Assembly: GCF_022346005.1 (NCBI RefSeq)
Contig: NZ_JAKRMY010000005.1
Location: forward strand, 62,001 to 126,000
DNA length: 64,000 nt
Direction of reading: 5' to 3'
Source: Corynebacterium sp. ACRPS
Lineage (GTDB): Bacteria; Actinomycetota; Actinomycetes; Mycobacteriales; Mycobacteriaceae
How positions within the stretch are numbered: the first letter of the stretch is position 1; each line of letters begins with the position of its first letter. Both the position numbers and the translations under genes were made by a program. Below are positions 1-64,000 of the stretch, one piece after another. The notes beneath the pieces were generated by a model, which made no database searches, was not told the origin of the DNA, and saw only the letters and a program-made list of their open reading frames with translations.

Positions 1-549
1 AACCAGCTTGGCGCCGGTGAACAGGTGTGCCGCACCGTTCGGGCAGGCAGCAACGCAGGCACCGCAACCAATGCAAGCGGCGTGGTCCAGCGAGTACTCG
101 GCGGTCTCGTGGTTGATGTGCATGGTATCGGCATCCGGTGCGGTGCCGGCATCCATGGATACGTAACCGCCCTGCTCCATCACGTGGTCCAGTGCGGAGC
201 GGTCAACCACCATGTCCTTAATGACGGGGTACGCAGCGGAGCGGAAGGGCTCGAGCTGAATGGTGTCGCCATCGTTGAAGTTGAACAGGCGCTGCTGGCA
301 GGCAGGGGTGTTCTGGCCCGGGCCGTGTGGGCGACCGTTGACGGTCAAACCACAGGTACCGCAGATGCCCTCGCGGCAGTCAGAAGCGAAAGCGAACGGT
401 TCTTCGCCGCGCTCAACATAGCCGTCGTTGACGTGGTCCAATAGCTCCAGAATGGACATCTGCTCGGAGGCATCATCCACCTGGACGGTTTCGAATTTAC
501 CTTCCTGGGTGGGTCCGGCTTGACGCCAGATCTCAAGTGTCAATTTCAT
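1..549 (-). CDS. sdhB: Succinate dehydrogenase iron-sulfur subunit (3' part missing)
   Basis: Electron-transfer subunit of succinate:menaquinone oxidoreductase, carrying electrons from the SdhA flavin to the membrane haem subunit. Reading leftwards from the ATG at 549 gives 183 codons, and the gene runs off the window start. The [2Fe-2S] loop shows as CREGICGTCG, with a later cysteine in NTPACQQR. The first ferredoxin-type cluster motif CIGCGACVAACPNGAA follows near residue 160. The rest of the second cluster domain lies outside the window. The ATG overlaps the sdhA stop codon by one base (TAATG), so translation is probably coupled. Identification is firm from the motifs and operon. Confidence 0.97.
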   Translation of the reverse strand, partial: MKLTLEIWRQAGPTQEGKFETVQVDDASEQMSILELLDHVNDGYVERGEEPFAFASDCREGICGTCGLTVNGRPHGPGQNTPACQQRLFNFNDGDTIQLEPFRSAAYPVIKDMVVDRSALDHVMEQGGYVSMDAGTAPDADTMHINHETAEYSLDHAACIGCGACVAACPNGAAHLFTGAKLV

Positions 550-2564
550 TACTTGTAGTTCCTTGTCATCAGCGGGATCGAGTCAAAGTACAGGGGTTCT
601 GCGTGGCGGATGAACTCGTTCTTGTTCGCGCCCGGCTCCCAGGCGGAAACGAAGCACCAGTTTTCGTCGTCACGCTCGGCTTCGCCTTCTTCAGAAAGGT
701 GATCTTCGCGGAAGTGAGCGCCGCAAGACTCATCGCGGTCAAGGGCGTCGATGCACATGAGCTCACCCAGGTCCAGGTAATCGGCAACGCGCAGGCCGTA
801 TTCCAGGACTTGGTTCATGTCATTCGCCTCACCAGGGATGCGGACGTTCTTCCAGAAGTCATCGCGCAGGGCACGGATCTTCTCGATGGTGTCCTTCAGG
901 TCCTCGACGTTACGGGACACACCGCAGCCGAAGTACAGCAGGTCACCCAGCTGGCGGTGGTAGTGGGACGGACCGTGCGGGTCATCGCCGTGGACCTGCA
1001 TCAGCTTGTCGATGCGCTCCTGGGACTTCTGCACGGCTTCTTGTGCCTCAGCGGAGTCCTCGGCCAGCTTGTCCTCGTTGAGGTGGTCAGCCAAGTAGTT
1101 CGGGATGGTAAACGGCAGGGTGAACCAGCCGTCAACAGAAGCCGAAAGCAGGGAGTTCGCGCCCAGGCGGTTAGCACCGTGGTAGGTCCAAGAGCACTCA
1201 CCGGCGGCGAAGAGGCCGTCAATAGAGGTCATCTCGTTGAAGTCGGTCCACAGGCCCCCCATGGTGAAGTGGCAGGTAGGAGCGATGCGCATGGGGGTCT
1301 CGTACGCGGACTCACCAATGGCCTCTTCATACATCTGAATGAGGTTGGAGTAACGCTCGCGGATCTTATCCTTACCCAAACGTTCGATGGCGTCACGGAA
1401 GTCCAGGTAGACCGAGTTCTTCAGCGGTCCAACGCCCAGGCCCTTGTTAATCTGCTGCGAGATTGCACGGGAGGCAACGTCACGGGGAACCAAGTTACCG
1501 AAGGCCGGGTAGCGGCGCTCCAAGAAGTAGTCGCGCTCTTCTTCCGGAATGGTGTTCGGGTCGCGGTCGTCGCCCTCTTCCTTGGGCGACCAGATGCGGC
1601 CATCGTTACGCAGGGACTCCGACATCAAAATGGTCTTGGACTGCCAGTCAGAGTTGACCGGCAGGCCCGTCGGGTGGAACTGCACGAACGCCGGGGAAGC
1701 CAGATAAGCGCCCTTGTCATAAGCGCGCATCATGGCGCTGGCGTTGGAGTTCTTCGCCAGGGTGGACATGTGGTAAACGTTGCCGTAACCACCGGTACCC
1801 AGGATGACGGCGTGGCCGGTGAAGGCCTTGAGCTCACCGGTAATCAGGTTGCGGGTGACAATGCCGCCCGCGCGCTTCTTGCCGTTGTCCTCATAGGTGA
1901 TGATGTCCTGCATATCGTTGTGGGCAAAAAGCTCCACATTGCCCAGGCCGATCTGACGGTACAGTGCAGAGGTCGTGGACAGCTGCAGCTGCTGACCTGT
2001 TTGGCCACGGGTGTAGTAGGTACGGGAGACCTGCACACCACCGAAGGAACGGGTGGCCAAGGTGCCGCCGTATTCACGGGCAAACGGGGCGCCGATGGCG
2101 TTCATGTGGTCGATAACACGAACGGACTCGTTGGCCAGGCGCCAGCAGTCAGACTCGCGGCAGCGGTAGTCGCCGCCCTTTACGGTGTCCTTGGTGTGGC
2201 GGTAAGCGGAGTCATTATCCACCTTCTTGGCACGGGAGGCGTTGACACCACCCTGCGCAGCAATGGAGTGCGCGCGGCGCGGGGAGTCGTGGTAGGTAAA
2301 GACCTTAACGCCGTAGCCCAATTCACCAAGGGCTGCCGCAGCAGCGCCCGCGGACAAGCCGGTACCTACGACGAGGACCTCAAACTTGCGGCGGTTCAGT
2401 GGGGAGACCAGGTTCATGTGGTCAACGTGGTGAGCCCACATATCCTTCATCGGCACGCCGTGCGGTTCCTGGGATTCCAGGATATTACCAGCGGAGACGC
2501 CCTCAACGATGGACTTTGGGTGCGAGAAGTTGGGGTGTTCACGCTTGAGTTCAGTAGTAGTCAT
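549..2564 (-). CDS. sdhA: Succinate dehydrogenase flavoprotein subunit
   Basis: Catalytic subunit that oxidises succinate to fumarate with covalently bound FAD on the cytoplasmic face of the membrane. The 671-residue product has the FAD-binding segment VVGTGLSAGAAAAALGELGY near residue 65, and RRAHSIAAQGGVNAS, whose His is the expected site of covalent FAD attachment. Active-site stretches HPTG and GGLWTDFNEMTSIDGLFAAGE follow. The length fits B-type (Bacillus/actinobacterial) enzymes rather than the shorter E. coli subunit. It sits second in sdhC-sdhA-sdhB, 15 bp after sdhC. Regulation is expected from the promoter upstream of sdhC. Confidence 0.98.
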   Translation of the reverse strand: MTTTELKREHPNFSHPKSIVEGVSAGNILESQEPHGVPMKDMWAHHVDHMNLVSPLNRRKFEVLVVGTGLSAGAAAAALGELGYGVKVFTYHDSPRRAHSIAAQGGVNASRAKKVDNDSAYRHTKDTVKGGDYRCRESDCWRLANESVRVIDHMNAIGAPFAREYGGTLATRSFGGVQVSRTYYTRGQTGQQLQLSTTSALYRQIGLGNVELFAHNDMQDIITYEDNGKKRAGGIVTRNLITGELKAFTGHAVILGTGGYGNVYHMSTLAKNSNASAMMRAYDKGAYLASPAFVQFHPTGLPVNSDWQSKTILMSESLRNDGRIWSPKEEGDDRDPNTIPEEERDYFLERRYPAFGNLVPRDVASRAISQQINKGLGVGPLKNSVYLDFRDAIERLGKDKIRERYSNLIQMYEEAIGESAYETPMRIAPTCHFTMGGLWTDFNEMTSIDGLFAAGECSWTYHGANRLGANSLLSASVDGWFTLPFTIPNYLADHLNEDKLAEDSAEAQEAVQKSQERIDKLMQVHGDDPHGPSHYHRQLGDLLYFGCGVSRNVEDLKDTIEKIRALRDDFWKNVRIPGEANDMNQVLEYGLRVADYLDLGELMCIDALDRDESCGAHFREDHLSEEGEAERDDENWCFVSAWEPGANKNEFIRHAEPLYFDSIPLMTRNYK

Positions 2565-2579
2565 GGGTTCCTATCTCCT

Positions 2580-3335
2580 TTAGCTGACCAAGCCCAGGGC
2601 AACGGACAAAGGCATAACGATGTTGCCGATGCATACAACGGCCGGGATGATGTACGCCAAGACCAAGAAGGTCTGACGCCATTTTGCACCGGTGATACCC
2701 AGGTCAGATGCGGCAAGGCGGATGCCGTGGGTCAGGTGCAGGAAGAGGCAGCACATTGCCAGCACGTAGAAGATGGTGACCGGCCAACGGCTAAAGGTTT
2801 CGATCATATTGGCCTTGACAGAACCTTCAACGAAGGCCTCTGGAGCAACCGGCTGTACGCCCAAGGTGAGGTCCAGCAAGTGGAAGATGATGAAGAGCAG
2901 CAGCACTACACCGGTTACCAGCATGGACTTGGTGGCGAAGGAATCCAGGCCACCCATCAGGTTGGTGCGCTTGAACTTGCCGCGGGATGCCTTGGAGCGG
3001 GAAGCCAAGGTAAAGGCACCGTAGATGTGGGCCAGAATTGCCACGATCAGCACGATGCGGATGATCCACAGGGCAGAGCCGTGCGGCAGCAGCGGTTCAC
3101 CCATAGAGCGCAGGAACTCGCCGTACTCATCCAGGGCGGGCTCACCGTTGTGTGCCGGCATGTACAGCTTCAGGTTGCCGGCCATGTGGCCGACCACGAA
3201 AAGCGCAAAGAGCAAACCGGTAACGGCCATGATGAGCTTCAGTACCCACGATGGCGTTCCGGGATTCTGACGAATTGGTTCATTAGTGATGTGTCCGTGA
3301 GCAATTGCCTCACGGTCCGGATTTCTTAAAGTCAT
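2580..3335 (-). CDS. sdhC: Succinate dehydrogenase cytochrome b subunit
   Basis: Single membrane anchor of B-type succinate dehydrogenase, 251 residues. It binds haem and passes electrons to menaquinone. About five hydrophobic helices are visible, the first at WVLKLIMAVTGLLFALFVVG. Likely haem ligands are histidines inside helices: VVGHMAGN, ILAHIYGA, IIFHLLDL and LHLTHGIR. No separate sdhD is present, as expected for the fused B-type anchor. It is the first gene of sdhCAB and is divergent from ramB. The ATG has a good ribosome site, GGAGG followed by four bases. The 372-bp upstream space carries candidate DtxR and GlxR sites, listed separately. Confidence 0.97.
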   Translation of the reverse strand: MTLRNPDREAIAHGHITNEPIRQNPGTPSWVLKLIMAVTGLLFALFVVGHMAGNLKLYMPAHNGEPALDEYGEFLRSMGEPLLPHGSALWIIRIVLIVAILAHIYGAFTLASRSKASRGKFKRTNLMGGLDSFATKSMLVTGVVLLLFIIFHLLDLTLGVQPVAPEAFVEGSVKANMIETFSRWPVTIFYVLAMCCLFLHLTHGIRLAASDLGITGAKWRQTFLVLAYIIPAVVCIGNIVMPLSVALGLVS

Positions 3336-3445
3336 GACACCTCCATAGTCATACTCACCTTAACCGGGCTTAACCGCTGGTTACTAGTTATTTTCGAGCG
3401 GTTATTTACTCCCGGTTCGCAAGCATGACTAGGCGGTAAGATCTT

Positions 3446-3464
3446 TTAGGTAAGGGTATCCTGA
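3446..3464. promoter_or_regulatory. Candidate DtxR (iron repressor) box upstream of sdhC
   Basis: TTAGGTAAGGGTATCCTGA matches the corynebacterial DtxR consensus TTAGGTTAGCCTAACCTAA at 14 of 19 positions, including TTAGGT and the TCC half. It lies 111-129 bp upstream of the sdhC start. SDH carries three Fe-S clusters and haem, so iron control is sensible. In C. glutamicum the known iron effect on sdh runs through RipA. Direct DtxR binding here is inference. Confidence 0.4.
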
Positions 3465-3542
3465 TAAGAAGAATATGAAAACGCTGTCACCTTGGCTACC
3501 TCCATTTACGCAATACAGATGTTTCATATTTATGTACCAAAC

Positions 3543-3558
3543 TGTGAGCTTCACCACT
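3543..3558. promoter_or_regulatory. Candidate GlxR (cAMP receptor) site in sdhC/ramB region
   Basis: TGTGAGCTTCACCACT keeps TGTGA, the T at position 8 and the CAC of the GlxR consensus TGTGAnnTAnnTCACA, 9 of 12 defined positions. It lies 150-165 bp before ramB. GlxR control of sdhCAB and ramB is documented in C. glutamicum. This specific site is inferred. Confidence 0.4.
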
Positions 3559-3694
3559 CCGTGTTACGCGAGTGATTAACCCACCCCTTTATGTGTCAAA
3601 CTTTCGCATGAAACCCCACAAACCCCGTGTCCAGGTAGCGAAGAGTCTTCACAAAATTTTCGCCATAAAGATGCACAGCCGCGCTTTCTACTAG

Positions 3695-3700
3695 TAATCT
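3695..3700 (+). promoter_or_regulatory. -10 element of a leaderless ramB transcript
   Basis: TAATCT stands exactly 7 nt before the ramB ATG and there is no ribosome-binding sequence between them. A transcript from this -10 box would start at or next to the A of the ATG. Confidence 0.55.
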
Positions 3701-3707
3701 TTGGCGC

Positions 3708-5117
3708 ATGAGTAAGACGTATGTGGGCTCTCGCCTTCGCCAGCTTCGCCGTGAACGCGATCTCAGCCAAGCCTCCCTAGCTGGCACCCTCGGCCTTTCC
3801 GCCAGTTACGTCAACCAGATTGAACACGACGTCCGTCCGCTCACCGTGCCGGTGCTGCTGCGCATCACCGAGGTCTTTGGCGTCGACGCCACGTTTTTCT
3901 CCCGCGATGATGATTCCCGCCTCCTCGCGGAGATTCAGGACGTCATCCAAGACAAAGAGCTGTGCCCCTCCCCCGTGGAGCTCCAGGAGCTATCGGAGCT
4001 GGTGTATAACCACCCCACCGTCGCCCGCACGCTTGTCGATGTACACCGCCGCTACCGCAATGTGCGCGATAAGCTGTCGCTGGCTACGGATACGAGGAGG
4101 ACATCGGAAAGCGCCGCTGCCCTATCCATGCCACACGATGAGGTGCGGGACTTCTTTTATGCCCGGCAGAATTACTTGGACGGGCTGGACCATCACGCAG
4201 AGGAGCTTGCCGGTGACCTCGGCGTTTCCGGGTTCGGCATTCGCGATACCGAAAAAGCGCTGGCAAACCGGCTGCGCGAGAAACACGGCGTAGAAATCGA
4301 GCTGACGGCGCAGATGGATGGCACGCTGCACCGCTTTGACCGCGAGAGCGGGCAGTTCACGCTCGCCTCGCGCCTGAGCGAGGGCCAACGCGCCTTCCGC
4401 ATGGCCGCCGAGCTCGGCCTGCTCGAGGCCCAGGACCAGATCTCCGTGCTCGTGGCCGATGAGCCCTTTACCTCTGATTCCTCCCGCAGCTTGGCAAAAC
4501 GCGGCCTGGCCAGCTACTTCGCCGCCGCCACACTCATGCCCTATACCATGATGCACAGCGAGGCCGAGCGCGCCGGCTACGACGTGGAATACCTATGCCA
4601 GGTCTTCGGCGTGGGATACGAGACGGTCGCCTCCCGGCTTTCCACCCTGCAGCGCGATAACCTGCGCGGCATTCCGTTTACCTTCGTGCGCGTGGATCGC
4701 GCCGGCAATATGTCCAAGCGGCAATCCGCTACCGGCGTACATTTTTCCAATAACGGCGGCACCTGCCCGCTCTGGAATGTCTACGAGACCTTCACCCGTC
4801 CAGGTGTCATCTCGCGCCAGCTCGCGCAAATGCCCGATGGCCGCAACTACCTGTGGATTTCCCGCGCCGTGCAGCACCATCAGGGACGCTACGGCGATAC
4901 CAATAAGCTCTTCGCCATTGGCTTGGGCTGCGAGGCCCGCCACGCCGATCGCACGGTCTATGCGGAGGGCCTCGACCTCACCAATCTCCACGCCGCCACC
5001 CCCATCGGGCCAGGGTGTCGCACCTGCGCCCGGGAAAACTGCTCGCAGCGCGCTTTCCCGCCCATCAACGAGGCAATCAATATCGATATCCACCGCTCGG
5101 CGGTCGCGCCTTACTAG
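3708..5117 (+). CDS. ramB: Acetate metabolism regulator RamB
   Basis: Transcriptional regulator of acetate and central carbon genes. The 469-residue product starts with an XRE-type helix-turn-helix at about residues 9-62 ([18 protein letters not shown], then [14 protein letters not shown]). A middle ImmA/IrrE-like domain follows, and a C-terminal short-chain fatty acyl regulator domain with a cysteine cluster [19 protein letters not shown]. The peptidase motif HExxH is absent ([18 protein letters not shown] stands in its place), as in the RamB family, so it is a binding rather than a protease domain. It is divergent from sdhCAB, and a leaderless -10 box supports the ATG chosen. Confidence 0.93.
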
Positions 5118-5141
5118 CTGGGCTTTATCCGCACACAGCGA

Positions 5142-5186
5142 AACGGCACCGCGGTCCTCCTTTCTGGAGAACGCTGCGGTGCCGTT
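5142..5186. terminator. Bidirectional terminator between ramB and lpd
   Basis: Perfect 11-bp inverted repeat AACGGCACCGC (5142-5152) / GCGGTGCCGTT (5176-5186) with a 23-nt loop, between the converging 3' ends of ramB and lpd. Confidence 0.8.
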
Positions 5187-5209
5187 ATGCGGTATAGGGG
5201 GACGCTTGT

Positions 5210-6622
5210 TTAGAGGTTGATCATGTGGCCGCTGATACCTTCGGCGGCTTCCTTCATGGCCTCAGACAAGGTCGGGTGGGTGTGTACGTTGCGGCCGATT
5301 TCCTCAGTGGTCAGGTCGAAACGCTGCGCCAAGGTCAACTCAGGCAAGAGCTCCGAAACATTGGAGCCCACCATGTGTCCGCCGATGAGCTCGCCGAACT
5401 CGCCGTCAGCAATAAGCTTCACAAAGCCGGCGGTCTCATTCAGGCCGGCTGCCTTACCGTTTGCGGAGAACGGGAAGGTAGCAACCTTGATGTCCTTATC
5501 CGGGAACTTCTCCTTGGCTGCCTCTTCGGTGTAACCGAAGGATGCAACCTGCGGGTTGCAGAAGGTAGCGCGCGGCATGTTGTTGTAGTCACCCAAGAAT
5601 TGGGTTTCTGCATCAGCAATGGTTTCTGCCGCTACAACGCCCTGCGCCTCTGCCACGTGGGCCAGCTGCAGCTTCGCGGTGACGTCACCGATGGCGTAAA
5701 TGTGGTCAACGTTGGTGCGCATCCGGTCATCGATGTCGATGGCACCGCGCTCAGTCAGCTCAACGCCGGTGTTCTCAAGGCCAAAGCCCTCAACGCGCGG
5801 GGCAAAGCCGATGGAGATCATGGCGCGATCCACGGTCAAGGTGTCCTGCTTGGAGCCATCCTTGGATTCCACCTCAACGGTGACATCGTCGCCGTTGTCC
5901 TTTACAGAGGTGGTCTTGTAACCGGTCAGGAGCTTAACGCCGAGCTTCTTGTACTGCTTGGCAATCTCCTTGGATACGTCCTTGTCCTCGTTCGGCAGGA
6001 CGCGGTCCATAAACTCCACGATGGTAACGTCCACACCGTAGTTGGCCAGCACGTAAGCAAACTCCATGCCGATCGCGCCGGCGCCCACGATGACCATGGA
6101 CTTCGGTGCTTCCTCGTTCAGGATCTGCTCCTCATAGGAGACGATATTGCCGCCGAGCTCAACGCCAGGCAGGGACTTGACCACGGAGCCGGTGGCGATG
6201 ATGCAGTCATCAAAGGTAACGGTCTTACCTTCGTCATCGCCCTCAGTAATCTCAATGGTCTTATCGTCCTTGAAGGAACCCAGACCGTTGATCTCGGTGA
6301 TCTTGTTCTTCTTCATCAAGTAGTGAACGCCCTTGACGATGCCCGAAGAAACCTTGCGGGAGCGCTTGTGGGCTACACCGAAATCAAAGGAAACATCGCC
6401 GGAGATGCCAAAAGCCTTCGCCTCGTGGTTGAAGGTGTGGGCAACCTCTGCATTCTTCAGCAGCGACTTGGAGGGAATACAGCCTACGTTGAGGCAGACT
6501 CCGCCCCAGTACTGCTTTTCAATAACAGCGACTTTCTTTCCAAGCTGAGCTGCACGGATGGCGGCAACGTAGCCGCCAGGGCCCGCACCGAGTACTACTA
6601 CGTCATAATGTTCGTTAGTCAC
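5210..6622 (-). CDS. lpd: Dihydrolipoamide dehydrogenase (E3)
   Basis: FAD enzyme that reoxidises dihydrolipoamide with NAD+ in the pyruvate and 2-oxoglutarate dehydrogenase complexes. The 470-residue product shows the FAD motif [20 protein letters not shown] at residues 9-28 and the redox-active disulfide in [13 protein letters not shown]. The NAD motif is [20 protein letters not shown], the second FAD motif is IYAIGDVT, and the catalytic histidine is in [14 protein letters not shown] near the C-terminus. The start is a GTG at 6622. A TATCCT box 7 nt upstream suggests a leaderless transcript. The gene stands alone, converging on ramB. Confidence 0.97.
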
Positions 6623-6629
6623 GCCCTAC

Positions 6630-6635
6630 AGGATA
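6630..6635 (-). promoter_or_regulatory. -10 element of a leaderless lpd transcript
   Basis: On the minus strand TATCCT stands 7 nt before the lpd GTG start. Confidence 0.5.
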
Positions 6636-6711
6636 CGTAACTTTGTCCTGAATGTCGCGTAATTGGTCACACTTGGGGGCACCCCACCCCAAGCCGCGGT
6701 GAGGATAGGGA

Positions 6712-6766
6712 AAGGGCCCTGCAAGGGGGCATCGGCAAGCAGCAGATACACCTCCGCAGGGCCCTT
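6712..6766 (-). terminator. Strong hairpin terminator after the 36-residue peptide gene
   Basis: Perfect 11-bp inverted repeat AAGGGCCCTGC (6712-6722) / GCAGGGCCCTT (6756-6766). It begins 14 bp beyond the stop of the 36-codon gene and lies between it and the start of lpd, insulating the two. Confidence 0.75.
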
Positions 6767-6780
6767 AAGCAATCTTGGAC

Positions 6781-6891
6781 TTAAATCACGCCCAAGGATG
6801 CTAGCAGCTTGGAATATGCATCCATTGCAGAGTGGATGAATGGCCCAATGAATTCATTGAAGGACACGAGGGCGGAGTCAAAAAGGTTCAT
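6781..6891 (-). CDS. 36-residue acidic/hydrophobic peptide, porin-like (PorA/PorH type)
   Basis: A short ORF starting with ATG at 6891: MNLFDSALVSFNEFIGPFIH, then a 16-residue rest ending KLLASLGVI. It has no signal peptide. Hydrophobic residues (Phe, Ile, Leu, Val) alternate with Asp, Glu, Asn, Ser and Lys in a way that fits an amphipathic helix. Corynebacterial outer-membrane channels PorA and PorH are of this kind: 40-57 residues, acidic, without a signal sequence. Support for a real gene is a purine-rich AGAAAGAAC before the ATG and a strong terminator right after the stop. A secreted mycolyltransferase lies next to it, and PorA/PorH are known to be mycoloylated. Function is inferred; a toxin-like or regulatory peptide is possible. 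Confidence 0.6.
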   Translation of the reverse strand: MNLFDSALVSFNEFIGPFIHSAMDAYSKLLASLGVI

Positions 6892-7280
6892 TGAAGTTCT
6901 TTCTCTTGATGGGGCGCGAGTAGACAATCTCGCTGCTTAGCTTTTCACACTAAAAGCACTAACGCAGCCGTTACTGATGTTATTACAGGTGTGTTATTAC
7001 AGGTGCCAACCGCGTCACGCCGTGCTTCATTGGGAAATTATGACATAGAAACCTCAGTTGTCCCAGCGTTACTTATTATTGATAGCAGAAAAGGCAATGA
7101 AGGTATGCCTACCCCCACTATTCCCCCACATCAGTGAAAGTCTTTACCGCCAGGCGTTTATTGGGCACTATTAATGGTTAGGTCTACATGTAGGAATACT
7201 AAATATACTTCCCTCAACATGCCGATTTTTCGCGGCCGAAGTATAGTTATCGAGTCCACTCCCTACAGGAAAGAAGCACC
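6892..7280. other. 389-bp divergent spacer with tandem repeat
   Basis: AT-richer space between the 36-codon gene (leftward) and the mycolyltransferase gene (rightward). It contains two copies of GTTATTACAGGTG (6979-6991 and 6993-7005, period 14), about 90-115 bp upstream of the 36-codon gene. I see no further coding ORF. It presumably holds both promoters. Confidence 0.5.
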
Positions 7281-8360
7281 ATGAAGCGTCTCAATTCTGT
7301 CCTCGCGGCAGCTGCGGTTTGCACGGGCTTGGCTTATGCCCCCGTGGCAGGCGCGGCCGAGCTGACCCCGCAGCAGGTGGCGGGCGATGCCGCACAGTCC
7401 ACGATTTCCCCGCTGGAGCCTACCCCGGAAATCGAGGGTAAGTCCTGGTACAAGAAGTACAAGGACGATGCGCGCGTTGAAAAGCTCGAGGCAACCTCAC
7501 CGGCAATGAATGACCGGAAGATTCCGCTAGCCGTCATCCGCGCCAAGAGCGAAAACCGCCCAACCATTTACCTGCTCAATGGCGCAGGCGGGGCAGAACA
7601 AGACATGGATTGGCTGAAGCTTTCTGATGCCGTTGATTTCTACCACTCGAAGGACGTCAACGTCGTCGTCCCGCAGGCCGGCGCTTTCTCCTACTACACC
7701 GACTGGATCTCTGAGCCGAATTCGGGCTTCCTCAAGGGACCACAAAAGTGGGAGACCTTCTTGACCAAGGAGCTGCCGGGGGCCATCGAGAAGCACATCA
7801 ATGCCGATAACCACCGCGCCATCGCGGGCATGTCCATGTCCGCCACCTCTTCCTTGCTGCTAGCTCAGCACAACCAGGGCTTCTACGATGCAGTGGGCTC
7901 ATACGCCGGTTGTGCCGCTACCGCTTACCCGCTGGAGCGCCAGGCCGTAGAGCTGACCGTCAACCGCGGCGGCGGCAGCGTGGACCAGATGTGGGGCCCG
8001 TACGGCTCTGAGACCAACCGTTACAACGACGCCATGATGAACGCCGATAAGCTGCACGGTACCGAGCTATACATTTCTTCCGGTTCCGGCCTGGCAAGTG
8101 AAGAGGACACTTATAGCTACCTGCGCTCTATGGGTCTGGACCAAGAAGATGCCATCCGTGGGTCTTCTACCCTGCAGGTTGAGGGCGGCGGCATCGAAGC
8201 TGGGGTGAACTACTGCACCCACAACTTCAAGGCCAAGCTTGACCAGGCCGGAGTGCCAGCCACCTACAACTTCCGCAATACCGGAACCCACTCGTGGCCG
8301 CACTGGAAAGAGGATCTGAAGGATTCTTGGCCAGTATTCGAGCGGGCATTCAATAGCTAA
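7281..8360 (+). CDS. cmt: Secreted trehalose corynomycolyltransferase (antigen 85 family)
   Basis: Envelope enzyme that moves corynomycolates between trehalose and acceptors in the outer membrane. The 359-residue product has a clear signal peptide (KRLNSVLAAAAVCTGLAYAP, cleavage after AGAA or nearby) and an alpha/beta hydrolase fold. The nucleophile serine is in GMSMSATSS near residue 190, following IYLLNGAGG for the oxyanion region. The catalytic histidine is in GTHSWPHW near the C-terminus. The length is that of the short Cmt types without a C-terminal LGFP extension. A ribosome site GGAAAGAAG precedes the ATG. Which acceptor (trehalose, arabinogalactan or porin) it serves cannot be read from the sequence. 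Confidence 0.9.
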   Translation: MKRLNSVLAAAAVCTGLAYAPVAGAAELTPQQVAGDAAQSTISPLEPTPEIEGKSWYKKYKDDARVEKLEATSPAMNDRKIPLAVIRAKSENRPTIYLLNGAGGAEQDMDWLKLSDAVDFYHSKDVNVVVPQAGAFSYYTDWISEPNSGFLKGPQKWETFLTKELPGAIEKHINADNHRAIAGMSMSATSSLLLAQHNQGFYDAVGSYAGCAATAYPLERQAVELTVNRGGGSVDQMWGPYGSETNRYNDAMMNADKLHGTELYISSGSGLASEEDTYSYLRSMGLDQEDAIRGSSTLQVEGGGIEAGVNYCTHNFKAKLDQAGVPATYNFRNTGTHSWPHWKEDLKDSWPVFERAFNS

Positions 8361-8399
8361 ATTTCGGCTGCGCGTGACGGGCGGTAGGATCGCAATATT

Positions 8400-9725
8400 A
8401 TGACATTGCTTCCTACCGCCTTTTCGCGTGCGCATACTGATCCCTATACCGGCGTGGACTTCAACCTTGGTTTTGAAATCACCCACTACACGCTGGACTT
8501 GAACTACCGCGTGGAGCCTAACCTGCTGCAGGGTGAGGCCATTTTAAGCGTGCGCGCGGTGGAAGAGCTGACCTCCTTAACTTTGGACCTCGGCGGGGCG
8601 ATGGTGGCCCGGCGCGTGACCGCCAAGCATGCCCCGCGGGTGGCTAAGTTCCGCCAATCTTCCGGGAAGCTGCGTCTGCGTTTTGCGTCCGAGATCTCTG
8701 CCGGTACCGAGTTTGAGCTGCACATTCGCTACGGCGGCAGCCCGCGCCCCATCCGCACCACCTGGGGCGAAATTGGGTGGGAGGAAACCGAATCCGGCTC
8801 ATTGGTGGCCAGCCAGCCCAATGGCGCGCCCAGCTGGTTCCCGTGCGATGACACGCCTTCAGAAAAGGCTCCGTATGACATCATCATCACCGCCGATAGC
8901 CCCTTTACCGTCATTTCCAATGGCGAGTTGGTCTCCCGCAAGGCCGGCGGTTCCACCACCCGGTGGCACTACCGCACTCGCCACCCCATGGCCACGTACC
9001 TGGCAACGGTGCAGGTAGGAGAGTTTTCTTCTTATTCGCTGGGGCCTGATACCCAGGCGTGGGCCTCGGCGTTCTTGCGCGAGCGCGTGCGGGAGGAATT
9101 TTCCCAGCAGCAGGAGATGGTGGATTTCTTCTCCTCTATTTACGGGCCTTATCCCTTCCCCACCTATCAGGTCGTCATTACCGAGGATGAGCTGGAGATT
9201 CCCCTCGAGGCCCAAGGCCTGTCCATCTTTGGTTCCAACCATGTGAAGGGTGATCACGCCTTTGAGCGGCTCATCGCACACGAGCTGTCCCACCAATGGT
9301 TTGGCAATTCCGTTGGCCTTTCTGAGTGGAAGGATATTTGGCTCAATGAGGGTTTTGCCTGCTACAGCGAGTGGTTGTGGGGTGAGCACAAGGGCGGCGC
9401 ATCCGCGCGCGAGGCGGCGCGCTCGCATTATCAGGTCCTGTCCCGCAAGCGCCAAGACATCAAGGTTTCTGATCCGGGCGCGCGCGATATGTTCGATGAT
9501 CGCGTGTACAAGCGCGGGGCCCTCGCGGTACACGCCATTCACCGGCTGCTTGGCGATGCCTTCTTCCCCACCCTCTCCTTTTACCTCACCCAGCATCAGC
9601 ACTCCGTGGTCGAGCCCTCCGATCTCCTCTCCGCCTTCCGTGAGGCTGCGCCGGACGCCGCTCTTTTCGATGCCACCGTTGCCGCATGGCTCGATGAAAC
9701 AGCGTTGCCCAAGTTTCCGGATTAG
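8400..9725 (+). CDS. M1 family zinc metallopeptidase
   Basis: Cytoplasmic aminopeptidase-type enzyme of 441 residues, shorter than full PepN (about 850) because it lacks the C-terminal helical domain. An N-terminal beta domain (DFNLGFEITHYTLDLNYRVE) precedes the catalytic domain with the zinc site HELSHQWFGN near residue 294 and WLNEGFACYSEW, whose Glu is the third ligand. The exopeptidase loop that is usually GxMEN reads PLEAQGLSIFG. The amino-end anchoring Glu is therefore shifted, and substrate preference may differ. The tyrosine region YKRGALAVHAIH follows. A TAGGAT hexamer lies 9 nt before the ATG, so the transcript may be leaderless. Confidence 0.9.
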   Translation: MTLLPTAFSRAHTDPYTGVDFNLGFEITHYTLDLNYRVEPNLLQGEAILSVRAVEELTSLTLDLGGAMVARRVTAKHAPRVAKFRQSSGKLRLRFASEISAGTEFELHIRYGGSPRPIRTTWGEIGWEETESGSLVASQPNGAPSWFPCDDTPSEKAPYDIIITADSPFTVISNGELVSRKAGGSTTRWHYRTRHPMATYLATVQVGEFSSYSLGPDTQAWASAFLRERVREEFSQQQEMVDFFSSIYGPYPFPTYQVVITEDELEIPLEAQGLSIFGSNHVKGDHAFERLIAHELSHQWFGNSVGLSEWKDIWLNEGFACYSEWLWGEHKGGASAREAARSHYQVLSRKRQDIKVSDPGARDMFDDRVYKRGALAVHAIHRLLGDAFFPTLSFYLTQHQHSVVEPSDLLSAFREAAPDAALFDATVAAWLDETALPKFPD

Positions 9726-9888
9726 TGGTTTTGGGCGCTGTTTGGTGGGGGGTTGCTTGCGTTTGGTTGCGGCTGGGCCCGTTTAAGTGGGGAATGTACA
9801 GTCTATTGACCAATTCCTTTCTTGCTGTTGCGCTGGCGTTTTATTGGATTACAATAGAACATGAAAGCGAAACAGGAAGGAGGGAACC

Positions 9889-12584
<2,696 letters not shown>

Positions 12585-12586
12585 TT

Positions 12587-14023
12587 ATGCAGGTACACAA
12601 CACCGCCATTGAAGGCCTACGCATCATCGAGCTGGACGTGCACGGGGATAACCGTGGCTGGTTCAAGGAAAACTGGCAGCGCGAAAAGCTTGGCGAGGCC
12701 GCGCCAGAGTTGGCTTCGTTCCAGCCGGTGCAAAACAATATTTCTTTTAACCGCACTGGTGCCACGCGCGGGCTGCACGCCGAGCCCTGGGACAAGCTCG
12801 TCTCCGTCGCGCACGGCAAGATCTTTGGCGCCTGGTGCGATCTCCGCGAAGGATCGGAAACCTTTGGGGAAATCGTCACCCATGAAGTGGGTCCGGAGAC
12901 CGCCATATTTGTACCGCGCGGGGTTGCCAATGGCTTTCAAGCGCTCGAGGAAACTTCCTACTCCTACCTGGTCAACGAGCACTGGTCCCCCGAGGCGCGC
13001 TATACCGGAATCAACCTCGGCGCCGTGGAGTGGCCCCTCGAACCGCGTGAGGTATCAGAAAAGGATAAGCACCTGCCTGCGCTTGCCGACGTAGCCCCCA
13101 TGCCTCCCCGCAAAATCCTCGTTACCGGTGCGAATGGCCAGCTCGGTAGGGCGCTGAAGCGGGTTCTTAAGAATGCCGAGTTCTGCACCCATGCGGAGTT
13201 CGACATCACCAATCCCCCGCAGCGCCAGTGGAAGCAATACGAGGCCATCATCAACTGCGCCGCCTACAACGACGTCAATGGCGCTGAGGACGATCGCGCC
13301 GCCGCCTGGGCCGTGAACGCCGACGCGCCGGCCAAGCTCGCCCGCATCGCTGCCGAAAACCAGCTGACCTTCGTGCACGTATCCAGCGACTACATTTTCG
13401 ATGGTTCTAAGGAGCTGCATACCGAAGACGAGATTCCCTCGCCCCTTTCCGCCTACGGGGCGTCGAAGGCCGCGGGCGAAACCGCCGCGCAGACCGCACC
13501 GCAGCATTATGTCGTGCGCACCTCGTGGGTATTTGGCGATGGCCCAAACTTCATCGCCACCATGCGCCGCTTCGCCGAAGCCGATAAAGAGCCGAAGGTC
13601 ATTCATGACCAGCGCGGGCGACCCACCTTTGCCGAGGATCTGGCGAAGGGCATCGCGCATCTCCTGCACACCCAGCCCGAGTACGGAATCTATAATATTT
13701 CCAATTCTGGCGATACCGTCGGGCGCGATGAAATGGCGATGTCCGTATTCATCGGCTTGGGCCATGACCCATCAGAGGTCACGCCGGTAAGCACCGAACA
13801 GTATCGGGAAATCGCTGGCCCCGAAGCACCACGGCCCAAAGAATCAACGCTTGCCCTAGACAAAATCGAGGCCACGGGCTTTTCCCCGCAGAATTGGCGG
13901 GCCGCACTCGCCTTGTACCTCGCGCTGTACCCTAGTGAGCCCAGCGATACTGGCAATACCAGCGAGCCCAGCGCCGCAGAAACCGCCAAAACCGCTGAGA
14001 CCGCAGAGGCCAGCGAGGAGTAG
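12587..14023 (+). CDS. rmlC: Fused dTDP-4-keto-rhamnose 3,5-epimerase / reductase (RmlC-RmlD)
   Basis: One 478-residue chain carrying two enzymes. Residues 1-165 are an RmlC cupin epimerase: [16 protein letters not shown], catalytic histidine in [11 protein letters not shown], and [13 protein letters not shown]. Residues 175-460 are an RmlD NADPH reductase: [39 protein letters not shown], and the catalytic YxxxK in YGASKAAGE. Together they turn the RmlB product into dTDP-L-rhamnose. The order (epimerase first) and the fusion match the C. glutamicum rmlC locus. A Ser/Thr/Ala/Glu-rich tail of about 30 residues has no evident role. Two bases separate it from rmlA. Confidence 0.93.
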
Positions 14024-14025
14024 CG

Positions 14026-14874
14026 ATGAAAGGAATAATCCTTGCCGGTGGATCCGGAACGCGGCTTTATCCCATCACTAAGGGCATCTCTAAGCAGCTC
14101 ATGCCCATTTATGACAAGCCGATGATCTACTACCCGTTGACCACGCTCATCCAAGCGGGCATTCGGGAGATCCTCATCATCACCACCCCAGAGGACGCTG
14201 GGGCCTTTCAGAGGCTCTTCGGGGATGGATCCCAACTCGGGTTGATGATCGATTACGCCGTCCAGCCCCGCCCAGAAGGGTTGGCGCAGGCCTTTTTGAT
14301 TGGGGAGGATTTCATTGGTGATGACGGCGTTGCGCTGGTCCTCGGCGATAATATCTTCCACGGCTTCGGCGGGGAGCTAAGCCAGTGCCGCAATCCAGAG
14401 GGCGGCATCATCTTCGCCTATGAGGTATCGGATCCGCAGCGCTACGGAGTCGTGGAATTCGACCGAGCTGGTCAAGCACTGAGCATCGAAGAAAAGCCGG
14501 AGGAACCGCGGTCTAATCACGCCGTCGTCGGGCTGTATTTCTACGATAATTCGGTTATCGATATCGCTAAGTCCATCACGCCTAGCGATCGCGGGGAGCT
14601 CGAGATCACCTCCATTAACGAGGCCTACCTGCGCCGCGGCGCGCTGAGCGTGCAGCGCCTCCACCGCGGCAGCGTGTGGTTGGATACCGGCACCGTCGAT
14701 TCCATGAGCGAGGCCGCCGCCTACGTAGAGGTGATGCAAAAAAGGACGGGCATCGTCATCGGTTCCCCCGAAGTGGCAGCCTATGAAGCCGGATTCATCT
14801 CGCAGGCGGAGCTGGAAGCGCTAGCCCAGCCCCTCCTCAAATCCGGCTACGGGGAGTACTTGCGCGATTATTAG
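14026..14874 (+). CDS. rmlA: Glucose-1-phosphate thymidylyltransferase
   Basis: First committed enzyme of dTDP-rhamnose synthesis, making dTDP-glucose. The 282-residue product is of usual length for short RmlA. The nucleotide-binding signature is [20 protein letters not shown] at the N-terminus, followed by [22 protein letters not shown] (metal-binding Asp) and [20 protein letters not shown]. It is the last gene of the rml operon. Its stop overlaps the converging metallo-hydrolase gene by four bases. Confidence 0.97.
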
Positions 14875-15485
14875 TAGCCGCGCTCGATGTACTCGTCGAT
14901 ACGCGCCGCTTCCGCGCCCACCGTCGTGGCATCGCCGTGTCCCGGCAAGACCTTCGTGTCATCCGGCAGGTTGAATACGACGTTGCGCAGGGATTCGATG
15001 ATGACATCGAAGTCCGAGTACTTGCGCCCCGTCGCGCCAGGGCCGCCGTTGAACAGGGTATCGCCAGACAGCAGGGTGCCATCGACGTAGAGGACAACGC
15101 AGCCCGGCGAGTGGCCCGGTGTGTGGTAGACAGTGATCTTCTCACCGTTGATGTCGAACTGGCCGTTATCGGCTAGGTCGATGTAGTGGGCATCGCCATT
15201 CGCCTCTCGCCAGAGCATGTCATCGTCCGGATGCATGTAGACATCCGTGTCGAAGCGCTTCGCCGCCTCCGGCGCGAGCTCGCAGTGATCGTTGTGGCCG
15301 TGGGTCAAGATGATGCCCTCAACCTTGCGATCGCCCACCAGCTCTGCCACGGCATCGAGGTCGTGGGAAGGGTCGACGATGTAGACGCTGGAGGCATCGC
15401 CAAGCACGTAGACGTTATTGTCCACGTCCCATTCGCCGCCATCCAAGCGGAACTTGCCAGAAGTTACTGTGCTTTCAATCTGCAT
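14871..15485 (-). CDS. Metallo-beta-lactamase-fold hydrolase, probable S-formylmycothiol hydrolase
   Basis: 204-residue glyoxalase II-like hydrolase. The two-metal motif is [14 protein letters not shown], with further ligands in [10 protein letters not shown] and SGDTLF. Its ATG overlaps the stop of the mycothiol dehydrogenase by one base (TAATG). In actinobacteria this pairing is seen for formaldehyde detoxification, where the hydrolase would release formate and free mycothiol from S-formylmycothiol. The family call is firm. The exact substrate is inferred from the operon. Confidence 0.85.
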
Positions 15486-16585
15486 TAAAATTCCACCACC
15501 GAACGTAGTACCTTGCCGTCCTTCATAGTTTGGAAGGAAGACTCGACATCGTCAAGCGCGATGCGCTCAGAAACGAACTTATCCAGCGGGAAGTTGCCGG
15601 CCTTGTGCAGGGCAACGTATGCGGGGAAGTCGCGCTCCGGCAAGCAGTCGCCGTACCAAGCCGGCTTGATGGAACCGCCGCGGCCGTAGAGATCGATGGC
15701 CGGGATGTCCACGTGATCGGTCAGGTTAGGCACGCCCACCATCACCATGCGGCCGGCATGATCGCGGGAGTAGAAGGCCTGGCGCCACGTCGGCTGGATG
15801 CCCACCGCGTCGATGGAAACATCCGTGCCGAAGCCGCCGGTGAGATCGCGCACCGCATCGATGACCTCCTGCTCCGACATGCCCTTCGAGCAAATGGTGT
15901 CGGTGGCGCCGAACTCGCGCGCGGTCTCCAGCTTGGACTCGTCGATGTCTACGGCGATGATCTTCGCCGCGCCCGCCAGCTTCGCACCGGCAATCGCTGC
16001 CACGCCAACGCCGCCGCAGCCGAAGATGGCCACGGACTCGCCCAGCTGGATATCGCCGGTATTAACGGAAGCACCGAGGCCAGCCATGATGCCGCAGCCC
16101 AGCAGGCCAGCAGCGGCAGGATCCATCTCATCAACCTTGGTGCACTGGCCCTCGTGGACCAGGGTCTTCTCCGCGAAGGAACCGATGCCCAGCGCAGGCG
16201 TGAGCTCGGTGCCGGCGTCCGGATCATCGTCTGCGAGTGTCATGCGAGCGGACGCGTTGTGGGTATTGAAGCAGTACTTGGGCTCACCCTTCTTGCAAGC
16301 GCGGCACTCGCCGCACACCGCGCGCCAGTTCAGGACGACGAAATCGCCCTCCTCCACGTGGGTGACCGCAGAACCTACGGTCTCCACCACGCCTGCCGCC
16401 TCGTGGCCCAGCAGGAAGGGGAAGGCATCCTCGATGTCACCATCGCGGTAGGCCAAGTCGGTGTGGCATACACCGCAAGCCTGCACCCGCACGATGACGT
16501 CATTGGGGCCGGGATCGGGAACGACGATATTTACGGTCTCAACTTCCGCACCCTTAGAGCGGGCAATAACAGCTTTTACAGTCAT
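15485..16585 (-). CDS. adhE: S-(hydroxymethyl)mycothiol dehydrogenase
   Basis: Zinc alcohol dehydrogenase that oxidises the formaldehyde-mycothiol adduct with NAD+. The 366-residue product has catalytic zinc ligands in [20 protein letters not shown] and [11 protein letters not shown]. Four structural-zinc cysteines are in [15 protein letters not shown], and the NAD motif is [14 protein letters not shown]. The length and the fused operon with a hydrolase match the MscR/FadH type. The ATG at 16585 is chosen because TATGGT lies exactly 7 nt upstream, a leaderless arrangement. An in-frame ATG at 16597 is the alternative. Confidence 0.9.
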
Positions 16586-16592
16586 GTCCACA

Positions 16593-16598
16593 ACCATA
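16593..16598 (-). promoter_or_regulatory. -10 element of leaderless mycothiol dehydrogenase operon
   Basis: TATGGT on the minus strand, 7 nt before the ATG at 16585. It overlaps a possible alternative upstream ATG and so favours the downstream start. Confidence 0.45.
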
Positions 16599-16637
16599 CC
16601 TACATTTTCAATATGTCCGCGGTAATGAAAATGGTTG

Positions 16638-17456
16638 CTAGGAAGCCGCAATCACATTGGCCGCATGCTCGTGGCCACGCTGGTTCATATGGATGGGCAG
16701 GTTACCCGCACCCGCCGTAAAGTCCACCAGACCTGCCCACATGCGGTCATTCGCATTGGCACACATGCCGTTATTACGGGTCGATGGCTTCATATCCAGG
16801 AACTGCACGCCCGTGCGTGCCGCCAGATCAACCTGCATCCACTGCGCCTTATTCTCGTAGTCTTGAACCATGGGCAGGAAGGTCGAATCCAGCGGCGTCG
16901 GGCCAACGTGAACGAGGCAGTAGTGCGGACCCGATCCGATGGTGGGGTAGCCCACGATCTGGATGCGGGCATTCGGCGCGGCGTGCTTAATCCGCTCAAC
17001 CTGCGGGGCGGTGCGATCCGTAAATTCCCGGCGGATCTGATCCATGTTCAGATCGCGGTGGTTATAGGTGTCGTTGAAGCCGGTAGTAATCAACACGCGC
17101 GCCGTATCTGGGGTCAGCGCGCCAGATCCGATGGCGGCATCAACCTGCTGCCAGATCTGCGGGCCATTGGACATCGACACCGCACCAGAGCAGGAGAAAT
17201 CGCGCACCGGCAGGCCCATCTTGGCGCCAGCCCGCTTCGCATAGTTGAAGGAGGTGGGGCAGTTTTCCCCGATGACCCGCGTTGGATTGAAGCGGTCCTT
17301 CAAGTATTCTCCGCCGTTCGGATCCGCCATGACCGAGTCACCGAAGGAAACGAGATTGCGCTCCGCCGCGCTAGCCTGCGGCGCCGCTACCGCCACGCCC
17401 ACCACCGCGATCGCGGAAGCGACGACCGAAAATGCCTTGAGTTTTAGGGATTTCAT
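16638..17456 (-). CDS. Secreted SGNH/GDSL hydrolase
   Basis: Exported esterase/lipase-type enzyme, 272 residues. The N-terminus is a signal peptide ([20 protein letters not shown], cleavage near ASAAER). Block I is [13 protein letters not shown] with the nucleophile serine. The Gly block is in [11 protein letters not shown], the Asn block in [11 protein letters not shown], and the catalytic Asp/His pair is near the C-terminus in [13 protein letters not shown]. Several cysteine pairs fit an extracytoplasmic protein. It probably acts on envelope or host lipids, but the substrate is unknown. The ATG follows an AAAGG-type ribosome site. Confidence 0.85.
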
Positions 17457-17608
17457 TGAGGGACCTTTTCTTCAAACCTTGTAACTTAAGTGTAGATTAG
17501 TCACTCCAGTAACATTTTTCGAGTTAGAAGCAACATCATCTTTCCTTCTAACGATATCGATCGTAGTTATATTTTTGTTATCTTCGCCTTTTCGGAGTTA
17601 TCTCTTTC

Positions 17609-19231
17609 ATGAAATTGTCTGATGTTTCCTTCCACGCGTCCGCGCTCAGCCAGTTCTTCCCTGCCCTCTTCAAATCGGGGCTGATTACCCGGCAAGGCGG
17701 GCTGAGCGGGCAGATCAAGCTCCTGCCCAACCTCGCGCGCTACCGCTTCACCACGGCGCGCGAAATCGAGCAGGCCTATTTAACCTGCCCCGATCGCCTC
17801 GCGCTTATCGATGACGACGGCACCCTCACCTACCGCCAGTTGCGATCCCACGCGCAGAATTTCGCCCGCTACCTAGAGTCCCTGGAACTGCCGGAAATCC
17901 GGCTCGGCGTCATGGCCCGCAACGGCCGAGGCATCATCATTCCCTTGGGCGCCAAGGGCTACGCCGGTGCCGGGATCTACCTGCTCAATGTCGGTTCTTC
18001 CCCAGAGCAGCTCGCCGGCTGCATCGAAGAAAATGGCATTAACGTCCTCGTCATCGATGATGAATTCATCGACCGCGTCAATCCCAACCTCGATATCCCG
18101 GTCATCATCGCCCACGATACGGGGGCAAGCGATCTACCCACGCTCGATAAGATCGTGAAGAACCCCCTGGATATCGAGCTGCCCGCCTTTCCCAAGCACG
18201 GCCCCATCGTGCTGATGTCCTCCGGCACGACCGGCATCCCCAAGGGCATCGTCCGCCCCGAGCCGACCTTGCCGGTTGTCCTCGCCTCCATCGTGGGCAA
18301 TATCCCGTGGCGCGCCGATCAGCGCGTGCAGATGACGGCATCCATCTTCCACACTTGGGGCTGGGCTTGCATCAATATTGCCTTGGGGCTGCGCAATACC
18401 ATCGTCACCCGCCGCGTTTTTGAACCGGAGCAGGTGCTTGATGATGTCCAACGCTACCGCCTCGACGGCATGCTCTCCTCCCCCATCTTTTTCAAGCGCT
18501 TGGTGGATCACGATCCCGAGGGCGCTTTCGATACCTCTAGCCTGAACTTCATCGCCTCCGCCGGCAATGCCCTTACCCCGCAGGTGGTCAAGGACACCAA
18601 CGCGCGCTTCGGCCCCATCCTGTGCAACGTTTATGGTTCCACGGAGCTTGCTCTTGCCTCAACGGCCACGATGGAACAGGTCGCAGAAAACCCTGATGCG
18701 GTGGGCAAGGTAGCCAATGGCACCAAGCTTCGCATCCTCGATGAGGAGGGCTACCCCGTTCCCCGCGGCGAGGTGGGCGAAATCTACCTCACCAATTCCA
18801 CCGCCATGACCGGCTATACCAACCCCAAGCTCAAGCTCAATCGGGTCGATGGATTGTTGTCGATCGGTGATCTGGGGTACATCGACAAGCAGGGCTTCCT
18901 CCACGTCGTGGGCCGGGCCGATGACATGATCATCGTGGGTGGCGAGAATGTCCACCCCCAGTCCGTGACCGAGGTGCTCGAGGCCATGCCCGGCATCGAT
19001 GAGGTGCACGCGGGTGGCGTGGAGGATAGCGAGACCTTCAGCCGCATCGCCGTCTGGGCGGTGCCTACTGCCGATGCCGCCGGCCGCGATCTGACTGCCG
19101 ATGCCATCCGCGCCTGGGTGCACGATAAGCTCGCCGAGCACTCCGTGCCCCGCGACGTACACTTCCTATCCAAGCTACCGCGCAATGCCACCGGCAAGGT
19201 GGTTCCGCGCCTACTTAAGCACGGCGACTAA
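17609..19231 (+). CDS. Fatty-acid--CoA/AMP ligase (FadD-like)
   Basis: ANL-superfamily adenylating enzyme, 540 residues, activating a carboxylic acid as acyl-AMP. Motifs in order: the P-loop VLMSSGTTGIPKGIVRPEP near residue 205, CNVYGSTELALAS near 345, GDLGYIDKQGFLHVVGRADD near 420, and the catalytic lysine in LPRNATGKVVPRLL at the C-terminus. The usual acyl-CoA ligase domain order is complete. The chain-length specificity cannot be read. The 3' end overlaps the convergent membrane-protein gene by 17 bases. It stands alone after the SGNH hydrolase gene, from which it diverges. Confidence 0.9.
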   Translation: MKLSDVSFHASALSQFFPALFKSGLITRQGGLSGQIKLLPNLARYRFTTAREIEQAYLTCPDRLALIDDDGTLTYRQLRSHAQNFARYLESLELPEIRLGVMARNGRGIIIPLGAKGYAGAGIYLLNVGSSPEQLAGCIEENGINVLVIDDEFIDRVNPNLDIPVIIAHDTGASDLPTLDKIVKNPLDIELPAFPKHGPIVLMSSGTTGIPKGIVRPEPTLPVVLASIVGNIPWRADQRVQMTASIFHTWGWACINIALGLRNTIVTRRVFEPEQVLDDVQRYRLDGMLSSPIFFKRLVDHDPEGAFDTSSLNFIASAGNALTPQVVKDTNARFGPILCNVYGSTELALASTATMEQVAENPDAVGKVANGTKLRILDEEGYPVPRGEVGEIYLTNSTAMTGYTNPKLKLNRVDGLLSIGDLGYIDKQGFLHVVGRADDMIIVGGENVHPQSVTEVLEAMPGIDEVHAGGVEDSETFSRIAVWAVPTADAAGRDLTADAIRAWVHDKLAEHSVPRDVHFLSKLPRNATGKVVPRLLKHGD

Positions 19232-19691
19232 ATTTTTCAATGCCCCACCACATCGGTGGGGTAAAGAGCACGGCAATAAGCCAATAAATCAACCAGAAGC
19301 TGCCGTTCAGCCCTACCACCGCGATGCTAACTATAAGGATCGCAGCCGTCACCGCACTGGCATATACGGATTTTCTTAAATTATTATCGGACTGATTCCC
19401 AGACTCGGTTTTCGACCTCCCACTGAGTTTCCGATCAACTGCGCGAATGATGTCACCGCCAAAGACCAGCGAAAATGCGATATAAAAAGCTGCGAAACCG
19501 TGCATGAATCCCGCTTCGCCGTCAGTATGCAGAGTGAAAAATGAGAAAATTAACAAGACTATGTCAATAATTGGCGTAGCGATAAAGAATGCCAGTCCAA
19601 TTCTTGGGGCCTTGACGATGTATCGGAGAACACCGCCCAGAATAAGGCACGCCCAAAAGAGGATTTCTGCTGCGACGGTAGCAATAAGCAG
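19215..19691 (-). CDS. Small membrane protein with non-standard or lost start codon
   Basis: The reading frame is open from 19751 to a stop at 19215 and reads like one protein: LLIATVAAEILFWACLILGG, then LGLAFFIATPIIDIVLLIFS, HGFAAFYIAFSLVFGGDIIR, and two more hydrophobic helices near the end. It belongs to an actinobacterial family of four- to five-helix membrane proteins of unknown function. The first TTG (19556) would remove the first helix and half of the second. No ATG, GTG or TTG occurs upstream in frame. The only plausible full-length start is CTG at 19691, 9 nt after AGAAGG. It may use CTG, or the gene may have lost its start. Confidence 0.6.
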   Translation of the reverse strand: MLIATVAAEILFWACLILGGVLRYIVKAPRIGLAFFIATPIIDIVLLIFSFFTLHTDGEAGFMHGFAAFYIAFSLVFGGDIIRAVDRKLSGRSKTESGNQSDNNLRKSVYASAVTAAILIVSIAVVGLNGSFWLIYWLIAVLFTPPMWWGIEKFSRRA

Positions 19692-19780
19692 TGTCTCGTT
19701 CCTTCTCTCATCGAGGCCATATGGCCTGCGTCTATTGAAGGAGAGTTTATATTAAGGAAGAAACCCGCACATATAAAAAA

Positions 19781-19856
19781 TGGAGCCGCCTGCGAGAATC
19801 GAACTCGCGACCTTTTCATTACGAGTGAAATGCTCTACCGACTGAGCTAAGGCGGC
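19781..19856 (-). tRNA. tRNA-Thr (CGT)
   Basis: 76 nt with an encoded CCA. The acceptor stem GCCGCCT / AGGCGGC is perfect, the D-loop contains AGCTCAGTCGGTAGAGC, and the anticodon arm TTTCA-CTCGTAA-TGAAA gives anticodon CGT. The T-arm contains GGTTCGA-like GAGTTCGATTC. It reads codon ACG. Confidence 0.96.
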
Positions 19857-19957
19857 GCGCTGCTTAAGCAGCACTGGCGATTCTATCGCAGGGGTGGCGC
19901 GGAAAAGAAATCGGGGCTCAGGGTCGGTTTTTGGCGGGCCGGCGCTAAAGACCGGCC

Positions 19958-21157
19958 TTAGAGGCAGGCCCGCCGCAACCTGCCCACCAAGCCGTCGAAG
20001 GCAATCTGCGTGCCCACGTTCTGGGTCAGCTGCTCGCGGCAATAAGAAATGGCGGACTGGCACTCCAAGAGGCCCTCCTCGCTCACCCGCTGCGCCAGTT
20101 CGCCGGATAGCCCCGCGAAATCCGGGTGGGTCATCTCCACCTGCGTGCCCACCTTTGTCATCAGCGCGTCGCGGTAGATTCCGGAGAGATCGACGAGCAC
20201 CAAATCGAGGTTATCGATGACCCGCCGCTTCGCCCGCTTCTTGTGCTGTTCCTGCAAGTCTTTGATGGCGGAGCGGGCATCGCGCTGCGCCTTCGCCGCG
20301 CCCTTGCCCTTCGCGCCCACGCCAAAGGTATTTTCCAGCTTGGCCAGCTCCGCTTCTTCTTCCTCCTTGTGCGATTCCTTCGCCTCCGCATCCACCAGCT
20401 TGAGAAGCGAGGTCACCGCCTGAAAGCCCTGGGATTCGTGGAAGATGTCCTCGGCCAGGTTGATGGCCACAGCGCGGCGCTTTTGCACCGTCGGATCTGC
20501 TACCAAGTGGCGCGCCCTGCCCACGTGGCGCAGGGAAGTGACGGCGGCGAGGCGGGCATCGTGATCCGAGGCGCCTTCGCTCACCAACTGGGCAACGATA
20601 TTGTCCACCGACGGCGAGGGGATGTACAGGTGCCGGCAGCGCGAGCGGAGGGTTTGGGAGAAGTCCTCGGGGGCATCGGAAGGCGCGCACATGATGATCA
20701 CGGTGCGCTCCGGCGGCTCCTCCACCGTCTTGAGCAGCGCGTTGGCGCCGTTATTGTTGAGGCGATCCGCGTTATTGAAGATCACCACGCGCCACGGGGC
20801 GACCGTGGGCAAGCTCGCGGCGCGCCCAATGACCTCGCGCACCGTATCCACCGGGATGATGACCTCCTGCGGGTCCACCAAGACCAAATCCGTGTGCTGC
20901 TTAGTCTCCAGCACGGCGCGGCAGGCCTCGCATTTTCCGCAGCCCGGTTCCTCTGGATCGGTGCACATGAGCGCGGCCGCGAAATCGATTGCGGCCAAGG
21001 AACGCCCAGAGCCGGGAGGTCCAGTAAAGAGCCAGGAATGGCTCATCGCCCGCGGATCTGCCCCCGGCATCCCCCGCGCCGCCCGCGCGGCACCCAAGAT
21101 AGTGCGGGCCACACCTGGGGTATCTGCCAATCGTTGCGCAACGCTTCCCGTATTCAC
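19958..21157 (-). CDS. holB: DNA polymerase III delta' subunit (clamp-loader ATPase)
   Basis: Clamp-loader subunit, 399 residues from the GTG at 21157. The AAA+ P-loop reads LFTGPPGSGRSLAA near residue 40, with Arg in place of the usual Lys, which suggests ATP is not hydrolysed by this subunit. A zinc module CGKCEAC with a preceding Cys follows, then VVIFNNADRLNNNGANALLK and EEPP. A charged insert of about 50 residues near the C-terminus (KEEEEAELAKLENTFG) is typical of corynebacteria. The longer ATG start would run into cyaB. The GTG is backed by TAGGCT 7 nt upstream. Divergent from cyaB. Confidence 0.92.
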   Translation of the reverse strand: MNTGSVAQRLADTPGVARTILGAARAARGMPGADPRAMSHSWLFTGPPGSGRSLAAIDFAAALMCTDPEEPGCGKCEACRAVLETKQHTDLVLVDPQEVIIPVDTVREVIGRAASLPTVAPWRVVIFNNADRLNNNGANALLKTVEEPPERTVIIMCAPSDAPEDFSQTLRSRCRHLYIPSPSVDNIVAQLVSEGASDHDARLAAVTSLRHVGRARHLVADPTVQKRRAVAINLAEDIFHESQGFQAVTSLLKLVDAEAKESHKEEEEAELAKLENTFGVGAKGKGAAKAQRDARSAIKDLQEQHKKRAKRRVIDNLDLVLVDLSGIYRDALMTKVGTQVEMTHPDFAGLSGELAQRVSEEGLLECQSAISYCREQLTQNVGTQIAFDGLVGRLRRACL

Positions 21158-21164
21158 TCGCTCT

Positions 21165-21170
21165 AGCCTA
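21165..21170 (-). promoter_or_regulatory. -10 element of leaderless holB transcript
   Basis: TAGGCT on the minus strand, 7 nt before the holB GTG. It faces the cyaB -10 element 10 bp away in a 37-bp space. Confidence 0.5.
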
Positions 21171-21180
21171 CTGGTCTTAC

Positions 21181-21186
21181 TACAGT
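21181..21186 (+). promoter_or_regulatory. -10 element of leaderless cyaB transcript
   Basis: TACAGT, 8 nt before the cyaB ATG. Its -35 zone would fall on the holB initiation region, so the two promoters occupy the same DNA. Confidence 0.5.
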
Positions 21187-21194
21187 AAGTAGTT

Positions 21195-22727
21195 ATGAAC
21201 AGACTATTGCGTGGCGCTCGTTGGCTTATGGGAACCCAATGGCCGGTATACGCTGCCTTGGTCTTGGGCGCCAATCTCATCGGCGCCATCGCGATCATGA
21301 CCTTCATCCTCTATTTCCTGCCCATGCCGGAAATCGAGGACTTTGCCGCCGAGTTACCCAACCTGAAGGGAGTGGCGGCGGTCTACCTCATCTTTGCCGT
21401 CATCATCGGCATCGCCGCTACCCTGCTGCTCTTCCGCCCCGTGCTGGACTGGCAGCGCAATCCCGATGCGCACGATCCAAATATGGTGCGCACCCTCGTG
21501 CTGCGCATCCCCGTGTACCAATCCCTGGTCGCGGCCGCGGTCTGGCTCATCGGCATCATCTTGACGGTGGCTATCTCCAGCGGGCAATCCGGGCGGCTCG
21601 GGCTCGTCGTGGGTGTCTCCACCACCCTGGCGGGCCTAGTGGTCATCATCTTGACCTACCTGCAGGCAGAGCGCCTCGTGCGGCCCGTCGCCGCGCAGGC
21701 CGTCGCCCGCCGCTTTGAAGATTCCACCGTCGAGCCACCCATCAAGTATCGCCTGTTTTCCACCTGGCTGATGACCTCCGGGGTGCCGCTGCTCGGCATC
21801 GTGTTGGTGCTGCTGGGCCAGCACACCAGGCTCTTCTCCGGCGACGCTAGCGAGATTATTCCGGCCATCGTGGCGCTCGCGCTCACCGCGCTGGCCACCG
21901 GGTTTATCGGCACCAGCTTCGCCATCATGAGCGTGGTCGATCCCATCGTAGAATTGCAGGATGCAATTAACCGCGTGCGCCGCGGCGAGGCCGATGCCGA
22001 GGTCGATATCTACGATGGATCCGAGCTCGGCGTCCTGCAGGCAGGTTTCAATGAGATGATGCGCGGGCTGCGCGAGCGCCAGCGTGTCCGCGATATCTTC
22101 GGCCGCTACGTAGGCACCGAGGTGGCCCAGCGCGCCCTTGATGAGCGCCCCGAATTGGGCGGCGAGGACCGGAAGGTCGCGGTGCTATTTATCGATGTCA
22201 TCGGTTCCACCACCTTCGCTGTCAACCACTCGCCCGAAGAAGTGGTCACGGAGCTCAATAAATTCTTCGAACACGTCGTGACGGTAGTGCACCGCAATAA
22301 GGGCATCATCAATAAGTTCCAGGGCGATGCCGCCCTCGCCGTCTTTGGCGCGCCGCTCAACGTGTACGACTCGACCTCGATGGCGCTGCAGGCCGCCCGC
22401 GAGCTACGCGGCGAATTGCGCGGGCTCGAGCTGCAGGCCGGCATCGGCGTCGCCTCCGGCCACGTGGTGGCCGGCCACATCGGCGGCGCGGATCGCTTCG
22501 AGTACACCGTCATCGGCGATGCCGTCAATGAGGCCGCCCGCCTAACCGAAATGGCCAAGGACACCCCCGGCCAGGTCTTGACCAACGCCGCCACCCTAAA
22601 GACCGCCAACGAGGCGGAGCAGGCCCGCTGGACCGTCATGAAATCCATCGAGCTGCGCGGGCGCCGCCGCATGACCCAGTTGGCGCGCCCCATTCGCGCC
22701 AGCCTGGCAGAAAGGTGCGAAATCTAA
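21195..22727 (+). CDS. cyaB: Membrane-bound class III adenylate cyclase with HAMP domain
   Basis: Makes cAMP, the ligand of GlxR. The 510-residue product has about six N-terminal membrane helices (residues 15-250) and a HAMP domain (VVDPIVELQDAINRVRRGEA, near 250-300). The catalytic domain spans residues 322-495. Metal-binding Asp residues are in LFIDVIGST and KFQGDAALA. The adenine-selecting Lys is in INKFQGD with its partner Asp in TVIGDAVNEAARL, where the Asn and Arg are the transition-state residues. All key residues are present, so it should be active. The next gene starts within its stop codon. It is the sole cyclase in the window, 20 kb from glxR. Confidence 0.95.
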   Translation: MNRLLRGARWLMGTQWPVYAALVLGANLIGAIAIMTFILYFLPMPEIEDFAAELPNLKGVAAVYLIFAVIIGIAATLLLFRPVLDWQRNPDAHDPNMVRTLVLRIPVYQSLVAAAVWLIGIILTVAISSGQSGRLGLVVGVSTTLAGLVVIILTYLQAERLVRPVAAQAVARRFEDSTVEPPIKYRLFSTWLMTSGVPLLGIVLVLLGQHTRLFSGDASEIIPAIVALALTALATGFIGTSFAIMSVVDPIVELQDAINRVRRGEADAEVDIYDGSELGVLQAGFNEMMRGLRERQRVRDIFGRYVGTEVAQRALDERPELGGEDRKVAVLFIDVIGSTTFAVNHSPEEVVTELNKFFEHVVTVVHRNKGIINKFQGDAALAVFGAPLNVYDSTSMALQAARELRGELRGLELQAGIGVASGHVVAGHIGGADRFEYTVIGDAVNEAARLTEMAKDTPGQVLTNAATLKTANEAEQARWTVMKSIELRGRRRMTQLARPIRASLAERCEI

Positions 22728-23935
22728 TGGCAAGCACCCGCCTCATCGTGCCCGATGCGGCGCGCGGAATGGCGCTCTTAGGCATCGCGATAGCGAATAT
22801 GACCACCGCGTGGATCATCACAGAAGACCGGCCGGGCGCGTATTTCGGCGGCATCCTCAATGACAGCGTGCTGGATAAAATCGCCGTCGTCTTCGGCGCT
22901 TTCTTCGTGCACAACCGCGGCCTGCCCATGTTTTCTACCCTGCTGGGCTTCGGCGTGGGGCTCATCGCGATGAGCCTGTGGCGGCGGGGATTTCCGCTGC
23001 GGGAGGCGAGGAGGGTCATCGCCAAGCGCTATGGCTTCCTCGCGCTACTGGGCGCGGTGCATATGGTGCTGCTGTTTTGGGGCGATATCATGTTTGTCTA
23101 TGGCATAGCGGGCATAGTCATTGCCCTGCTGCTCACGCTGCACAATTCTACGCTGCGCAAGATTTCTTATATCGCGCTTGGGGCGCTGACGGTGCTCGGC
23201 ATCGCAACGTTAATTTTCTCCGCGGTGGACGGCGGGCTCGATATCCCCGTCGATGCCATCGGCACCGTGAATTCCTATGGTGACCTGCTGCTAAGCCAGC
23301 TTCTCACCCTCGGCGCGCAGATCATCTCCGCCCCGCTCATCGTGCTGATGTACCTGCCGGTCATGCTGGTGGGCTTTGTGTGGGCGCGCGAGGGCGTGCT
23401 TGCCGATGTCCCCTCTCACCGCCCCCAACTCCTGCGCTGGGTGGCCATCGCCGCAGCCGTAACGCTGGTCATTGGCACGCTGTGGTCTTTGGGCACCCTC
23501 GGGGTCATAGATCAGCGCTGGGCGAACGCCGCCAGTAGCGCCAATTCCACCCTCGGCGTGCTAACCGGGCCGGGGATCCTTGCCGGGCTCGCGCTTATCC
23601 TGCAGCCCGTGCAAGAATGGATAGCGGCCGGTGCCTCCGTGCCCGTGCTCTTGTGGCCCTTCGTCGCGCTGGGGAAGCGATCCATGAGCGGTTATGTGGG
23701 CCAGTCGATACTGTTTTTCCTTATCGTGCACCCCTTCACGCTGGACTACGGCCACGAGCTAGGCGCCTTCGGCCAAGCCGCCCTCGCCTGCGGCGTGTGG
23801 CTGGTGACCGTAATTGGTGCCTGCGTGCTCGAGGCGCTGGGCCTGCGCGGGCCCCTCGAGGTGGTGCACCGCCGGCTATCTTATGGGCCGAGCATGCAGC
23901 CGGAGCGGAGCTTACCTCGTCAGGGCCTTACCTAG
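22727..23935 (+). CDS. DUF418 family membrane protein
   Basis: 402-residue integral membrane protein with about ten hydrophobic segments. The N-terminus RGMALLGIAIANM is the typical opening of the family, and the C-terminal DUF418 domain includes PFVALGKRSMSGYVGQS. DUF418 proteins are related to acyltransferase-3/HpsE-type membrane proteins, and their function is unknown. The ATG overlaps the cyaB stop (TAATG), with GAAAGG upstream, so it is co-translated with the cyclase. It converges with the next gene, overlapping by 8 bases. Confidence 0.85.
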   Translation: MASTRLIVPDAARGMALLGIAIANMTTAWIITEDRPGAYFGGILNDSVLDKIAVVFGAFFVHNRGLPMFSTLLGFGVGLIAMSLWRRGFPLREARRVIAKRYGFLALLGAVHMVLLFWGDIMFVYGIAGIVIALLLTLHNSTLRKISYIALGALTVLGIATLIFSAVDGGLDIPVDAIGTVNSYGDLLLSQLLTLGAQIISAPLIVLMYLPVMLVGFVWAREGVLADVPSHRPQLLRWVAIAAAVTLVIGTLWSLGTLGVIDQRWANAASSANSTLGVLTGPGILAGLALILQPVQEWIAAGASVPVLLWPFVALGKRSMSGYVGQSILFFLIVHPFTLDYGHELGAFGQAALACGVWLVTVIGACVLEALGLRGPLEVVHRRLSYGPSMQPERSLPRQGLT

Positions 23936-24695
23936 TCAGGGCATCGACTAGCAGGAAGTGCCCCAGGGCAAAGGCGCCGGCCTCCGCCGCGCCCACCGCC
24001 CGGGCCACCTTCGTGGGCTTGGGATGTTTCTTGTTTTTCTTCAGTATCCGCGTCTTCTGCTGAGACTCAGCAAAAGACAGCCGCGCCCGCAGCGCCGTCA
24101 AGCCTTCCGCCGCAACCAAGAGGTTCGCGCCGTGGCTCAAGCCCTTCGTCGCATCGGTGCGCAGGCACGGATCGCCCGCCAGCGCCGAGGTCGTGAGCAC
24201 CGCCGCGCCGCCGACCGCTACCGCGGTCCGGGTGGGCTGCTTGCGCGCAGCGACGATCGCCGCTACCCAAGCGATGGCGCGCAGGCCCCACCCGCGGGCA
24301 TCGTTGCGCGCGCCGCGCCGATAAAGCACCCACGAATACGCCGCGTGGCTAGCGCTAACGCCAGCTACCCCGAGGAGGGAGAGGCGGTGCAAGCGGCGCG
24401 ACTTTTCCGCCTGCCCCACCGCGCCGGCCAGCAGGGCGGGGCTCAGGGTAGGGTCCTGCGCCTCCGCTGCCAATAGCGGCAGAAGCGGCGCGCTCGTGGC
24501 GGCATGGGCCTTCTTCCAGCCAAAGAGGCGGGCCCACACCGTGGACTCGCCTAGCGTTAGGTACGCAAAACGCCGCCAGCCCCGCGGCGTGCGCCGGGCT
24601 GGGTCGGTGACATCAGCAAAAGTTTCGGACACCGCGCGGGTCAAGGCCGCGGTGCCCTCCTCGGTGCGGGCAAGAAAATCATTCATGCCCGCCAC
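23928..24695 (-). CDS. Unrecognised alanine-rich membrane protein
   Basis: 255 residues with roughly six or seven weakly hydrophobic segments, rich in Ala and Leu, and a basic loop KKNKKHPKPTK near the C-terminus. The segment SAPLLPLLAAEAQ recalls lysoplasmalogenase (YhhN) proteins, but I cannot trace the whole family pattern, so no function is assigned. An alternative ATG is three codons in. It lies 18 bp downstream of topA on the same strand and may share its transcript. Confidence 0.6.
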   Translation of the reverse strand: MAGMNDFLARTEEGTAALTRAVSETFADVTDPARRTPRGWRRFAYLTLGESTVWARLFGWKKAHAATSAPLLPLLAAEAQDPTLSPALLAGAVGQAEKSRRLHRLSLLGVAGVSASHAAYSWVLYRRGARNDARGWGLRAIAWVAAIVAARKQPTRTAVAVGGAAVLTTSALAGDPCLRTDATKGLSHGANLLVAAEGLTALRARLSFAESQQKTRILKKNKKHPKPTKVARAVGAAEAGAFALGHFLLVDALTR

Positions 24696-24712
24696 CTTAC
24701 TTATTTCTACAC

Positions 24713-27694
24713 TTATTTCTTGCGCGAGCCGGCCTTCACCACGTTCTTCGTGCCGGGCGAAGGCTTCGAGCTGGATTTCTTAGAAGCCTTCTTAGTGGCC
24801 TTCTTAGTGGCCTTCTTCGTCGATTTCTTCGTCGACTTCTTTGTGCTCTTCTTAGAAGACTTCTTCGTGGACTTCTTCTTCGTCTCCCCAGAGGCCTCTT
24901 TGGCGCGGCGCTCGGAAAGGAGCTCGTTGGCGCGGGCATCGGTAAGCTGCTCCGGATCGTCGCCGCGGCGCAGGGACGCATTGGTGGTGCCGTCCGTCAC
25001 GTACGGGCCGAAACGGCCATCCTTGACGCTCATGGGCTTGCCCGAGACGTCATTATCGCCAAGCTGCTTCAGCGGCGGCTGTGCGGCCGCGCGGCCCCGT
25101 CGCTTCGGCTCCGCATAAATGCGGCGGGCCTCATCCAAGGTGATGCTAAAGATTTGCTCTTCCTTAGCCAGCGAGCGCGAATCCGTGCCCTTCTTCAGGT
25201 ATGGGCCGTAGCGGCCGTTTTGGGCGGTGATCATCTCCCCGTCGTCCACGCCCACCTCGCGCGGCAAAGACAGCAGCTCAAGGGCCTGTTCCAGTGTGAC
25301 AGTCAGCGGCTCCATTGAGCTAAAGAGCGAGGCCGTGCCCGGCTTCAGCTTCTCATCAATGTAATCATTGATGCGCTTCTCCTTCTGCTTCGCGGCCGTC
25401 TTGGTCTCCCAATTCTTGGCGCGCTTGCCTTCCTCTGCGCGCTGCTTATCCTCTTCGGCGCGCTCCTTCGCGACAATCTCCAACGCCTCCGCCTCGGCCT
25501 TCTCCCGCTCATCATCGCGGACGACCTCGGTGACATAGGGGCCAAAGCGGCCTTCCTTCGCCACCACCATGCGGCCGTTTTCAGGGTTTTCTCCCAGCTG
25601 GCGCCCGCCCTGCGAGGTGGCGAAGAGCTTTTCCGCCAGCTGTTCATTCAGCCCGTCCGGGGTCACGGTTTCAGAGAGGTTGGCGCGCTGGTATTCCACG
25701 CTGCCGTCCTCGTTGGTACCGATCGCGCGCTCGATATAGGGCCCGTAGCGGCCAACGCGCACGAAGACCTCGCGGCCCTCCGAATCGGTATAGAGCTTCA
25801 GCGAGTTGACCTTGCGGGCATCGATGGCCTCGAGGTTGACATCGATAAGCGATTTCAGCCCGCCATGCCGCGCGATGGATGCCGCCTTGTGCTCGTTAGC
25901 CTCAGCGTTGCCAAAGTAAAAGCCGTTCAGCCAGTCCGTGCCATCCTCCGTGCCGGTGGCAATGGAGTCCAGCTCATCTTCCATGGACGAGGTGAAGTCA
26001 TAATCCACCAGCTCGGTGAAGTTTTCCTCCAAGAGGCCCACGACGGCGAAGGCTACCCAGGAGGGAACCAAGGCGTTGCCGCGCGAAACGACGTAACCGC
26101 GGTCCTGGATGGTCTTGATGATGGAGGCATACGTCGAAGGACGGCCGATGCCCAAGTCTTCCATCTTTTTCACCAGGCTGGCTTCTGTATAGCGCGCCGG
26201 CGGGTTGGTGGAGTGGCCTTCTGCCGAGACTTCTTCGGCCTTCAGATCGCGGCCCTCCTCCAGGTGTGGCAGGCGGTTCTCGCTCTTCTTGCTCGTATCC
26301 TCGTCGGCGCCGTAAGCCTTCAAGAAACCCGGGAAGGTAATGGTGCGGCCGGTTGCGGAGAACTCGACATCATAGGCGCCGTTATCCGTGGTCGCGGTGC
26401 CAGCCACAGCCACCTTCATGGAGGTGCCCTTGGCATCGGCCATCTGCGAGGCCACGGTGCGCTTCCAAATCAGGTCATAGAGCTTAAATTCCTCCGCATC
26501 CAGCTGGCTAGACAGCTGGCCTGGGGTGGCAAAGGACTCACCAGCGGGGCGGATCGCCTCGTGCGCCTCCTGCGAGTTTTTCACGCGACGGTCATAGACG
26601 CGCGGGGAATCCGAGACGTATTCTTCGCCATAAATGCTGGTAGCGGAGCTGCGCGCGGCGTTCAAACCCTGCTTGGACAGCGAAGAGGAGTCCGTACGCA
26701 TATACGTAATGTGGCCGTTTTCGTAGAGGCGCTGCGCGATGCGCATCGTGCGCTCCGAGGTAAAGTGCAGGCGCCGGCCCGCCTCCTGCTGCAGCGTCGA
26801 GGTCATAAACGGCGCATAAGGCTTGCGGGTATAGGGCTTGTGCTCTACCCCGGCTACTGTCATGCCCGCGCCCTGCAGGGCCTTTTCTAGGGCCTCCGCC
26901 TGCGACTGGGTGATGACGATGACGTCCTTGGTCTTCACGTTTCCACGATCGTCGAAGTCGCGGCCCACAGCCACGCGCTTGCCATTGACCGCGGTTAGGC
27001 GCGCGTCAAAGGCCGATGGGCCCTCGCCGCTACCCGCCCCCGCGTCCAGGGTGGCGAGCAAATCCCAGTAATCGGCGGAGATAAACGCCATGCGTTCGCG
27101 CTCGCGCTCGACGATGACCCGCGTGGCCACCGACTGCACGCGCCCGGCCGAAAGGCGCGGCATCACCTTCTTCCACAGCACTGGGGAGACTTCGTAGCCG
27201 TAGAGACGGTCGAGGATGCGGCGGGTTTCTTGGGCATCGATAAGGTCATAGTCCAAGTCGCGGGTGTTTTCCACCGCCTCCAAGATGGCGGACTTGGTGA
27301 TCTCATTAAAGACCATGCGGCGCACCGGCACCTTCGGTTTTAAGACCTCCAATAGGTGCCAAGCAATGGCCTCGCCCTCGCGGTCCGGGTCTGTTGCCAG
27401 CAAGAGGTTATCGCACTGCTTCAGCTTGGATTTGAGGTCGGCGACTTTTTTCTTCTTATCCGGGCTAACGACGTAGAGCGGGGCGAAGTCATCTTCCGGG
27501 TTAACACCCAAGCGGGCCCAAGATTCCTTCTTGAACTTCGCCGGCACGTCGGCAGCGCCCCGCGGGAGATCGCGGATGTGGCCCACGGAGGCCTCGACGA
27601 TGTAGTTATCTCCCAGGTACGGCTGGATCTTTTTCGCCTTAGTTGCCGACTCCACAATCACTAAAGTTTTGCCCGGCTCGGCCGCTTCTGCCAC
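24713..27694 (-). CDS. topA: DNA topoisomerase I
   Basis: Relaxes negative supercoils. The 993-residue product has an N-terminal Toprim domain (LVIVESATKAKKIQPYLG, then ATDPDREGEAIAWHL). The catalytic Tyr is in GHITYMRTDSSSLS near residue 335. Actinobacterial C-terminal repeat modules (GRYGPYIERA, GRFGPYVTEV, GRYGPYLKKG, GRFGPYVTDG) replace zinc fingers. The tail of about 60 residues is almost all Lys, Ser and Thr, with repeated TKKS/TKKA units, and probably contacts DNA nonspecifically. The start is GTG at 27694. A GAAAGGG ribosome site lies 11 nt upstream. Confidence 0.98.
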   Translation of the reverse strand: MAEAAEPGKTLVIVESATKAKKIQPYLGDNYIVEASVGHIRDLPRGAADVPAKFKKESWARLGVNPEDDFAPLYVVSPDKKKKVADLKSKLKQCDNLLLATDPDREGEAIAWHLLEVLKPKVPVRRMVFNEITKSAILEAVENTRDLDYDLIDAQETRRILDRLYGYEVSPVLWKKVMPRLSAGRVQSVATRVIVERERERMAFISADYWDLLATLDAGAGSGEGPSAFDARLTAVNGKRVAVGRDFDDRGNVKTKDVIVITQSQAEALEKALQGAGMTVAGVEHKPYTRKPYAPFMTSTLQQEAGRRLHFTSERTMRIAQRLYENGHITYMRTDSSSLSKQGLNAARSSATSIYGEEYVSDSPRVYDRRVKNSQEAHEAIRPAGESFATPGQLSSQLDAEEFKLYDLIWKRTVASQMADAKGTSMKVAVAGTATTDNGAYDVEFSATGRTITFPGFLKAYGADEDTSKKSENRLPHLEEGRDLKAEEVSAEGHSTNPPARYTEASLVKKMEDLGIGRPSTYASIIKTIQDRGYVVSRGNALVPSWVAFAVVGLLEENFTELVDYDFTSSMEDELDSIATGTEDGTDWLNGFYFGNAEANEHKAASIARHGGLKSLIDVNLEAIDARKVNSLKLYTDSEGREVFVRVGRYGPYIERAIGTNEDGSVEYQRANLSETVTPDGLNEQLAEKLFATSQGGRQLGENPENGRMVVAKEGRFGPYVTEVVRDDEREKAEAEALEIVAKERAEEDKQRAEEGKRAKNWETKTAAKQKEKRINDYIDEKLKPGTASLFSSMEPLTVTLEQALELLSLPREVGVDDGEMITAQNGRYGPYLKKGTDSRSLAKEEQIFSITLDEARRIYAEPKRRGRAAAQPPLKQLGDNDVSGKPMSVKDGRFGPYVTDGTTNASLRRGDDPEQLTDARANELLSERRAKEASGETKKKSTKKSSKKSTKKSTKKSTKKATKKATKKASKKSSSKPSPGTKNVVKAGSRKK

Positions 27695-27940
27695 TTCGAC
27701 TTCATCCCTTTCGATGATGCGAACATTAAAATTTGTGCGCTTTCAGCAATCGCCCCTAGCGTACACAGGTGGTTTATACCGTTCTTCGCACCATATACTC
27801 GGTAACACCAAAAGGCTGTGTAGGGGGCACTTCGCACCCCCACCGAACCGGTCTATACTGACCTTTTTAGAAAGTCCAGCAGCTGTGAAAGCATTGTTGG
27901 GGACGATAGCACACCCACAACACACCCCGTGGAGGATTAG

Positions 27941-28579
27941 ATGGTTGACACAGTAACCATGTGGATTGAAGCCATCATGGGCACGGAGTGGGTTTATCCC
28001 ATCGTGGGCCTGCTCATTTTCGGGGACTGTTTCTTTCCAGTGCTTCCCTCTGAAATCCCGCTGAATATGGTCGGCGCTTGGGCCGGTTCGCAGGGATTTC
28101 CGCACCTGCCCACCATGTTCTTTGTGGCGCTCGTAGCAGCCATGTTGGGTGATAACCTGTGCTTTTTGCTGGGCACGCGGTTCATGCCGCTGCTTAACCG
28201 CATTCAAAAAGGAACGAAGGCCTACGAGGCCCTCACCTGGGTAAAACGCAATGTGCGCCGCGGCGGTGGAGCGGCCATTATCATTGCCCGCTTTATCCCC
28301 TCAGCCAGGCTCTTTATGACCATTTTGCTGGGGTCAATGCGCTTTCCCTGGCCGGTCTTCCTCTTCTTCGACACCATTGGCGTGATGCTCTGGATATTCC
28401 AGGCCTTGGCCATTGGCTATGTGGGCGGCATGGCGTTCTCCGATACCCCACTGTTTGCGATGGTTATCAGCATTATCGCCGCCGTATTCATCGGCTTGGG
28501 GCTGCAAAAGGCCCAAAACAGCATCATAGAGTGGTGGGACACCCGCCGCGGCTACGCCGAAACGCCCTACGGCGCTTAA
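27941..28579 (+). CDS. DedA family membrane protein
   Basis: 212-residue inner-membrane protein of the DedA/VTT family, implicated in envelope lipid recycling (flipping of undecaprenyl phosphate or phosphatidylethanolamine in studied members). Visible features are FGDCFFPVLPSEIPL near residue 27, the family Gly/Arg motif GGAAIIIARFIPSARLFM near 108, and four to five hydrophobic helices. A good ribosome site GGAGG precedes the ATG by five bases. The substrate is not predictable. Confidence 0.88.
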   Translation: MVDTVTMWIEAIMGTEWVYPIVGLLIFGDCFFPVLPSEIPLNMVGAWAGSQGFPHLPTMFFVALVAAMLGDNLCFLLGTRFMPLLNRIQKGTKAYEALTWVKRNVRRGGGAAIIIARFIPSARLFMTILLGSMRFPWPVFLFFDTIGVMLWIFQALAIGYVGGMAFSDTPLFAMVISIIAAVFIGLGLQKAQNSIIEWWDTRRGYAETPYGA

Positions 28580-28594
28580 AAACCCTAGAGAATT

Positions 28595-28798
28595 TTAGAG
28601 AATGGAAACGGCCTGCGCCTGGTCGCCCTTTGGGCCGGATCCAACCTCGAAGCTGACCTTCTGGTTTTCTTCCAAGGTGCGGAAGCCGCTGCCCTGAATT
28701 TCGGAGTAGTGCACGAAGATGTCTCCGCCGCCGTCCTCGCGCTCAATGAAGCCGTATCCCTTTTCGGAGTTAAACCACTTAACGGTTCCTTGTGTCAT
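28595..28798 (-). CDS. Cold-shock protein CspA family
   Basis: 67-residue RNA-binding beta-barrel. RNP1 is KGYGFIER and RNP2 is DIFVHYSEI, both complete. It opens with [11 protein letters not shown]. It acts as an RNA chaperone in the cytoplasm. It converges with dedA. AAGGAAC lies about ten bases before the ATG. The 5' region contains a small GC hairpin (GCGCG/CGCGC), which might contribute to cold control, but that is speculation. Confidence 0.96.
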
Positions 28799-28978
28799 GG
28801 TGAACTAAGTTCCTTTTCTTAAAGAGGTAGCGCGGACAACCGCGCCAGTAGTTATTCGGTAAATGGGTCCTCGAGCAGTACCGTGAAGTATAAAACCGCA
28901 CCAAGACAACATTGGCCTGTCAACAGTGTGACACGTTCCACGCCAAAGCGATAGATTTAACTCACAAGGGGGTAAAAA

Positions 28979-31351
28979 TTGTCTCACCCGGCTGGTGATA
29001 ACCCCATTGGTGAAGAGCTCCTAGAACTCATCCAGCGGCGCCTTTCTGAGTCCACCCTGACGTTTCACACCACGCTCCCGGCAAAGCGGGCGCGCTACGC
29101 CGACTGGCCAGAGTGGGTGCTGCCGGGGTTGAAGGAGAAGGTGGTAGATGGGGGCATCGGCAAGCTCTATGCCCACCAGGCCGAGCTCGCCAAATACGCG
29201 TGGCAGGGCCGCGACGCGGTGATTTCTACCGGCACCTCCTCCGGCAAATCCTTGGGCTACCAGCTTCCCATCCTCACCCGGCTGGCAGAGGATCAGACCG
29301 CGTGCGCGCTCTACCTCACCCCCACCAAGGCCCTGGGATCGGACCAGTTGCAGTCCGCGCTCGAGCTGTGCCGCGGGATTCCGGAGCTTAAAAACGTGGT
29401 GCCCGCTCCCTATGACGGCGATACGCCCCAGGAATCGCGGGCGGGCGTGCGCGATCATTCGCGCCTGGTGTTTTCCAATCCCGATATGGTGCACATGTCC
29501 ATGCTGGCCGCGCACGCGCGGTGGGCGCGGGTGCTGCGCCACCTGGAGTTCATCGTCATCGATGAATGCCACTCCTACCGGGGCGTATTCGGCGCCAATG
29601 TGGCTCTGGTTCTGCGCCGCTTGCTCCGCCTGTGCCGGCATTATGGATCGCGTCCCACCATCATTTATGCCTCCGCAACCATGAATGACCCGGCCCGGCA
29701 TGCCGAGCGCCTGACCGGCCGCCCGGCGCACGCGATTACTGAGGATTCCGCCCCCACCGGCGCGCGCACGGTCGCGCTCTGGGAGCCTGGGTTCTTGGAG
29801 GGCGCGGAGGGCGAGCACGGCGCCCCCGTGCGGCGCGCGGCCACCACCGAGGCCGCCGAGATGATGGCAACCTTCATCGCGGAAGGCGCCCGGACCATGA
29901 CCTTCGTGCGCTCCCGCCGCTCCGCCGAGGTCGTGGCGATGGTCGCCGCCGAGACCCTCTCCGGCAGCTTGGGCCGGCCTGATTTCGCGCAGCGCATCGC
30001 CGCCTACCGCGCCGGCTACCTGGCCGAGGACCGCCGCCGGTTGGAGCAGGCGCTTGACGATGCCTCCCTACTAGGCGTCGCCACCACCTCCGCCCTCGAG
30101 CTGGGCATCGACGTCGGCGGGCTCGATGCCGTGGTCACCGCCGGGTTTCCTGGCACGGTGGCCAGTTTTTGGCAGCAGGCCGGGCGCGCGGGCCGGCGCG
30201 GGCAAGGCTCGCTCGTGGTGCTCGTCGCCCGCGATGAACCCATGGATACCTACCTGGTGCACCACCCCGATGCGCTCTTGGGCAAGCCGGTGGAAGCGAG
30301 CGTGTTCAACCCCAAGAACCCCTATATCCTTTTTGGCCATATCTACTGCGCGGCGGTGGAAAAACCGCTCGATGATGCCACCATTGCTAAGTGGGGTGCC
30401 AGCGAGGTCATCCACCAGCTTGCGGAGCAGGGTCTCGTGCGCCGCCGGGAGCGCGGGTGGTTTGCCGTACCCATTCCCGCCACTAGCGCGGAGGAGCTTT
30501 CGCCGGAAACCGCCCACTCGGCGGTATCGCTGCGCGGCGGGGCGGGCGAGGAGGTCATGATCGTCGATGCCTCCGATGGCCGGCTATTGGGCACCATCGA
30601 TGCAGCGCGCGCGACCAGCCAGGTCCACCCCGGCGCGGTCTACCTGCACCAGGGCGAAAGCTTTGTCATCGAGGAACTCCTCCTATCCGATTATGTGGCG
30701 CTCGCCCGCCCGGAGACCCCCGAGTATTCAACCACCCCGCGTTCCACGACGGATATTCGCATCGTGCGCGAGGCCGATAACCTGGTCAATTACTCCCCGG
30801 GCCTGTGGGTAGCGGACGTGGAAGTCGAGGTCACCGACCGCGTCACCGGCTACCAGGTGCGGCTTGCCGATGGCACCATCGGCGACGATATCCCCCTCGA
30901 TCTCCCCGAACAGCGGCTGACCACCCGCGCCGTGGCCTATACCATCGACCCACTGGCGCTTTCTGCGATGGGCATTACCGCCGCCGATATCCCCGGCACC
31001 CTGCATGCGGCAGAACACGCCGCCATTGGCCTGTTGCCGCTTATTGCCACCTGCGACCGCTGGGACATCGGCGGCGTTTCCACCGCCCTGCACGCGGATA
31101 CGCAGCTTCCCACCGTCTTTGTCTACGACGGCCACCCCGGCGGCGCCGGGTTTGCCGAAGAAGGCTTCCGCCGCTTCCCCGAGTGGATCGCGGCCACCTT
31201 TGAGGCGGTGCGCTCCTGCCCCTGCGAGGCCGGGTGCCCATCGTGCGTGCAATCGCCCAAGTGCGGCAATGGCAATAACCCGCTGAGCAAGGACGGTGCC
31301 ATCAAGCTGCTCGGCGCGCTCGTCACCATGACGCAGGAGGCCGCGGTTTAG
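28979..31351 (+). CDS. DEAD/DEAH helicase with DUF1998 (MrfA/YprA-like)
   Basis: 790-residue superfamily 2 helicase. The Walker A motif is ISTGTSSGKSLGYQLP near residue 85, motif II is DECH in IVIDECHSYRG, and motif VI is QQAGRAGRRGQGS. The C-terminal DUF1998 region ends with four cysteines CPCEAGCPSCVQSPKCG, a metal site found in the DNA-repair helicase MrfA of Bacillus. It therefore probably takes part in DNA repair. The start is TTG, supported by AAGGGGG six bases upstream. The last four bases overlap the convergent TadE-like gene, an arrangement conserved in mycobacteria (Rv3649 to Rv3654c region). Confidence 0.9.
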   Translation: MSHPAGDNPIGEELLELIQRRLSESTLTFHTTLPAKRARYADWPEWVLPGLKEKVVDGGIGKLYAHQAELAKYAWQGRDAVISTGTSSGKSLGYQLPILTRLAEDQTACALYLTPTKALGSDQLQSALELCRGIPELKNVVPAPYDGDTPQESRAGVRDHSRLVFSNPDMVHMSMLAAHARWARVLRHLEFIVIDECHSYRGVFGANVALVLRRLLRLCRHYGSRPTIIYASATMNDPARHAERLTGRPAHAITEDSAPTGARTVALWEPGFLEGAEGEHGAPVRRAATTEAAEMMATFIAEGARTMTFVRSRRSAEVVAMVAAETLSGSLGRPDFAQRIAAYRAGYLAEDRRRLEQALDDASLLGVATTSALELGIDVGGLDAVVTAGFPGTVASFWQQAGRAGRRGQGSLVVLVARDEPMDTYLVHHPDALLGKPVEASVFNPKNPYILFGHIYCAAVEKPLDDATIAKWGASEVIHQLAEQGLVRRRERGWFAVPIPATSAEELSPETAHSAVSLRGGAGEEVMIVDASDGRLLGTIDAARATSQVHPGAVYLHQGESFVIEELLLSDYVALARPETPEYSTTPRSTTDIRIVREADNLVNYSPGLWVADVEVEVTDRVTGYQVRLADGTIGDDIPLDLPEQRLTTRAVAYTIDPLALSAMGITAADIPGTLHAAEHAAIGLLPLIATCDRWDIGGVSTALHADTQLPTVFVYDGHPGGAGFAEEGFRRFPEWIAATFEAVRSCPCEAGCPSCVQSPKCGNGNNPLSKDGAIKLLGALVTMTQEAAV

Positions 31352-31671
31352 ACCGGGCCCGCCTTGGCCGTGGCGCTCTGGCCGCGCACCGCGGCAACGG
31401 CGATGATATCGGGTGCATTGTCGGTGCATTCCTCAAGGCTCGCGCCGTTTTCCCGCGCGGTGCTTTCTGCGGCCGCGCACGGATCCTGGCCGGTAGCCAA
31501 GGCCCACGCGCCAGCCACGGCGGCAAGGTCCGCGGCCACCTGCGCTTCGTGGCGCGCGGTCACGCGCGACCCCACCGCTGCGATGACCAGCAACAAGCTG
31601 ACAATGGCGACGATGATTCCGGTGGCGGCGATGGTGGCGTATCCGTCCTCACCGCGCAGTTTGCTAGTCAT
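31348..31671 (-). CDS. Rv3654c-family TadE-like protein
   Basis: 107-residue secretion-associated protein. One N-terminal hydrophobic helix (YATIAATGIIVAIVSLLLVI) follows a short charged leader, with a small helical domain TARHEAQVAADLAAVAGAWA after it and two cysteines near residues 64 and 81. It is the last gene of the Tad-like operon. Its start overlaps the preceding gene by 8 bases. Probably a minor pseudopilin; its role is inferred. Confidence 0.85.
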   Translation of the reverse strand: MTSKLRGEDGYATIAATGIIVAIVSLLLVIAAVGSRVTARHEAQVAADLAAVAGAWALATGQDPCAAAESTARENGASLEECTDNAPDIIAVAAVRGQSATAKAGPV

Positions 31672-31978
31672 TGCCAGCCACCTCCGCGGGAAAGACCGCC
31701 TCCGCGCTCATGGTGCCAATGGGAGCATCGACGCTTACCGATGCCCGAATAAGCCCCGCGCTTTCCCGCACGCTTACCCGGGCATCCTCGCGGGCCGGTT
31801 GGTACTCGACGCCGATGGCGTGCGACCTAGCCGCCGCGCCCGCCATGTCCACCGCCGCGATATAGGACGCCATCGTCGCGATCGCGCCGATGATCCCCGC
31901 CGCCACGAGGACGAGGGAGCTTAATGCCAGGGCGGCCTCGATGGTCACGGAACCATCGTCATCGACTACCGTGCGCAT
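31664..31978 (-). CDS. TadE family pseudopilin-like protein
   Basis: 104 residues: a short leader DDDGSVTIEAALALSSLVLV in which Gly-Ser-x-x-x-Glu gives a TadE-type start, one membrane helix, and a small exported domain. In Tad systems such proteins are minor pseudopilins. It corresponds in position to Rv3655c. Part of a contiguous leftward operon with the ATPase and TadB/TadC genes. Confidence 0.85.
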   Translation of the reverse strand: MRTVVDDDGSVTIEAALALSSLVLVAAGIIGAIATMASYIAAVDMAGAAARSHAIGVEYQPAREDARVSVRESAGLIRASVSVDAPIGTMSAEAVFPAEVAGND

Positions 31979-32011
31979 GATTCCTCCTTTCTGTTTCTCT
32001 AGTGCGCGCGG

Positions 32012-32215
32012 TTAGCTCGGGGTATTCGATAGCGCGTCGGTGATAATTCCCTCGATGGCATCGACCACGCCGCCGCCGTTGATGACCATGTACAGCACGC
32101 CGGCAAGTGCCGCGGCCGCAAGCGATCCCATGGCGTATTCGATCGTGCTCATCCCCTCATCGTTGCGGACGAGGGCACGGGTGAGCTGGGAGTACTTAAT
32201 AAATAGTGCAGACAT
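32012..32215 (-). CDS. Flp-type pilin (DUF4244)
   Basis: 67-residue pilin-like protein. After a positively charged leader comes EGMSTIEYAMGSLAAAALAG. Cleavage after the Gly would leave Glu at +5 and Tyr at +6, the hallmark of Flp pilins. A single hydrophobic helix follows. In the order of the operon it is the likely major subunit. No prepilin peptidase gene lies in the window, so processing must come from elsewhere. Confidence 0.85.
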   Translation of the reverse strand: MSALFIKYSQLTRALVRNDEGMSTIEYAMGSLAAAALAGVLYMVINGGGVVDAIEGIITDALSNTPS

Positions 32216-32272
32216 AATAGGAGTCCTTTCTGAAAAGGTGTGGTGGTTGAGTAGAAGTGAAAAATGGTATGT

Positions 32273-32893
32273 CTAGAAAAGCTGCGCGCCCAAGCTGATC
32301 ACTACGGGCGCGAGGCCAAGAACGATGAATGCTGGCAGGAAGCACACCGCCAGCGGGAGGGCAATGAATACTCCTGCGCGCTCTGCTTTTGCCGTAGCGT
32401 GAGCAGATGCTTCGGCGCGCAAAGAAGTACAGATTCGCGTGCATCCGGCGGCTATGGTGGCCCCGGATTGGCCCGATAAGATGACAAGCCCCGCCACGTC
32501 CTGTAGTCCTGCATGGCCCTTCATGTGGTCCCATGCAGATTCCGTGGGCACGCCAACTCCCAGGAGCGCGGATACCGTCTCCCACAGGTGCTGGGTATCG
32601 GCCTCTGCCGTGCGCGCGACCGCCGTAGCAGCGGCGTGCACCGTCAGGCCCGCACTCAGGCAAGCTGCGAAAAGTTCGATATCCCCGGCCACAAGGAGTG
32701 GATCCACGGTGGTAGAGGGCTGGAGTTTGCTCATCAATCCCCCGCGCACTGTTGCGCCATCACGCTTCTTTGGGCCGGCGCGCGGGGTCTTCGCCGTGTG
32801 CTGCGCTGCGTTCTGTGCGGTAGCCGGTCCCAGCCGCCCCTTGGTGGCCGGCAGCCCAACCAGCACGGCCAGCGCTAGACAGATAAAGCCCAT
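32273..32893 (-). CDS. Type II secretion F-domain protein (TadC-like)
   Basis: 206-residue inner-membrane platform protein. It has a hydrophobic N-terminus (GFICLALAVLVGLPA), one GspF/TadC domain with LFAACLSAGLTVHAAATAVA, and a C-terminal pair of helices. The ATG at 32893 overlaps the tadB stop by one base (TGATG). A longer TTG start seen in frame is rejected because it lies inside tadB. With TadB it would form the membrane base of the pilus/secretion machine. Confidence 0.85.
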   Translation of the reverse strand: MGFICLALAVLVGLPATKGRLGPATAQNAAQHTAKTPRAGPKKRDGATVRGGLMSKLQPSTTVDPLLVAGDIELFAACLSAGLTVHAAATAVARTAEADTQHLWETVSALLGVGVPTESAWDHMKGHAGLQDVAGLVILSGQSGATIAAGCTRICTSLRAEASAHATAKAERAGVFIALPLAVCFLPAFIVLGLAPVVISLGAQLF

Positions 32894-33672
32894 CACGGCG
32901 TCGCCTTCCTGATGATGACGCGGGACCAAGCAAAGCCGCCGCAGGCAAGCCCCACCCCGATGACCAGTAGGATTCCGCCCAATCCGCCGCCGAGCAAGAA
33001 GCCCAGCGAATTGGCCCCCATCGCCCCGCCCATGGCGATGCCCGCGATGGGAAGGCAGGCCAAGACCGTCGCCGTAGCTTGGGGTCCCTGCAACCCGGCC
33101 GCGATGGATTGGTGGTGGCGGCGCAGGGCATCCATCCGGCTTTGGGCCTGCTCAAAGAGGCTGGCCACCGCGATGCCGTGCTGGGTGGATAATTCGAGCA
33201 GGTGGCCCAGCCGGATAAGTTCTGCATCCGCATGGGCGCCAGAGAGCGCCACGTGTGGGGGCGCACCACGCGCCGCCGCCGTAGCGGTGGATTCTAAGGC
33301 CGCGCTCATCTCCCGCGGCGTCGACGAAGGAAGGGACTCCGCCCCGCGCGATAGCGCACTTGCCAGGGTTGCCCCGGCGCACAGGTCAGCGGTGACGACC
33401 CCGAAGTATCCGGCCAGGGCCTCGCGACCGCGCCGGCGCCTGCGGGCGGCCATGACGTCCTTGATATACCACGACACGCACCAGGCGATGATCGCTGCCG
33501 CGACCGCAATGCTTATCCGCCCAACCGAGAAGAAAACCAAGCTGCCGCAGAATACGGCGCCCAAGATGACCAGGGAGCTGGCCTTTATCCGGCTGTCCTT
33601 TCCGGCGATGCGGGCCGCGCTCGAGGGCGCAGACAGCAAGAGGGCTGCGGCGAGAAGTAAGAAACTAAGCAT
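32893..33672 (-). CDS. Type II secretion F-domain protein (TadB-like)
   Basis: 259 residues. Two helices at the N-terminus, a cytoplasmic F domain (DLCAGATLASALSRGAESLP and LGHLLELSTQHGIAVASLFE) and two C-terminal helices with a Gly-rich stretch. Inner-membrane platform subunit of the Tad machine. Its ATG overlaps the tadA stop region by 8 bases, so translation is coupled. Confidence 0.87.
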   Translation of the reverse strand: MLSFLLLAAALLLSAPSSAARIAGKDSRIKASSLVILGAVFCGSLVFFSVGRISIAVAAAIIAWCVSWYIKDVMAARRRRRGREALAGYFGVVTADLCAGATLASALSRGAESLPSSTPREMSAALESTATAAARGAPPHVALSGAHADAELIRLGHLLELSTQHGIAVASLFEQAQSRMDALRRHHQSIAAGLQGPQATATVLACLPIAGIAMGGAMGANSLGFLLGGGLGGILLVIGVGLACGGFAWSRVIIRKATP

Positions 33673-34867
33673 CTACCTGACCCCCTTCTTCTTCGCGCTG
33701 TTCCTCCAACAGCGCGGCCGAGAATTCCGCAAAGCCGGGCGCGGGCCCCTCGGTCGCGCTCCAGACAATGCGCGGGGTGACCGGATTGCCCTCTAAGACG
33801 CCGATATGGGCCAGGCGCCGGCCATGTGGCGTGCGCTCCATGGTGAGGACCACGTTGACGGCGGCCGCCAATTGCGAGTGCAGGGCGCTGCGGTCCAGGC
33901 CGCCGAGCGCGCCGAGGGCTTCCATGCGGGCGGGTACCTCAAAGAGGGAGTTGGCATGCAAGGTACCCGCGCCGCCATCGTGGCCGGTATTGAGCGCGGC
34001 GAGCAGATCGACTACCTCTGAACCGCGAATCTCGCCGACGACGATGCGGTCCGGGCGCATGCGCAGCGCCTGCCGCAGCAATTGCGCCATCGTGATTTCG
34101 CCGCTGCCTTCCGCGTTTGCCCGGCGCGAGACGATGCTCACGCAATGCGGGTGGTGGGGTGATAGCTCCGCCGTATCTTCGATAACCACGATGCGCTCGC
34201 GCTCGGATACGGTCCCTAAAAGCGCCGAGAGCAGCGTCGTCTTGCCGGAACCGGTACCGCCGATAACGAGGAAGGACACTCGCTTTTTCACCATCGCGAT
34301 AAGCAACTGGCCGATGTCTTCCGGCACGGTGCCATTGGCCACCAACTGCGGCAGGGTGGTCTGTGCCTGGCGCAATACGCGCAGGCTAATGCACGTCCCG
34401 CCCACTGCGGGTGGGCTTAAAAGTGCATGCACGCGGAGCACGACGCCATCGGGGCGCGTGACGCGGCCATCGGCAAAAGGCTGGGCATCATCAAGCCGCG
34501 TGCCCGAGGCCGCGGCCAACCGGGAGGCAAGCTGGCGCACCTCCCCATCGTTGCGAAAGGTGATATCGCTGCGCTCTAATCCTTCACCGCGGTCCATAAA
34601 GACGTCCTCTGGCCCGTTGACCACGACATCGGTGACGCCCTGCCGGGCCAATAAGGCATCCAGTGGCCCCATGCCGGTGGCATCCTGGCGCAGGCGCCGG
34701 AGCAGATCCACTACGGCGACGTCACTGATAACCCCTGCTTCCTCCCGGATCCGCCGCGCCAGGCTAGAGGCGTCGTGCACCAGATCCGGCTCGGCGGCAA
34801 TGACGCGCTGCATCTTCTCCATGGTCTTTTCCATGTTTTCGGCCGAGCTATCCATCGCCGCGCTCAT
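33665..34867 (-). CDS. TadA-family secretion/pilus ATPase
   Basis: 400-residue hexameric motor ATPase. Features are the Walker A motif VIGGTGSGKTTLLSALLG near residue 205, an Asp box with VVIEDTAELS, Walker B in RIVVGEIRGSEVVDLLAALN, and a His box in GTLHANS. An N-terminal Met/Glu-rich helix precedes the domain. The ATG overlaps the ssd stop by four bases (ATGA). It powers the TadB/TadC platform. All ATPase motifs are intact. Confidence 0.93.
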   Translation of the reverse strand: MSAAMDSSAENMEKTMEKMQRVIAAEPDLVHDASSLARRIREEAGVISDVAVVDLLRRLRQDATGMGPLDALLARQGVTDVVVNGPEDVFMDRGEGLERSDITFRNDGEVRQLASRLAAASGTRLDDAQPFADGRVTRPDGVVLRVHALLSPPAVGGTCISLRVLRQAQTTLPQLVANGTVPEDIGQLLIAMVKKRVSFLVIGGTGSGKTTLLSALLGTVSERERIVVIEDTAELSPHHPHCVSIVSRRANAEGSGEITMAQLLRQALRMRPDRIVVGEIRGSEVVDLLAALNTGHDGGAGTLHANSLFEVPARMEALGALGGLDRSALHSQLAAAVNVVLTMERTPHGRRLAHIGVLEGNPVTPRIVWSATEGPAPGFAEFSAALLEEQREEEGGQVDA

Positions 34868-35934
34868 ACCCCTACCTCCTCGCGCACCACACGGGCGGTT
34901 TTGGCAAGTGCTGCGGGAAGCCGGGCCGGTAGCCCACCGATCTCGATGCTGCGGGTGAGCCCGCGCACGGTGGGCAATTGGGCGCTAACTCGGTGGTGGA
35001 TGATGTCTTCTACCTCTGGCGCGCTGAGCGCCGCCCACTGCCGTTGGCGCAGGACCACCACGATGTCGCGTCGCGTCTCATCCAGGCGCAGGATGAGTTG
35101 TGCGGCCGCCGCTGCCGAGCGCACCTCCGCTGCCACCACCAGCACCACGTGTGTGCAGGAAGCAGGGATATTTTCGGCCGTGCAATCCACCACGCACAGG
35201 CCCTCGCCCGCGTGCGCCGCAGACGTCACCGCCGCCAAGAGCGTGGCATCTAGCGTGAAGGTGTCTTTCACTGTACTGCGCGCTGCCGATAGCACCGCTA
35301 TGCCATCGGCGGTAGACGGCAAAGCGCGGTACAGATCAGCAGCATCGATGCTGCCATCGCCAATATTGAGCTCCGGCCAGCGGGCGCCTGGCAAGGTCTC
35401 CACGCCGAGGAGGAGATCGAGGCCGCCGGAGTGCGCGGTGGCATCGACAAGCAGCGCCCGCGCCTGCTCACCCGCCGCGCAGTGGGAACGCGCCAGGGCT
35501 GCGGCAAAGGTAGAGGCACCCACCCCGCCGCTGGCGCCCACCACCGCGATGGTGGCGCTACCGAGGTGGTCTTCCGGTGGGTGCGCGGCTTGGGCGATTG
35601 CCGCCAGCAGATCTTTAATCTCCGCGGGGATAATAAAGGCGCGGTCCGCATGGCAGGCAAGTGCCGCCTCATAATCGATGGGCCCCGGGTCCGCGGCGAG
35701 GAAAAGCACCGGGGCGGGCGCGATCTGTGCGGCTTGGGCCGAGGCGAGGACGCGCGCCATGAGCGCATCGACCAAGACCGTATAAGCCCCGACGAGGCTG
35801 CGCGGAATATCGCGAGGATCGGCGACCGCAATGACCTCGTGGCTGGTCGCCGCAGCGGCATGAACCGCCTCGGCGCGCAAGGCTTCCTCGCCTATGGCAA
35901 CGACGATGGTGGAGCGAGACTGTGCTGTATTCAT
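34864..35934 (-). CDS. Septum-site determining protein Ssd (CpaE/MinD-like)
   Basis: 356-residue ParA/MinD-superfamily protein. It has an N-terminal receiver-like half without a clear phospho-acceptor pocket, then a deviant P-loop IAVVGASGGVGASTFAAALA near residue 125. In the Tad family the equivalent CpaE places the machine in the cell. In M. tuberculosis the Rv3660c homologue is described as an inhibitor of septum formation. It is the first gene of the Tad operon and overlaps tadA. Two DnaA boxes lie upstream. AGGGGG stands close to the ATG. Confidence 0.87.
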   Translation of the reverse strand: MNTAQSRSTIVVAIGEEALRAEAVHAAAATSHEVIAVADPRDIPRSLVGAYTVLVDALMARVLASAQAAQIAPAPVLFLAADPGPIDYEAALACHADRAFIIPAEIKDLLAAIAQAAHPPEDHLGSATIAVVGASGGVGASTFAAALARSHCAAGEQARALLVDATAHSGGLDLLLGVETLPGARWPELNIGDGSIDAADLYRALPSTADGIAVLSAARSTVKDTFTLDATLLAAVTSAAHAGEGLCVVDCTAENIPASCTHVVLVVAAEVRSAAAAAQLILRLDETRRDIVVVLRQRQWAALSAPEVEDIIHHRVSAQLPTVRGLTRSIEIGGLPARLPAALAKTARVVREEVGV

Positions 35935-35988
35935 GCCCCCTAGCCTGAAGCACCCGCTCCACCTACACTAGGGATGGAACTTCCCGTC

Positions 35989-35997
35989 TGTGGATAA
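35989..35997 (-). promoter_or_regulatory. DnaA box (perfect 9-mer)
   Basis: TGTGGATAA, i.e. TTATCCACA on the minus strand, identical to the strict DnaA-box consensus. It lies 55 bp upstream of the ssd start. Confidence 0.55.
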
Positions 35998-36050
35998 ATG
36001 CGCGAAAGGCACCACCTAGCGCTCAGTTAGTTGCATTTTCAACTAAGCCT

Positions 36051-36059
36051 TGTGGATAA
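36051..36059 (-). promoter_or_regulatory. Second DnaA box (perfect 9-mer)
   Basis: A second TGTGGATAA in the same orientation, 62 bp from the first (about six helical turns), so both boxes face the same side of the DNA. Confidence 0.55.
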
Positions 36060-36072
36060 CCGTAGATATAGG

Positions 36073-36110
36073 TGACGGCCCGCGCATCGGGGGGTGCGCG
36101 CGGGCCGTCA
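36073..36110. terminator. GC-rich hairpin
   Basis: TGACGGCCCGCG (36073-36084) pairs with CGCGGGCCGTCA (36099-36110), 12 bp perfect. No clear T-run follows, so it is either a terminator of the Fic-like gene or a structural hairpin. Confidence 0.5.
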
Positions 36111-36114
36111 GTAA

Positions 36115-36138
36115 CCCGGCCTCGGGGGGCGAGCCGGG
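36115..36138. terminator. Second GC-rich hairpin
   Basis: CCCGGCCTCG (36115-36124) and CGAGCCGGG (36130-36138) pair with one bulged C around a G5 loop, just beside the previous hairpin. Confidence 0.45.
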
Positions 36139-36284
36139 GCAGGCCACACTGTATATCGGGGCCTTGCACCGCTTATTATGACACGTTCATTACCCGATCA
36201 CAACAGCTAAGAAAAATTATCTACCTGCACGGCGCTGACCAGCACCGAATGGATGTTCACCGCCTCCCGGATACGGGCGTACGG

Positions 36285-36995
36285 TTAGGCCGCGCGGGCG
36301 ATGGCATCGGCTTCTTTGCCGCCTACCTCCCAAGCGGAAAGGTGGAAAAGTACCACCTCACCGGGGCTGTCGCGGTAGTTCGCGCGGCACTCGTGGTAGG
36401 CCGTGGAATGGCGGTGGAAATACACCTCTGGCACGGCGAACCCGCGAGGATCAAAGCCGGTGTGTATGGCGGCCAGGCGGGCCGCAACCCGCGCCACCAC
36501 GCCGCTGCGCGGGCCAAAGAATTCGCCTGCCGCGATTTCGGCGTGCACGACGCTCGGCAAAAGATCGCGGAATGCGGGGCCGCTGCCCTGCGCAATCAGG
36601 CGCGCCAGGCCCTGCAAGCGCGCGCTATCGCCGCTGGGGATCCCGTTGCCGCCGGCCGCAACATCGATGCGCGCGAGCACTTGCAGCGGCGCGCGGGCAA
36701 AGGAGCGGACGGTGGAATCTACCACCTCAGGTGCTACCACGGAATACGCGCTGACCGCGCCGGCGAGCGGCCCGCTTTCCACATCACCCGGGCCAGGATG
36801 CGGGGGGATGGAATGCCCATCCAAGGCCACGCTGGCGCGCGCCCCGCGCATCAAGGACTCCGCGGAGATGACCTCATACCTGCGCAGCCCGGCGGGCCTG
36901 CGGTGGGCGCGCGCGATGGCAGCCGCGGCCTTTTCCGCACCTTCTTTCACCCCCGGGAGGCGAAATAGCGGGGATAACGCGTCATTTTCTGGCAT
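36285..36995 (-). CDS. Rv3662c-like protein, degenerate Fic-type fold
   Basis: 236 residues. The central and C-terminal parts resemble a Fic domain (HAEIAAGEFFGPRSGVVARVAA, then EVYFHRHSTAYHECRANY). The catalytic motif HPFxDGNGR is replaced by AAGEFFGPRSGVV, lacking the catalytic His and the phosphate-binding Asn/Arg. AMP transfer is therefore unlikely. Position next to the Tad/Ssd locus matches mycobacterial Rv3662c. Start chosen at the ATG at 36995 because TATCCT stands exactly 7 nt upstream; an ATG two codons earlier overlaps the spacer. Function unknown. Confidence 0.7.
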   Translation of the reverse strand: MPENDALSPLFRLPGVKEGAEKAAAAIARAHRRPAGLRRYEVISAESLMRGARASVALDGHSIPPHPGPGDVESGPLAGAVSAYSVVAPEVVDSTVRSFARAPLQVLARIDVAAGGNGIPSGDSARLQGLARLIAQGSGPAFRDLLPSVVHAEIAAGEFFGPRSGVVARVAARLAAIHTGFDPRGFAVPEVYFHRHSTAYHECRANYRDSPGEVVLFHLSAWEVGGKEADAIARAA

Positions 36996-37002
36996 ATACA
37001 TT

Positions 37003-37008
37003 AGGATA
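37003..37008 (-). promoter_or_regulatory. -10 element of leaderless Rv3662c-like gene
   Basis: TATCCT on the minus strand, 7 nt before the ATG at 36995. Confidence 0.45.
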
Positions 37009-37127
37009 GCCCTAGACGCCCCGAGCCCCGAAGGCCCCCTATCGTTGGCGCGGCACCATAAAACCGCGCTGTATCTATTATCATTGGGGCCGTTACAAGG
37101 TTTAGATGAAAACGAGGAGAATTAATC

Positions 37128-37631
37128 GTGAGCAACGATGGATTATTTACTGACGGCACCGATCAATTCGCACCAAAGGTTAATTCGATTCCTTTGAGCG
37201 ATGTTGATGCATCGTCCTCCGAAACCTCCATCGGCAAGTTGGTCTCCAATGCCACCGAGCAGATGTCCCAGCTCGTGCGCTCTGAGGTAGAGCTGGCCAA
37301 GACGGAGCTAGCGCAGTCCGCAAAGAAGGGCGGCATCGGTGCCGGCTTCTTCGGCGCAGCGGGCACCATCGCACTGTACAGCTCTTTCTTCTTTTTCTTC
37401 TTCCTCGCTGAGCTCCTCGCCCTCTGGCTGGACCGCTGGGCAGCCTTCTTGATCGTCTTCCTCGTGATGATCGTGGCGGCCGGCGCCCTCGCCCTGCTCG
37501 GAGTCAAGAACGTCAAGAAGGTTAAGGCACCGCAGAAGACCATAGATTCCACCAAGGAACTCAAGAACCTCATTCCGGGCCAGGCGCAGAAATCGCTGGA
37601 CCGGAAGGACACTCACGGCCTGTACACCTAA
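37128..37631 (+). CDS. Phage-holin-like membrane protein (DUF1469)
   Basis: 167 residues. A polar N-terminal 45 residues lead into an amphipathic helix TEQMSQLVRSEVELAKTELA, then two hydrophobic helices (IALYSSFFFFFFLAELLALW and AAFLIVFLVMIVAAGALALL) and a basic tail. This is the chromosomal DUF1469 family found throughout actinobacteria, not a phage lysis gene. Its role is unknown, probably in the envelope. GTG start after GAGGAGAA. A terminator follows the stop. Confidence 0.85.
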   Translation: MSNDGLFTDGTDQFAPKVNSIPLSDVDASSSETSIGKLVSNATEQMSQLVRSEVELAKTELAQSAKKGGIGAGFFGAAGTIALYSSFFFFFFLAELLALWLDRWAAFLIVFLVMIVAAGALALLGVKNVKKVKAPQKTIDSTKELKNLIPGQAQKSLDRKDTHGLYT

Positions 37632-37648
37632 ACCGCACGCACTATTAG

Positions 37649-37679
37649 ATCCGCCTCAGCCTTTCCTGGGGCGGATTTT
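37649..37679 (+). terminator. Terminator after the holin-like gene
   Basis: ATCCGCC (37649-37655) pairs with GGCGGAT (37670-37676), extended by four partly matched pairs inside, followed by TTT. Confidence 0.7.
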
Positions 37680-37700
37680 CTGTACACATAGAAAGGCGCC

Positions 37701-38618
37701 TTGCCCTCCATGGCTTTAGCACCACTTACCCCCTCCACGGTTGAGCTGGAAGGACCATTTGCGCACGAGTTTGTCCACACCCGGGGCATTCGCTTGCACG
37801 TAGCCATAGCGGGCGATAGCGCCGATCCTCTCGTCGTTTTTATTCACGGCGCTTTTGGCGGCTGGTTCGATTTTCAGGAGGTCATAGGGCCCCTCGCCCA
37901 GTGCGGGTACCACGTCGCCGCGGTAGATATGCGCGGCTTTGGCATGTCCGATAAGCCGCCCATCGATCCCGGCCAAGATATCCGCACCCTGGTCGGGGAT
38001 CTGGATGGCCTCATCCAGGCATTGGGCCACGATGATGCCTATATCGTCGGCGCCGATACCGGTGGCGCGGTGGCGTGGTGCCTGGCCGCCGAGCGCCCCA
38101 ATCGCGTGCGCGGCTTGGTTTCGGTCTCGGCCGCGCACCCGGTTGATATCCGCCGCGCCATCGCCGCCCGCCCCTGGGATTTTGGGTGGATGATCCTGCG
38201 TTCCCTCCTCTGCCACCTGCCCAAGGTCACCCGCGCGAATACCCTGCTGCTCAGCCCCCGGGCCTACCGCAAGGAGCTCAGTTTGGATACGGGGCCCGCG
38301 CTTGCCGATGCCACCTTAGAGTCCATCCTTGCCCTGCGCCTGCGCGCCTCCCAGATTGGCAAGGTGCGCCGCGGCATCCTGTGGAATCATCGGATGCGCA
38401 CCGCCGTGGTGCCCTTGAACTGGTCCGAATTAAGCGTAAAACGCCCCGTCCTTTTCATCCACGCCCAGCAGCGCTTGTGGAACCCCGTCATCCAGCGGGC
38501 CTCCCTGCGCGCCCGCGCTGGTTTTAGCGCCACTTCGATTCCAGGGGCCAAGAACCTGCCCTTCCTCGAGGCCCCTGAACAGTTCGTCGACGAGCTGCGC
38601 CGCTGGCTCGACGCGTAG
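37701..38618 (+). CDS. Alpha/beta hydrolase (epoxide-hydrolase-like)
   Basis: 305-residue hydrolase. The oxyanion segment is VVFIHGAFGGWFDFQE, followed by DMRGFGMSDKPP. The nucleophile-elbow position reads IVGADTGGAVAWCLA, so the nucleophile is Asp rather than Ser, as in epoxide hydrolases and haloalkane dehalogenases. The usual catalytic His near the C-terminus is not obvious (IPGAKNLPFLEAPEQF has no His), so activity is uncertain. In position it corresponds to mycobacterial EphE (Rv3670), beside the MarP-type gene. TTG start with GAAAGG four bases upstream. ATG at 37710 is the alternative. Confidence 0.8.
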   Translation: MPSMALAPLTPSTVELEGPFAHEFVHTRGIRLHVAIAGDSADPLVVFIHGAFGGWFDFQEVIGPLAQCGYHVAAVDMRGFGMSDKPPIDPGQDIRTLVGDLDGLIQALGHDDAYIVGADTGGAVAWCLAAERPNRVRGLVSVSAAHPVDIRRAIAARPWDFGWMILRSLLCHLPKVTRANTLLLSPRAYRKELSLDTGPALADATLESILALRLRASQIGKVRRGILWNHRMRTAVVPLNWSELSVKRPVLFIHAQQRLWNPVIQRASLRARAGFSATSIPGAKNLPFLEAPEQFVDELRRWLDA

Positions 38619-38641
38619 GGCGCGTAGGGCGGCGTGTGGGG

Positions 38642-38666
38642 CGCGTAGGGCGGATTGCCCTACGCG
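38642..38666. terminator. Bidirectional terminator with repeated arm
   Basis: CGCGTAGGGC (38642-38651) / GCCCTACGCG (38657-38666), 10 bp with a 5-nt loop, between the converging hydrolase and MarP genes. The left arm GCGTAGGGCG is repeated three times between 38613 and 38652. Confidence 0.75.
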
Positions 38667-38683
38667 GATCTCTAGTACGAAAG

Positions 38684-39880
38684 CTAGTGCGCCACGCACT
38701 CGCCCGTTTCTACCGGGCGCTTCAATTGGGTGACATCCCCAATGTGGCCGATGACCTCGTCTGCGGTCAACGCGTATCCGGTCTCAGAATCATCCACTGA
38801 GGCACCGAAGATAACGCCCAAGACCTCACCCGCGGTATTGACCAAGGGGCCGCCAGAGTTGCCCTGTTGGATATTGCCGCGCACCGTATAGGAATCGCGC
38901 TCTACCCTGCCTTGGGAGTAGATATCTGGCCCGGCGATGGTGATGCGATCGCGCACGCGTGCCATTTCCGCATTAAAGGGGCCGGAGTGTGGGAAGCCCA
39001 TGACCATGGCATCGTCGCCGGTCTGGGCCGGCTGCTGCGCCCACGGCAGGGGTTGGATGCCCAAATCCGGCGCGTGCAAGACGGCGATGTCGACCTCTGG
39101 GTTGTAGTAGACCACCGTGGCGTCTTTCAGCCCCAGCTTCGTATCCAACCTCACCGTTTGGGTGCCGGCCACCACGTGGGCATTGGTGACCACATAGTCA
39201 TTGTCCACCACAAAACCGGAACCCATGAGGCGGCGGGAGCACTCTTCGGCATCGCCAAGCACGTGAATGATGGACGGGCGGATGCTGCGCACCAGCTCCG
39301 GATCCTGCACGTCTGGGGCGGGGTCCTCAACGTCCTTGCCGCTGATGGAATTTTCCCACGGCGAGACCAAGGGCGGAAGCCCCGATTCATTGAGCAACGC
39401 CGCCACGCCATTGGGAAGGGAAGCCAGGCGCGTCGGGGCGGCCGCGTTGAGGTTGCTCAGGATGCGGGAATCGCGCAGCCCCTGCCCCGCGGATCCGCCC
39501 AAATTGGTGGCCACGGGAATGGAAATCATCCAGATGACGATGAGCGCGATGAAGGACTGAAAGACCGCGCCGAATAGCGAATCTATCCGCTGGGTGGTGC
39601 GCGCCTTCATGCGATCGCGCATGCTGGTGCCCAAGGAGGAACCAATGATCTGCCCAATACCCACCAGCAAAACTAGGATGCCCACGAGCAGGAGCAGGCG
39701 CAGCGAAGGCTCCTCCACTGTGCGCAATACGCTGGGTGCTACGGCGATGCCCACCACGAGGCCCGCGCCCACGCCAATGGCGGAGAGCACCGCGGCGAGC
39801 GCGCCATTGCGCCAACCACTTAGCAATGCTGCTAATACGGCAAGCACGATCAGGCCGTCAACAACGAGCGCAGCAGTCAT
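38684..39880 (-). CDS. MarP-type membrane serine protease
   Basis: 398 residues. Four membrane helices in the first 130 residues form a CvpA-like domain. A periplasmic trypsin-like protease follows, with the triad His in VVTNAHVVAG, Asp in NPEVDIAVL and Ser in QQGNSGGPLVN. Two cysteines (in DAEECSRRL and in GECVAH at the C-terminus) match the regulatory disulfide of mycobacterial MarP. That enzyme protects the cell against acid and processes a peptidoglycan hydrolase. Start chosen at the ATG at 39880, since the upstream extension is charged and not part of the first helix. Nudix and TlpA genes follow in the same order as Rv3672c-Rv3673c. Confidence 0.9.
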   Translation of the reverse strand: MTAALVVDGLIVLAVLAALLSGWRNGALAAVLSAIGVGAGLVVGIAVAPSVLRTVEEPSLRLLLLVGILVLLVGIGQIIGSSLGTSMRDRMKARTTQRIDSLFGAVFQSFIALIVIWMISIPVATNLGGSAGQGLRDSRILSNLNAAAPTRLASLPNGVAALLNESGLPPLVSPWENSISGKDVEDPAPDVQDPELVRSIRPSIIHVLGDAEECSRRLMGSGFVVDNDYVVTNAHVVAGTQTVRLDTKLGLKDATVVYYNPEVDIAVLHAPDLGIQPLPWAQQPAQTGDDAMVMGFPHSGPFNAEMARVRDRITIAGPDIYSQGRVERDSYTVRGNIQQGNSGGPLVNTAGEVLGVIFGASVDDSETGYALTADEVIGHIGDVTQLKRPVETGECVAH

Positions 39881-39942
39881 GGCTTTGGTTCTTTCTCGAT
39901 CGAAATCTCGTGCGTCCTCCGGCACCTTAAGCGCGCGGGCAA

Positions 39943-40644
39943 TTAGGACATCTTCTCATTATTGCGGGACTTTTTGAGGGTGTCACGCAGGTCTATGACC
40001 GAATTGTTATCCCACGGTACGCTCCACCCAGAATGCTCCAATAATGCTGACAGAACTCCGGCAGTAAAGCCCCAAATCACGTAGTCATTGGCATAAAACG
40101 CCGGGCCTTGCCACTGCTTAAATCCCACCAGCAGGCGGTTGCGGGGGTCAATGAGCTCCCCGAGCGGGACGAAGAACACATCATCGGTCTCCGCCGGGCT
40201 AGCGGGATAGACTTCGCCCGGCTGGTTCCAATGGGCCAGGATGGGGCTTACCGGATTCCCCGTGGCGCGAATGTGCAGCTGTTCCCACTGCTCTAAGGGC
40301 GTGACCGTGTGGCGCTGCAGATCGGTTTCCTCCCACGCCTCCCGCAGGGCGGTATCTACCAGCGAGGTATCGCCCGGATCCCGCCGGCCGCCAGGAAAGG
40401 CAATCTGACCGGAATGCGAGCGCAGGGACGGCGAGCGGTGCGTAAGCAAAATTTCGCCATCCTCCACACTGTTCCCGCTAAGCAGCATCAGCACCGCGGC
40501 TTCCCGCTTGGTTGGCACCTCTTCCTCTGAGCCATTGAGCTGCGATGCTTGCCGCTGCCCAATAAGTTCCTGCACCTGACTCGGATCGACGCCCAGCGCG
40601 GGTTTTATCCACTCGGGTGCGTACTCGGGCCATAATTCACTCAT
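39943..40644 (-). CDS. Nudix hydrolase, CoA pyrophosphatase type
   Basis: 233 residues. The complete Nudix box is GGRRDPGDTSLVDTALREAW followed by EET. It is preceded by LLTHRSPSLRSHSGQIAFPG, the signature of the CoA-diphosphatase (NudL/UPF0035) subgroup, so the likely reaction is CoA to 4'-phosphopantetheine and 3',5'-ADP. Its ATG overlaps the tlpA stop by four bases. Confidence 0.9.
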   Translation of the reverse strand: MSELWPEYAPEWIKPALGVDPSQVQELIGQRQASQLNGSEEEVPTKREAAVLMLLSGNSVEDGEILLTHRSPSLRSHSGQIAFPGGRRDPGDTSLVDTALREAWEETDLQRHTVTPLEQWEQLHIRATGNPVSPILAHWNQPGEVYPASPAETDDVFFVPLGELIDPRNRLLVGFKQWQGPAFYANDYVIWGFTAGVLSALLEHSGWSVPWDNNSVIDLRDTLKKSRNNEKMS

Positions 40645-41237
40645 CCGGCGAGCGCCTCCTCAACCGTTTTTTCGATTTCGGCCGCCGAGGTAAACGGCTG
40701 GGCTGCCTGCTTAACCACTTCCCCATCGCGGAGAATCACGGTCACGGGAACCACGCCCGGCAGGCCCAGCGTGCCCGCGAAGCTATTATCCGGATCCTGG
40801 AAGCTCGGCAGGTCTACCCCCACGTCATTGAGGAACGCGGCCCCGTTGGCGGCGTTTTTATCCGCGTGCACCCCAACGACCTTCCAGTCAGGGTGGGACT
40901 TTGCCACCTCGTCCAGGTGGGGCAATTCCGCGCGGCACGGCTCGCACCACCACGCCCACACATTGGCGATGGTAATGCCTTCATCCGCCTTGTCCCCTTC
41001 GCGTGCATCATCGCCGCCCAAGCATTCCAGATCCACTCCGGCGATGGGCCCTGCGGGGCAATCTGGGCGTTCGGCCACGTCCTGGTCACCCGCCGAGCCC
41101 GATTCCGATCCCGCGCCAGGGGCCTGCGCCGAATCGCCCGTGCTGTTGTCATCCCCACGCAGCTGCATGACCCCCACCACCACGAGGGCTGCGATGACAA
41201 TGGCCGCAATGACGGTGCCGAAGACGTATTTTTTCAT
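40641..41237 (-). CDS. TlpA-like thioredoxin-fold protein
   Basis: 198 residues. One N-terminal membrane anchor (GTVIAAIVIAALVVVGVMQL), an acidic/Ser-Gly-rich linker, and a periplasmic thioredoxin domain with active site WAWWCEPCRAELPHL near residue 110 and a cis-proline in GVVPVTV. Probably reduces or exchanges extracytoplasmic disulfides. An extra cysteine pair occurs in the linker (RPDCPAG and LECLGG). The ATG has TAAGCT six bases upstream, and this box overlaps the last codons of nth. Confidence 0.88.
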   Translation of the reverse strand: MKKYVFGTVIAAIVIAALVVVGVMQLRGDDNSTGDSAQAPGAGSESGSAGDQDVAERPDCPAGPIAGVDLECLGGDDAREGDKADEGITIANVWAWWCEPCRAELPHLDEVAKSHPDWKVVGVHADKNAANGAAFLNDVGVDLPSFQDPDNSFAGTLGLPGVVPVTVILRDGEVVKQAAQPFTSAAEIEKTVEEALAG

Positions 41238-41241
41238 ACCG

Positions 41242-41895
41242 CTAGCTTAATGCAGCCGGGCACAGATCCCGCACCACACAATTCCCACACTCCGGGTTCC
41301 GGGCATGGCAGATCCGCCGGCCGTGAAAAATGACGCGGTGGGAAAACATCGTCCACTGTTCCTCTGCAATGAGCTTGGCGATGTCCCTTTCTATCTTCAC
41401 CGGCGTCTTCTCCCCCGTCAGCTCCAGGCGCTGCATCAGGCGGCTAAAGTGTGTATCCACGGTAAGGCCCGGTACCCCGAAGGCATCGCCCAGCACCACC
41501 AGCGCCGTCTTGCGGCCCACCCCAGGCAGGGAGGTCAGTTCCTTTACGGTCTGTGGCACCTCGCCATCGAACTCAGAAACTAGGCGCTCGCCGATACCCA
41601 TGAGATGCCCCGCCTTCGCCCGCTGAAACCCCAGCGGCCGCAGGATCGCCTCCAGATCCTCCCGGCTGGCTGCCGCAAAATCGGCCGCGGTGGGATAGGC
41701 GCGAAACAGCTCAGGGGTTACCGAGTTCACGCGCGCATCCGTGCACTGCGCGGAAAGCACCGTGGCCACCAAAAGCTGGAGGGGAGAATCGAAATCGAGC
41801 TCGCACCGCGCATCGGGGTGTTCGCTTGCCAATCGCTCGTTAATGATGGGCGCTCTCTTACTCGGGGCCGCGGTGGCCGACAGTGATGAACTCAT
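41242..41895 (-). CDS. nth: Endonuclease III
   Basis: DNA glycosylase/AP lyase for oxidised pyrimidines, 217 residues. Helix-hairpin-helix LPGVGRKTALVVLGDAFG contains the catalytic Lys. The catalytic Asp is in LTVDTHFSRLMQRL. The [4Fe-4S] cluster cysteines follow the C-x6-C-x2-C-x5-C pattern in CHARNPECGNCVVRDLC. Start chosen at the ATG at 41895: TAAGCT lies exactly 7 nt upstream, while longer starts would cross into the divergent small gene. Confidence 0.95.
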   Translation of the reverse strand: MSSSLSATAAPSKRAPIINERLASEHPDARCELDFDSPLQLLVATVLSAQCTDARVNSVTPELFRAYPTAADFAAASREDLEAILRPLGFQRAKAGHLMGIGERLVSEFDGEVPQTVKELTSLPGVGRKTALVVLGDAFGVPGLTVDTHFSRLMQRLELTGEKTPVKIERDIAKLIAEEQWTMFSHRVIFHGRRICHARNPECGNCVVRDLCPAALS

Positions 41896-41902
41896 GCCGC
41901 CA

Positions 41903-41908
41903 AGCTTA
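41903..41908 (-). promoter_or_regulatory. -10 element of leaderless nth transcript
   Basis: TAAGCT on the minus strand, 7 nt before the nth ATG. It is separated by one base from the opposing -10 box of the 29-codon gene. Confidence 0.5.
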
Positions 41909-41909
41909 G

Positions 41910-41915
41910 TAGGAT
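41910..41915 (+). promoter_or_regulatory. -10 element of the 29-codon gene
   Basis: TAGGAT, 8 nt before the ATG at 41924. TAGGA within the following bases could also act as a ribosome site. Confidence 0.45.
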
Positions 41916-41923
41916 AGGAATAC

Positions 41924-42013
41924 ATGATTTCACTTGTTATTTTTGTACCGCTTGGCATCGCCCTTTTCGCCCTCCTCATGGAAAAATTGGAAGCAGTTGT
42001 CTTCGCCGATTAG
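41924..42013 (+). CDS. 29-residue membrane peptide
   Basis: Reads MISLVIFVPLGIALFALLME followed by KLEAVVFAD and a TAG stop: one membrane helix, then a short acidic tail. No signal peptide and no known function. It resembles small accessory membrane peptides such as KdpF only in size and layout. Support for a gene is the -10 box at 41910 and the purine-rich AGGATAGGA before the ATG, in a 28-bp space shared with nth. It lies upstream of glxR in the same direction, 223 bp away. Confidence 0.55.
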   Translation: MISLVIFVPLGIALFALLMEKLEAVVFAD

Positions 42014-42094
42014 CCGGAAACCCGCTGGCTGTAACGCTAGGGGCGTAAGTGAACCCATTTCTGTCGTGTGACCATTATGGGGACAGTGCCCAAA

Positions 42095-42110
42095 AGTGAC
42101 TAACTGCACT
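42095..42110. promoter_or_regulatory. Candidate GlxR site in the glxR promoter
   Basis: AGTGACTAACTGCACT keeps GTGA and CAC at the spacing of the GlxR consensus, 127-142 bp before the glxR start. It suggests autoregulation, which is known for C. glutamicum glxR; the site itself is inferred. Confidence 0.4.
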
Positions 42111-42236
42111 GTAAAATGGGGTACGCTAAAAATTGACCCCGCTTGTTCCGCATTAGCGTGCCTCCCTGGAGCCCGCAAAAGGATGTGGCCCAAGCACTTT
42201 AGTGACTTTTCGCAGTCGACATCCAAGGAGTAAAAC

Positions 42237-42920
42237 GTGGAAGGCGTACAGGACACCCTCTCCCGCGCCGGAATCTTCCAAGGCGTTGATCCCGTAGCAG
42301 TGCAGAATCTTCTCGAGCAGATGGAGACAGTGCGCTTCCCGCGCGGTACCACCATCTTCGATGAAGGCGAGCCCGGTGACCGTTTGTATATCATCACCTC
42401 CGGCAAGATTAAGCTGGCCCGCCACGCCCCGGATGGACGCGAAAACCTCCTGACCGTGATGGGCCCCTCCGATATGTTCGGTGAGCTCTCCATCTTCGAT
42501 CCGGGCCCTCGCACCTCGTCTGCCGTCTGCGTGACCGAGGTCCAAGCCGCCACCATGAACTCCGAGCTGCTGGATAAGTGGGTCAGCGATCACCCCGCCA
42601 TCGCCCAGCAGCTGCTGCGCGTGCTGGCCCGCCGCCTGCGCCGCACCAACGCCAACCTGGCGGACCTCATCTTCACCGACGTGCCTGGCCGCGTTGCCAA
42701 GACCCTGCTGCAGCTGGCTAACCGCTTCGGTGTCCAGGAAGGCAGCGCGCTGCGCGTCAACCACGATCTCACCCAGGAAGAGATTGCCCAGTTGGTGGGC
42801 GCTTCCCGCGAGACCGTCAACAAGGCCCTAGCCACCTTCGCCCACCGCGGCTGGATTCGCCTCGAGGGCAAGTCCGTGCTCATCGTCGATACCGAGCACC
42901 TCGCCCGCCGCGCGCGCTAA
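42237..42920 (+). CDS. glxR: cAMP-responsive global regulator GlxR
   Basis: CRP/FNR-family regulator of carbon, respiration and other genes, 227 residues. The N-terminal cyclic-nucleotide domain has the phosphate-binding cassette [18 protein letters not shown] near residue 80. The long dimer helix follows, then the winged helix-turn-helix [20 protein letters not shown] near residue 178. The GTG start has AAGGAG seven bases upstream. A putative GlxR site lies in its own promoter. A strong terminator follows. Confidence 0.97.
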
Positions 42921-42929
42921 AGCCAAACA

Positions 42930-42973
42930 ATTCCCTCCGTCCCCCGTGCATAAGCACTAGGGGTGGAGGGAAT
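42930..42973 (+). terminator. glxR terminator
   Basis: ATTCCCTCC (42930-42938) / GGAGGGAAT (42965-42973), extended by CCCC/GGGG inside, between the converging glxR and metallo-hydrolase genes. Confidence 0.8.
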
Positions 42974-43008
42974 AAACGTTTTAAGCCGGCTGCCTGCCGC
43001 GCAGCGCG

Positions 43009-43824
43009 TTAGTTATCCGTACCGTCGAGGTACTTCAACGCGGTGCGCGTGGACTGCTCTGCGGCATGGCGCAGCACCGGATCCACATCGTCATACATTT
43101 CATTGACCAAGGTGGTCAGATCCACGTCATCGCCCAGCCGGGAGCGAATTTCCCGGATCTGGTCTAGGCGGTAGTGGCGGCGGTCAATGTACTTGCGCGC
43201 CACCTGCGAGGTATCTTCCAAATCCGGCCCGTGGCCTGGGAAGAGCGGAACATCCTTGCCGCGAGATTCCAGCACATCCAGGGTATGCAGGTAATCGGCC
43301 AAATCACCGTCCGTTTCTGAAAGCAAAACGGTGTGGCGCCCCGCGATGGTATCGCCGGTGATAATGCCTTCTAGCCGGGAATTTTCTACCTCACCGCTCC
43401 ACACGAAGAAGGACGTGGAGTCCGCGGTGTGGCCCGGCGTGTGCAGGACCTCCAATTGCGGGGTGATGCCTTCCAAAGTCAGAATTTCACCATTCTGCAA
43501 TGCCTCCGCGCCATTGCAATAGCTGGGATCGAAGGCGCGGATGGGCGCGCCGGTCATCTGCCGAAGCCGTTGCGCGCCCGAAGCGTGGTCATCGTGGCGG
43601 TGGGTAAGCAGAATTAAAGCCACCTCACCGGCATGGCGATGCACAACGTTGAGATGGCCTTCATCTTCCGGCCCCGGGTCTACGACGATCGACCGAGAGT
43701 CTTCAGCGGCACTGATAATCCAGGTATTCGTGCCCTCGAGGGCGGTATAGCTGGGATTATCACAAAGAACTACGCCAACGGATTGGCTTACGGGACGCAA
43801 TTGACTGTATGCGGGGTGCTCCAT
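43009..43824 (-). CDS. Metallo-beta-lactamase-fold hydrolase
   Basis: 271 residues. The metal motif is LTHRHDDHASGAQRL (HxHxDH), with further ligands in HTPGHTADS, ITGDTIAG and LFPGHGPDLED, and a C-terminal helical extension similar to LACTB2-type endonucleases. The substrate is unknown; RNase or thioester hydrolase are possibilities. TAGGCT lies 7 nt before the ATG. The RidA gene is just upstream on the same strand. Confidence 0.85.
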   Translation of the reverse strand: MEHPAYSQLRPVSQSVGVVLCDNPSYTALEGTNTWIISAAEDSRSIVVDPGPEDEGHLNVVHRHAGEVALILLTHRHDDHASGAQRLRQMTGAPIRAFDPSYCNGAEALQNGEILTLEGITPQLEVLHTPGHTADSTSFFVWSGEVENSRLEGIITGDTIAGRHTVLLSETDGDLADYLHTLDVLESRGKDVPLFPGHGPDLEDTSQVARKYIDRRHYRLDQIREIRSRLGDDVDLTTLVNEMYDDVDPVLRHAAEQSTRTALKYLDGTDN

Positions 43825-43831
43825 GCCTACC

Positions 43832-43837
43832 AGCCTA
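43832..43837 (-). promoter_or_regulatory. -10 element of leaderless metallo-hydrolase transcript
   Basis: TAGGCT on the minus strand, 7 nt before the ATG at 43824, between it and the RidA stop. Confidence 0.45.
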
Positions 43838-43842
43838 ACCGA

Positions 43843-44301
43843 TCACTCAGCGATCTCTACGATCAATTCGATCTCCACCGGGGCATTCTTTGGCAAGGCA
43901 GCTACGCCGACTGCAGAACGCGCGTGCGTGCCAGCCTCGCCGAATACCTCCCCGATGAAATCCGATGCCCCGTTAACCACCGCGGGCTGGTCCTCGTAGC
44001 CAGGGTCCGAGGCCACAAAGCCAACGATCTTGATCACGCGGGAGATATTATCCAGTCCGATCTCCGCATCAACGGCCGCCAAGGCGTTGAGCACGGCGGT
44101 GCGGGCCTGGTCCTGGGCCTGCTCCGTGGTGACTTCAGCACCAACCTTGCCGGTCACCGGCAGGGAGCCTTCCACTAAGGGAAGCTGGCCAGAGGTCCAT
44201 ACCTGGTTGCCCACGCGCAGTGCGGGCACATAGGAAGCCAGCGGCTTAGCGACGCCCGGCAGCTCCACCCCTAGCTCTTTCAAGCGAGCGGAAAAGCTCA
44301 T
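43843..44301 (-). CDS. RidA family protein
   Basis: 152-residue member of the YjgF/YER057c/UK114 family. Members deaminate reactive enamine/imine intermediates from amino-acid metabolism, but the active Arg of true RidA (near IRPAR in E. coli) is not visible here. A related subfamily function is therefore likely. Characteristic segments are VWTSGQLPLVEGSLP and ARTAVLNALAAVDAEIG. Its ATG directly follows the stop of the DUF4177 gene with no gap. Confidence 0.85.
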   Translation of the reverse strand: MSFSARLKELGVELPGVAKPLASYVPALRVGNQVWTSGQLPLVEGSLPVTGKVGAEVTTEQAQDQARTAVLNALAAVDAEIGLDNISRVIKIVGFVASDPGYEDQPAVVNGASDFIGEVFGEAGTHARSAVGVAALPKNAPVEIELIVEIAE

Positions 44302-44460
44302 TTACTCTGCCACCTCGCGCTTGAAGTAGGCCACCACGTTCTCCGGGTTTGGGCCAGGGGTGATGGAGACCAATTCCCATCCGTCTTCGCCCCAAGAGTC
44401 AAGAATCTGCTTGGTGGCGTGGGTCAGTACTGGTGCGGTTGCGTATTCCCATTTAGTCAT
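44302..44460 (-). CDS. Small DUF4177-type protein
   Basis: 52 residues, starting MTKWEYATAPVL and containing the family signature WGEDGWELVSITPG. Soluble, with no signal or membrane segment. Function unknown. The TAA stop is directly followed by the RidA ATG, so the two are translated together. TAGAAT stands 7 nt before the ATG, giving a leaderless start for this gene pair. Confidence 0.85.
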   Translation of the reverse strand: MTKWEYATAPVLTHATKQILDSWGEDGWELVSITPGPNPENVVAYFKREVAE

Positions 44461-44467
44461 GGGGTTC

Positions 44468-44473
44468 ATTCTA
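44468..44473 (-). promoter_or_regulatory. -10 element of leaderless DUF4177-ridA transcript
   Basis: TAGAAT on the minus strand, 7 nt before the ATG at 44460. Confidence 0.5.
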
Positions 44474-44550
44474 GCGATTTAATACGACTTATGCCGCCCC
44501 TATTTCGCAGCGCTGTCGCCGCTGCAAGGACAGTCACACCCCTGACCGCC

Positions 44551-44874
44551 TTAAATGCCGACGAGTTCGCCACCCTTAGCCAGGTAATTGGCCCAGTCCG
44601 TGATGTGGGGGTTCTTGCGCAGGAGCGCGCGGCGCTGGCGCTCGGTCAACCCGCCCCACACACCAAATTCCACGCGGTTATCAAGGGCGTCTGCACGGCA
44701 TTCCGTTAATACGGGGCAGTGGCGGCAAATGACGGCGGCTTTGCGCTGTTCAGCGCCGCGCACGAATAATGCGTCTGGGTCCTCATTGCGGCACTTTGCT
44801 TGAGTGACCCACTCACCACGCTCGGGATTTCGGGCTGTATTGGACATCCCCGCAGTCTTCACTCGAACGGTCAT
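44551..44874 (-). CDS. whcA: WhiB-family regulator WhcA
   Basis: 107-residue [4Fe-4S] redox-sensing regulator. The four cluster cysteines are in QAKCRNED, VICRHCPVL and TECRADAL (C...CxxC-x5-C). The turn GVWGGLTERQRR follows, then a basic DNA-contact region. Position beside the class A PBP gene and sequence fit C. glutamicum WhcA, which lowers oxidative-stress gene expression. AAGGAG precedes the ATG. An in-frame ATG nine codons later is an alternative. Confidence 0.87.
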   Translation of the reverse strand: MTVRVKTAGMSNTARNPERGEWVTQAKCRNEDPDALFVRGAEQRKAAVICRHCPVLTECRADALDNRVEFGVWGGLTERQRRALLRKNPHITDWANYLAKGGELVGI

Positions 44875-45006
44875 GGGTGAGTGTTCTCCTTCCCAGACGG
44901 AATACTATGTACCGAGGCCTGAGTCTATTCACTAGAACGCGAGATTGTCTACGAGGTCACACTTTAGGGGGTGCAGGTCACCTTCCCCATTGCTAGGCAG
45001 ACCACG

Positions 45007-45012
45007 TAGGGT
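45007..45012 (+). promoter_or_regulatory. -10 element of leaderless PBP transcript
   Basis: TAGGGT, 7 nt before the GTG at 45020. Confidence 0.5.
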
Positions 45013-45019
45013 ATTGGGC

Positions 45020-47491
45020 GTGACTGTCTTCAAATCTTTGTCCAAGATAGCCCTGTCCACGGTCTTGGTAGCCGCGCTCATCGCGCTCGCGCTCGCCCCC
45101 TTTGCGGGCATTTCCGGCGTGGCGATCGCCCGCACCAACCAGACCATGCAATCAGACCTGCAAGACCTAACAGCGGGCAATATCCCTGGTGTTACCACGG
45201 TGCAGGATGCCTCGGGCAAAGATATGGCCTATGTCTATAGCCAACGCCGCCACCCCGTAGATGGTGACGAGATTTCGGATGCGATGAAAAACGCCATCGT
45301 CTCCATTGAAGACGAGCGCTTTTACGAGCACGGCGGCGTTGATCTCCAAGGCAATTTCCGCGCTCTGTGGACCAACCTGACCTCCGGCGGGGTATCTCAG
45401 GGCGCATCCACCATTGACCAGCAATACGTCAAGAACTACCTCCTGCTCGTCTCCGCACAAAACGATGAAGAACGGGCTGCTGCGACAGAGCAGTCCGCCA
45501 CCCGCAAGCTGCGCGAAATGCGCATGGCAACGCAGATGAATGAGGAGTTGGATAAGCAGGAAATCCTCACCAATTACCTCAATCTGGTCTCCTTTGGTAA
45601 CCATGCCTACGGTGTGGAAGCCGCCGCGCAGACCTACTTTGATAGCCACGCCGCGGACCTCACGGTGCCGCAGGCGGCGATGCTGGCGGGTATGGTGCAG
45701 TCTTCAGAGCGCCTCAACCCTTATACCAATGAGGAAGAGGTGCTTGACCGCCGCAACGTCGTGCTCCAATCCATGGTGGATAACGGCTATCTGGAGCAGG
45801 CGGATGCGGATGAGTATAAGGGGGAAGAATTGGGCGTCGGCAAGCAGCCCAATACCCTGGCCAATGGCTGCATCGGCGCAGATGATCGCGGTTTTTTCTG
45901 CGATTATGTGCTGCAGTACCTCGAGGAAAAGGGCATAGACCAAGACCAGCTCGCCCACGGTGGATATACCGTAAAGACCACGCTGGACCCGCAGGTGCAG
46001 GATACGGCGCTATCTGCGGTGCAGTCGCGTACCAACCCGGATGCCCAGGGCGTCGCTGAGGTGATGGACGTTATCGAACCGGGCACGTCGGACCGCAAGG
46101 TCCTGGCCATGGTCTCGTCCCGTGCGTACGGGCTGGACCAGGACAATAATGAAACCCTGCTGCCGCAGACCAACTCCTTGGTGGGCAATGGCGCGGGCTC
46201 GGTTTTTAAGGCCTTTACCGCCGCGGCCGCCCTCGAATCTGGCTACGGCATTAAGAATACGGTGGATGTGCCCACCCGCTACGAGGCCGAAGGCCTTGGC
46301 CACGGCGGCGCCGATAACTGCCCCGCCAACCGCTACTGTGTGGAAAACGCGGGCAATTATAAGGCCACGATGACGCTGCAAGAGGCCTTGGCCCACTCGC
46401 CCAATACGCCATTTATCAAGCTCACCGAGCAGGTTGGCGTGGCACCCATCGTAGATATGGCGGTGCGCCTTGGCCTGCGCTCCTATGACGAAAAGGGCAC
46501 CTTTGATAAGGACACCTCCATCGCGCAGCGCACGAAGGACGCCAATTCCGGTTCCTTTACCTTGGGCCCCAACCCGGTAAATCCGCTGGAGCTATCCAAT
46601 GTCGGCGCAACGATTGCCTCCAATGGCCGGTGGTGCGAGCCCAACCCCATTGACAAGGTCCTGGATAAGGACGGCAATGAGGTCTACCTCAAGGAGACCC
46701 CGTGTGAGCAGGCGGTAGACCAGGATGTGGCCCACGCCCTGGCCAATGCGCTATCTGAAGATGCCAAGCAGGGCACCGCTAAGGATGCCGCCCAGGCCGC
46801 TGGCTTTAGCTCCCCCATCGCCGCCAAGACCGGTACCACCGAGTCCAACCAGTCCTCGGCATTTTTGGGATTCAACGACGGGCTCGCCGCCGCTCCTTAT
46901 ATTTATAACGACGGCACCGATACCCAGCCTCTGTGTACCTCCCCCGTGCGCCAGTGCACCGGTGCTGGCAACCTCTTTGGTGGCTTAGAGCCCGCGCAGA
47001 CATTTTTCACCATGGCATCGCAGCTACCGCAGGCTACTCAGAGCGGTCTGCCCAATTACAATAAGAAATACGATGACGGCACCACCGGGGATAAGTTGCT
47101 CGATAGCTTGCGCGGCAAAAACGAGTCACAGGCCCGCAGCACCCTTGAAGCCAAGGGCTATGTGGTAAAAACCTCCCGCGTCGTCGGCGGGGATGTCCCC
47201 TACGGCCGAGTGGTCCGCGCGATTACCGGGAAGGATGGCAAGAAGGACGGCGCCGAGATTACCCTGCAGCTTTCCGATGGCACCTCTGCCACCCAATCCC
47301 CCTCCAGCGGCGTGGGCAGTGCGAATACGACCGGCGCACAAAATAACACCGGCAGCGCGAACACTACCGGTGTGAGCAACTGGGGAGGAAATAACGGCGG
47401 CGGATTAAACCTCAGCCCAGAGGACTTTGGAATCCGCCAAGAAGATATCGATAACTTCCGCAACGATATCCGCAATCTCCTCGGCCGCTAA
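45020..47491 (+). CDS. Class A penicillin-binding protein with PASTA domain
   Basis: Bifunctional peptidoglycan synthase, 823 residues. One N-terminal membrane anchor (IALSTVLVAALIALALAPFA). The GT51 glycosyltransferase has VSIEDERFYEHGGVDLQG, SQGASTIDQQYVKN and the RKLREM motif. The transpeptidase has SxxK in GSVFKAFT, SxN as SPN in LAHSPNTPF, and KTGT in IAAKTGTTESNQ. A single PASTA domain (SLRGKNESQARSTLEAKGYV) lies near residue 690, and a Ser/Thr/Asn/Gly-rich tail follows. All catalytic motifs are intact. The GTG start is chosen from the leaderless -10 box and because the anchor begins eight residues in. Confidence 0.95.
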   Translation: MTVFKSLSKIALSTVLVAALIALALAPFAGISGVAIARTNQTMQSDLQDLTAGNIPGVTTVQDASGKDMAYVYSQRRHPVDGDEISDAMKNAIVSIEDERFYEHGGVDLQGNFRALWTNLTSGGVSQGASTIDQQYVKNYLLLVSAQNDEERAAATEQSATRKLREMRMATQMNEELDKQEILTNYLNLVSFGNHAYGVEAAAQTYFDSHAADLTVPQAAMLAGMVQSSERLNPYTNEEEVLDRRNVVLQSMVDNGYLEQADADEYKGEELGVGKQPNTLANGCIGADDRGFFCDYVLQYLEEKGIDQDQLAHGGYTVKTTLDPQVQDTALSAVQSRTNPDAQGVAEVMDVIEPGTSDRKVLAMVSSRAYGLDQDNNETLLPQTNSLVGNGAGSVFKAFTAAAALESGYGIKNTVDVPTRYEAEGLGHGGADNCPANRYCVENAGNYKATMTLQEALAHSPNTPFIKLTEQVGVAPIVDMAVRLGLRSYDEKGTFDKDTSIAQRTKDANSGSFTLGPNPVNPLELSNVGATIASNGRWCEPNPIDKVLDKDGNEVYLKETPCEQAVDQDVAHALANALSEDAKQGTAKDAAQAAGFSSPIAAKTGTTESNQSSAFLGFNDGLAAAPYIYNDGTDTQPLCTSPVRQCTGAGNLFGGLEPAQTFFTMASQLPQATQSGLPNYNKKYDDGTTGDKLLDSLRGKNESQARSTLEAKGYVVKTSRVVGGDVPYGRVVRAITGKDGKKDGAEITLQLSDGTSATQSPSSGVGSANTTGAQNNTGSANTTGVSNWGGNNGGGLNLSPEDFGIRQEDIDNFRNDIRNLLGR

Positions 47492-47494
47492 AGA

Positions 47495-47959
47495 TTAGTT
47501 AAGCTGGCCTTTTACCTCTGCGGAAAGGCGCTTGCCGTCGGCCTGGCCGGCGGCTTTTGCATTGGCCACTTTCATGACCGCACCCATCTGCTTCATGGTG
47601 GGTGCTTCACCGTTTTCCTTTTCTACCTCAGCAATTGCTTCTTCTACCAATGCCTTAAGCTCCGCATCATCGAGCTGGCGCGGCTGGTAGGCCTCGAAGA
47701 AGGGGACATCGACAAGCTCAGCCTCTGCCAATTCCGGGCGGCCATTTTCTTCATAGACCTCCGCAGACTCGCGGCGCTTTTTAATCTCGCGCGCGATGAC
47801 CTTGAGGATGTCTTCATCCTCCAGCTCATGGCGGGAGCCAGTGGTTTCCTCGGCCTGGATTGCCGCGAGCAGCGCGCGAATGGCGCTGGTGCGCTGCTTT
47901 TCCTTGGCCTTCATCGACGTTTTCAGATCTGCTCGGATAGTATCTTTTAGCTCGCTCAT
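47495..47959 (-). CDS. GatB/YqeY domain protein
   Basis: 154 residues, the free-standing YqeY family related to the tail domain of the GatB amidotransferase subunit, possibly tRNA-binding. Typical segments are ELKDTIRADLKTSMKAKEKQ and TMKQMGAVMKVANAKAAGQADG. The ATG at 47959 has only one base after AAAGG, too close for a normal ribosome site. TATATT lies exactly 7 nt upstream, so a leaderless transcript explains the start. Confidence 0.88.
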   Translation of the reverse strand: MSELKDTIRADLKTSMKAKEKQRTSAIRALLAAIQAEETTGSRHELEDEDILKVIAREIKKRRESAEVYEENGRPELAEAELVDVPFFEAYQPRQLDDAELKALVEEAIAEVEKENGEAPTMKQMGAVMKVANAKAAGQADGKRLSAEVKGQLN

Positions 47960-47966
47960 GCCTTTC

Positions 47967-47972
47967 AATATA
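47967..47972 (-). promoter_or_regulatory. -10 element of leaderless yqeY transcript
   Basis: TATATT on the minus strand, 7 nt before the ATG at 47959, facing the promoter of the phosphoesterase gene 17 bp away. Confidence 0.55.
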
Positions 47973-47989
47973 CGTCCATTTAAGGCAGG

Positions 47990-47995
47990 TAGTGT
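47990..47995 (+). promoter_or_regulatory. -10 element of leaderless phosphoesterase transcript
   Basis: TAGTGT, 7 nt before the GTG at 48003. The whole divergent space is 43 bp. Confidence 0.5.
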
Positions 47996-48002
47996 AGAAG
48001 CT

Positions 48003-48890
48003 GTGAAACTTCAACGGATTCTTGGCGGCGTCGCCGCAGGCCTAAGTGTTGCTGCTTGGGGCTTTAGCGAGCTCACGAAATTCGAGCTCAAGGAATATAC
48101 TCTTCCGCTCCTTCCCAAGGGCACCCTGCGCGGCGAAGAAGAGTTCCGCCTGCTGCACATTTCTGACCTGCACATGATCCCGGGGCAACAGACCAAGATC
48201 GATTGGGTCTCCGCCCTCGATGCACTGGAGCCAGACCTCGTGGTCAATACTGGCGATAACCTCTCCGATAAGCAGGCCGTGCCCGATACCCTGCGCGCGC
48301 TCGGCCCGCTGCTCGCCCGACCCGGCGTGTTCGTGTTTGGCACCAATGATTATTGGGCGCCGCGCCCGGTCAACCCCTTTAAGTACCTGCTGGGCAAAAA
48401 GCGCGAACCCTCCTACGTTGACCTGCCTTGGCGCGGCATGCGCGCGGCCTTCGTGGAGCACGGCTGGTACGACGGCAACCAAGCCCGCCACGAGTTCAAG
48501 GTGGGCAATGTCCGCCTCGCCGTGGCCGGTGTGGACGATCCGCACCACGACTTGGATGATTATTCCGAAATCGCCGGCCCGCCCCACGAGGATGCCGATC
48601 TATCGCTCGCCCTGCTCCACGCCCCCGAGCCGCGAGTGCTCGAAAAATTCGCCGCCGATGGCTACCAGCTTTCCCTTTCCGGTCATACCCACGGTGGGCA
48701 AATTTGCCTACCTGGGTCGCGCGCCATCGTGACCAACTGCGGCATCGATCGCCCGCGCGCACAGGGCCTGCATGATTTCGGCCCTATGAAGATGCACGTC
48801 TCCAATGGCTTGGGCACGTCCAAATTCGCCCCAGTGCGTTTATTCTGCCGCCCCTCGGCCACCCTGCTGAGCATCACTGAGGCGGACTAG
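48003..48890 (+). CDS. Calcineurin-type metallophosphoesterase
   Basis: 295 residues. Metal-binding motifs in order: LLHISDLHMIPG near residue 50, VVNTGDNLSD near 80, VFGTNDYWAP near 107 (Asn-Asp where Asn-His is usual), LLHAPEP, and SGHTHGGQICLPG near 220. An N-terminal hydrophobic segment (ILGGVAAGLSVAAWGFSELT) may anchor it. Members include UDP-diacylglucosamine and ppGpp-unrelated phosphohydrolases; the substrate is unknown. GTG start chosen from the -10 box; longer frames run into the yqeY gene. Confidence 0.88.
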   Translation: MKLQRILGGVAAGLSVAAWGFSELTKFELKEYTLPLLPKGTLRGEEEFRLLHISDLHMIPGQQTKIDWVSALDALEPDLVVNTGDNLSDKQAVPDTLRALGPLLARPGVFVFGTNDYWAPRPVNPFKYLLGKKREPSYVDLPWRGMRAAFVEHGWYDGNQARHEFKVGNVRLAVAGVDDPHHDLDDYSEIAGPPHEDADLSLALLHAPEPRVLEKFAADGYQLSLSGHTHGGQICLPGSRAIVTNCGIDRPRAQGLHDFGPMKMHVSNGLGTSKFAPVRLFCRPSATLLSITEAD

Positions 48891-48958
48891 ACCTGCCGTT
48901 TTGTCGATCTCATTCACCATGCGTTAAAGTATCTCAGTACTGCTTTTAAGCAGTAGAC

Positions 48959-49032
<74 letters not shown>

Positions 49033-49037
49033 CAATA

Positions 49038-49062
49038 GCCCGCAGGAAACTGCGGGCTTTTT
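49038..49062 (+). terminator. Terminator after tRNA-Pro
   Basis: GCCCGCAG (49038-49045), GAAA tetraloop, CTGCGGGC (49050-49057), then five T: a textbook intrinsic terminator. Confidence 0.92.
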
Positions 49063-49100
49063 CCATGTCTGCAGGGCCCTTGGATTCCAGGGCCCGCGAC

Positions 49101-50465
49101 TTAGGCCAGCATTCCGGTAAAGAATGCGATGGCGACGAGGATGATGGAAAATACCCATGCGACGGGGAAGGCTATCTTCAAGTACTTGCCCATCTGACCG
49201 TCCGCCAGTCCCAGCGCCAGCCACAGCGCCGGCGAAAATGGGGAGACGAAGGTTCCCACCACGTTGCCAATAATGAGGGCGCTCGCAGCGCCCATCCCGC
49301 TGACGCCGAAGGACTCCACCGTGCCCTGCACGATGGGCAGTACCGAGAAGTAATACGCATCCGTGGAGGTCAACAGGTCTAGCGGAACCCCAAAGAATCC
49401 CACGATGAGGTGCAAATACGGTGCCACTCCTTCTGGGAGAACATTCACCAGGCTCAGCGCGATTTCTTCTAGCATCTTGGTCTCATTGAGCACGCCCAAA
49501 AACATCGCGGCCGCGATGATCACTCCGGCCATGGACAAGGCGTTGGGGGCGTGACGCCGCAAGGCATCGCCCTGCTCCATCGCGCCGTCGAAGTTCACCA
49601 CCAAGGCAATGGTGGTAGCAATGAGGAACGCGGGCGCCGGCGGCAGCAGGCCCGAAAGCAGGGCGGCGAGCACAGCCAAAGCGATGACGATATTCGCGAT
49701 GGTAACCCACCGGGATTTCCGGTACCTAAACCCGAGTTTCTGCTGTTCCTCGGCCTGCTTGGCGGAAAAATCATCCGCCAACGAATTCACGTCCACAGAG
49801 ATGGTGCCCTTAATCTCGCCGCTTTCCTGTAGCTTGGCCAAGCGGCGGTTTTCGCGCCAGCCCAACAGGGTGGCAGTAGCAAAGATGAGGACCACTGCCA
49901 CACCCTGAATGGGCAATAAGTGCAGCCAAATATCGTTCGGGTCTTGCTCAACCACCGCACCGGCACGCCCCAGTGGCCCGCCCCACGGGACCATATTCAT
50001 CACCGAAGCGGCTAGGGCCACGATGGTAATTAGGACATAGCGCGACATGTGCAGCGCCCGGTACAGCGGCAGCAATGCGGGAATCGTAATAAGGAAGGTC
50101 GTGGAACCCGATCCATCGAGGTGTGCCACGATGCCGATGGCGGCCGTGCCTATGGTCACGGCCATGACATTGCCGCGGGTCGCCTTGATGAGGCTGCGGA
50201 TCACCGGGGTAAAAAGCCCCACATCCTGCAAAATGCCGAAGAAAATGATGGCGAAGATGAACATCACCACGACGTTGATGACAGAACTTAAGCCTTCACC
50301 AAAGAAATCCGCGATATCTTCTACGCCGAAACCGGTTATCACAGCGCCGATGACAGGCACCAGGGTCATGGGGATGATGGGATTAACGCGGCCGCGGATG
50401 AGGATGCCCACCGTCACAAAGATGATGGCCAGTCCCATCAGGGTCAGCCCCAGGGAGGTCTGCAT
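49101..50465 (-). CDS. CitMHS-family citrate transporter
   Basis: 454-residue transporter with about 12 membrane helices and a charged loop near residues 205-245. It matches the CitMHS family (metal-citrate:proton symport): AAIGIVAHLDGSGSTTFLI near residue 112 and SPFSPALWLALGLADG near 420. It would import citrate with a divalent cation. The ATG has AAGGAGC four bases upstream. A GlxR-like 16-mer lies 80-95 bp before the start, in line with carbon control. No two-component genes are next to it. Confidence 0.88.
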   Translation of the reverse strand: MQTSLGLTLMGLAIIFVTVGILIRGRVNPIIPMTLVPVIGAVITGFGVEDIADFFGEGLSSVINVVVMFIFAIIFFGILQDVGLFTPVIRSLIKATRGNVMAVTIGTAAIGIVAHLDGSGSTTFLITIPALLPLYRALHMSRYVLITIVALAASVMNMVPWGGPLGRAGAVVEQDPNDIWLHLLPIQGVAVVLIFATATLLGWRENRRLAKLQESGEIKGTISVDVNSLADDFSAKQAEEQQKLGFRYRKSRWVTIANIVIALAVLAALLSGLLPPAPAFLIATTIALVVNFDGAMEQGDALRRHAPNALSMAGVIIAAAMFLGVLNETKMLEEIALSLVNVLPEGVAPYLHLIVGFFGVPLDLLTSTDAYYFSVLPIVQGTVESFGVSGMGAASALIIGNVVGTFVSPFSPALWLALGLADGQMGKYLKIAFPVAWVFSIILVAIAFFTGMLA

Positions 50466-50815
50466 TGCGCTCCTTCAAAAGTCACTGGCGCCCGCCTGGC
50501 GCACGCCATTAGCCAATGGACGTATAGCTAATGTTAAACACTGCTGTGTGGTAGCGCACATTCCTGCCGTGAGCCGCACATATCCCCCTGGGCCGACCTG
50601 GATAAATAGCTTTGGGCAAAACGGGAAACGACGCGGCGCCCCTACAGCACCGCGTCGCCCCTATTCCCTATCACTCACAACGGCGCAAGCCGTTCGCCTA
50701 CCCCCTAAGTAGACGGTGTGAGCACTAGCAAGAATAACACTCCTCGCATTCCAACCATAGCGATGGCAAATATTGCCAGCTTCATACAAGCTTTTGCCTA
50801 TTTAAGTACACAATT
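50466..50815. promoter_or_regulatory. 350-bp citM upstream region
   Basis: No coding ORF. It contains a 14-bp near-palindrome CCATTAGCCAATGG (50506-50519), an ATTAGC / GCTAAT pair around it, and the GlxR-like site, all within 100 bp of the citM start. The rest, next to the 3' end of the YhgE-like gene, shows nothing I can name. Confidence 0.5.
50545..50560. promoter_or_regulatory. Candidate GlxR site upstream of citM
   Basis: TGTGTGGTAGCGCACA matches TGTGAnnTAnnTCACA at 10 of the 12 defined positions, with both TGTG/CACA ends and the central TA. It is the best GlxR-like match I found in the window. Confidence 0.55.
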
Positions 50816-52279
50816 TCATACTTTAGCGCCTGTTTTTGGGTTCTTCCTGGCAGGCACGATCCATTTCACTGCACTCAGACCTACAAGAGTGATAGCGCCC
50901 AATACGGCAAGGCCGGTCCACAGCACCACTGCCTCACCATCGTTGCCCGCCACGGTGACAGCCGCCGTTGTCCAGTTGAGCGGCAAAAGGTTAGCTACTA
51001 CCTGCCACACCTTGTCCACCCCGGCGATGGCCGCGGATTTCCACAGCCACCCCACCAATGCGGTCTGCCCAATGCCAAAGATCGCGGCGAGGATGGATCC
51101 TACGGTCATGCCACACAGTTCGAGCAGGCCACGCACGATAAGAGCGGAGGACAGGGCACCCAAGAACAGCGCCCCTCCGGCGGCCACCGCGGCGATGGGG
51201 GTAAGGCCGATGGACAAGACGAAGAGCAGGATCTCCCCGATAGCCACCGCTGCCAGCGATCCGCCGAGAACCATCAGCCACGGGCGGAATCCCAATTTCC
51301 ACGCCACTCCGGCCGCGGATCCAGCCAGCAGGACGAGCGCGGAAATGAGCATGGCGATGACCGGGCTCAGCTGGCGCGCATCTTCCTCCGCGGCCACGTG
51401 CGCGGGAGGCAGGGCGCGCTGCACCGCGCCCAGGTTCGATTGGTTTTGTTCCGCCATGCCGGTGAGCTTGCCGGCGCCATCGTCAAGCTGGCCCACCCCA
51501 TCGAGAGCCTCATCCACACGGCTATTGAGCTCCGCTATGGACTGGTTGAGCTGTTGCGCACCTGCCACGGCCTGGTTGATGCCATCGTGGTAGGCATAAC
51601 CGCTTACCGCCAGCTGATTGGAGAGATCGCGCGAGCCATCCTTCAGCTTCTTCAGCTCCCCAGTCAGGGATTCATCGAGGCGGAAGTTTTCCACCTGCTT
51701 GCGCAAATCCCCCAGCTGGGAACGAACTTGTTTCGCTTCCTTGGAATCATTTCCTTTCAGGTCGCGCACCGTACCGTCGATGGCTTCTAGGATTTGGCCT
51801 TGGACGGCTCCCAGGCCCACGACCTGGTCAACGGCCCCTCCGACGGTATTGGCCAGTTCCGTCGCCCCACCGCCGAGGGTATTGGTCCCTGACTGCAACT
51901 GGTTAAGCCCCGACACCAGCTCTTGCGAACCACCGGCGAGCTTTTCGACGCCCTCGCCTAATTCCCCAGCACCCTTATCCAGCTCACTGGTGCCCTTGTT
52001 TAACCGATCCGCGCCAGATTTCAGGATGCTAGCCTGCGCTTGGGCGTGGCTGGCGGCCTCGGCGGCTTCCTTAAGCTCTGGCGAGGTCGAATTCGCCTGC
52101 GGCGCGCCATAAGGCTGCGCGGCGCTCGACCACGCATGCGCCGGTTCCCACTGCGACCAGGCCGCCACTGCGGTACCAACGATAAGCGGTACGGCGAGCA
52201 ATACGAGCAGTAAGAGTGTGCGCCACCGCGAGGAACTCGCGGACGCGGTGGGCGCGGTCGAGGCAAGGCGTTTGGTCAT
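50816..52279 (-). CDS. YhgE/Pip-like membrane protein with heptad repeats
   Basis: 487 residues. One N-terminal helix (TLLLLVLLAVPLIVGTAVAA), a long extracytoplasmic region (residues 65-310) with repeated Leu-x-x-Gly heptads (SGADRLNKGTSELDKGAGEL, LAGGSQELVSGLNQLQSGTN), then about six C-terminal helices in an ABC-2-like membrane domain. The family includes phage-receptor-like and ESX/T7-associated proteins in Gram-positives; the role here is unknown. TAGGTT lies six bases before the ATG, so the gene may be leaderless. Divergent from the lipoprotein gene. Confidence 0.85.
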   Translation of the reverse strand: MTKRLASTAPTASASSSRWRTLLLLVLLAVPLIVGTAVAAWSQWEPAHAWSSAAQPYGAPQANSTSPELKEAAEAASHAQAQASILKSGADRLNKGTSELDKGAGELGEGVEKLAGGSQELVSGLNQLQSGTNTLGGGATELANTVGGAVDQVVGLGAVQGQILEAIDGTVRDLKGNDSKEAKQVRSQLGDLRKQVENFRLDESLTGELKKLKDGSRDLSNQLAVSGYAYHDGINQAVAGAQQLNQSIAELNSRVDEALDGVGQLDDGAGKLTGMAEQNQSNLGAVQRALPPAHVAAEEDARQLSPVIAMLISALVLLAGSAAGVAWKLGFRPWLMVLGGSLAAVAIGEILLFVLSIGLTPIAAVAAGGALFLGALSSALIVRGLLELCGMTVGSILAAIFGIGQTALVGWLWKSAAIAGVDKVWQVVANLLPLNWTTAAVTVAGNDGEAVVLWTGLAVLGAITLVGLSAVKWIVPARKNPKTGAKV

Positions 52280-52285
52280 GCTAGT

Positions 52286-52291
52286 AACCTA
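52286..52291 (-). promoter_or_regulatory. -10 element of leaderless yhgE-like transcript
   Basis: TAGGTT on the minus strand, 6 nt before the ATG at 52279. Confidence 0.45.
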
Positions 52292-52351
52292 TCGCTGCAG
52301 GTCATTCCCTTTCTGCAGGCGCGCCGATCCCCACGCATTACAAAGAGAATC

Positions 52352-52357
52352 TACTAT
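52352..52357 (+). promoter_or_regulatory. -10 element of leaderless lipoprotein transcript
   Basis: TACTAT, 6 nt before the ATG at 52364, with no ribosome site between. Confidence 0.55.
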
Positions 52358-52363
52358 TAAGAC

Positions 52364-52930
52364 ATGTCTAATCCTCTAAAACTCTCTCACTCCCGCGCCT
52401 TGGCGTGCGTAGCCGCGTTTCCGCTGTGCATGGCATTGGTCTCCTGCACCGATGATGCCGATAACTCTGGCGATTCCAGTGAGCCCCAGTTTTCTGATGC
52501 CGTGGCGCAATCCAGCTCCAGCTCCAGCACTACAAGTTCCACGGAGCAAACGGCGACTACGACGGACTCGCCCACAACCTCCCCGGTAGAAACGGTAGAA
52601 ACTACTGCACAGCCACCTGCACCACAGGAGACAACAGTCACTACCACTACCACGCAGGCCAAAGGTGATTGTTCCCCAAGTACCTTCTCGTCTCTAGAGC
52701 CCGATATGGGCAAAATTGTGGTGTCGGATTGCGACGGGGAATGGGCTCATTTTGGCAAAGACAGTACAGATTGGACCGCTTGGGCACGTTTTAGCGATGG
52801 CGCATGGACAACTATTGAACCCATCGGTGAAACAAATAGTGGTTTGACCGCACCGTGCTATGACGTAGACAAATGGATCAATCAGGGCGCGCCGAGCTTT
52901 GTTGCAGACAATATGCGCCGCTGCGATTAA
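52364..52930 (+). CDS. Ser/Thr-rich lipoprotein of unknown function
   Basis: 188 residues. The signal peptide ends in the lipobox ALVSC, with Cys near residue 28. A very Ser/Thr-rich stalk follows (residues 48-100, including TTVTTTTTQ), likely glycosylated and spanning the wall. A folded C-terminal domain of about 85 residues has four cysteines, probably in two disulfides. No catalytic motif is visible. A long terminator hairpin follows the stop. Confidence 0.8.
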   Translation: MSNPLKLSHSRALACVAAFPLCMALVSCTDDADNSGDSSEPQFSDAVAQSSSSSSTTSSTEQTATTTDSPTTSPVETVETTAQPPAPQETTVTTTTTQAKGDCSPSTFSSLEPDMGKIVVSDCDGEWAHFGKDSTDWTAWARFSDGAWTTIEPIGETNSGLTAPCYDVDKWINQGAPSFVADNMRRCD

Positions 52931-52945
52931 TCCCGCCTAACGCAC

Positions 52946-53027
52946 AAGCCGCCTTCGACCAATTACTCCACCCAACTCACAGCAGCTCACTGTGGGGTGA
53001 GGACGCAGGGATGGTCGAAGGCGGCTT
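52946..53027. terminator. Long branched terminator hairpin
   Basis: Perfect 16-bp stem AAGCCGCCTTCGACCA (52946-52961) / TGGTCGAAGGCGGCTT (53012-53027). The 50-nt loop can itself pair (CACCC/GGGTG and CACAG/CTGTG), giving a very long structure between the converging lipoprotein and katA genes. Confidence 0.75.
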
Positions 53028-53067
53028 TGCTTTACGCCTCTAAGAAGCAGTACACCGCAGTAGTGGG

Positions 53068-54618
53068 CTACTTCTTTTCAGCGAAGACCTCGCGCACGCG
53101 CTGACCCAAGTCCGGGTGGACGTTGGTCCAGTACTGGTACACGCGCTCTTCGGTTTCTTCGGACACGCCGGCCATCGCGTTGGTGATATTGGTGACCAAG
53201 CGCTCCTTGGCGGCATCGTCATAGACGTTTTCGTACAGGTCGCGTGCTTGGACGAAGTCATCGTCTTCCGCGTGGCGCACGTATGGCGCGCGGACCAAGT
53301 CCTGACCGTGGGGGTCTGGGTTCACGTAGAGGTCCGCCGCGGTGGTGGTCTCGAGGTCCTCGCGGTTGTTGACGGAGGCATCGTCAAGCACACCCGCGCC
53401 CTTCGCATGGCGGTTGGGCGAGTACACCGGATCCTCTGGAGCATTGTAGAAATACTGCATGGGACCCTCGTGCTCGTAGGTATTGACCTTCTCCGCATTG
53501 CGCGGCTGGTTGACCGGCAGCTGCTTGTAGTTCGGCCCGATGCGGTAGCGCTGCTGGTCAGCATAGGCAAAGACGCGAGCCTGCAGCATCTTATCCGGGG
53601 ACAGGCCAACGCCCGGCACAATATTGGAGGGATCCAGCGCAACCTGCTCGATCTGGGCGAAGAAGTTGCGCGGGTTGCGGTTGAGCTCAAAATAGCCCAC
53701 ATCGTGCAGCGGGTAGTCCTTCTTGGACCAGACCTTGGTCAGATCGAAGGGGTTGAAGCGGTAGTCCTCTGCCTCCGCAAGCGGCATGATCTGCACCTTG
53801 ACGTCCCAGATGGGGTAGTTGCCCTCTTCGATGGCATTGTAGAGGTCCGCGCGGTGGCTATCCGGGTTCTTACCGGCTTCCACGGTGGCCTCTTCATCGG
53901 TGAAGTTCTCTACGCCCTGGCGGGAGATGAAGTGGTACTTCACCCAGAAGGCCTCGCCATCTTCGTTGACCCACTGGAAGGTGTGGGAACCGTAGCCGTT
54001 TTGGTGACGGGTGGTCTTCGGGGTGCCGCGGTCACCCATCAGATAGGTCACCTGGTGGGCGGATTCAGGGTTGCGGGTCCAGAAATCCCACTGCATATCG
54101 GCATCGCGCAGGCCGTTGGAGCCCAGGCGCTTTTGGGAGTGGATGAAGTCTGGAAACTTCATGCCATCGCGCAGGAAGAATACCGGGGTGTTATTGCCCA
54201 CGATGTCGAAGTTGCCGTCTTCGGTGTAGAAGCGCAGGGCAAAGCCGTGCACGTCGCGCCAGGTATCCGGGGATCCCTGCTCGCCGGCGACGGTGGAAAA
54301 GCGGCCCATCATCGGGGTGACGGTGCCCTTCTGGAAGACCTTGGCCTTGGTGTAGGCGGACACGTCTTCGGTGATGTGCAGCTCACCGTAGGCGCCGTGG
54401 CCCTTGGCGTGCGGGGTACGCTCGGGCACGCGCTCGCGGTTGAAGTGGGCGAGCTTTTCAATGAGGTGAATATCGTTGAGCGCAACCGGGCCCTGGGGGC
54501 CGGCGGTCACGGATGTGTTCTCGGACGGCACGGGCTGGCCGGACGGGCGGGTCGTGGTGCCCTTACCTGCGGGACGCTGTCCCTTGTTCAGGATGTCATC
54601 AGCAGTGGAATCAGTCAT
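53068..54618 (-). CDS. katA: Haem catalase
   Basis: Monofunctional catalase that breaks down hydrogen peroxide, 516 residues. The catalytic His is in RVPERTPHAKGHGAYG near residue 60. The distal Asn is in FDIVGNNTPVFFLRDG. The haem-ligand Tyr is in FAYADQQRYRIGPNY near residue 345. Full length for small-subunit catalases. The start is ATG at 54618. AGGAGG lies 12 bases upstream, a rather long gap. It diverges from sigC, as in C. glutamicum. Confidence 0.97.
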   Translation of the reverse strand: MTDSTADDILNKGQRPAGKGTTTRPSGQPVPSENTSVTAGPQGPVALNDIHLIEKLAHFNRERVPERTPHAKGHGAYGELHITEDVSAYTKAKVFQKGTVTPMMGRFSTVAGEQGSPDTWRDVHGFALRFYTEDGNFDIVGNNTPVFFLRDGMKFPDFIHSQKRLGSNGLRDADMQWDFWTRNPESAHQVTYLMGDRGTPKTTRHQNGYGSHTFQWVNEDGEAFWVKYHFISRQGVENFTDEEATVEAGKNPDSHRADLYNAIEEGNYPIWDVKVQIMPLAEAEDYRFNPFDLTKVWSKKDYPLHDVGYFELNRNPRNFFAQIEQVALDPSNIVPGVGLSPDKMLQARVFAYADQQRYRIGPNYKQLPVNQPRNAEKVNTYEHEGPMQYFYNAPEDPVYSPNRHAKGAGVLDDASVNNREDLETTTAADLYVNPDPHGQDLVRAPYVRHAEDDDFVQARDLYENVYDDAAKERLVTNITNAMAGVSEETEERVYQYWTNVHPDLGQRVREVFAEKK

Positions 54619-54789
54619 GGTATGTCTTTGCCTCCTGGCAATCAGTCGATAATTTGGGGTCAATTATCAATCACGGACAACCCATAGCTTACTACGTATA
54701 ACGGCACTGCGCTACCTTTTTCCGCACATATGCCGCTTGCCGATGCCCCAGTCACCGCAACCTTGGATAAGAAATGCAGGAGCTACTGG

Positions 54790-54795
54790 TAGATT
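54790..54795 (+). promoter_or_regulatory. -10 element of leaderless sigC transcript
   Basis: TAGATT, 7 nt before the GTG at 54803. Confidence 0.5.
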
Positions 54796-54802
54796 CATTC
54801 AG

Positions 54803-55345
54803 GTGACACACCACTCCGCAGCAGACGACGCCCGCGTCACCGAGCTCGCCCTCCGGGCTGGGCGCGGCGACCGAGCAGCGCTTACGGAGTTCATCAAGGC
54901 CACGCAGGATGACGTATGGCGCCTGCTCGCCCACCTGGGCGGCCCCGAAATCGCCGACGATCTCACCCAAGAGACCTACCTGCGCGTCATCGGCGCCTTG
55001 CCGCGCTTTGCCGCCCGCTCTTCCGCGCGCACCTGGCTGCTCTCGCTGGCCCGGCGCGTGTGGGTGGATAATATCCGCCACGATATGGCCCGGCCCCGCA
55101 AGTCCGCCACGCAATACGAGGACGCCATGAGCTCCGCCGCGGAAAACTCCGGTTCCTGGAGCGATTGGATTGATGCCCGTGCGCTTATCGATGCCCTGCC
55201 CGCCGACCGCCGCGAAGCCCTCATCCTCACCCAGGTGCTGGGCTATACCTATGAGGAAGCAGCCAAGATCGCCGGGGTACGTGTTGGCACCATCCGCTCC
55301 CGCGTGGCGCGCGCCCGCAAGGACCTCATTGAGGGCGCAAATTAA
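54803..55345 (+). CDS. sigC: ECF sigma factor SigC
   Basis: 180-residue extracytoplasmic-function sigma factor. Region 2 has DVWRLLAHLGGPEIADDLTQ then TYLRVIGALPRFAARSSART for -10 recognition. Region 4 has LTQVLGYTYEEAAKIAGVRV then GTIRSRVARARKDL for -35 binding. No anti-sigma gene is adjacent. The katA neighbour and sequence match C. glutamicum SigC, which controls the cytochrome bd oxidase and haem a synthesis genes. The GTG start is chosen from the -10 box 7 nt upstream; a longer ATG start would add 22 residues without family support. Confidence 0.9.
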   Translation: MTHHSAADDARVTELALRAGRGDRAALTEFIKATQDDVWRLLAHLGGPEIADDLTQETYLRVIGALPRFAARSSARTWLLSLARRVWVDNIRHDMARPRKSATQYEDAMSSAAENSGSWSDWIDARALIDALPADRREALILTQVLGYTYEEAAKIAGVRVGTIRSRVARARKDLIEGAN

Positions 55346-55605
55346 TACCCCCGAATGTTCGAGCGCCTAGACGCATACTTTCGCCACAATACTTATCAAC
55401 GTGCAGGTACTTGGGGCAGCGCAGCGGGCGCATGCGGACCCTGGGCGGGGTAGAAAAATACTAAAGTGACGCGATTTCAGCTGTGAAGTCACGGGTGAAA
55501 TGTGATTCTATTAGATACACACACGTGATAAATCGACCGTCGATCCGGGCCCGCGCGTTCCCAAAGCCGGGCCCGGCGAGTGTGAGTAAGAGAGTTTCTC
55601 CCCTC

Positions 55606-56964
55606 ATGATTAAACGCGCAATCGGAATCTCCATGGCGTTTATTGGCATCGTTGTGGGCGCAGGCTTTGCTTCGGGCCAAGAAGCCATGCAGTACTTCGT
55701 AGCTTTCGGCGAGTGGGGCCTGTGGGGCATCGCCCTCGCCGCCGGCCTCATGATGGTCACCGGCGTGTCCATCCTGCAGCTGGGCTCCTATTTCCAAGCC
55801 GTGGAGCACACCGCTGTCTATAACAAGATCGCTTCACCAGTCACCGCCAAGATCTTGGACTGGTCCACGCTTATTACGCTGTTTTCCATCGGTTTCGTCA
55901 TGTTCGCCGGTGGTGGCTCCAATATCAACCAGCAATTCCCCAGCATCCCCGTGTGGGTCGGCGGCACCGTCATGCTGATCCTCGTGCTGCTGGTGGGTCT
56001 TATGGACGTGGACCGCGTTACCCGCGTCATCGGTACCATCACCCCGTTCATCATCGTCTTCGTGGCGTTGGCCACCGGCTACACCATCCTCACGGCCGAT
56101 GTGGACTTCGCGTCCCTGAATACCTGGGCCATCGATAACGTCAATACCTCGCTGCCTAACTGGTGGCTTTCTGCCCTGAACTACACCGGCCTGAACGTCA
56201 TGACGGCCGTGTCCATGTCCATCGTCATCGGCGGTAACTTCCTGGATAACCGCGCCGTGGGCATCGGCGGCCTCATCGGTGGTTTCCTTTACCTCATCTT
56301 GCTTGCCCTGCTCGTCTTCGCCCTCTTCTTCGAGGCCAAGGACGTCAACGGCGAGGACATGCCGGTGTTGAAGCTGATTACCGGCATCCACCCAGTTCTC
56401 GGCATCTTGATGACCTTCGTCATCTACGGCATGGTCTTTAACACGGCCATCGGTATGTTCTACGCCCTGGGCAAGCGCCTGACCCGCAATAATCCACAGC
56501 GCTTCTACCCCGTCTATGCAGCATCCTGCATCATCGGCTTCATCCTGTCCTTCATCGGCTTCCAGTCCCTGGTCAGCAACGTCTACCCCATCCTGGGTTA
56601 CCTCGGCCTGCTGATGATTGTCGTGATGGTTTATAACCGCATTAAAAACCGCGGCATGCTTGCCGATGAATCCGATCGCCGCATGCGCGCCCACGATCTC
56701 GTCGCCCGCAAGCTGGACCCGCGCGAGCGCTTTACCAAGAAGAACGAGCGCGAGCTGCGCATGCTAGCCGCGGCCTCTAATATGCACACGCAAGAATTCA
56801 TCGATCACCTCGCCGAGGATATCCACGAGGAGCTCGAAGAGGACGATGAACTCGACTACGACCGTTCAGAGCCCGCGCCTTCCGTCACCTACGTCCAGCA
56901 CACGAAGCCGGAAGTACCTTCCGTTGATAGTGACTTGGACTTTGGCAAGAAAGACGAAGACTAA
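55606..56964 (+). CDS. YkvI-family membrane transporter-like protein
   Basis: 452-residue integral membrane protein with about 10-11 helices, related to the LeuT-fold amino-acid transporters. The first helix carries the unwound Gly motif GIVVGAGFASGQEAMQYF typical of the family. A cytoplasmic tail of about 90 residues is very acidic (HEELEEDDELDYD). The substrate is unknown. Several starts are possible (GTG 55525, GTG 55582, ATG 55606). I chose the ATG next to the first helix, since the upstream segment includes a GCCGGGCCCGGC hairpin. Confidence 0.82.
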   Translation: MIKRAIGISMAFIGIVVGAGFASGQEAMQYFVAFGEWGLWGIALAAGLMMVTGVSILQLGSYFQAVEHTAVYNKIASPVTAKILDWSTLITLFSIGFVMFAGGGSNINQQFPSIPVWVGGTVMLILVLLVGLMDVDRVTRVIGTITPFIIVFVALATGYTILTADVDFASLNTWAIDNVNTSLPNWWLSALNYTGLNVMTAVSMSIVIGGNFLDNRAVGIGGLIGGFLYLILLALLVFALFFEAKDVNGEDMPVLKLITGIHPVLGILMTFVIYGMVFNTAIGMFYALGKRLTRNNPQRFYPVYAASCIIGFILSFIGFQSLVSNVYPILGYLGLLMIVVMVYNRIKNRGMLADESDRRMRAHDLVARKLDPRERFTKKNERELRMLAAASNMHTQEFIDHLAEDIHEELEEDDELDYDRSEPAPSVTYVQHTKPEVPSVDSDLDFGKKDED

Positions 56965-56985
56965 GGTTTAAGCGCCACTAAACGC

Positions 56986-57032
56986 AATTCGGCTCCTCGC
57001 TTCCCATTACAGGAAGGAGGAGCCGAATTTTT
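56986..57032. terminator. Bidirectional terminator between ykvI-like gene and asd
   Basis: AATTCGGCTCCT (56986-56997) / AGGAGCCGAATT (57018-57029), 12 bp perfect, followed by a T-run to 57032. Confidence 0.88.
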
Positions 57033-57055
57033 ATGCGCCGGGCAAAGCTTTGCGG

Positions 57056-58099
<1,044 letters not shown>

Positions 58100-58122
58100 T
58101 TATTGCTCTGTAGTGCTCTGAT

Positions 58123-58641
58123 TTAGCGTCCGGTTCCAGCATAGACGGTGGCTTCTTCCTCGCCGCCGAGCTGGAATTTATCGTGCAGGGCGCGCGCCGC
58201 CTTCTCTAGGTCTGCCTCGCGCGTCAGCATGGAGATGCGGATTTCGGAGGTGGAAATAAGCTCCATGTTCACTCCCACATCGCGCAGGGCCTCGGTAAAG
58301 TCCGCCGTCACGCCGGGGTGGGACTTCATGCCGGCGCCGACGAGGGAGACCTTGCCCACCTGGTCATCGTAAAGCACATTGGACCAGCCGCCCTCAGACT
58401 GCAGCTTGCTCAATAGCTCCATCGCGCGGGGGCCATCGGCGCGCGGGCAGGTGAAGGTGATGTCGGTGGTGCCGTCCTCCAAGGAGGAGACGTTTTGCAG
58501 CACCATGTCAATATTGATCTCCGCATCGGCGATGACGCGGAATAGCTTCGCGGCCTCGCCCGGGCGATCTGGGATGCCCAGCACGGTTACCTTCGCCTCG
58601 GATTTATCAGTTGCTACACCAGTAAGTACTGCTTCTTCCAC
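58123..58641 (-). CDS. Aspartate kinase, beta (regulatory) subunit from internal start
   Basis: Inside lysC, GTG at 58641 (codon 250) lies seven bases after GGAGGAT. The resulting 172-residue chain starts at the linker before the two ACT domains. C. glutamicum makes just such a 172-residue beta subunit from an in-frame start in lysC, forming the alpha2-beta2 enzyme. The site here shows an intact ribosome-binding sequence, so dual expression is likely. Confidence 0.8.
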
Positions 58642-59388
58642 GGGGATATCCTCCATCGAGCCGGTCACCAACGTGCCGGGGTCATTTGAATAAGACGAGC
58701 GAACTCGCAACGGAACATTGAAAGCGCGGGCGTATTCCACGCTGCGCAGGACCAGAATCTTGGACCCTACGGCGGCCATTTCCAGCATCTCTTCAAAAGA
58801 GAGCTTTTCTAGCTTTTGCGCATCCGGAACGATGCGCGGATCGGCGGTATAGACGCCATCGACATCGGAGTAAATCTCGCACACATCCGCCTTCAGCGCC
58901 GCAGCCAGGGCGACCGCGGTGGTATCGGACCCGCCGCGACCCAGGGTGGTCACATCGCGCGAGTCCTTATTCACGCCCTGGAATCCGGCGACGATGCAGA
59001 TCTGTCCATCCTCTAGGGCCTCGGTCAGGCGGCCGGGGGTTACGTCAACGATGCGCGCATTGCCGTGGCGCTCGGTGGTGAGCACGCCCGCCTGGGAGCC
59101 GGTAAAGGATTGGGCCTTCGCGCCCAGGGACTCCACCGCCATGGCCACTAGCGCATTGGAGATGCGCTCGCCGGCGGTAAGGAGCATATCCATTTCGCGC
59201 TGCGGGGGAACGGGATTGACTTGCGCTGCAAGGTCGAGAAGCTCATCGGTGGTATCCCCCATTGCGGAGCACACCACGACGACATCATTGCCCTGCTTTT
59301 TAGTGGCCACAATCCGCTCCGCTACCGCGCGGATGCGATCTGCGGATTCGAGGGAGGAGCCGCCGTATTTTTGAACGATCAGGGCCAC
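58123..59388 (-). CDS. lysC: Aspartate kinase, alpha subunit
   Basis: First enzyme of the aspartate pathway, 421 residues, exactly the C. glutamicum length. The kinase motif [15 protein letters not shown] is at the N-terminus, with [19 protein letters not shown] near residue 148. Two ACT domains start near residue 265. Residues tied to lysine/threonine feedback inhibition in C. glutamicum, Ser301 and Thr311, are present in [17 protein letters not shown], so the enzyme should be feedback-sensitive. GTG start at 59388. An internal start gives the beta subunit. Followed by asd. Confidence 0.97.
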
Positions 59389-59613
59389 GGTGTGGTTGCC
59401 ACCTTTCGTTTTAAAAGGCACTCCTGAGCGCAGGCACGCCACAGAAATACCTGTCGGACACTAGTCAAATTCCTATGCTACCCCGCAAGGCGCTACACCT
59501 CATCATAATTCCGAAACAATACTTTTATTTTATTCACACCCACCCCCGTGCGCACGAGGCGGCGGGGCGGGGGCGGCATCGCTAAGCAAAATGCATCTCC
59601 GGGACTTTTTTAC

Positions 59614-59619
59614 TAGCGT
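59614..59619 (+). promoter_or_regulatory. -10 element of leaderless DMT transporter transcript
   Basis: TAGCGT, 7 nt before the GTG at 59627. Confidence 0.45.
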
Positions 59620-59626
59620 TGAGCGG

Positions 59627-60469
59627 GTGTTAAGCAACTTCCTGGCCGTATTCTTCGCGCTCGCCTCCGCGCTTACGGTTGCTTGGGGCACGGTGGTTCG
59701 CCACCGCATTGCCCTTGAAGCAGACGATTCAGTCATGCGCTCCGCCATGACCAACCCACTGTGGTGGGTCGGCACCGGCGCGGCCATACTCGCCTACGGC
59801 CTCCAAGTCGTCGCCCTGGGCTTTGGTACCTTGCTGGTGGTCCAGCCCATTTTGGTGCTCTCGCTCATGTTTACCCTGCCGCTTTCGGCCTGGTACGCCA
59901 AGCGCCCCATGCCCGTGCACGAAACGTTCTGGTCCATTGCACTCACGATTGCGGTCGGCGTGATGGTGGTCTACGGCCGCCCCGTCGCCGGCAATCCCCG
60001 GCCCGAATGGAGCCAGTGGTGGCCCGCGCTACTATTGGGCCTGGCCACCCTGGTCGCGTTGGGCGTGGCCGGCCATAAATTCCGCGAGCAGCGCCCGCTC
60101 GCCCTGGGCACCGCCTGCGGCGTCATCTATGGCTTCGTCGCCCTGCTATCGAAGGCCGTGGTCGATATCTTCACCCACGAGGGCCTGAGCGTCCTGGTGG
60201 GCAGCTGGCAGTTCTACGGCCTCATCGGCCTCGCCCTGACCGGCACCGTGGTGCAGCAGTACTCCTTCAACGCCGGCCCGCTGGCGCAGTCGTTGCCGGC
60301 CATGACCATCTTCGAGCCCATCGTCGCCTTCGGCTTGGGCTATATGGTCTTGGGCGAAAAATTCCTCATCGATTCCACCGCCGGCTGGCTCGTCATGATG
60401 GCCGCGCTCGGCGTCATGATCGCCGCGACCATCATTTTGTCGCGCAATCCTGTCAGCCAGCGCAGTTAG
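59627..60469 (+). CDS. DMT-superfamily membrane protein
   Basis: 280 residues with about nine or ten helices in two similar halves, of the EamA/DMT kind (the C. glutamicum gene between leuA and lysC). Typical segments are GTLLVVQPILVLSLMFTLPL near residue 75 and TIFEPIVAFGLGYMVLGEKF near 230. The substrate is unknown. The GTG start is preferred over the ATG at 59591 because the first helix begins within a few residues and a -10 box lies at the right distance. Its end overlaps the convergent glycosyltransferase gene by four bases. Confidence 0.8.
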   Translation: MLSNFLAVFFALASALTVAWGTVVRHRIALEADDSVMRSAMTNPLWWVGTGAAILAYGLQVVALGFGTLLVVQPILVLSLMFTLPLSAWYAKRPMPVHETFWSIALTIAVGVMVVYGRPVAGNPRPEWSQWWPALLLGLATLVALGVAGHKFREQRPLALGTACGVIYGFVALLSKAVVDIFTHEGLSVLVGSWQFYGLIGLALTGTVVQQYSFNAGPLAQSLPAMTIFEPIVAFGLGYMVLGEKFLIDSTAGWLVMMAALGVMIAATIILSRNPVSQRS

Positions 60470-61551
60470 ATGGCCCACTCGAATACGGTCAGCATATAGG
60501 CCGAAAACCAGGCCCCGAAGAGCACCCAGGCACTCACGCTTGCCGATGCCCCCTTCTTGCCCACCCACGGCAGCAAGACCACCGCTGCGGGCAGTAAGAG
60601 GCGGGGGCGGGAGTGCATGATGCCATCGGAAAGCAGCACATTGGCCATCAGCACCGCGGCAAACAGCCAGGCAGGAAGCGGCAGGCGCCCCCAGGCCAGC
60701 AGCAGGCAGATGGGGGCGGCGATGATGACTGCGGCGCTGAGCAGATACCCACCATTCGTGGCGCTAGACAGCGTCTCCGCCACCCAGGACACCGTCGCCC
60801 GGCCGCCGTCGAAACCGGAATTCCAGTGCTTTTCCTGCAGGCCGAAGTACCCGCCGGCGCCGGATAAATGGCGATTGGCCCACCAGATATAGCCGGCTAA
60901 GGGCAGCGCCGATACCGCCACGCTCAGCCAGGCCCACCAGGTGCGCCGCGCCTTGAAGAGCACCATGAGCGCGAAGACCACGATGAGATCCACCGCGGTG
61001 AGGCGGACGAAGGAGGCAAGGAAAATGAGCACCCCAGCCGCGATCCAGCGCTTATCATGCAACATCACCACGGCCCAGATCGCGAGCGCGCCGAAGAGCG
61101 CCTCCGTATAGGGCATGACAAAAACGATGCTCATAGGCGCGCTGGTGACCACCGTCGCGCCGAGCACCTGGCCGCGCGTGCCCAGCCCCATCTGCCTAGC
61201 CAGCGCCATAACGCCCGCCGCCAAGGCGATGGTGAAAAAGAGGTTGAGGACCATTGCCGTGCCCGCAATATCCGCGCCCAGCAGGTTACTGACCGCCCGC
61301 ACCGCCAGTGGGAAGCCGGGAAAGAACGCGAGGGCGGTTTCCCCGCCATAGCCCGCGCGGGCGATGTCGACATAGTAGTGGGCGTCCCATTTATTCAGCA
61401 GCCCCCAGAGGGAATCGCCCTGCGCCGCGGCCAGCGCCGCGAGCACGCTGAGGCGAATCGCCGTTCCCGCAACCGCCACCAGTGCAGCATAAAACCAGCA
61501 GCGCAGCGCGGGCGCGGCTGCGGGGCGGCGGGTGGTAGGAACAGTAGGCAC
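60466..61551 (-). CDS. GT-C family membrane glycosyltransferase (PIG-V/Gpi18-like)
   Basis: 361-residue polytopic protein with about nine helices. The first extracytoplasmic loop has LNKWDAHYYVDIARAGYGG with the acidic residue expected for a GT-C catalytic site, then AFFPGFPLAVRAVS. The pattern is that of PIG-V-like polyprenyl-phosphate-mannose mannosyltransferases, which in corynebacteria could serve lipoglycans, wall polymers or protein. The target is unknown. The GTG at 61551 is chosen because TACCAT lies six bases upstream; a GTG at 61608 is the alternative. Divergent from leuL-leuA. Confidence 0.75.
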   Translation of the reverse strand: MPTVPTTRRPAAAPALRCWFYAALVAVAGTAIRLSVLAALAAAQGDSLWGLLNKWDAHYYVDIARAGYGGETALAFFPGFPLAVRAVSNLLGADIAGTAMVLNLFFTIALAAGVMALARQMGLGTRGQVLGATVVTSAPMSIVFVMPYTEALFGALAIWAVVMLHDKRWIAAGVLIFLASFVRLTAVDLIVVFALMVLFKARRTWWAWLSVAVSALPLAGYIWWANRHLSGAGGYFGLQEKHWNSGFDGGRATVSWVAETLSSATNGGYLLSAAVIIAAPICLLLAWGRLPLPAWLFAAVLMANVLLSDGIMHSRPRLLLPAAVVLLPWVGKKGASASVSAWVLFGAWFSAYMLTVFEWAI

Positions 61552-61557
61552 ATCAGC

Positions 61558-61563
61558 ATGGTA
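61558..61563 (-). promoter_or_regulatory. -10 element of leaderless GT-C gene transcript
   Basis: TACCAT on the minus strand, 6 nt before the GTG at 61551. Confidence 0.4.
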
Positions 61564-61635
61564 CGCCACGCGCCCGGGTGTCCCGCTGAATGAAATATGT
61601 TGCCACACCGTGAGATCCTCTGTAGTGTGACCGGT

Positions 61636-61689
61636 ATGACATTGCGGAACGACCTACTCCTTATCTGCCGCGGCGGGATTTCGGCCTGA
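61636..61689 (+). CDS. leuL: Leucine leader peptide of the leuA attenuator
   Basis: 17 codons reading MTLRNDLLLICRGGISA. Three consecutive Leu codons (CTA CTC CTT) sit in the middle, including the rare CTA. It precedes leuA by 96 bp. Ribosome stalling at the Leu codons when leucyl-tRNA is short would change the downstream folding. The DNA over its second half (CTGCCGCGGCGGGATTTCGG) belongs to the conserved LEU element described for actinobacterial leuA leaders. Confidence 0.85.
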   Translation: MTLRNDLLLICRGGISA

Positions 61690-61694
61690 ACCTA

Positions 61695-63603
<1,909 letters not shown>

Positions 63604-63637
63604 CGCGGGCGCGGCCGGGCATGGTAGAAGATCGACT

Positions 63638-64000
63638 ATGCCTTCTTCTACCTACCTCATCCCCCACCGCGGCCTCGGCGCGGTGCAGACCTTGCCCATT
63701 CACGGCGCATCGGTGAAGGGCACGGAGGAATTTACCGTCACCCTGGCTCCCAGCCAGGAGGGCGGTTTAAGCGTGGAAGCACAGGGCCAGATCGGCACCA
63801 TCAGCGCCGCGGACCGCGCGGAATACCCTGAGATCGACCTGCTTTTCCGCGCCGGTCTCACCCCGGCCGCCACGGCCCAGCCGCATGCCGATGGCCACGT
63901 CACCCTCCTGCTTCCCCGCCCCGGGCTCTGCCTGCCGGCGAATAATCCGCCCGGCGGGCCCTATACGATGCTGGGCTACGCCCCGCCCATCGATATCACC
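63638..64000 (+). CDS. Unrecognised protein, 3' part cut by window end
   Basis: An open frame of 121 codons from ATG at 63638 to the window end, starting MPSSTYLIPHRGLGAVQTLP. It is soluble and beta-rich in appearance, with a Pro/Gly-rich stretch LCLPANNPPGGPYTMLGY. I do not recognise the family. It lies 34 bp after leuA on the same strand and may be read with it. Confidence 0.65.
   Translation, partial: MPSSTYLIPHRGLGAVQTLPIHGASVKGTEEFTVTLAPSQEGGLSVEAQGQIGTISAADRAEYPEIDLLFRAGLTPAATAQPHADGHVTLLLPRPGLCLPANNPPGGPYTMLGYAPPIDIT

Follow-up and report, generated by a model that had tools for sequence, protein, structure and literature searches.

Does the spacer between lpd and a divergent mycoloyltransferase gene in Corynebacterium hold a further gene, and if so what might its product do? 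The window, by which we mean the whole stretch of 64,000 nucleotides analysed, carries lpd, for dihydrolipoyl dehydrogenase (positions 5210-6622, minus strand), and a mycoloyltransferase (cmt) gene at 7281-8360 on the plus strand. A preliminary description had placed between these neighbours an overlooked gene for a porin-like peptide of 36 residues, equipped with its own terminator. We consider the reality of the gene, its partners, its expression signals and the probable nature of its product.

A conserved gene of 36 codons

The reading frame lies where it had been described in the spacer, at 6781-6891 of the minus strand (MNLFDSALVSFNEFIGPFIHSAMDAYSKLLASLGVI), and runs for 36 codons from ATG to TAA. 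A longer frame of 48 amino acids, starting with TTG at 6927, overlaps it; the start in 30 aligned relatives is the ATG at the position equivalent to 6891. The window reads AAGAGAAAGAACTTCA-ATG and most of the 30 aligned starts are preceded by AGAAAG, a Shine-Dalgarno-like region located at approximately 6897-6904 (minus strand). Across the larger collection of 165 loci described below, such a sequence precedes 150 of 159 assignable starts, where 29.6 would be expected at random places. In 109 of these loci model position 1 is itself a start codon; in 50 the start is shifted by one to five codons and in six none was found, so the true N-terminus is variable or uncertain in distant members. The stop is TAA in 119 loci, TAG in 34 and TGA in 12, and the distance from model position 1 to the stop is 36 codons in 148 of 155 loci.

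A tblastn search with the 36 residues matched 97 of 242 Corynebacterium genomes at E values up to 10, the weak end of which we do not trust. All 30 matches that were fetched as loci adjoin lpd and a cmt gene, the interval at which the preliminary description had suggested looking, and all 30 have an open ATG-to-stop frame of 36 codons. In a set of 80 named loci selected by lpd similarity alone, an iterated HMM found the peptide in 39 of 48 Corynebacterium loci and in none of 32 others, with a wide gap between the weakest accepted match (E 1.6e-7) and the one ranked after it (3.4). In additional regions located by the position of lpd the peptide was present in 86 of 99 cases (L135-L233) and in 10 of 14 (L240-L253). 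This larger set has a less clear boundary: the weakest accepted match has an E value of 5.9e-6, and L251 (0.0011) and L247 (0.039) lie just outside. The 165 matched loci include the 30 picked for having the peptide; we caution that species recur between sets and that related species are present, so the counts are of loci rather than species and are not independent.

The family appears confined to part of the genus. A search of 301 genomes gave no match under E 0.046 outside Corynebacterium. Six named loci, among them that of C. jeikeium, contain a cmt gene but gave no match to the peptide upstream of lpd, and a search 5' of lpd in two C. jeikeium genomes did not find it. Neither peptide nor cmt gene occupies the lpd place in C. 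lactis and C. amycolatum, two species only, which are described as being without mycolates (PMC8733736). One genome, G001, has a second match about 15 kb from its intact copy (G001:C1:284740-284836), split between two frames that cover residues 1-13 and 17-33, and this looks like a decayed duplicate.

The preliminary description had offered a test that could remove the gene, namely conservation of the frame with synonymous-biased changes. The frame is kept, and pN/pS within three close groups is 0.34, 0.27 and 0.19. Over the whole family spread, in which the synonymous sites look saturated, the ratio is 0.67. Single-pair ratios are mostly non-significant; that for the window against L006 has P 0.0004. 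With frame, length and neighbourhood all conserved, the 36-codon ORF is established as a real gene, kept over much of Corynebacterium far beyond chance.

Is it already known? The 36-residue peptide alone matches nothing in Pfam, NCBIfam or the PDB sequences; with 32 family members NCBIfam again gives no match and Pfam five scattered weak ones, the best at E 0.034. Among the matches listed from full-text searches of an open-access library there is no account of the peptide. These comparisons suggest an undescribed small protein that matched no known family. The C. glutamicum ORF may nevertheless bear a locus tag, possibly cg0440, a tag that occurs in the name of a deletion in PMC7533341. It may also be among the eight small mRNAs of PMC4046766.

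Pairing with a Cmt1-type mycoloyltransferase

Both neighbours are what the preliminary description had taken them for. The downstream gene matches TIGR01350, and the closest named lpd found, that of C. macginleyi, is 98% identical to it. On comparison with PDB sequences the mycoloyltransferase is closest to C. glutamicum Cmt1 (E 1e-108, against 8e-36 for PS1), and database matches and a tree place it in the Cmt1/MytC type. The window genome has three mycoloyltransferase matches and the only Cmt1-type enzyme among them is the one paired with the peptide.

Upstream of the peptide gene 157 of 165 loci have a divergent cmt gene, which is 0.13-2.2 kb away (median 0.4 kb) and not necessarily the immediate neighbour. 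Of the eight loci without one, five have the peptide less than 0.5 kb from the end of the fetched piece; the remaining three are L135, from C. glutamicum, L172 and L186. In a tree of 77 sequences from the 80-locus set, the smallest clade that unites C. glutamicum Cmt1, the window enzyme and all 39 named partners excludes the five further C. glutamicum enzymes, though its node support is only 0.47. It also includes 28 enzymes that lack a peptide partner, and several species have an unpaired copy as their nearest relative of the window enzyme. In many species (L045-L083) two tandem Cmt1-type genes are situated 1.5-5 kb upstream of lpd, and in different clades the peptide pairs with different copies of the two.

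The other neighbour invites a different explanation, that the frame is a leader peptide or upstream ORF controlling lpd. The arrangement in the window and in many loci would suit this, with the peptide gene on the same strand and about 160 nt 5' of lpd. In 14 of the 39 named loci, however, the gap to lpd widens to 1.4-3.5 kb with a further mycoloyltransferase gene in between, whilst the cmt partner is kept. In genome G012 a weak match (E 0.03) lies beside cmt about 14 kb from lpd. The loci where a cmt gene separates peptide from lpd contradict a leader function, which we reject as scarcely credible.

The enzyme type is informative with respect to possible substrates. PorA is mycoloylated in vitro by Cmt1/MytC and the modification of PorA, PorH and ProtX needs that enzyme, as described in PMC11927696 and PMC5310785; modification of PorA and PorH by Cmt1/MytC is also covered in PMC3792995, PMC11927696 and PMC12632848.

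Signals around the gene and the C. glutamicum P2lpd promoter

A candidate sigma-D-type promoter precedes the gene at the family motif position (6958-6986, minus strand). It consists of GTAATA (6986-6981), 17 nt and GTTAGT (6963-6958), an imperfect copy that fits only a relaxed form of the family pattern. That pattern, GTAAC[AG]-N17-G[TC]T, is present upstream of the peptide in 43 of the 123 non-redundant regions. The GTT/GCT form of its -10 element at spacing 17 was set after enriched 7-mers and PMC6338062 had been seen, so the count does not amount to a blind test, and its controls are shuffles (mean 0.5, maximum 2 in 30), the opposite strand (3) and the spacings from 12 to 22 other than 17 (0-6). 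The strict pattern is missing in the other 80 regions, and also in the window and in C. glutamicum; C. glutamicum fits the relaxed form only and L005, L084 and L192 fit neither. Plain -10 motifs are not enriched upstream of the peptide, and the first sigma-D pattern used, with GAT as the -10 element, is rare there (5 of 123, against 0.9 in shuffles). No GTAAC-GAT promoter was conspicuous on the cmt strand, where GTAAC with G[TC]T at spacing 17 occurs in five of 111 regions (shuffle maximum 3). These results do not establish a shared two-way sigma-D promoter.

The preliminary description had noted a 13-bp direct repeat in the promoter zone. The repeat is there and overlaps the candidate -35 element, but it measures 14 bp (TGTTATTACAGGTG, present twice in tandem at 6978-7005, each copy containing GTAATA) and is not conserved: L002 and L003 have a single copy, L006 a remnant and L005 none. 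We have rejected it as a conserved regulatory element and regard it as a local duplication. Further upstream, TGTCATAAT (7037-7045, minus strand) represents a motif enriched before the peptide gene in many loci; TGTCATA is found on the peptide strand in 37 of 123, where about 1.6 would be expected. It may be an extended -10 element, a second promoter or a regulator site.

On the other side of the gene a hairpin at 6712-6766 (minus strand) begins 14 nt past the stop, with perfect 11-bp arms AAGGGCCCTGC and GCAGGGCCCTT (6712-6722 and 6756-6766). The segment 6690-6783 of the minus strand folds with -40.2 kcal/mol (z -3.6). L002, L003 and L006 retain the hairpin, and in L005 it is degenerate. Of 165 loci, 31 have a hairpin with a stem of seven or more and a T-run after the stop, where shuffles give 2.4, and by this rule most of the loci show none; C. 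glutamicum has a strong hairpin with a T-run. The idea of a dedicated terminator holds in part: the window hairpin would make a plausible terminator, but a proper T-tract is missing and a simple terminator scan did not call it.

A link to published work comes from C. glutamicum (G065), where the orthologue, MPIHEQIIFFINEILGYGLHAGSSAFSNLSHSIGLF, occupies positions 1919-2029 of locus L135 and lpd starts at 2193. A sigma-D promoter with GTT as the -10 element, P2lpd, is reported in PMC6338062 as mapping 360 nt before the lpd start codon, which puts its transcription start at 1833. CTAACG-N17-GTTAGT occupies 1798-1826, and the distance from the P2lpd start downstream to the ATG of the peptide is 86 nt. 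From these positions we infer that P2lpd drives the peptide gene. The place is the same, but the passages on P2lpd in PMC6338062 treat it as a promoter of lpd or of a potential small RNA and not of a protein gene; our analysis offers an alternative reading of that published promoter. The sigma-D genes given in PMC6338062 include cmt1, and those in PMC11175481 porH, cmt1 and protX.

Could the transcript instead be a small regulatory RNA in which the reading frame is an accident, as the small RNA suggested in PMC6338062 might encourage one to think? The conserved amino acids, near-constant length, frequent Shine-Dalgarno-like sequence (150/159) and synonymous bias all speak against it, and the window locus has no Rfam family at threshold and one sub-threshold fragment. 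We judge this explanation highly improbable.

The product and the mycomembrane

The peptide had been described as acidic, hydrophobic, without a signal and plausibly amphipathic, and its composition bears this out. The net charge is -2, the GRAVY value 0.86 and the hydrophobic moment 0.33, compared with 0.12 in shuffles (P 0.0004); 96% of 114 distinct family members are amphipathic at P<0.05. By inspection it lacks a signal. AlphaFold2, run with 32 members, predicts a single amphipathic helix over residues 3-33 (best model pLDDT 95.6, five models 72-96). Small mycomembrane proteins without a signal are about 36-60 residues long, acidic and form an amphipathic helix, features that the peptide shares.

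All 114 distinct 36-mers have Gly16; 109 have an acidic residue at position 5 and 113 have Asn, Ser or Thr at position 12, while His20 is present in 102 and position 27 is Ser or Ala in all. Residues 23 and 24 are both serine in 96, and 113 have a serine somewhere within 21-27. In the clade of the window HSAMDAYS replaces the usual H.GSS.SS, with Ser21 and Ser27 kept. On the helix, conservation is biased towards a face at 56 degrees (P 0.018) that points away from the hydrophobic side at 282 degrees, and the conserved residues 5, 12, 16, 20, 23 and 27 share a face.

How does the peptide compare with known mycomembrane peptides? Its size, charge and hydropathy are similar to those of ProtX and PorA. 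ProtX of C. glutamicum (cg2875, 38 residues) has the same size, acidic and hydrophobic make-up, amphipathicity and lack of a classical signal, and is likewise under sigma-D, the promoter of the new peptide being a candidate. ProtX is, however, encoded at another locus, shows no sequence match and is mycoloylated on the penultimate Ser37, where the new peptide has no serine; a test for homology of the family to ProtX detected none. PorA and PorH are also small, helical and without a signal. They too have no sequence match with the peptide, hhalign of the 32-member profile against single sequences giving probabilities below 1%, and they are encoded between groEL2 and ppk2. That locus was considered as a home for the peptide gene and rejected, since the lpd-cmt interval is elsewhere and the window genome has its own porH (59 amino acids) and porA (43 amino acids) between groEL2 and ppk2 (L043, G000:C33:129900-131500). 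The new peptide is therefore an additional one. By description it can be likened to PorACj of C. jeikeium, also a single short helical peptide, which according to PMC3792995 has 40 residues, is a homo-oligomer and is thought to form a pore alone; PorACj belongs to the groEL2-ppk2 locus, and C. jeikeium is a species in which we did not find the new family 5' of lpd.

The proposed porin role thus survives in part. A conserved, acidic and hydrophobic, amphipathic small protein linked to a Cmt1-type enzyme fits it, but homology to PorA, PorH and ProtX is missing and the classical pair sits elsewhere. Our preferred explanation, to which we would give a probability of about 60%, is that the peptide is a microprotein of the PorA/PorH/ProtX kind that resides in the mycomembrane, is expressed under sigma-D and probably serves as a substrate of Cmt1. 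In its favour we count the conservation of family and synteny, purifying selection, the predicted amphipathic helix with conservation biased to a face, the pairing with Cmt1-type genes, the modification of PorA, PorH and ProtX by Cmt1 and the candidate sigma-D promoter, cmt1, porH and protX being sigma-D genes. Against it we count the missing homology, the absence of the usual GSS serines from the window clade, the six named loci that have cmt and lack the peptide, the tree support of 0.47, the 80 of 123 regions without the strict promoter motif and the absence of the peptide from the O-mycoloylome table of PMC11066868. That study used digested proteins; the C. glutamicum orthologue (L135:1919-2029), for which a mass near 3.96 kDa is computed, contains neither lysine nor arginine, so that trypsin-based proteomics could miss it.

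On this explanation we infer export, mycoloylation, a mycomembrane location and channel formation as follows. The peptide would be made together with other envelope genes of the sigma-D, envelope-stress response, would leave the cell with no classical signal, as PorA, PorH and ProtX do, and would form one amphipathic helix. The neighbouring enzyme would O-mycoloylate it on a serine around residues 21-27. Once in the mycomembrane several copies, or copies with a partner, might form or shape a channel, with residues 5, 12, 16, 20, 23 and 27 providing a packing or lumen face.

The same pairing with Cmt1-type genes could mean that the peptide is a partner or assembly factor and not a porin, binding Cmt1 or porins and, when the envelope is stressed, aiding lipidation, transport or insertion. 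According to the authors of PMC11175481, the assembly pathway is expected to include sigma-D members yet to be identified, and adapter proteins for Cmt1 are raised in PMC11066868. Nothing specific opposes such a role, but size, charge and amphipathicity suit the known mycomembrane peptides at least equally, and we think it unlikely, if worth keeping in mind.

The open questions set out in PMC12632848 and PMC11175481 include the route by which small proteins without a signal arrive at the mycomembrane and the sigma-D genes that assist them. The peptide gene is a specific, conserved gene beside a lipidating enzyme in most loci examined, and it is present in the laboratory model C. glutamicum. 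More tentatively, and at a little under even odds, we suggest that Corynebacterium at large has Cmt1-coupled, sigma-D-switched microproteins that either take part in assembling mycomembrane proteins or make up one more class of mycoloylated channel peptides, with an mRNA so far read as an lpd transcript or a small RNA.

Small amphipathic helices are often antimicrobial, surfactant or toxin-like, and the peptide might be secreted or membrane-active in such a way, including as the toxin of a toxin-antitoxin pair. Besides the general frequency of these roles, one family member weakly matches a bacteriocin family of Pfam (E 0.15). A single copy in a fixed place beside cmt, purifying selection and a sigma-D-type promoter make this improbable.
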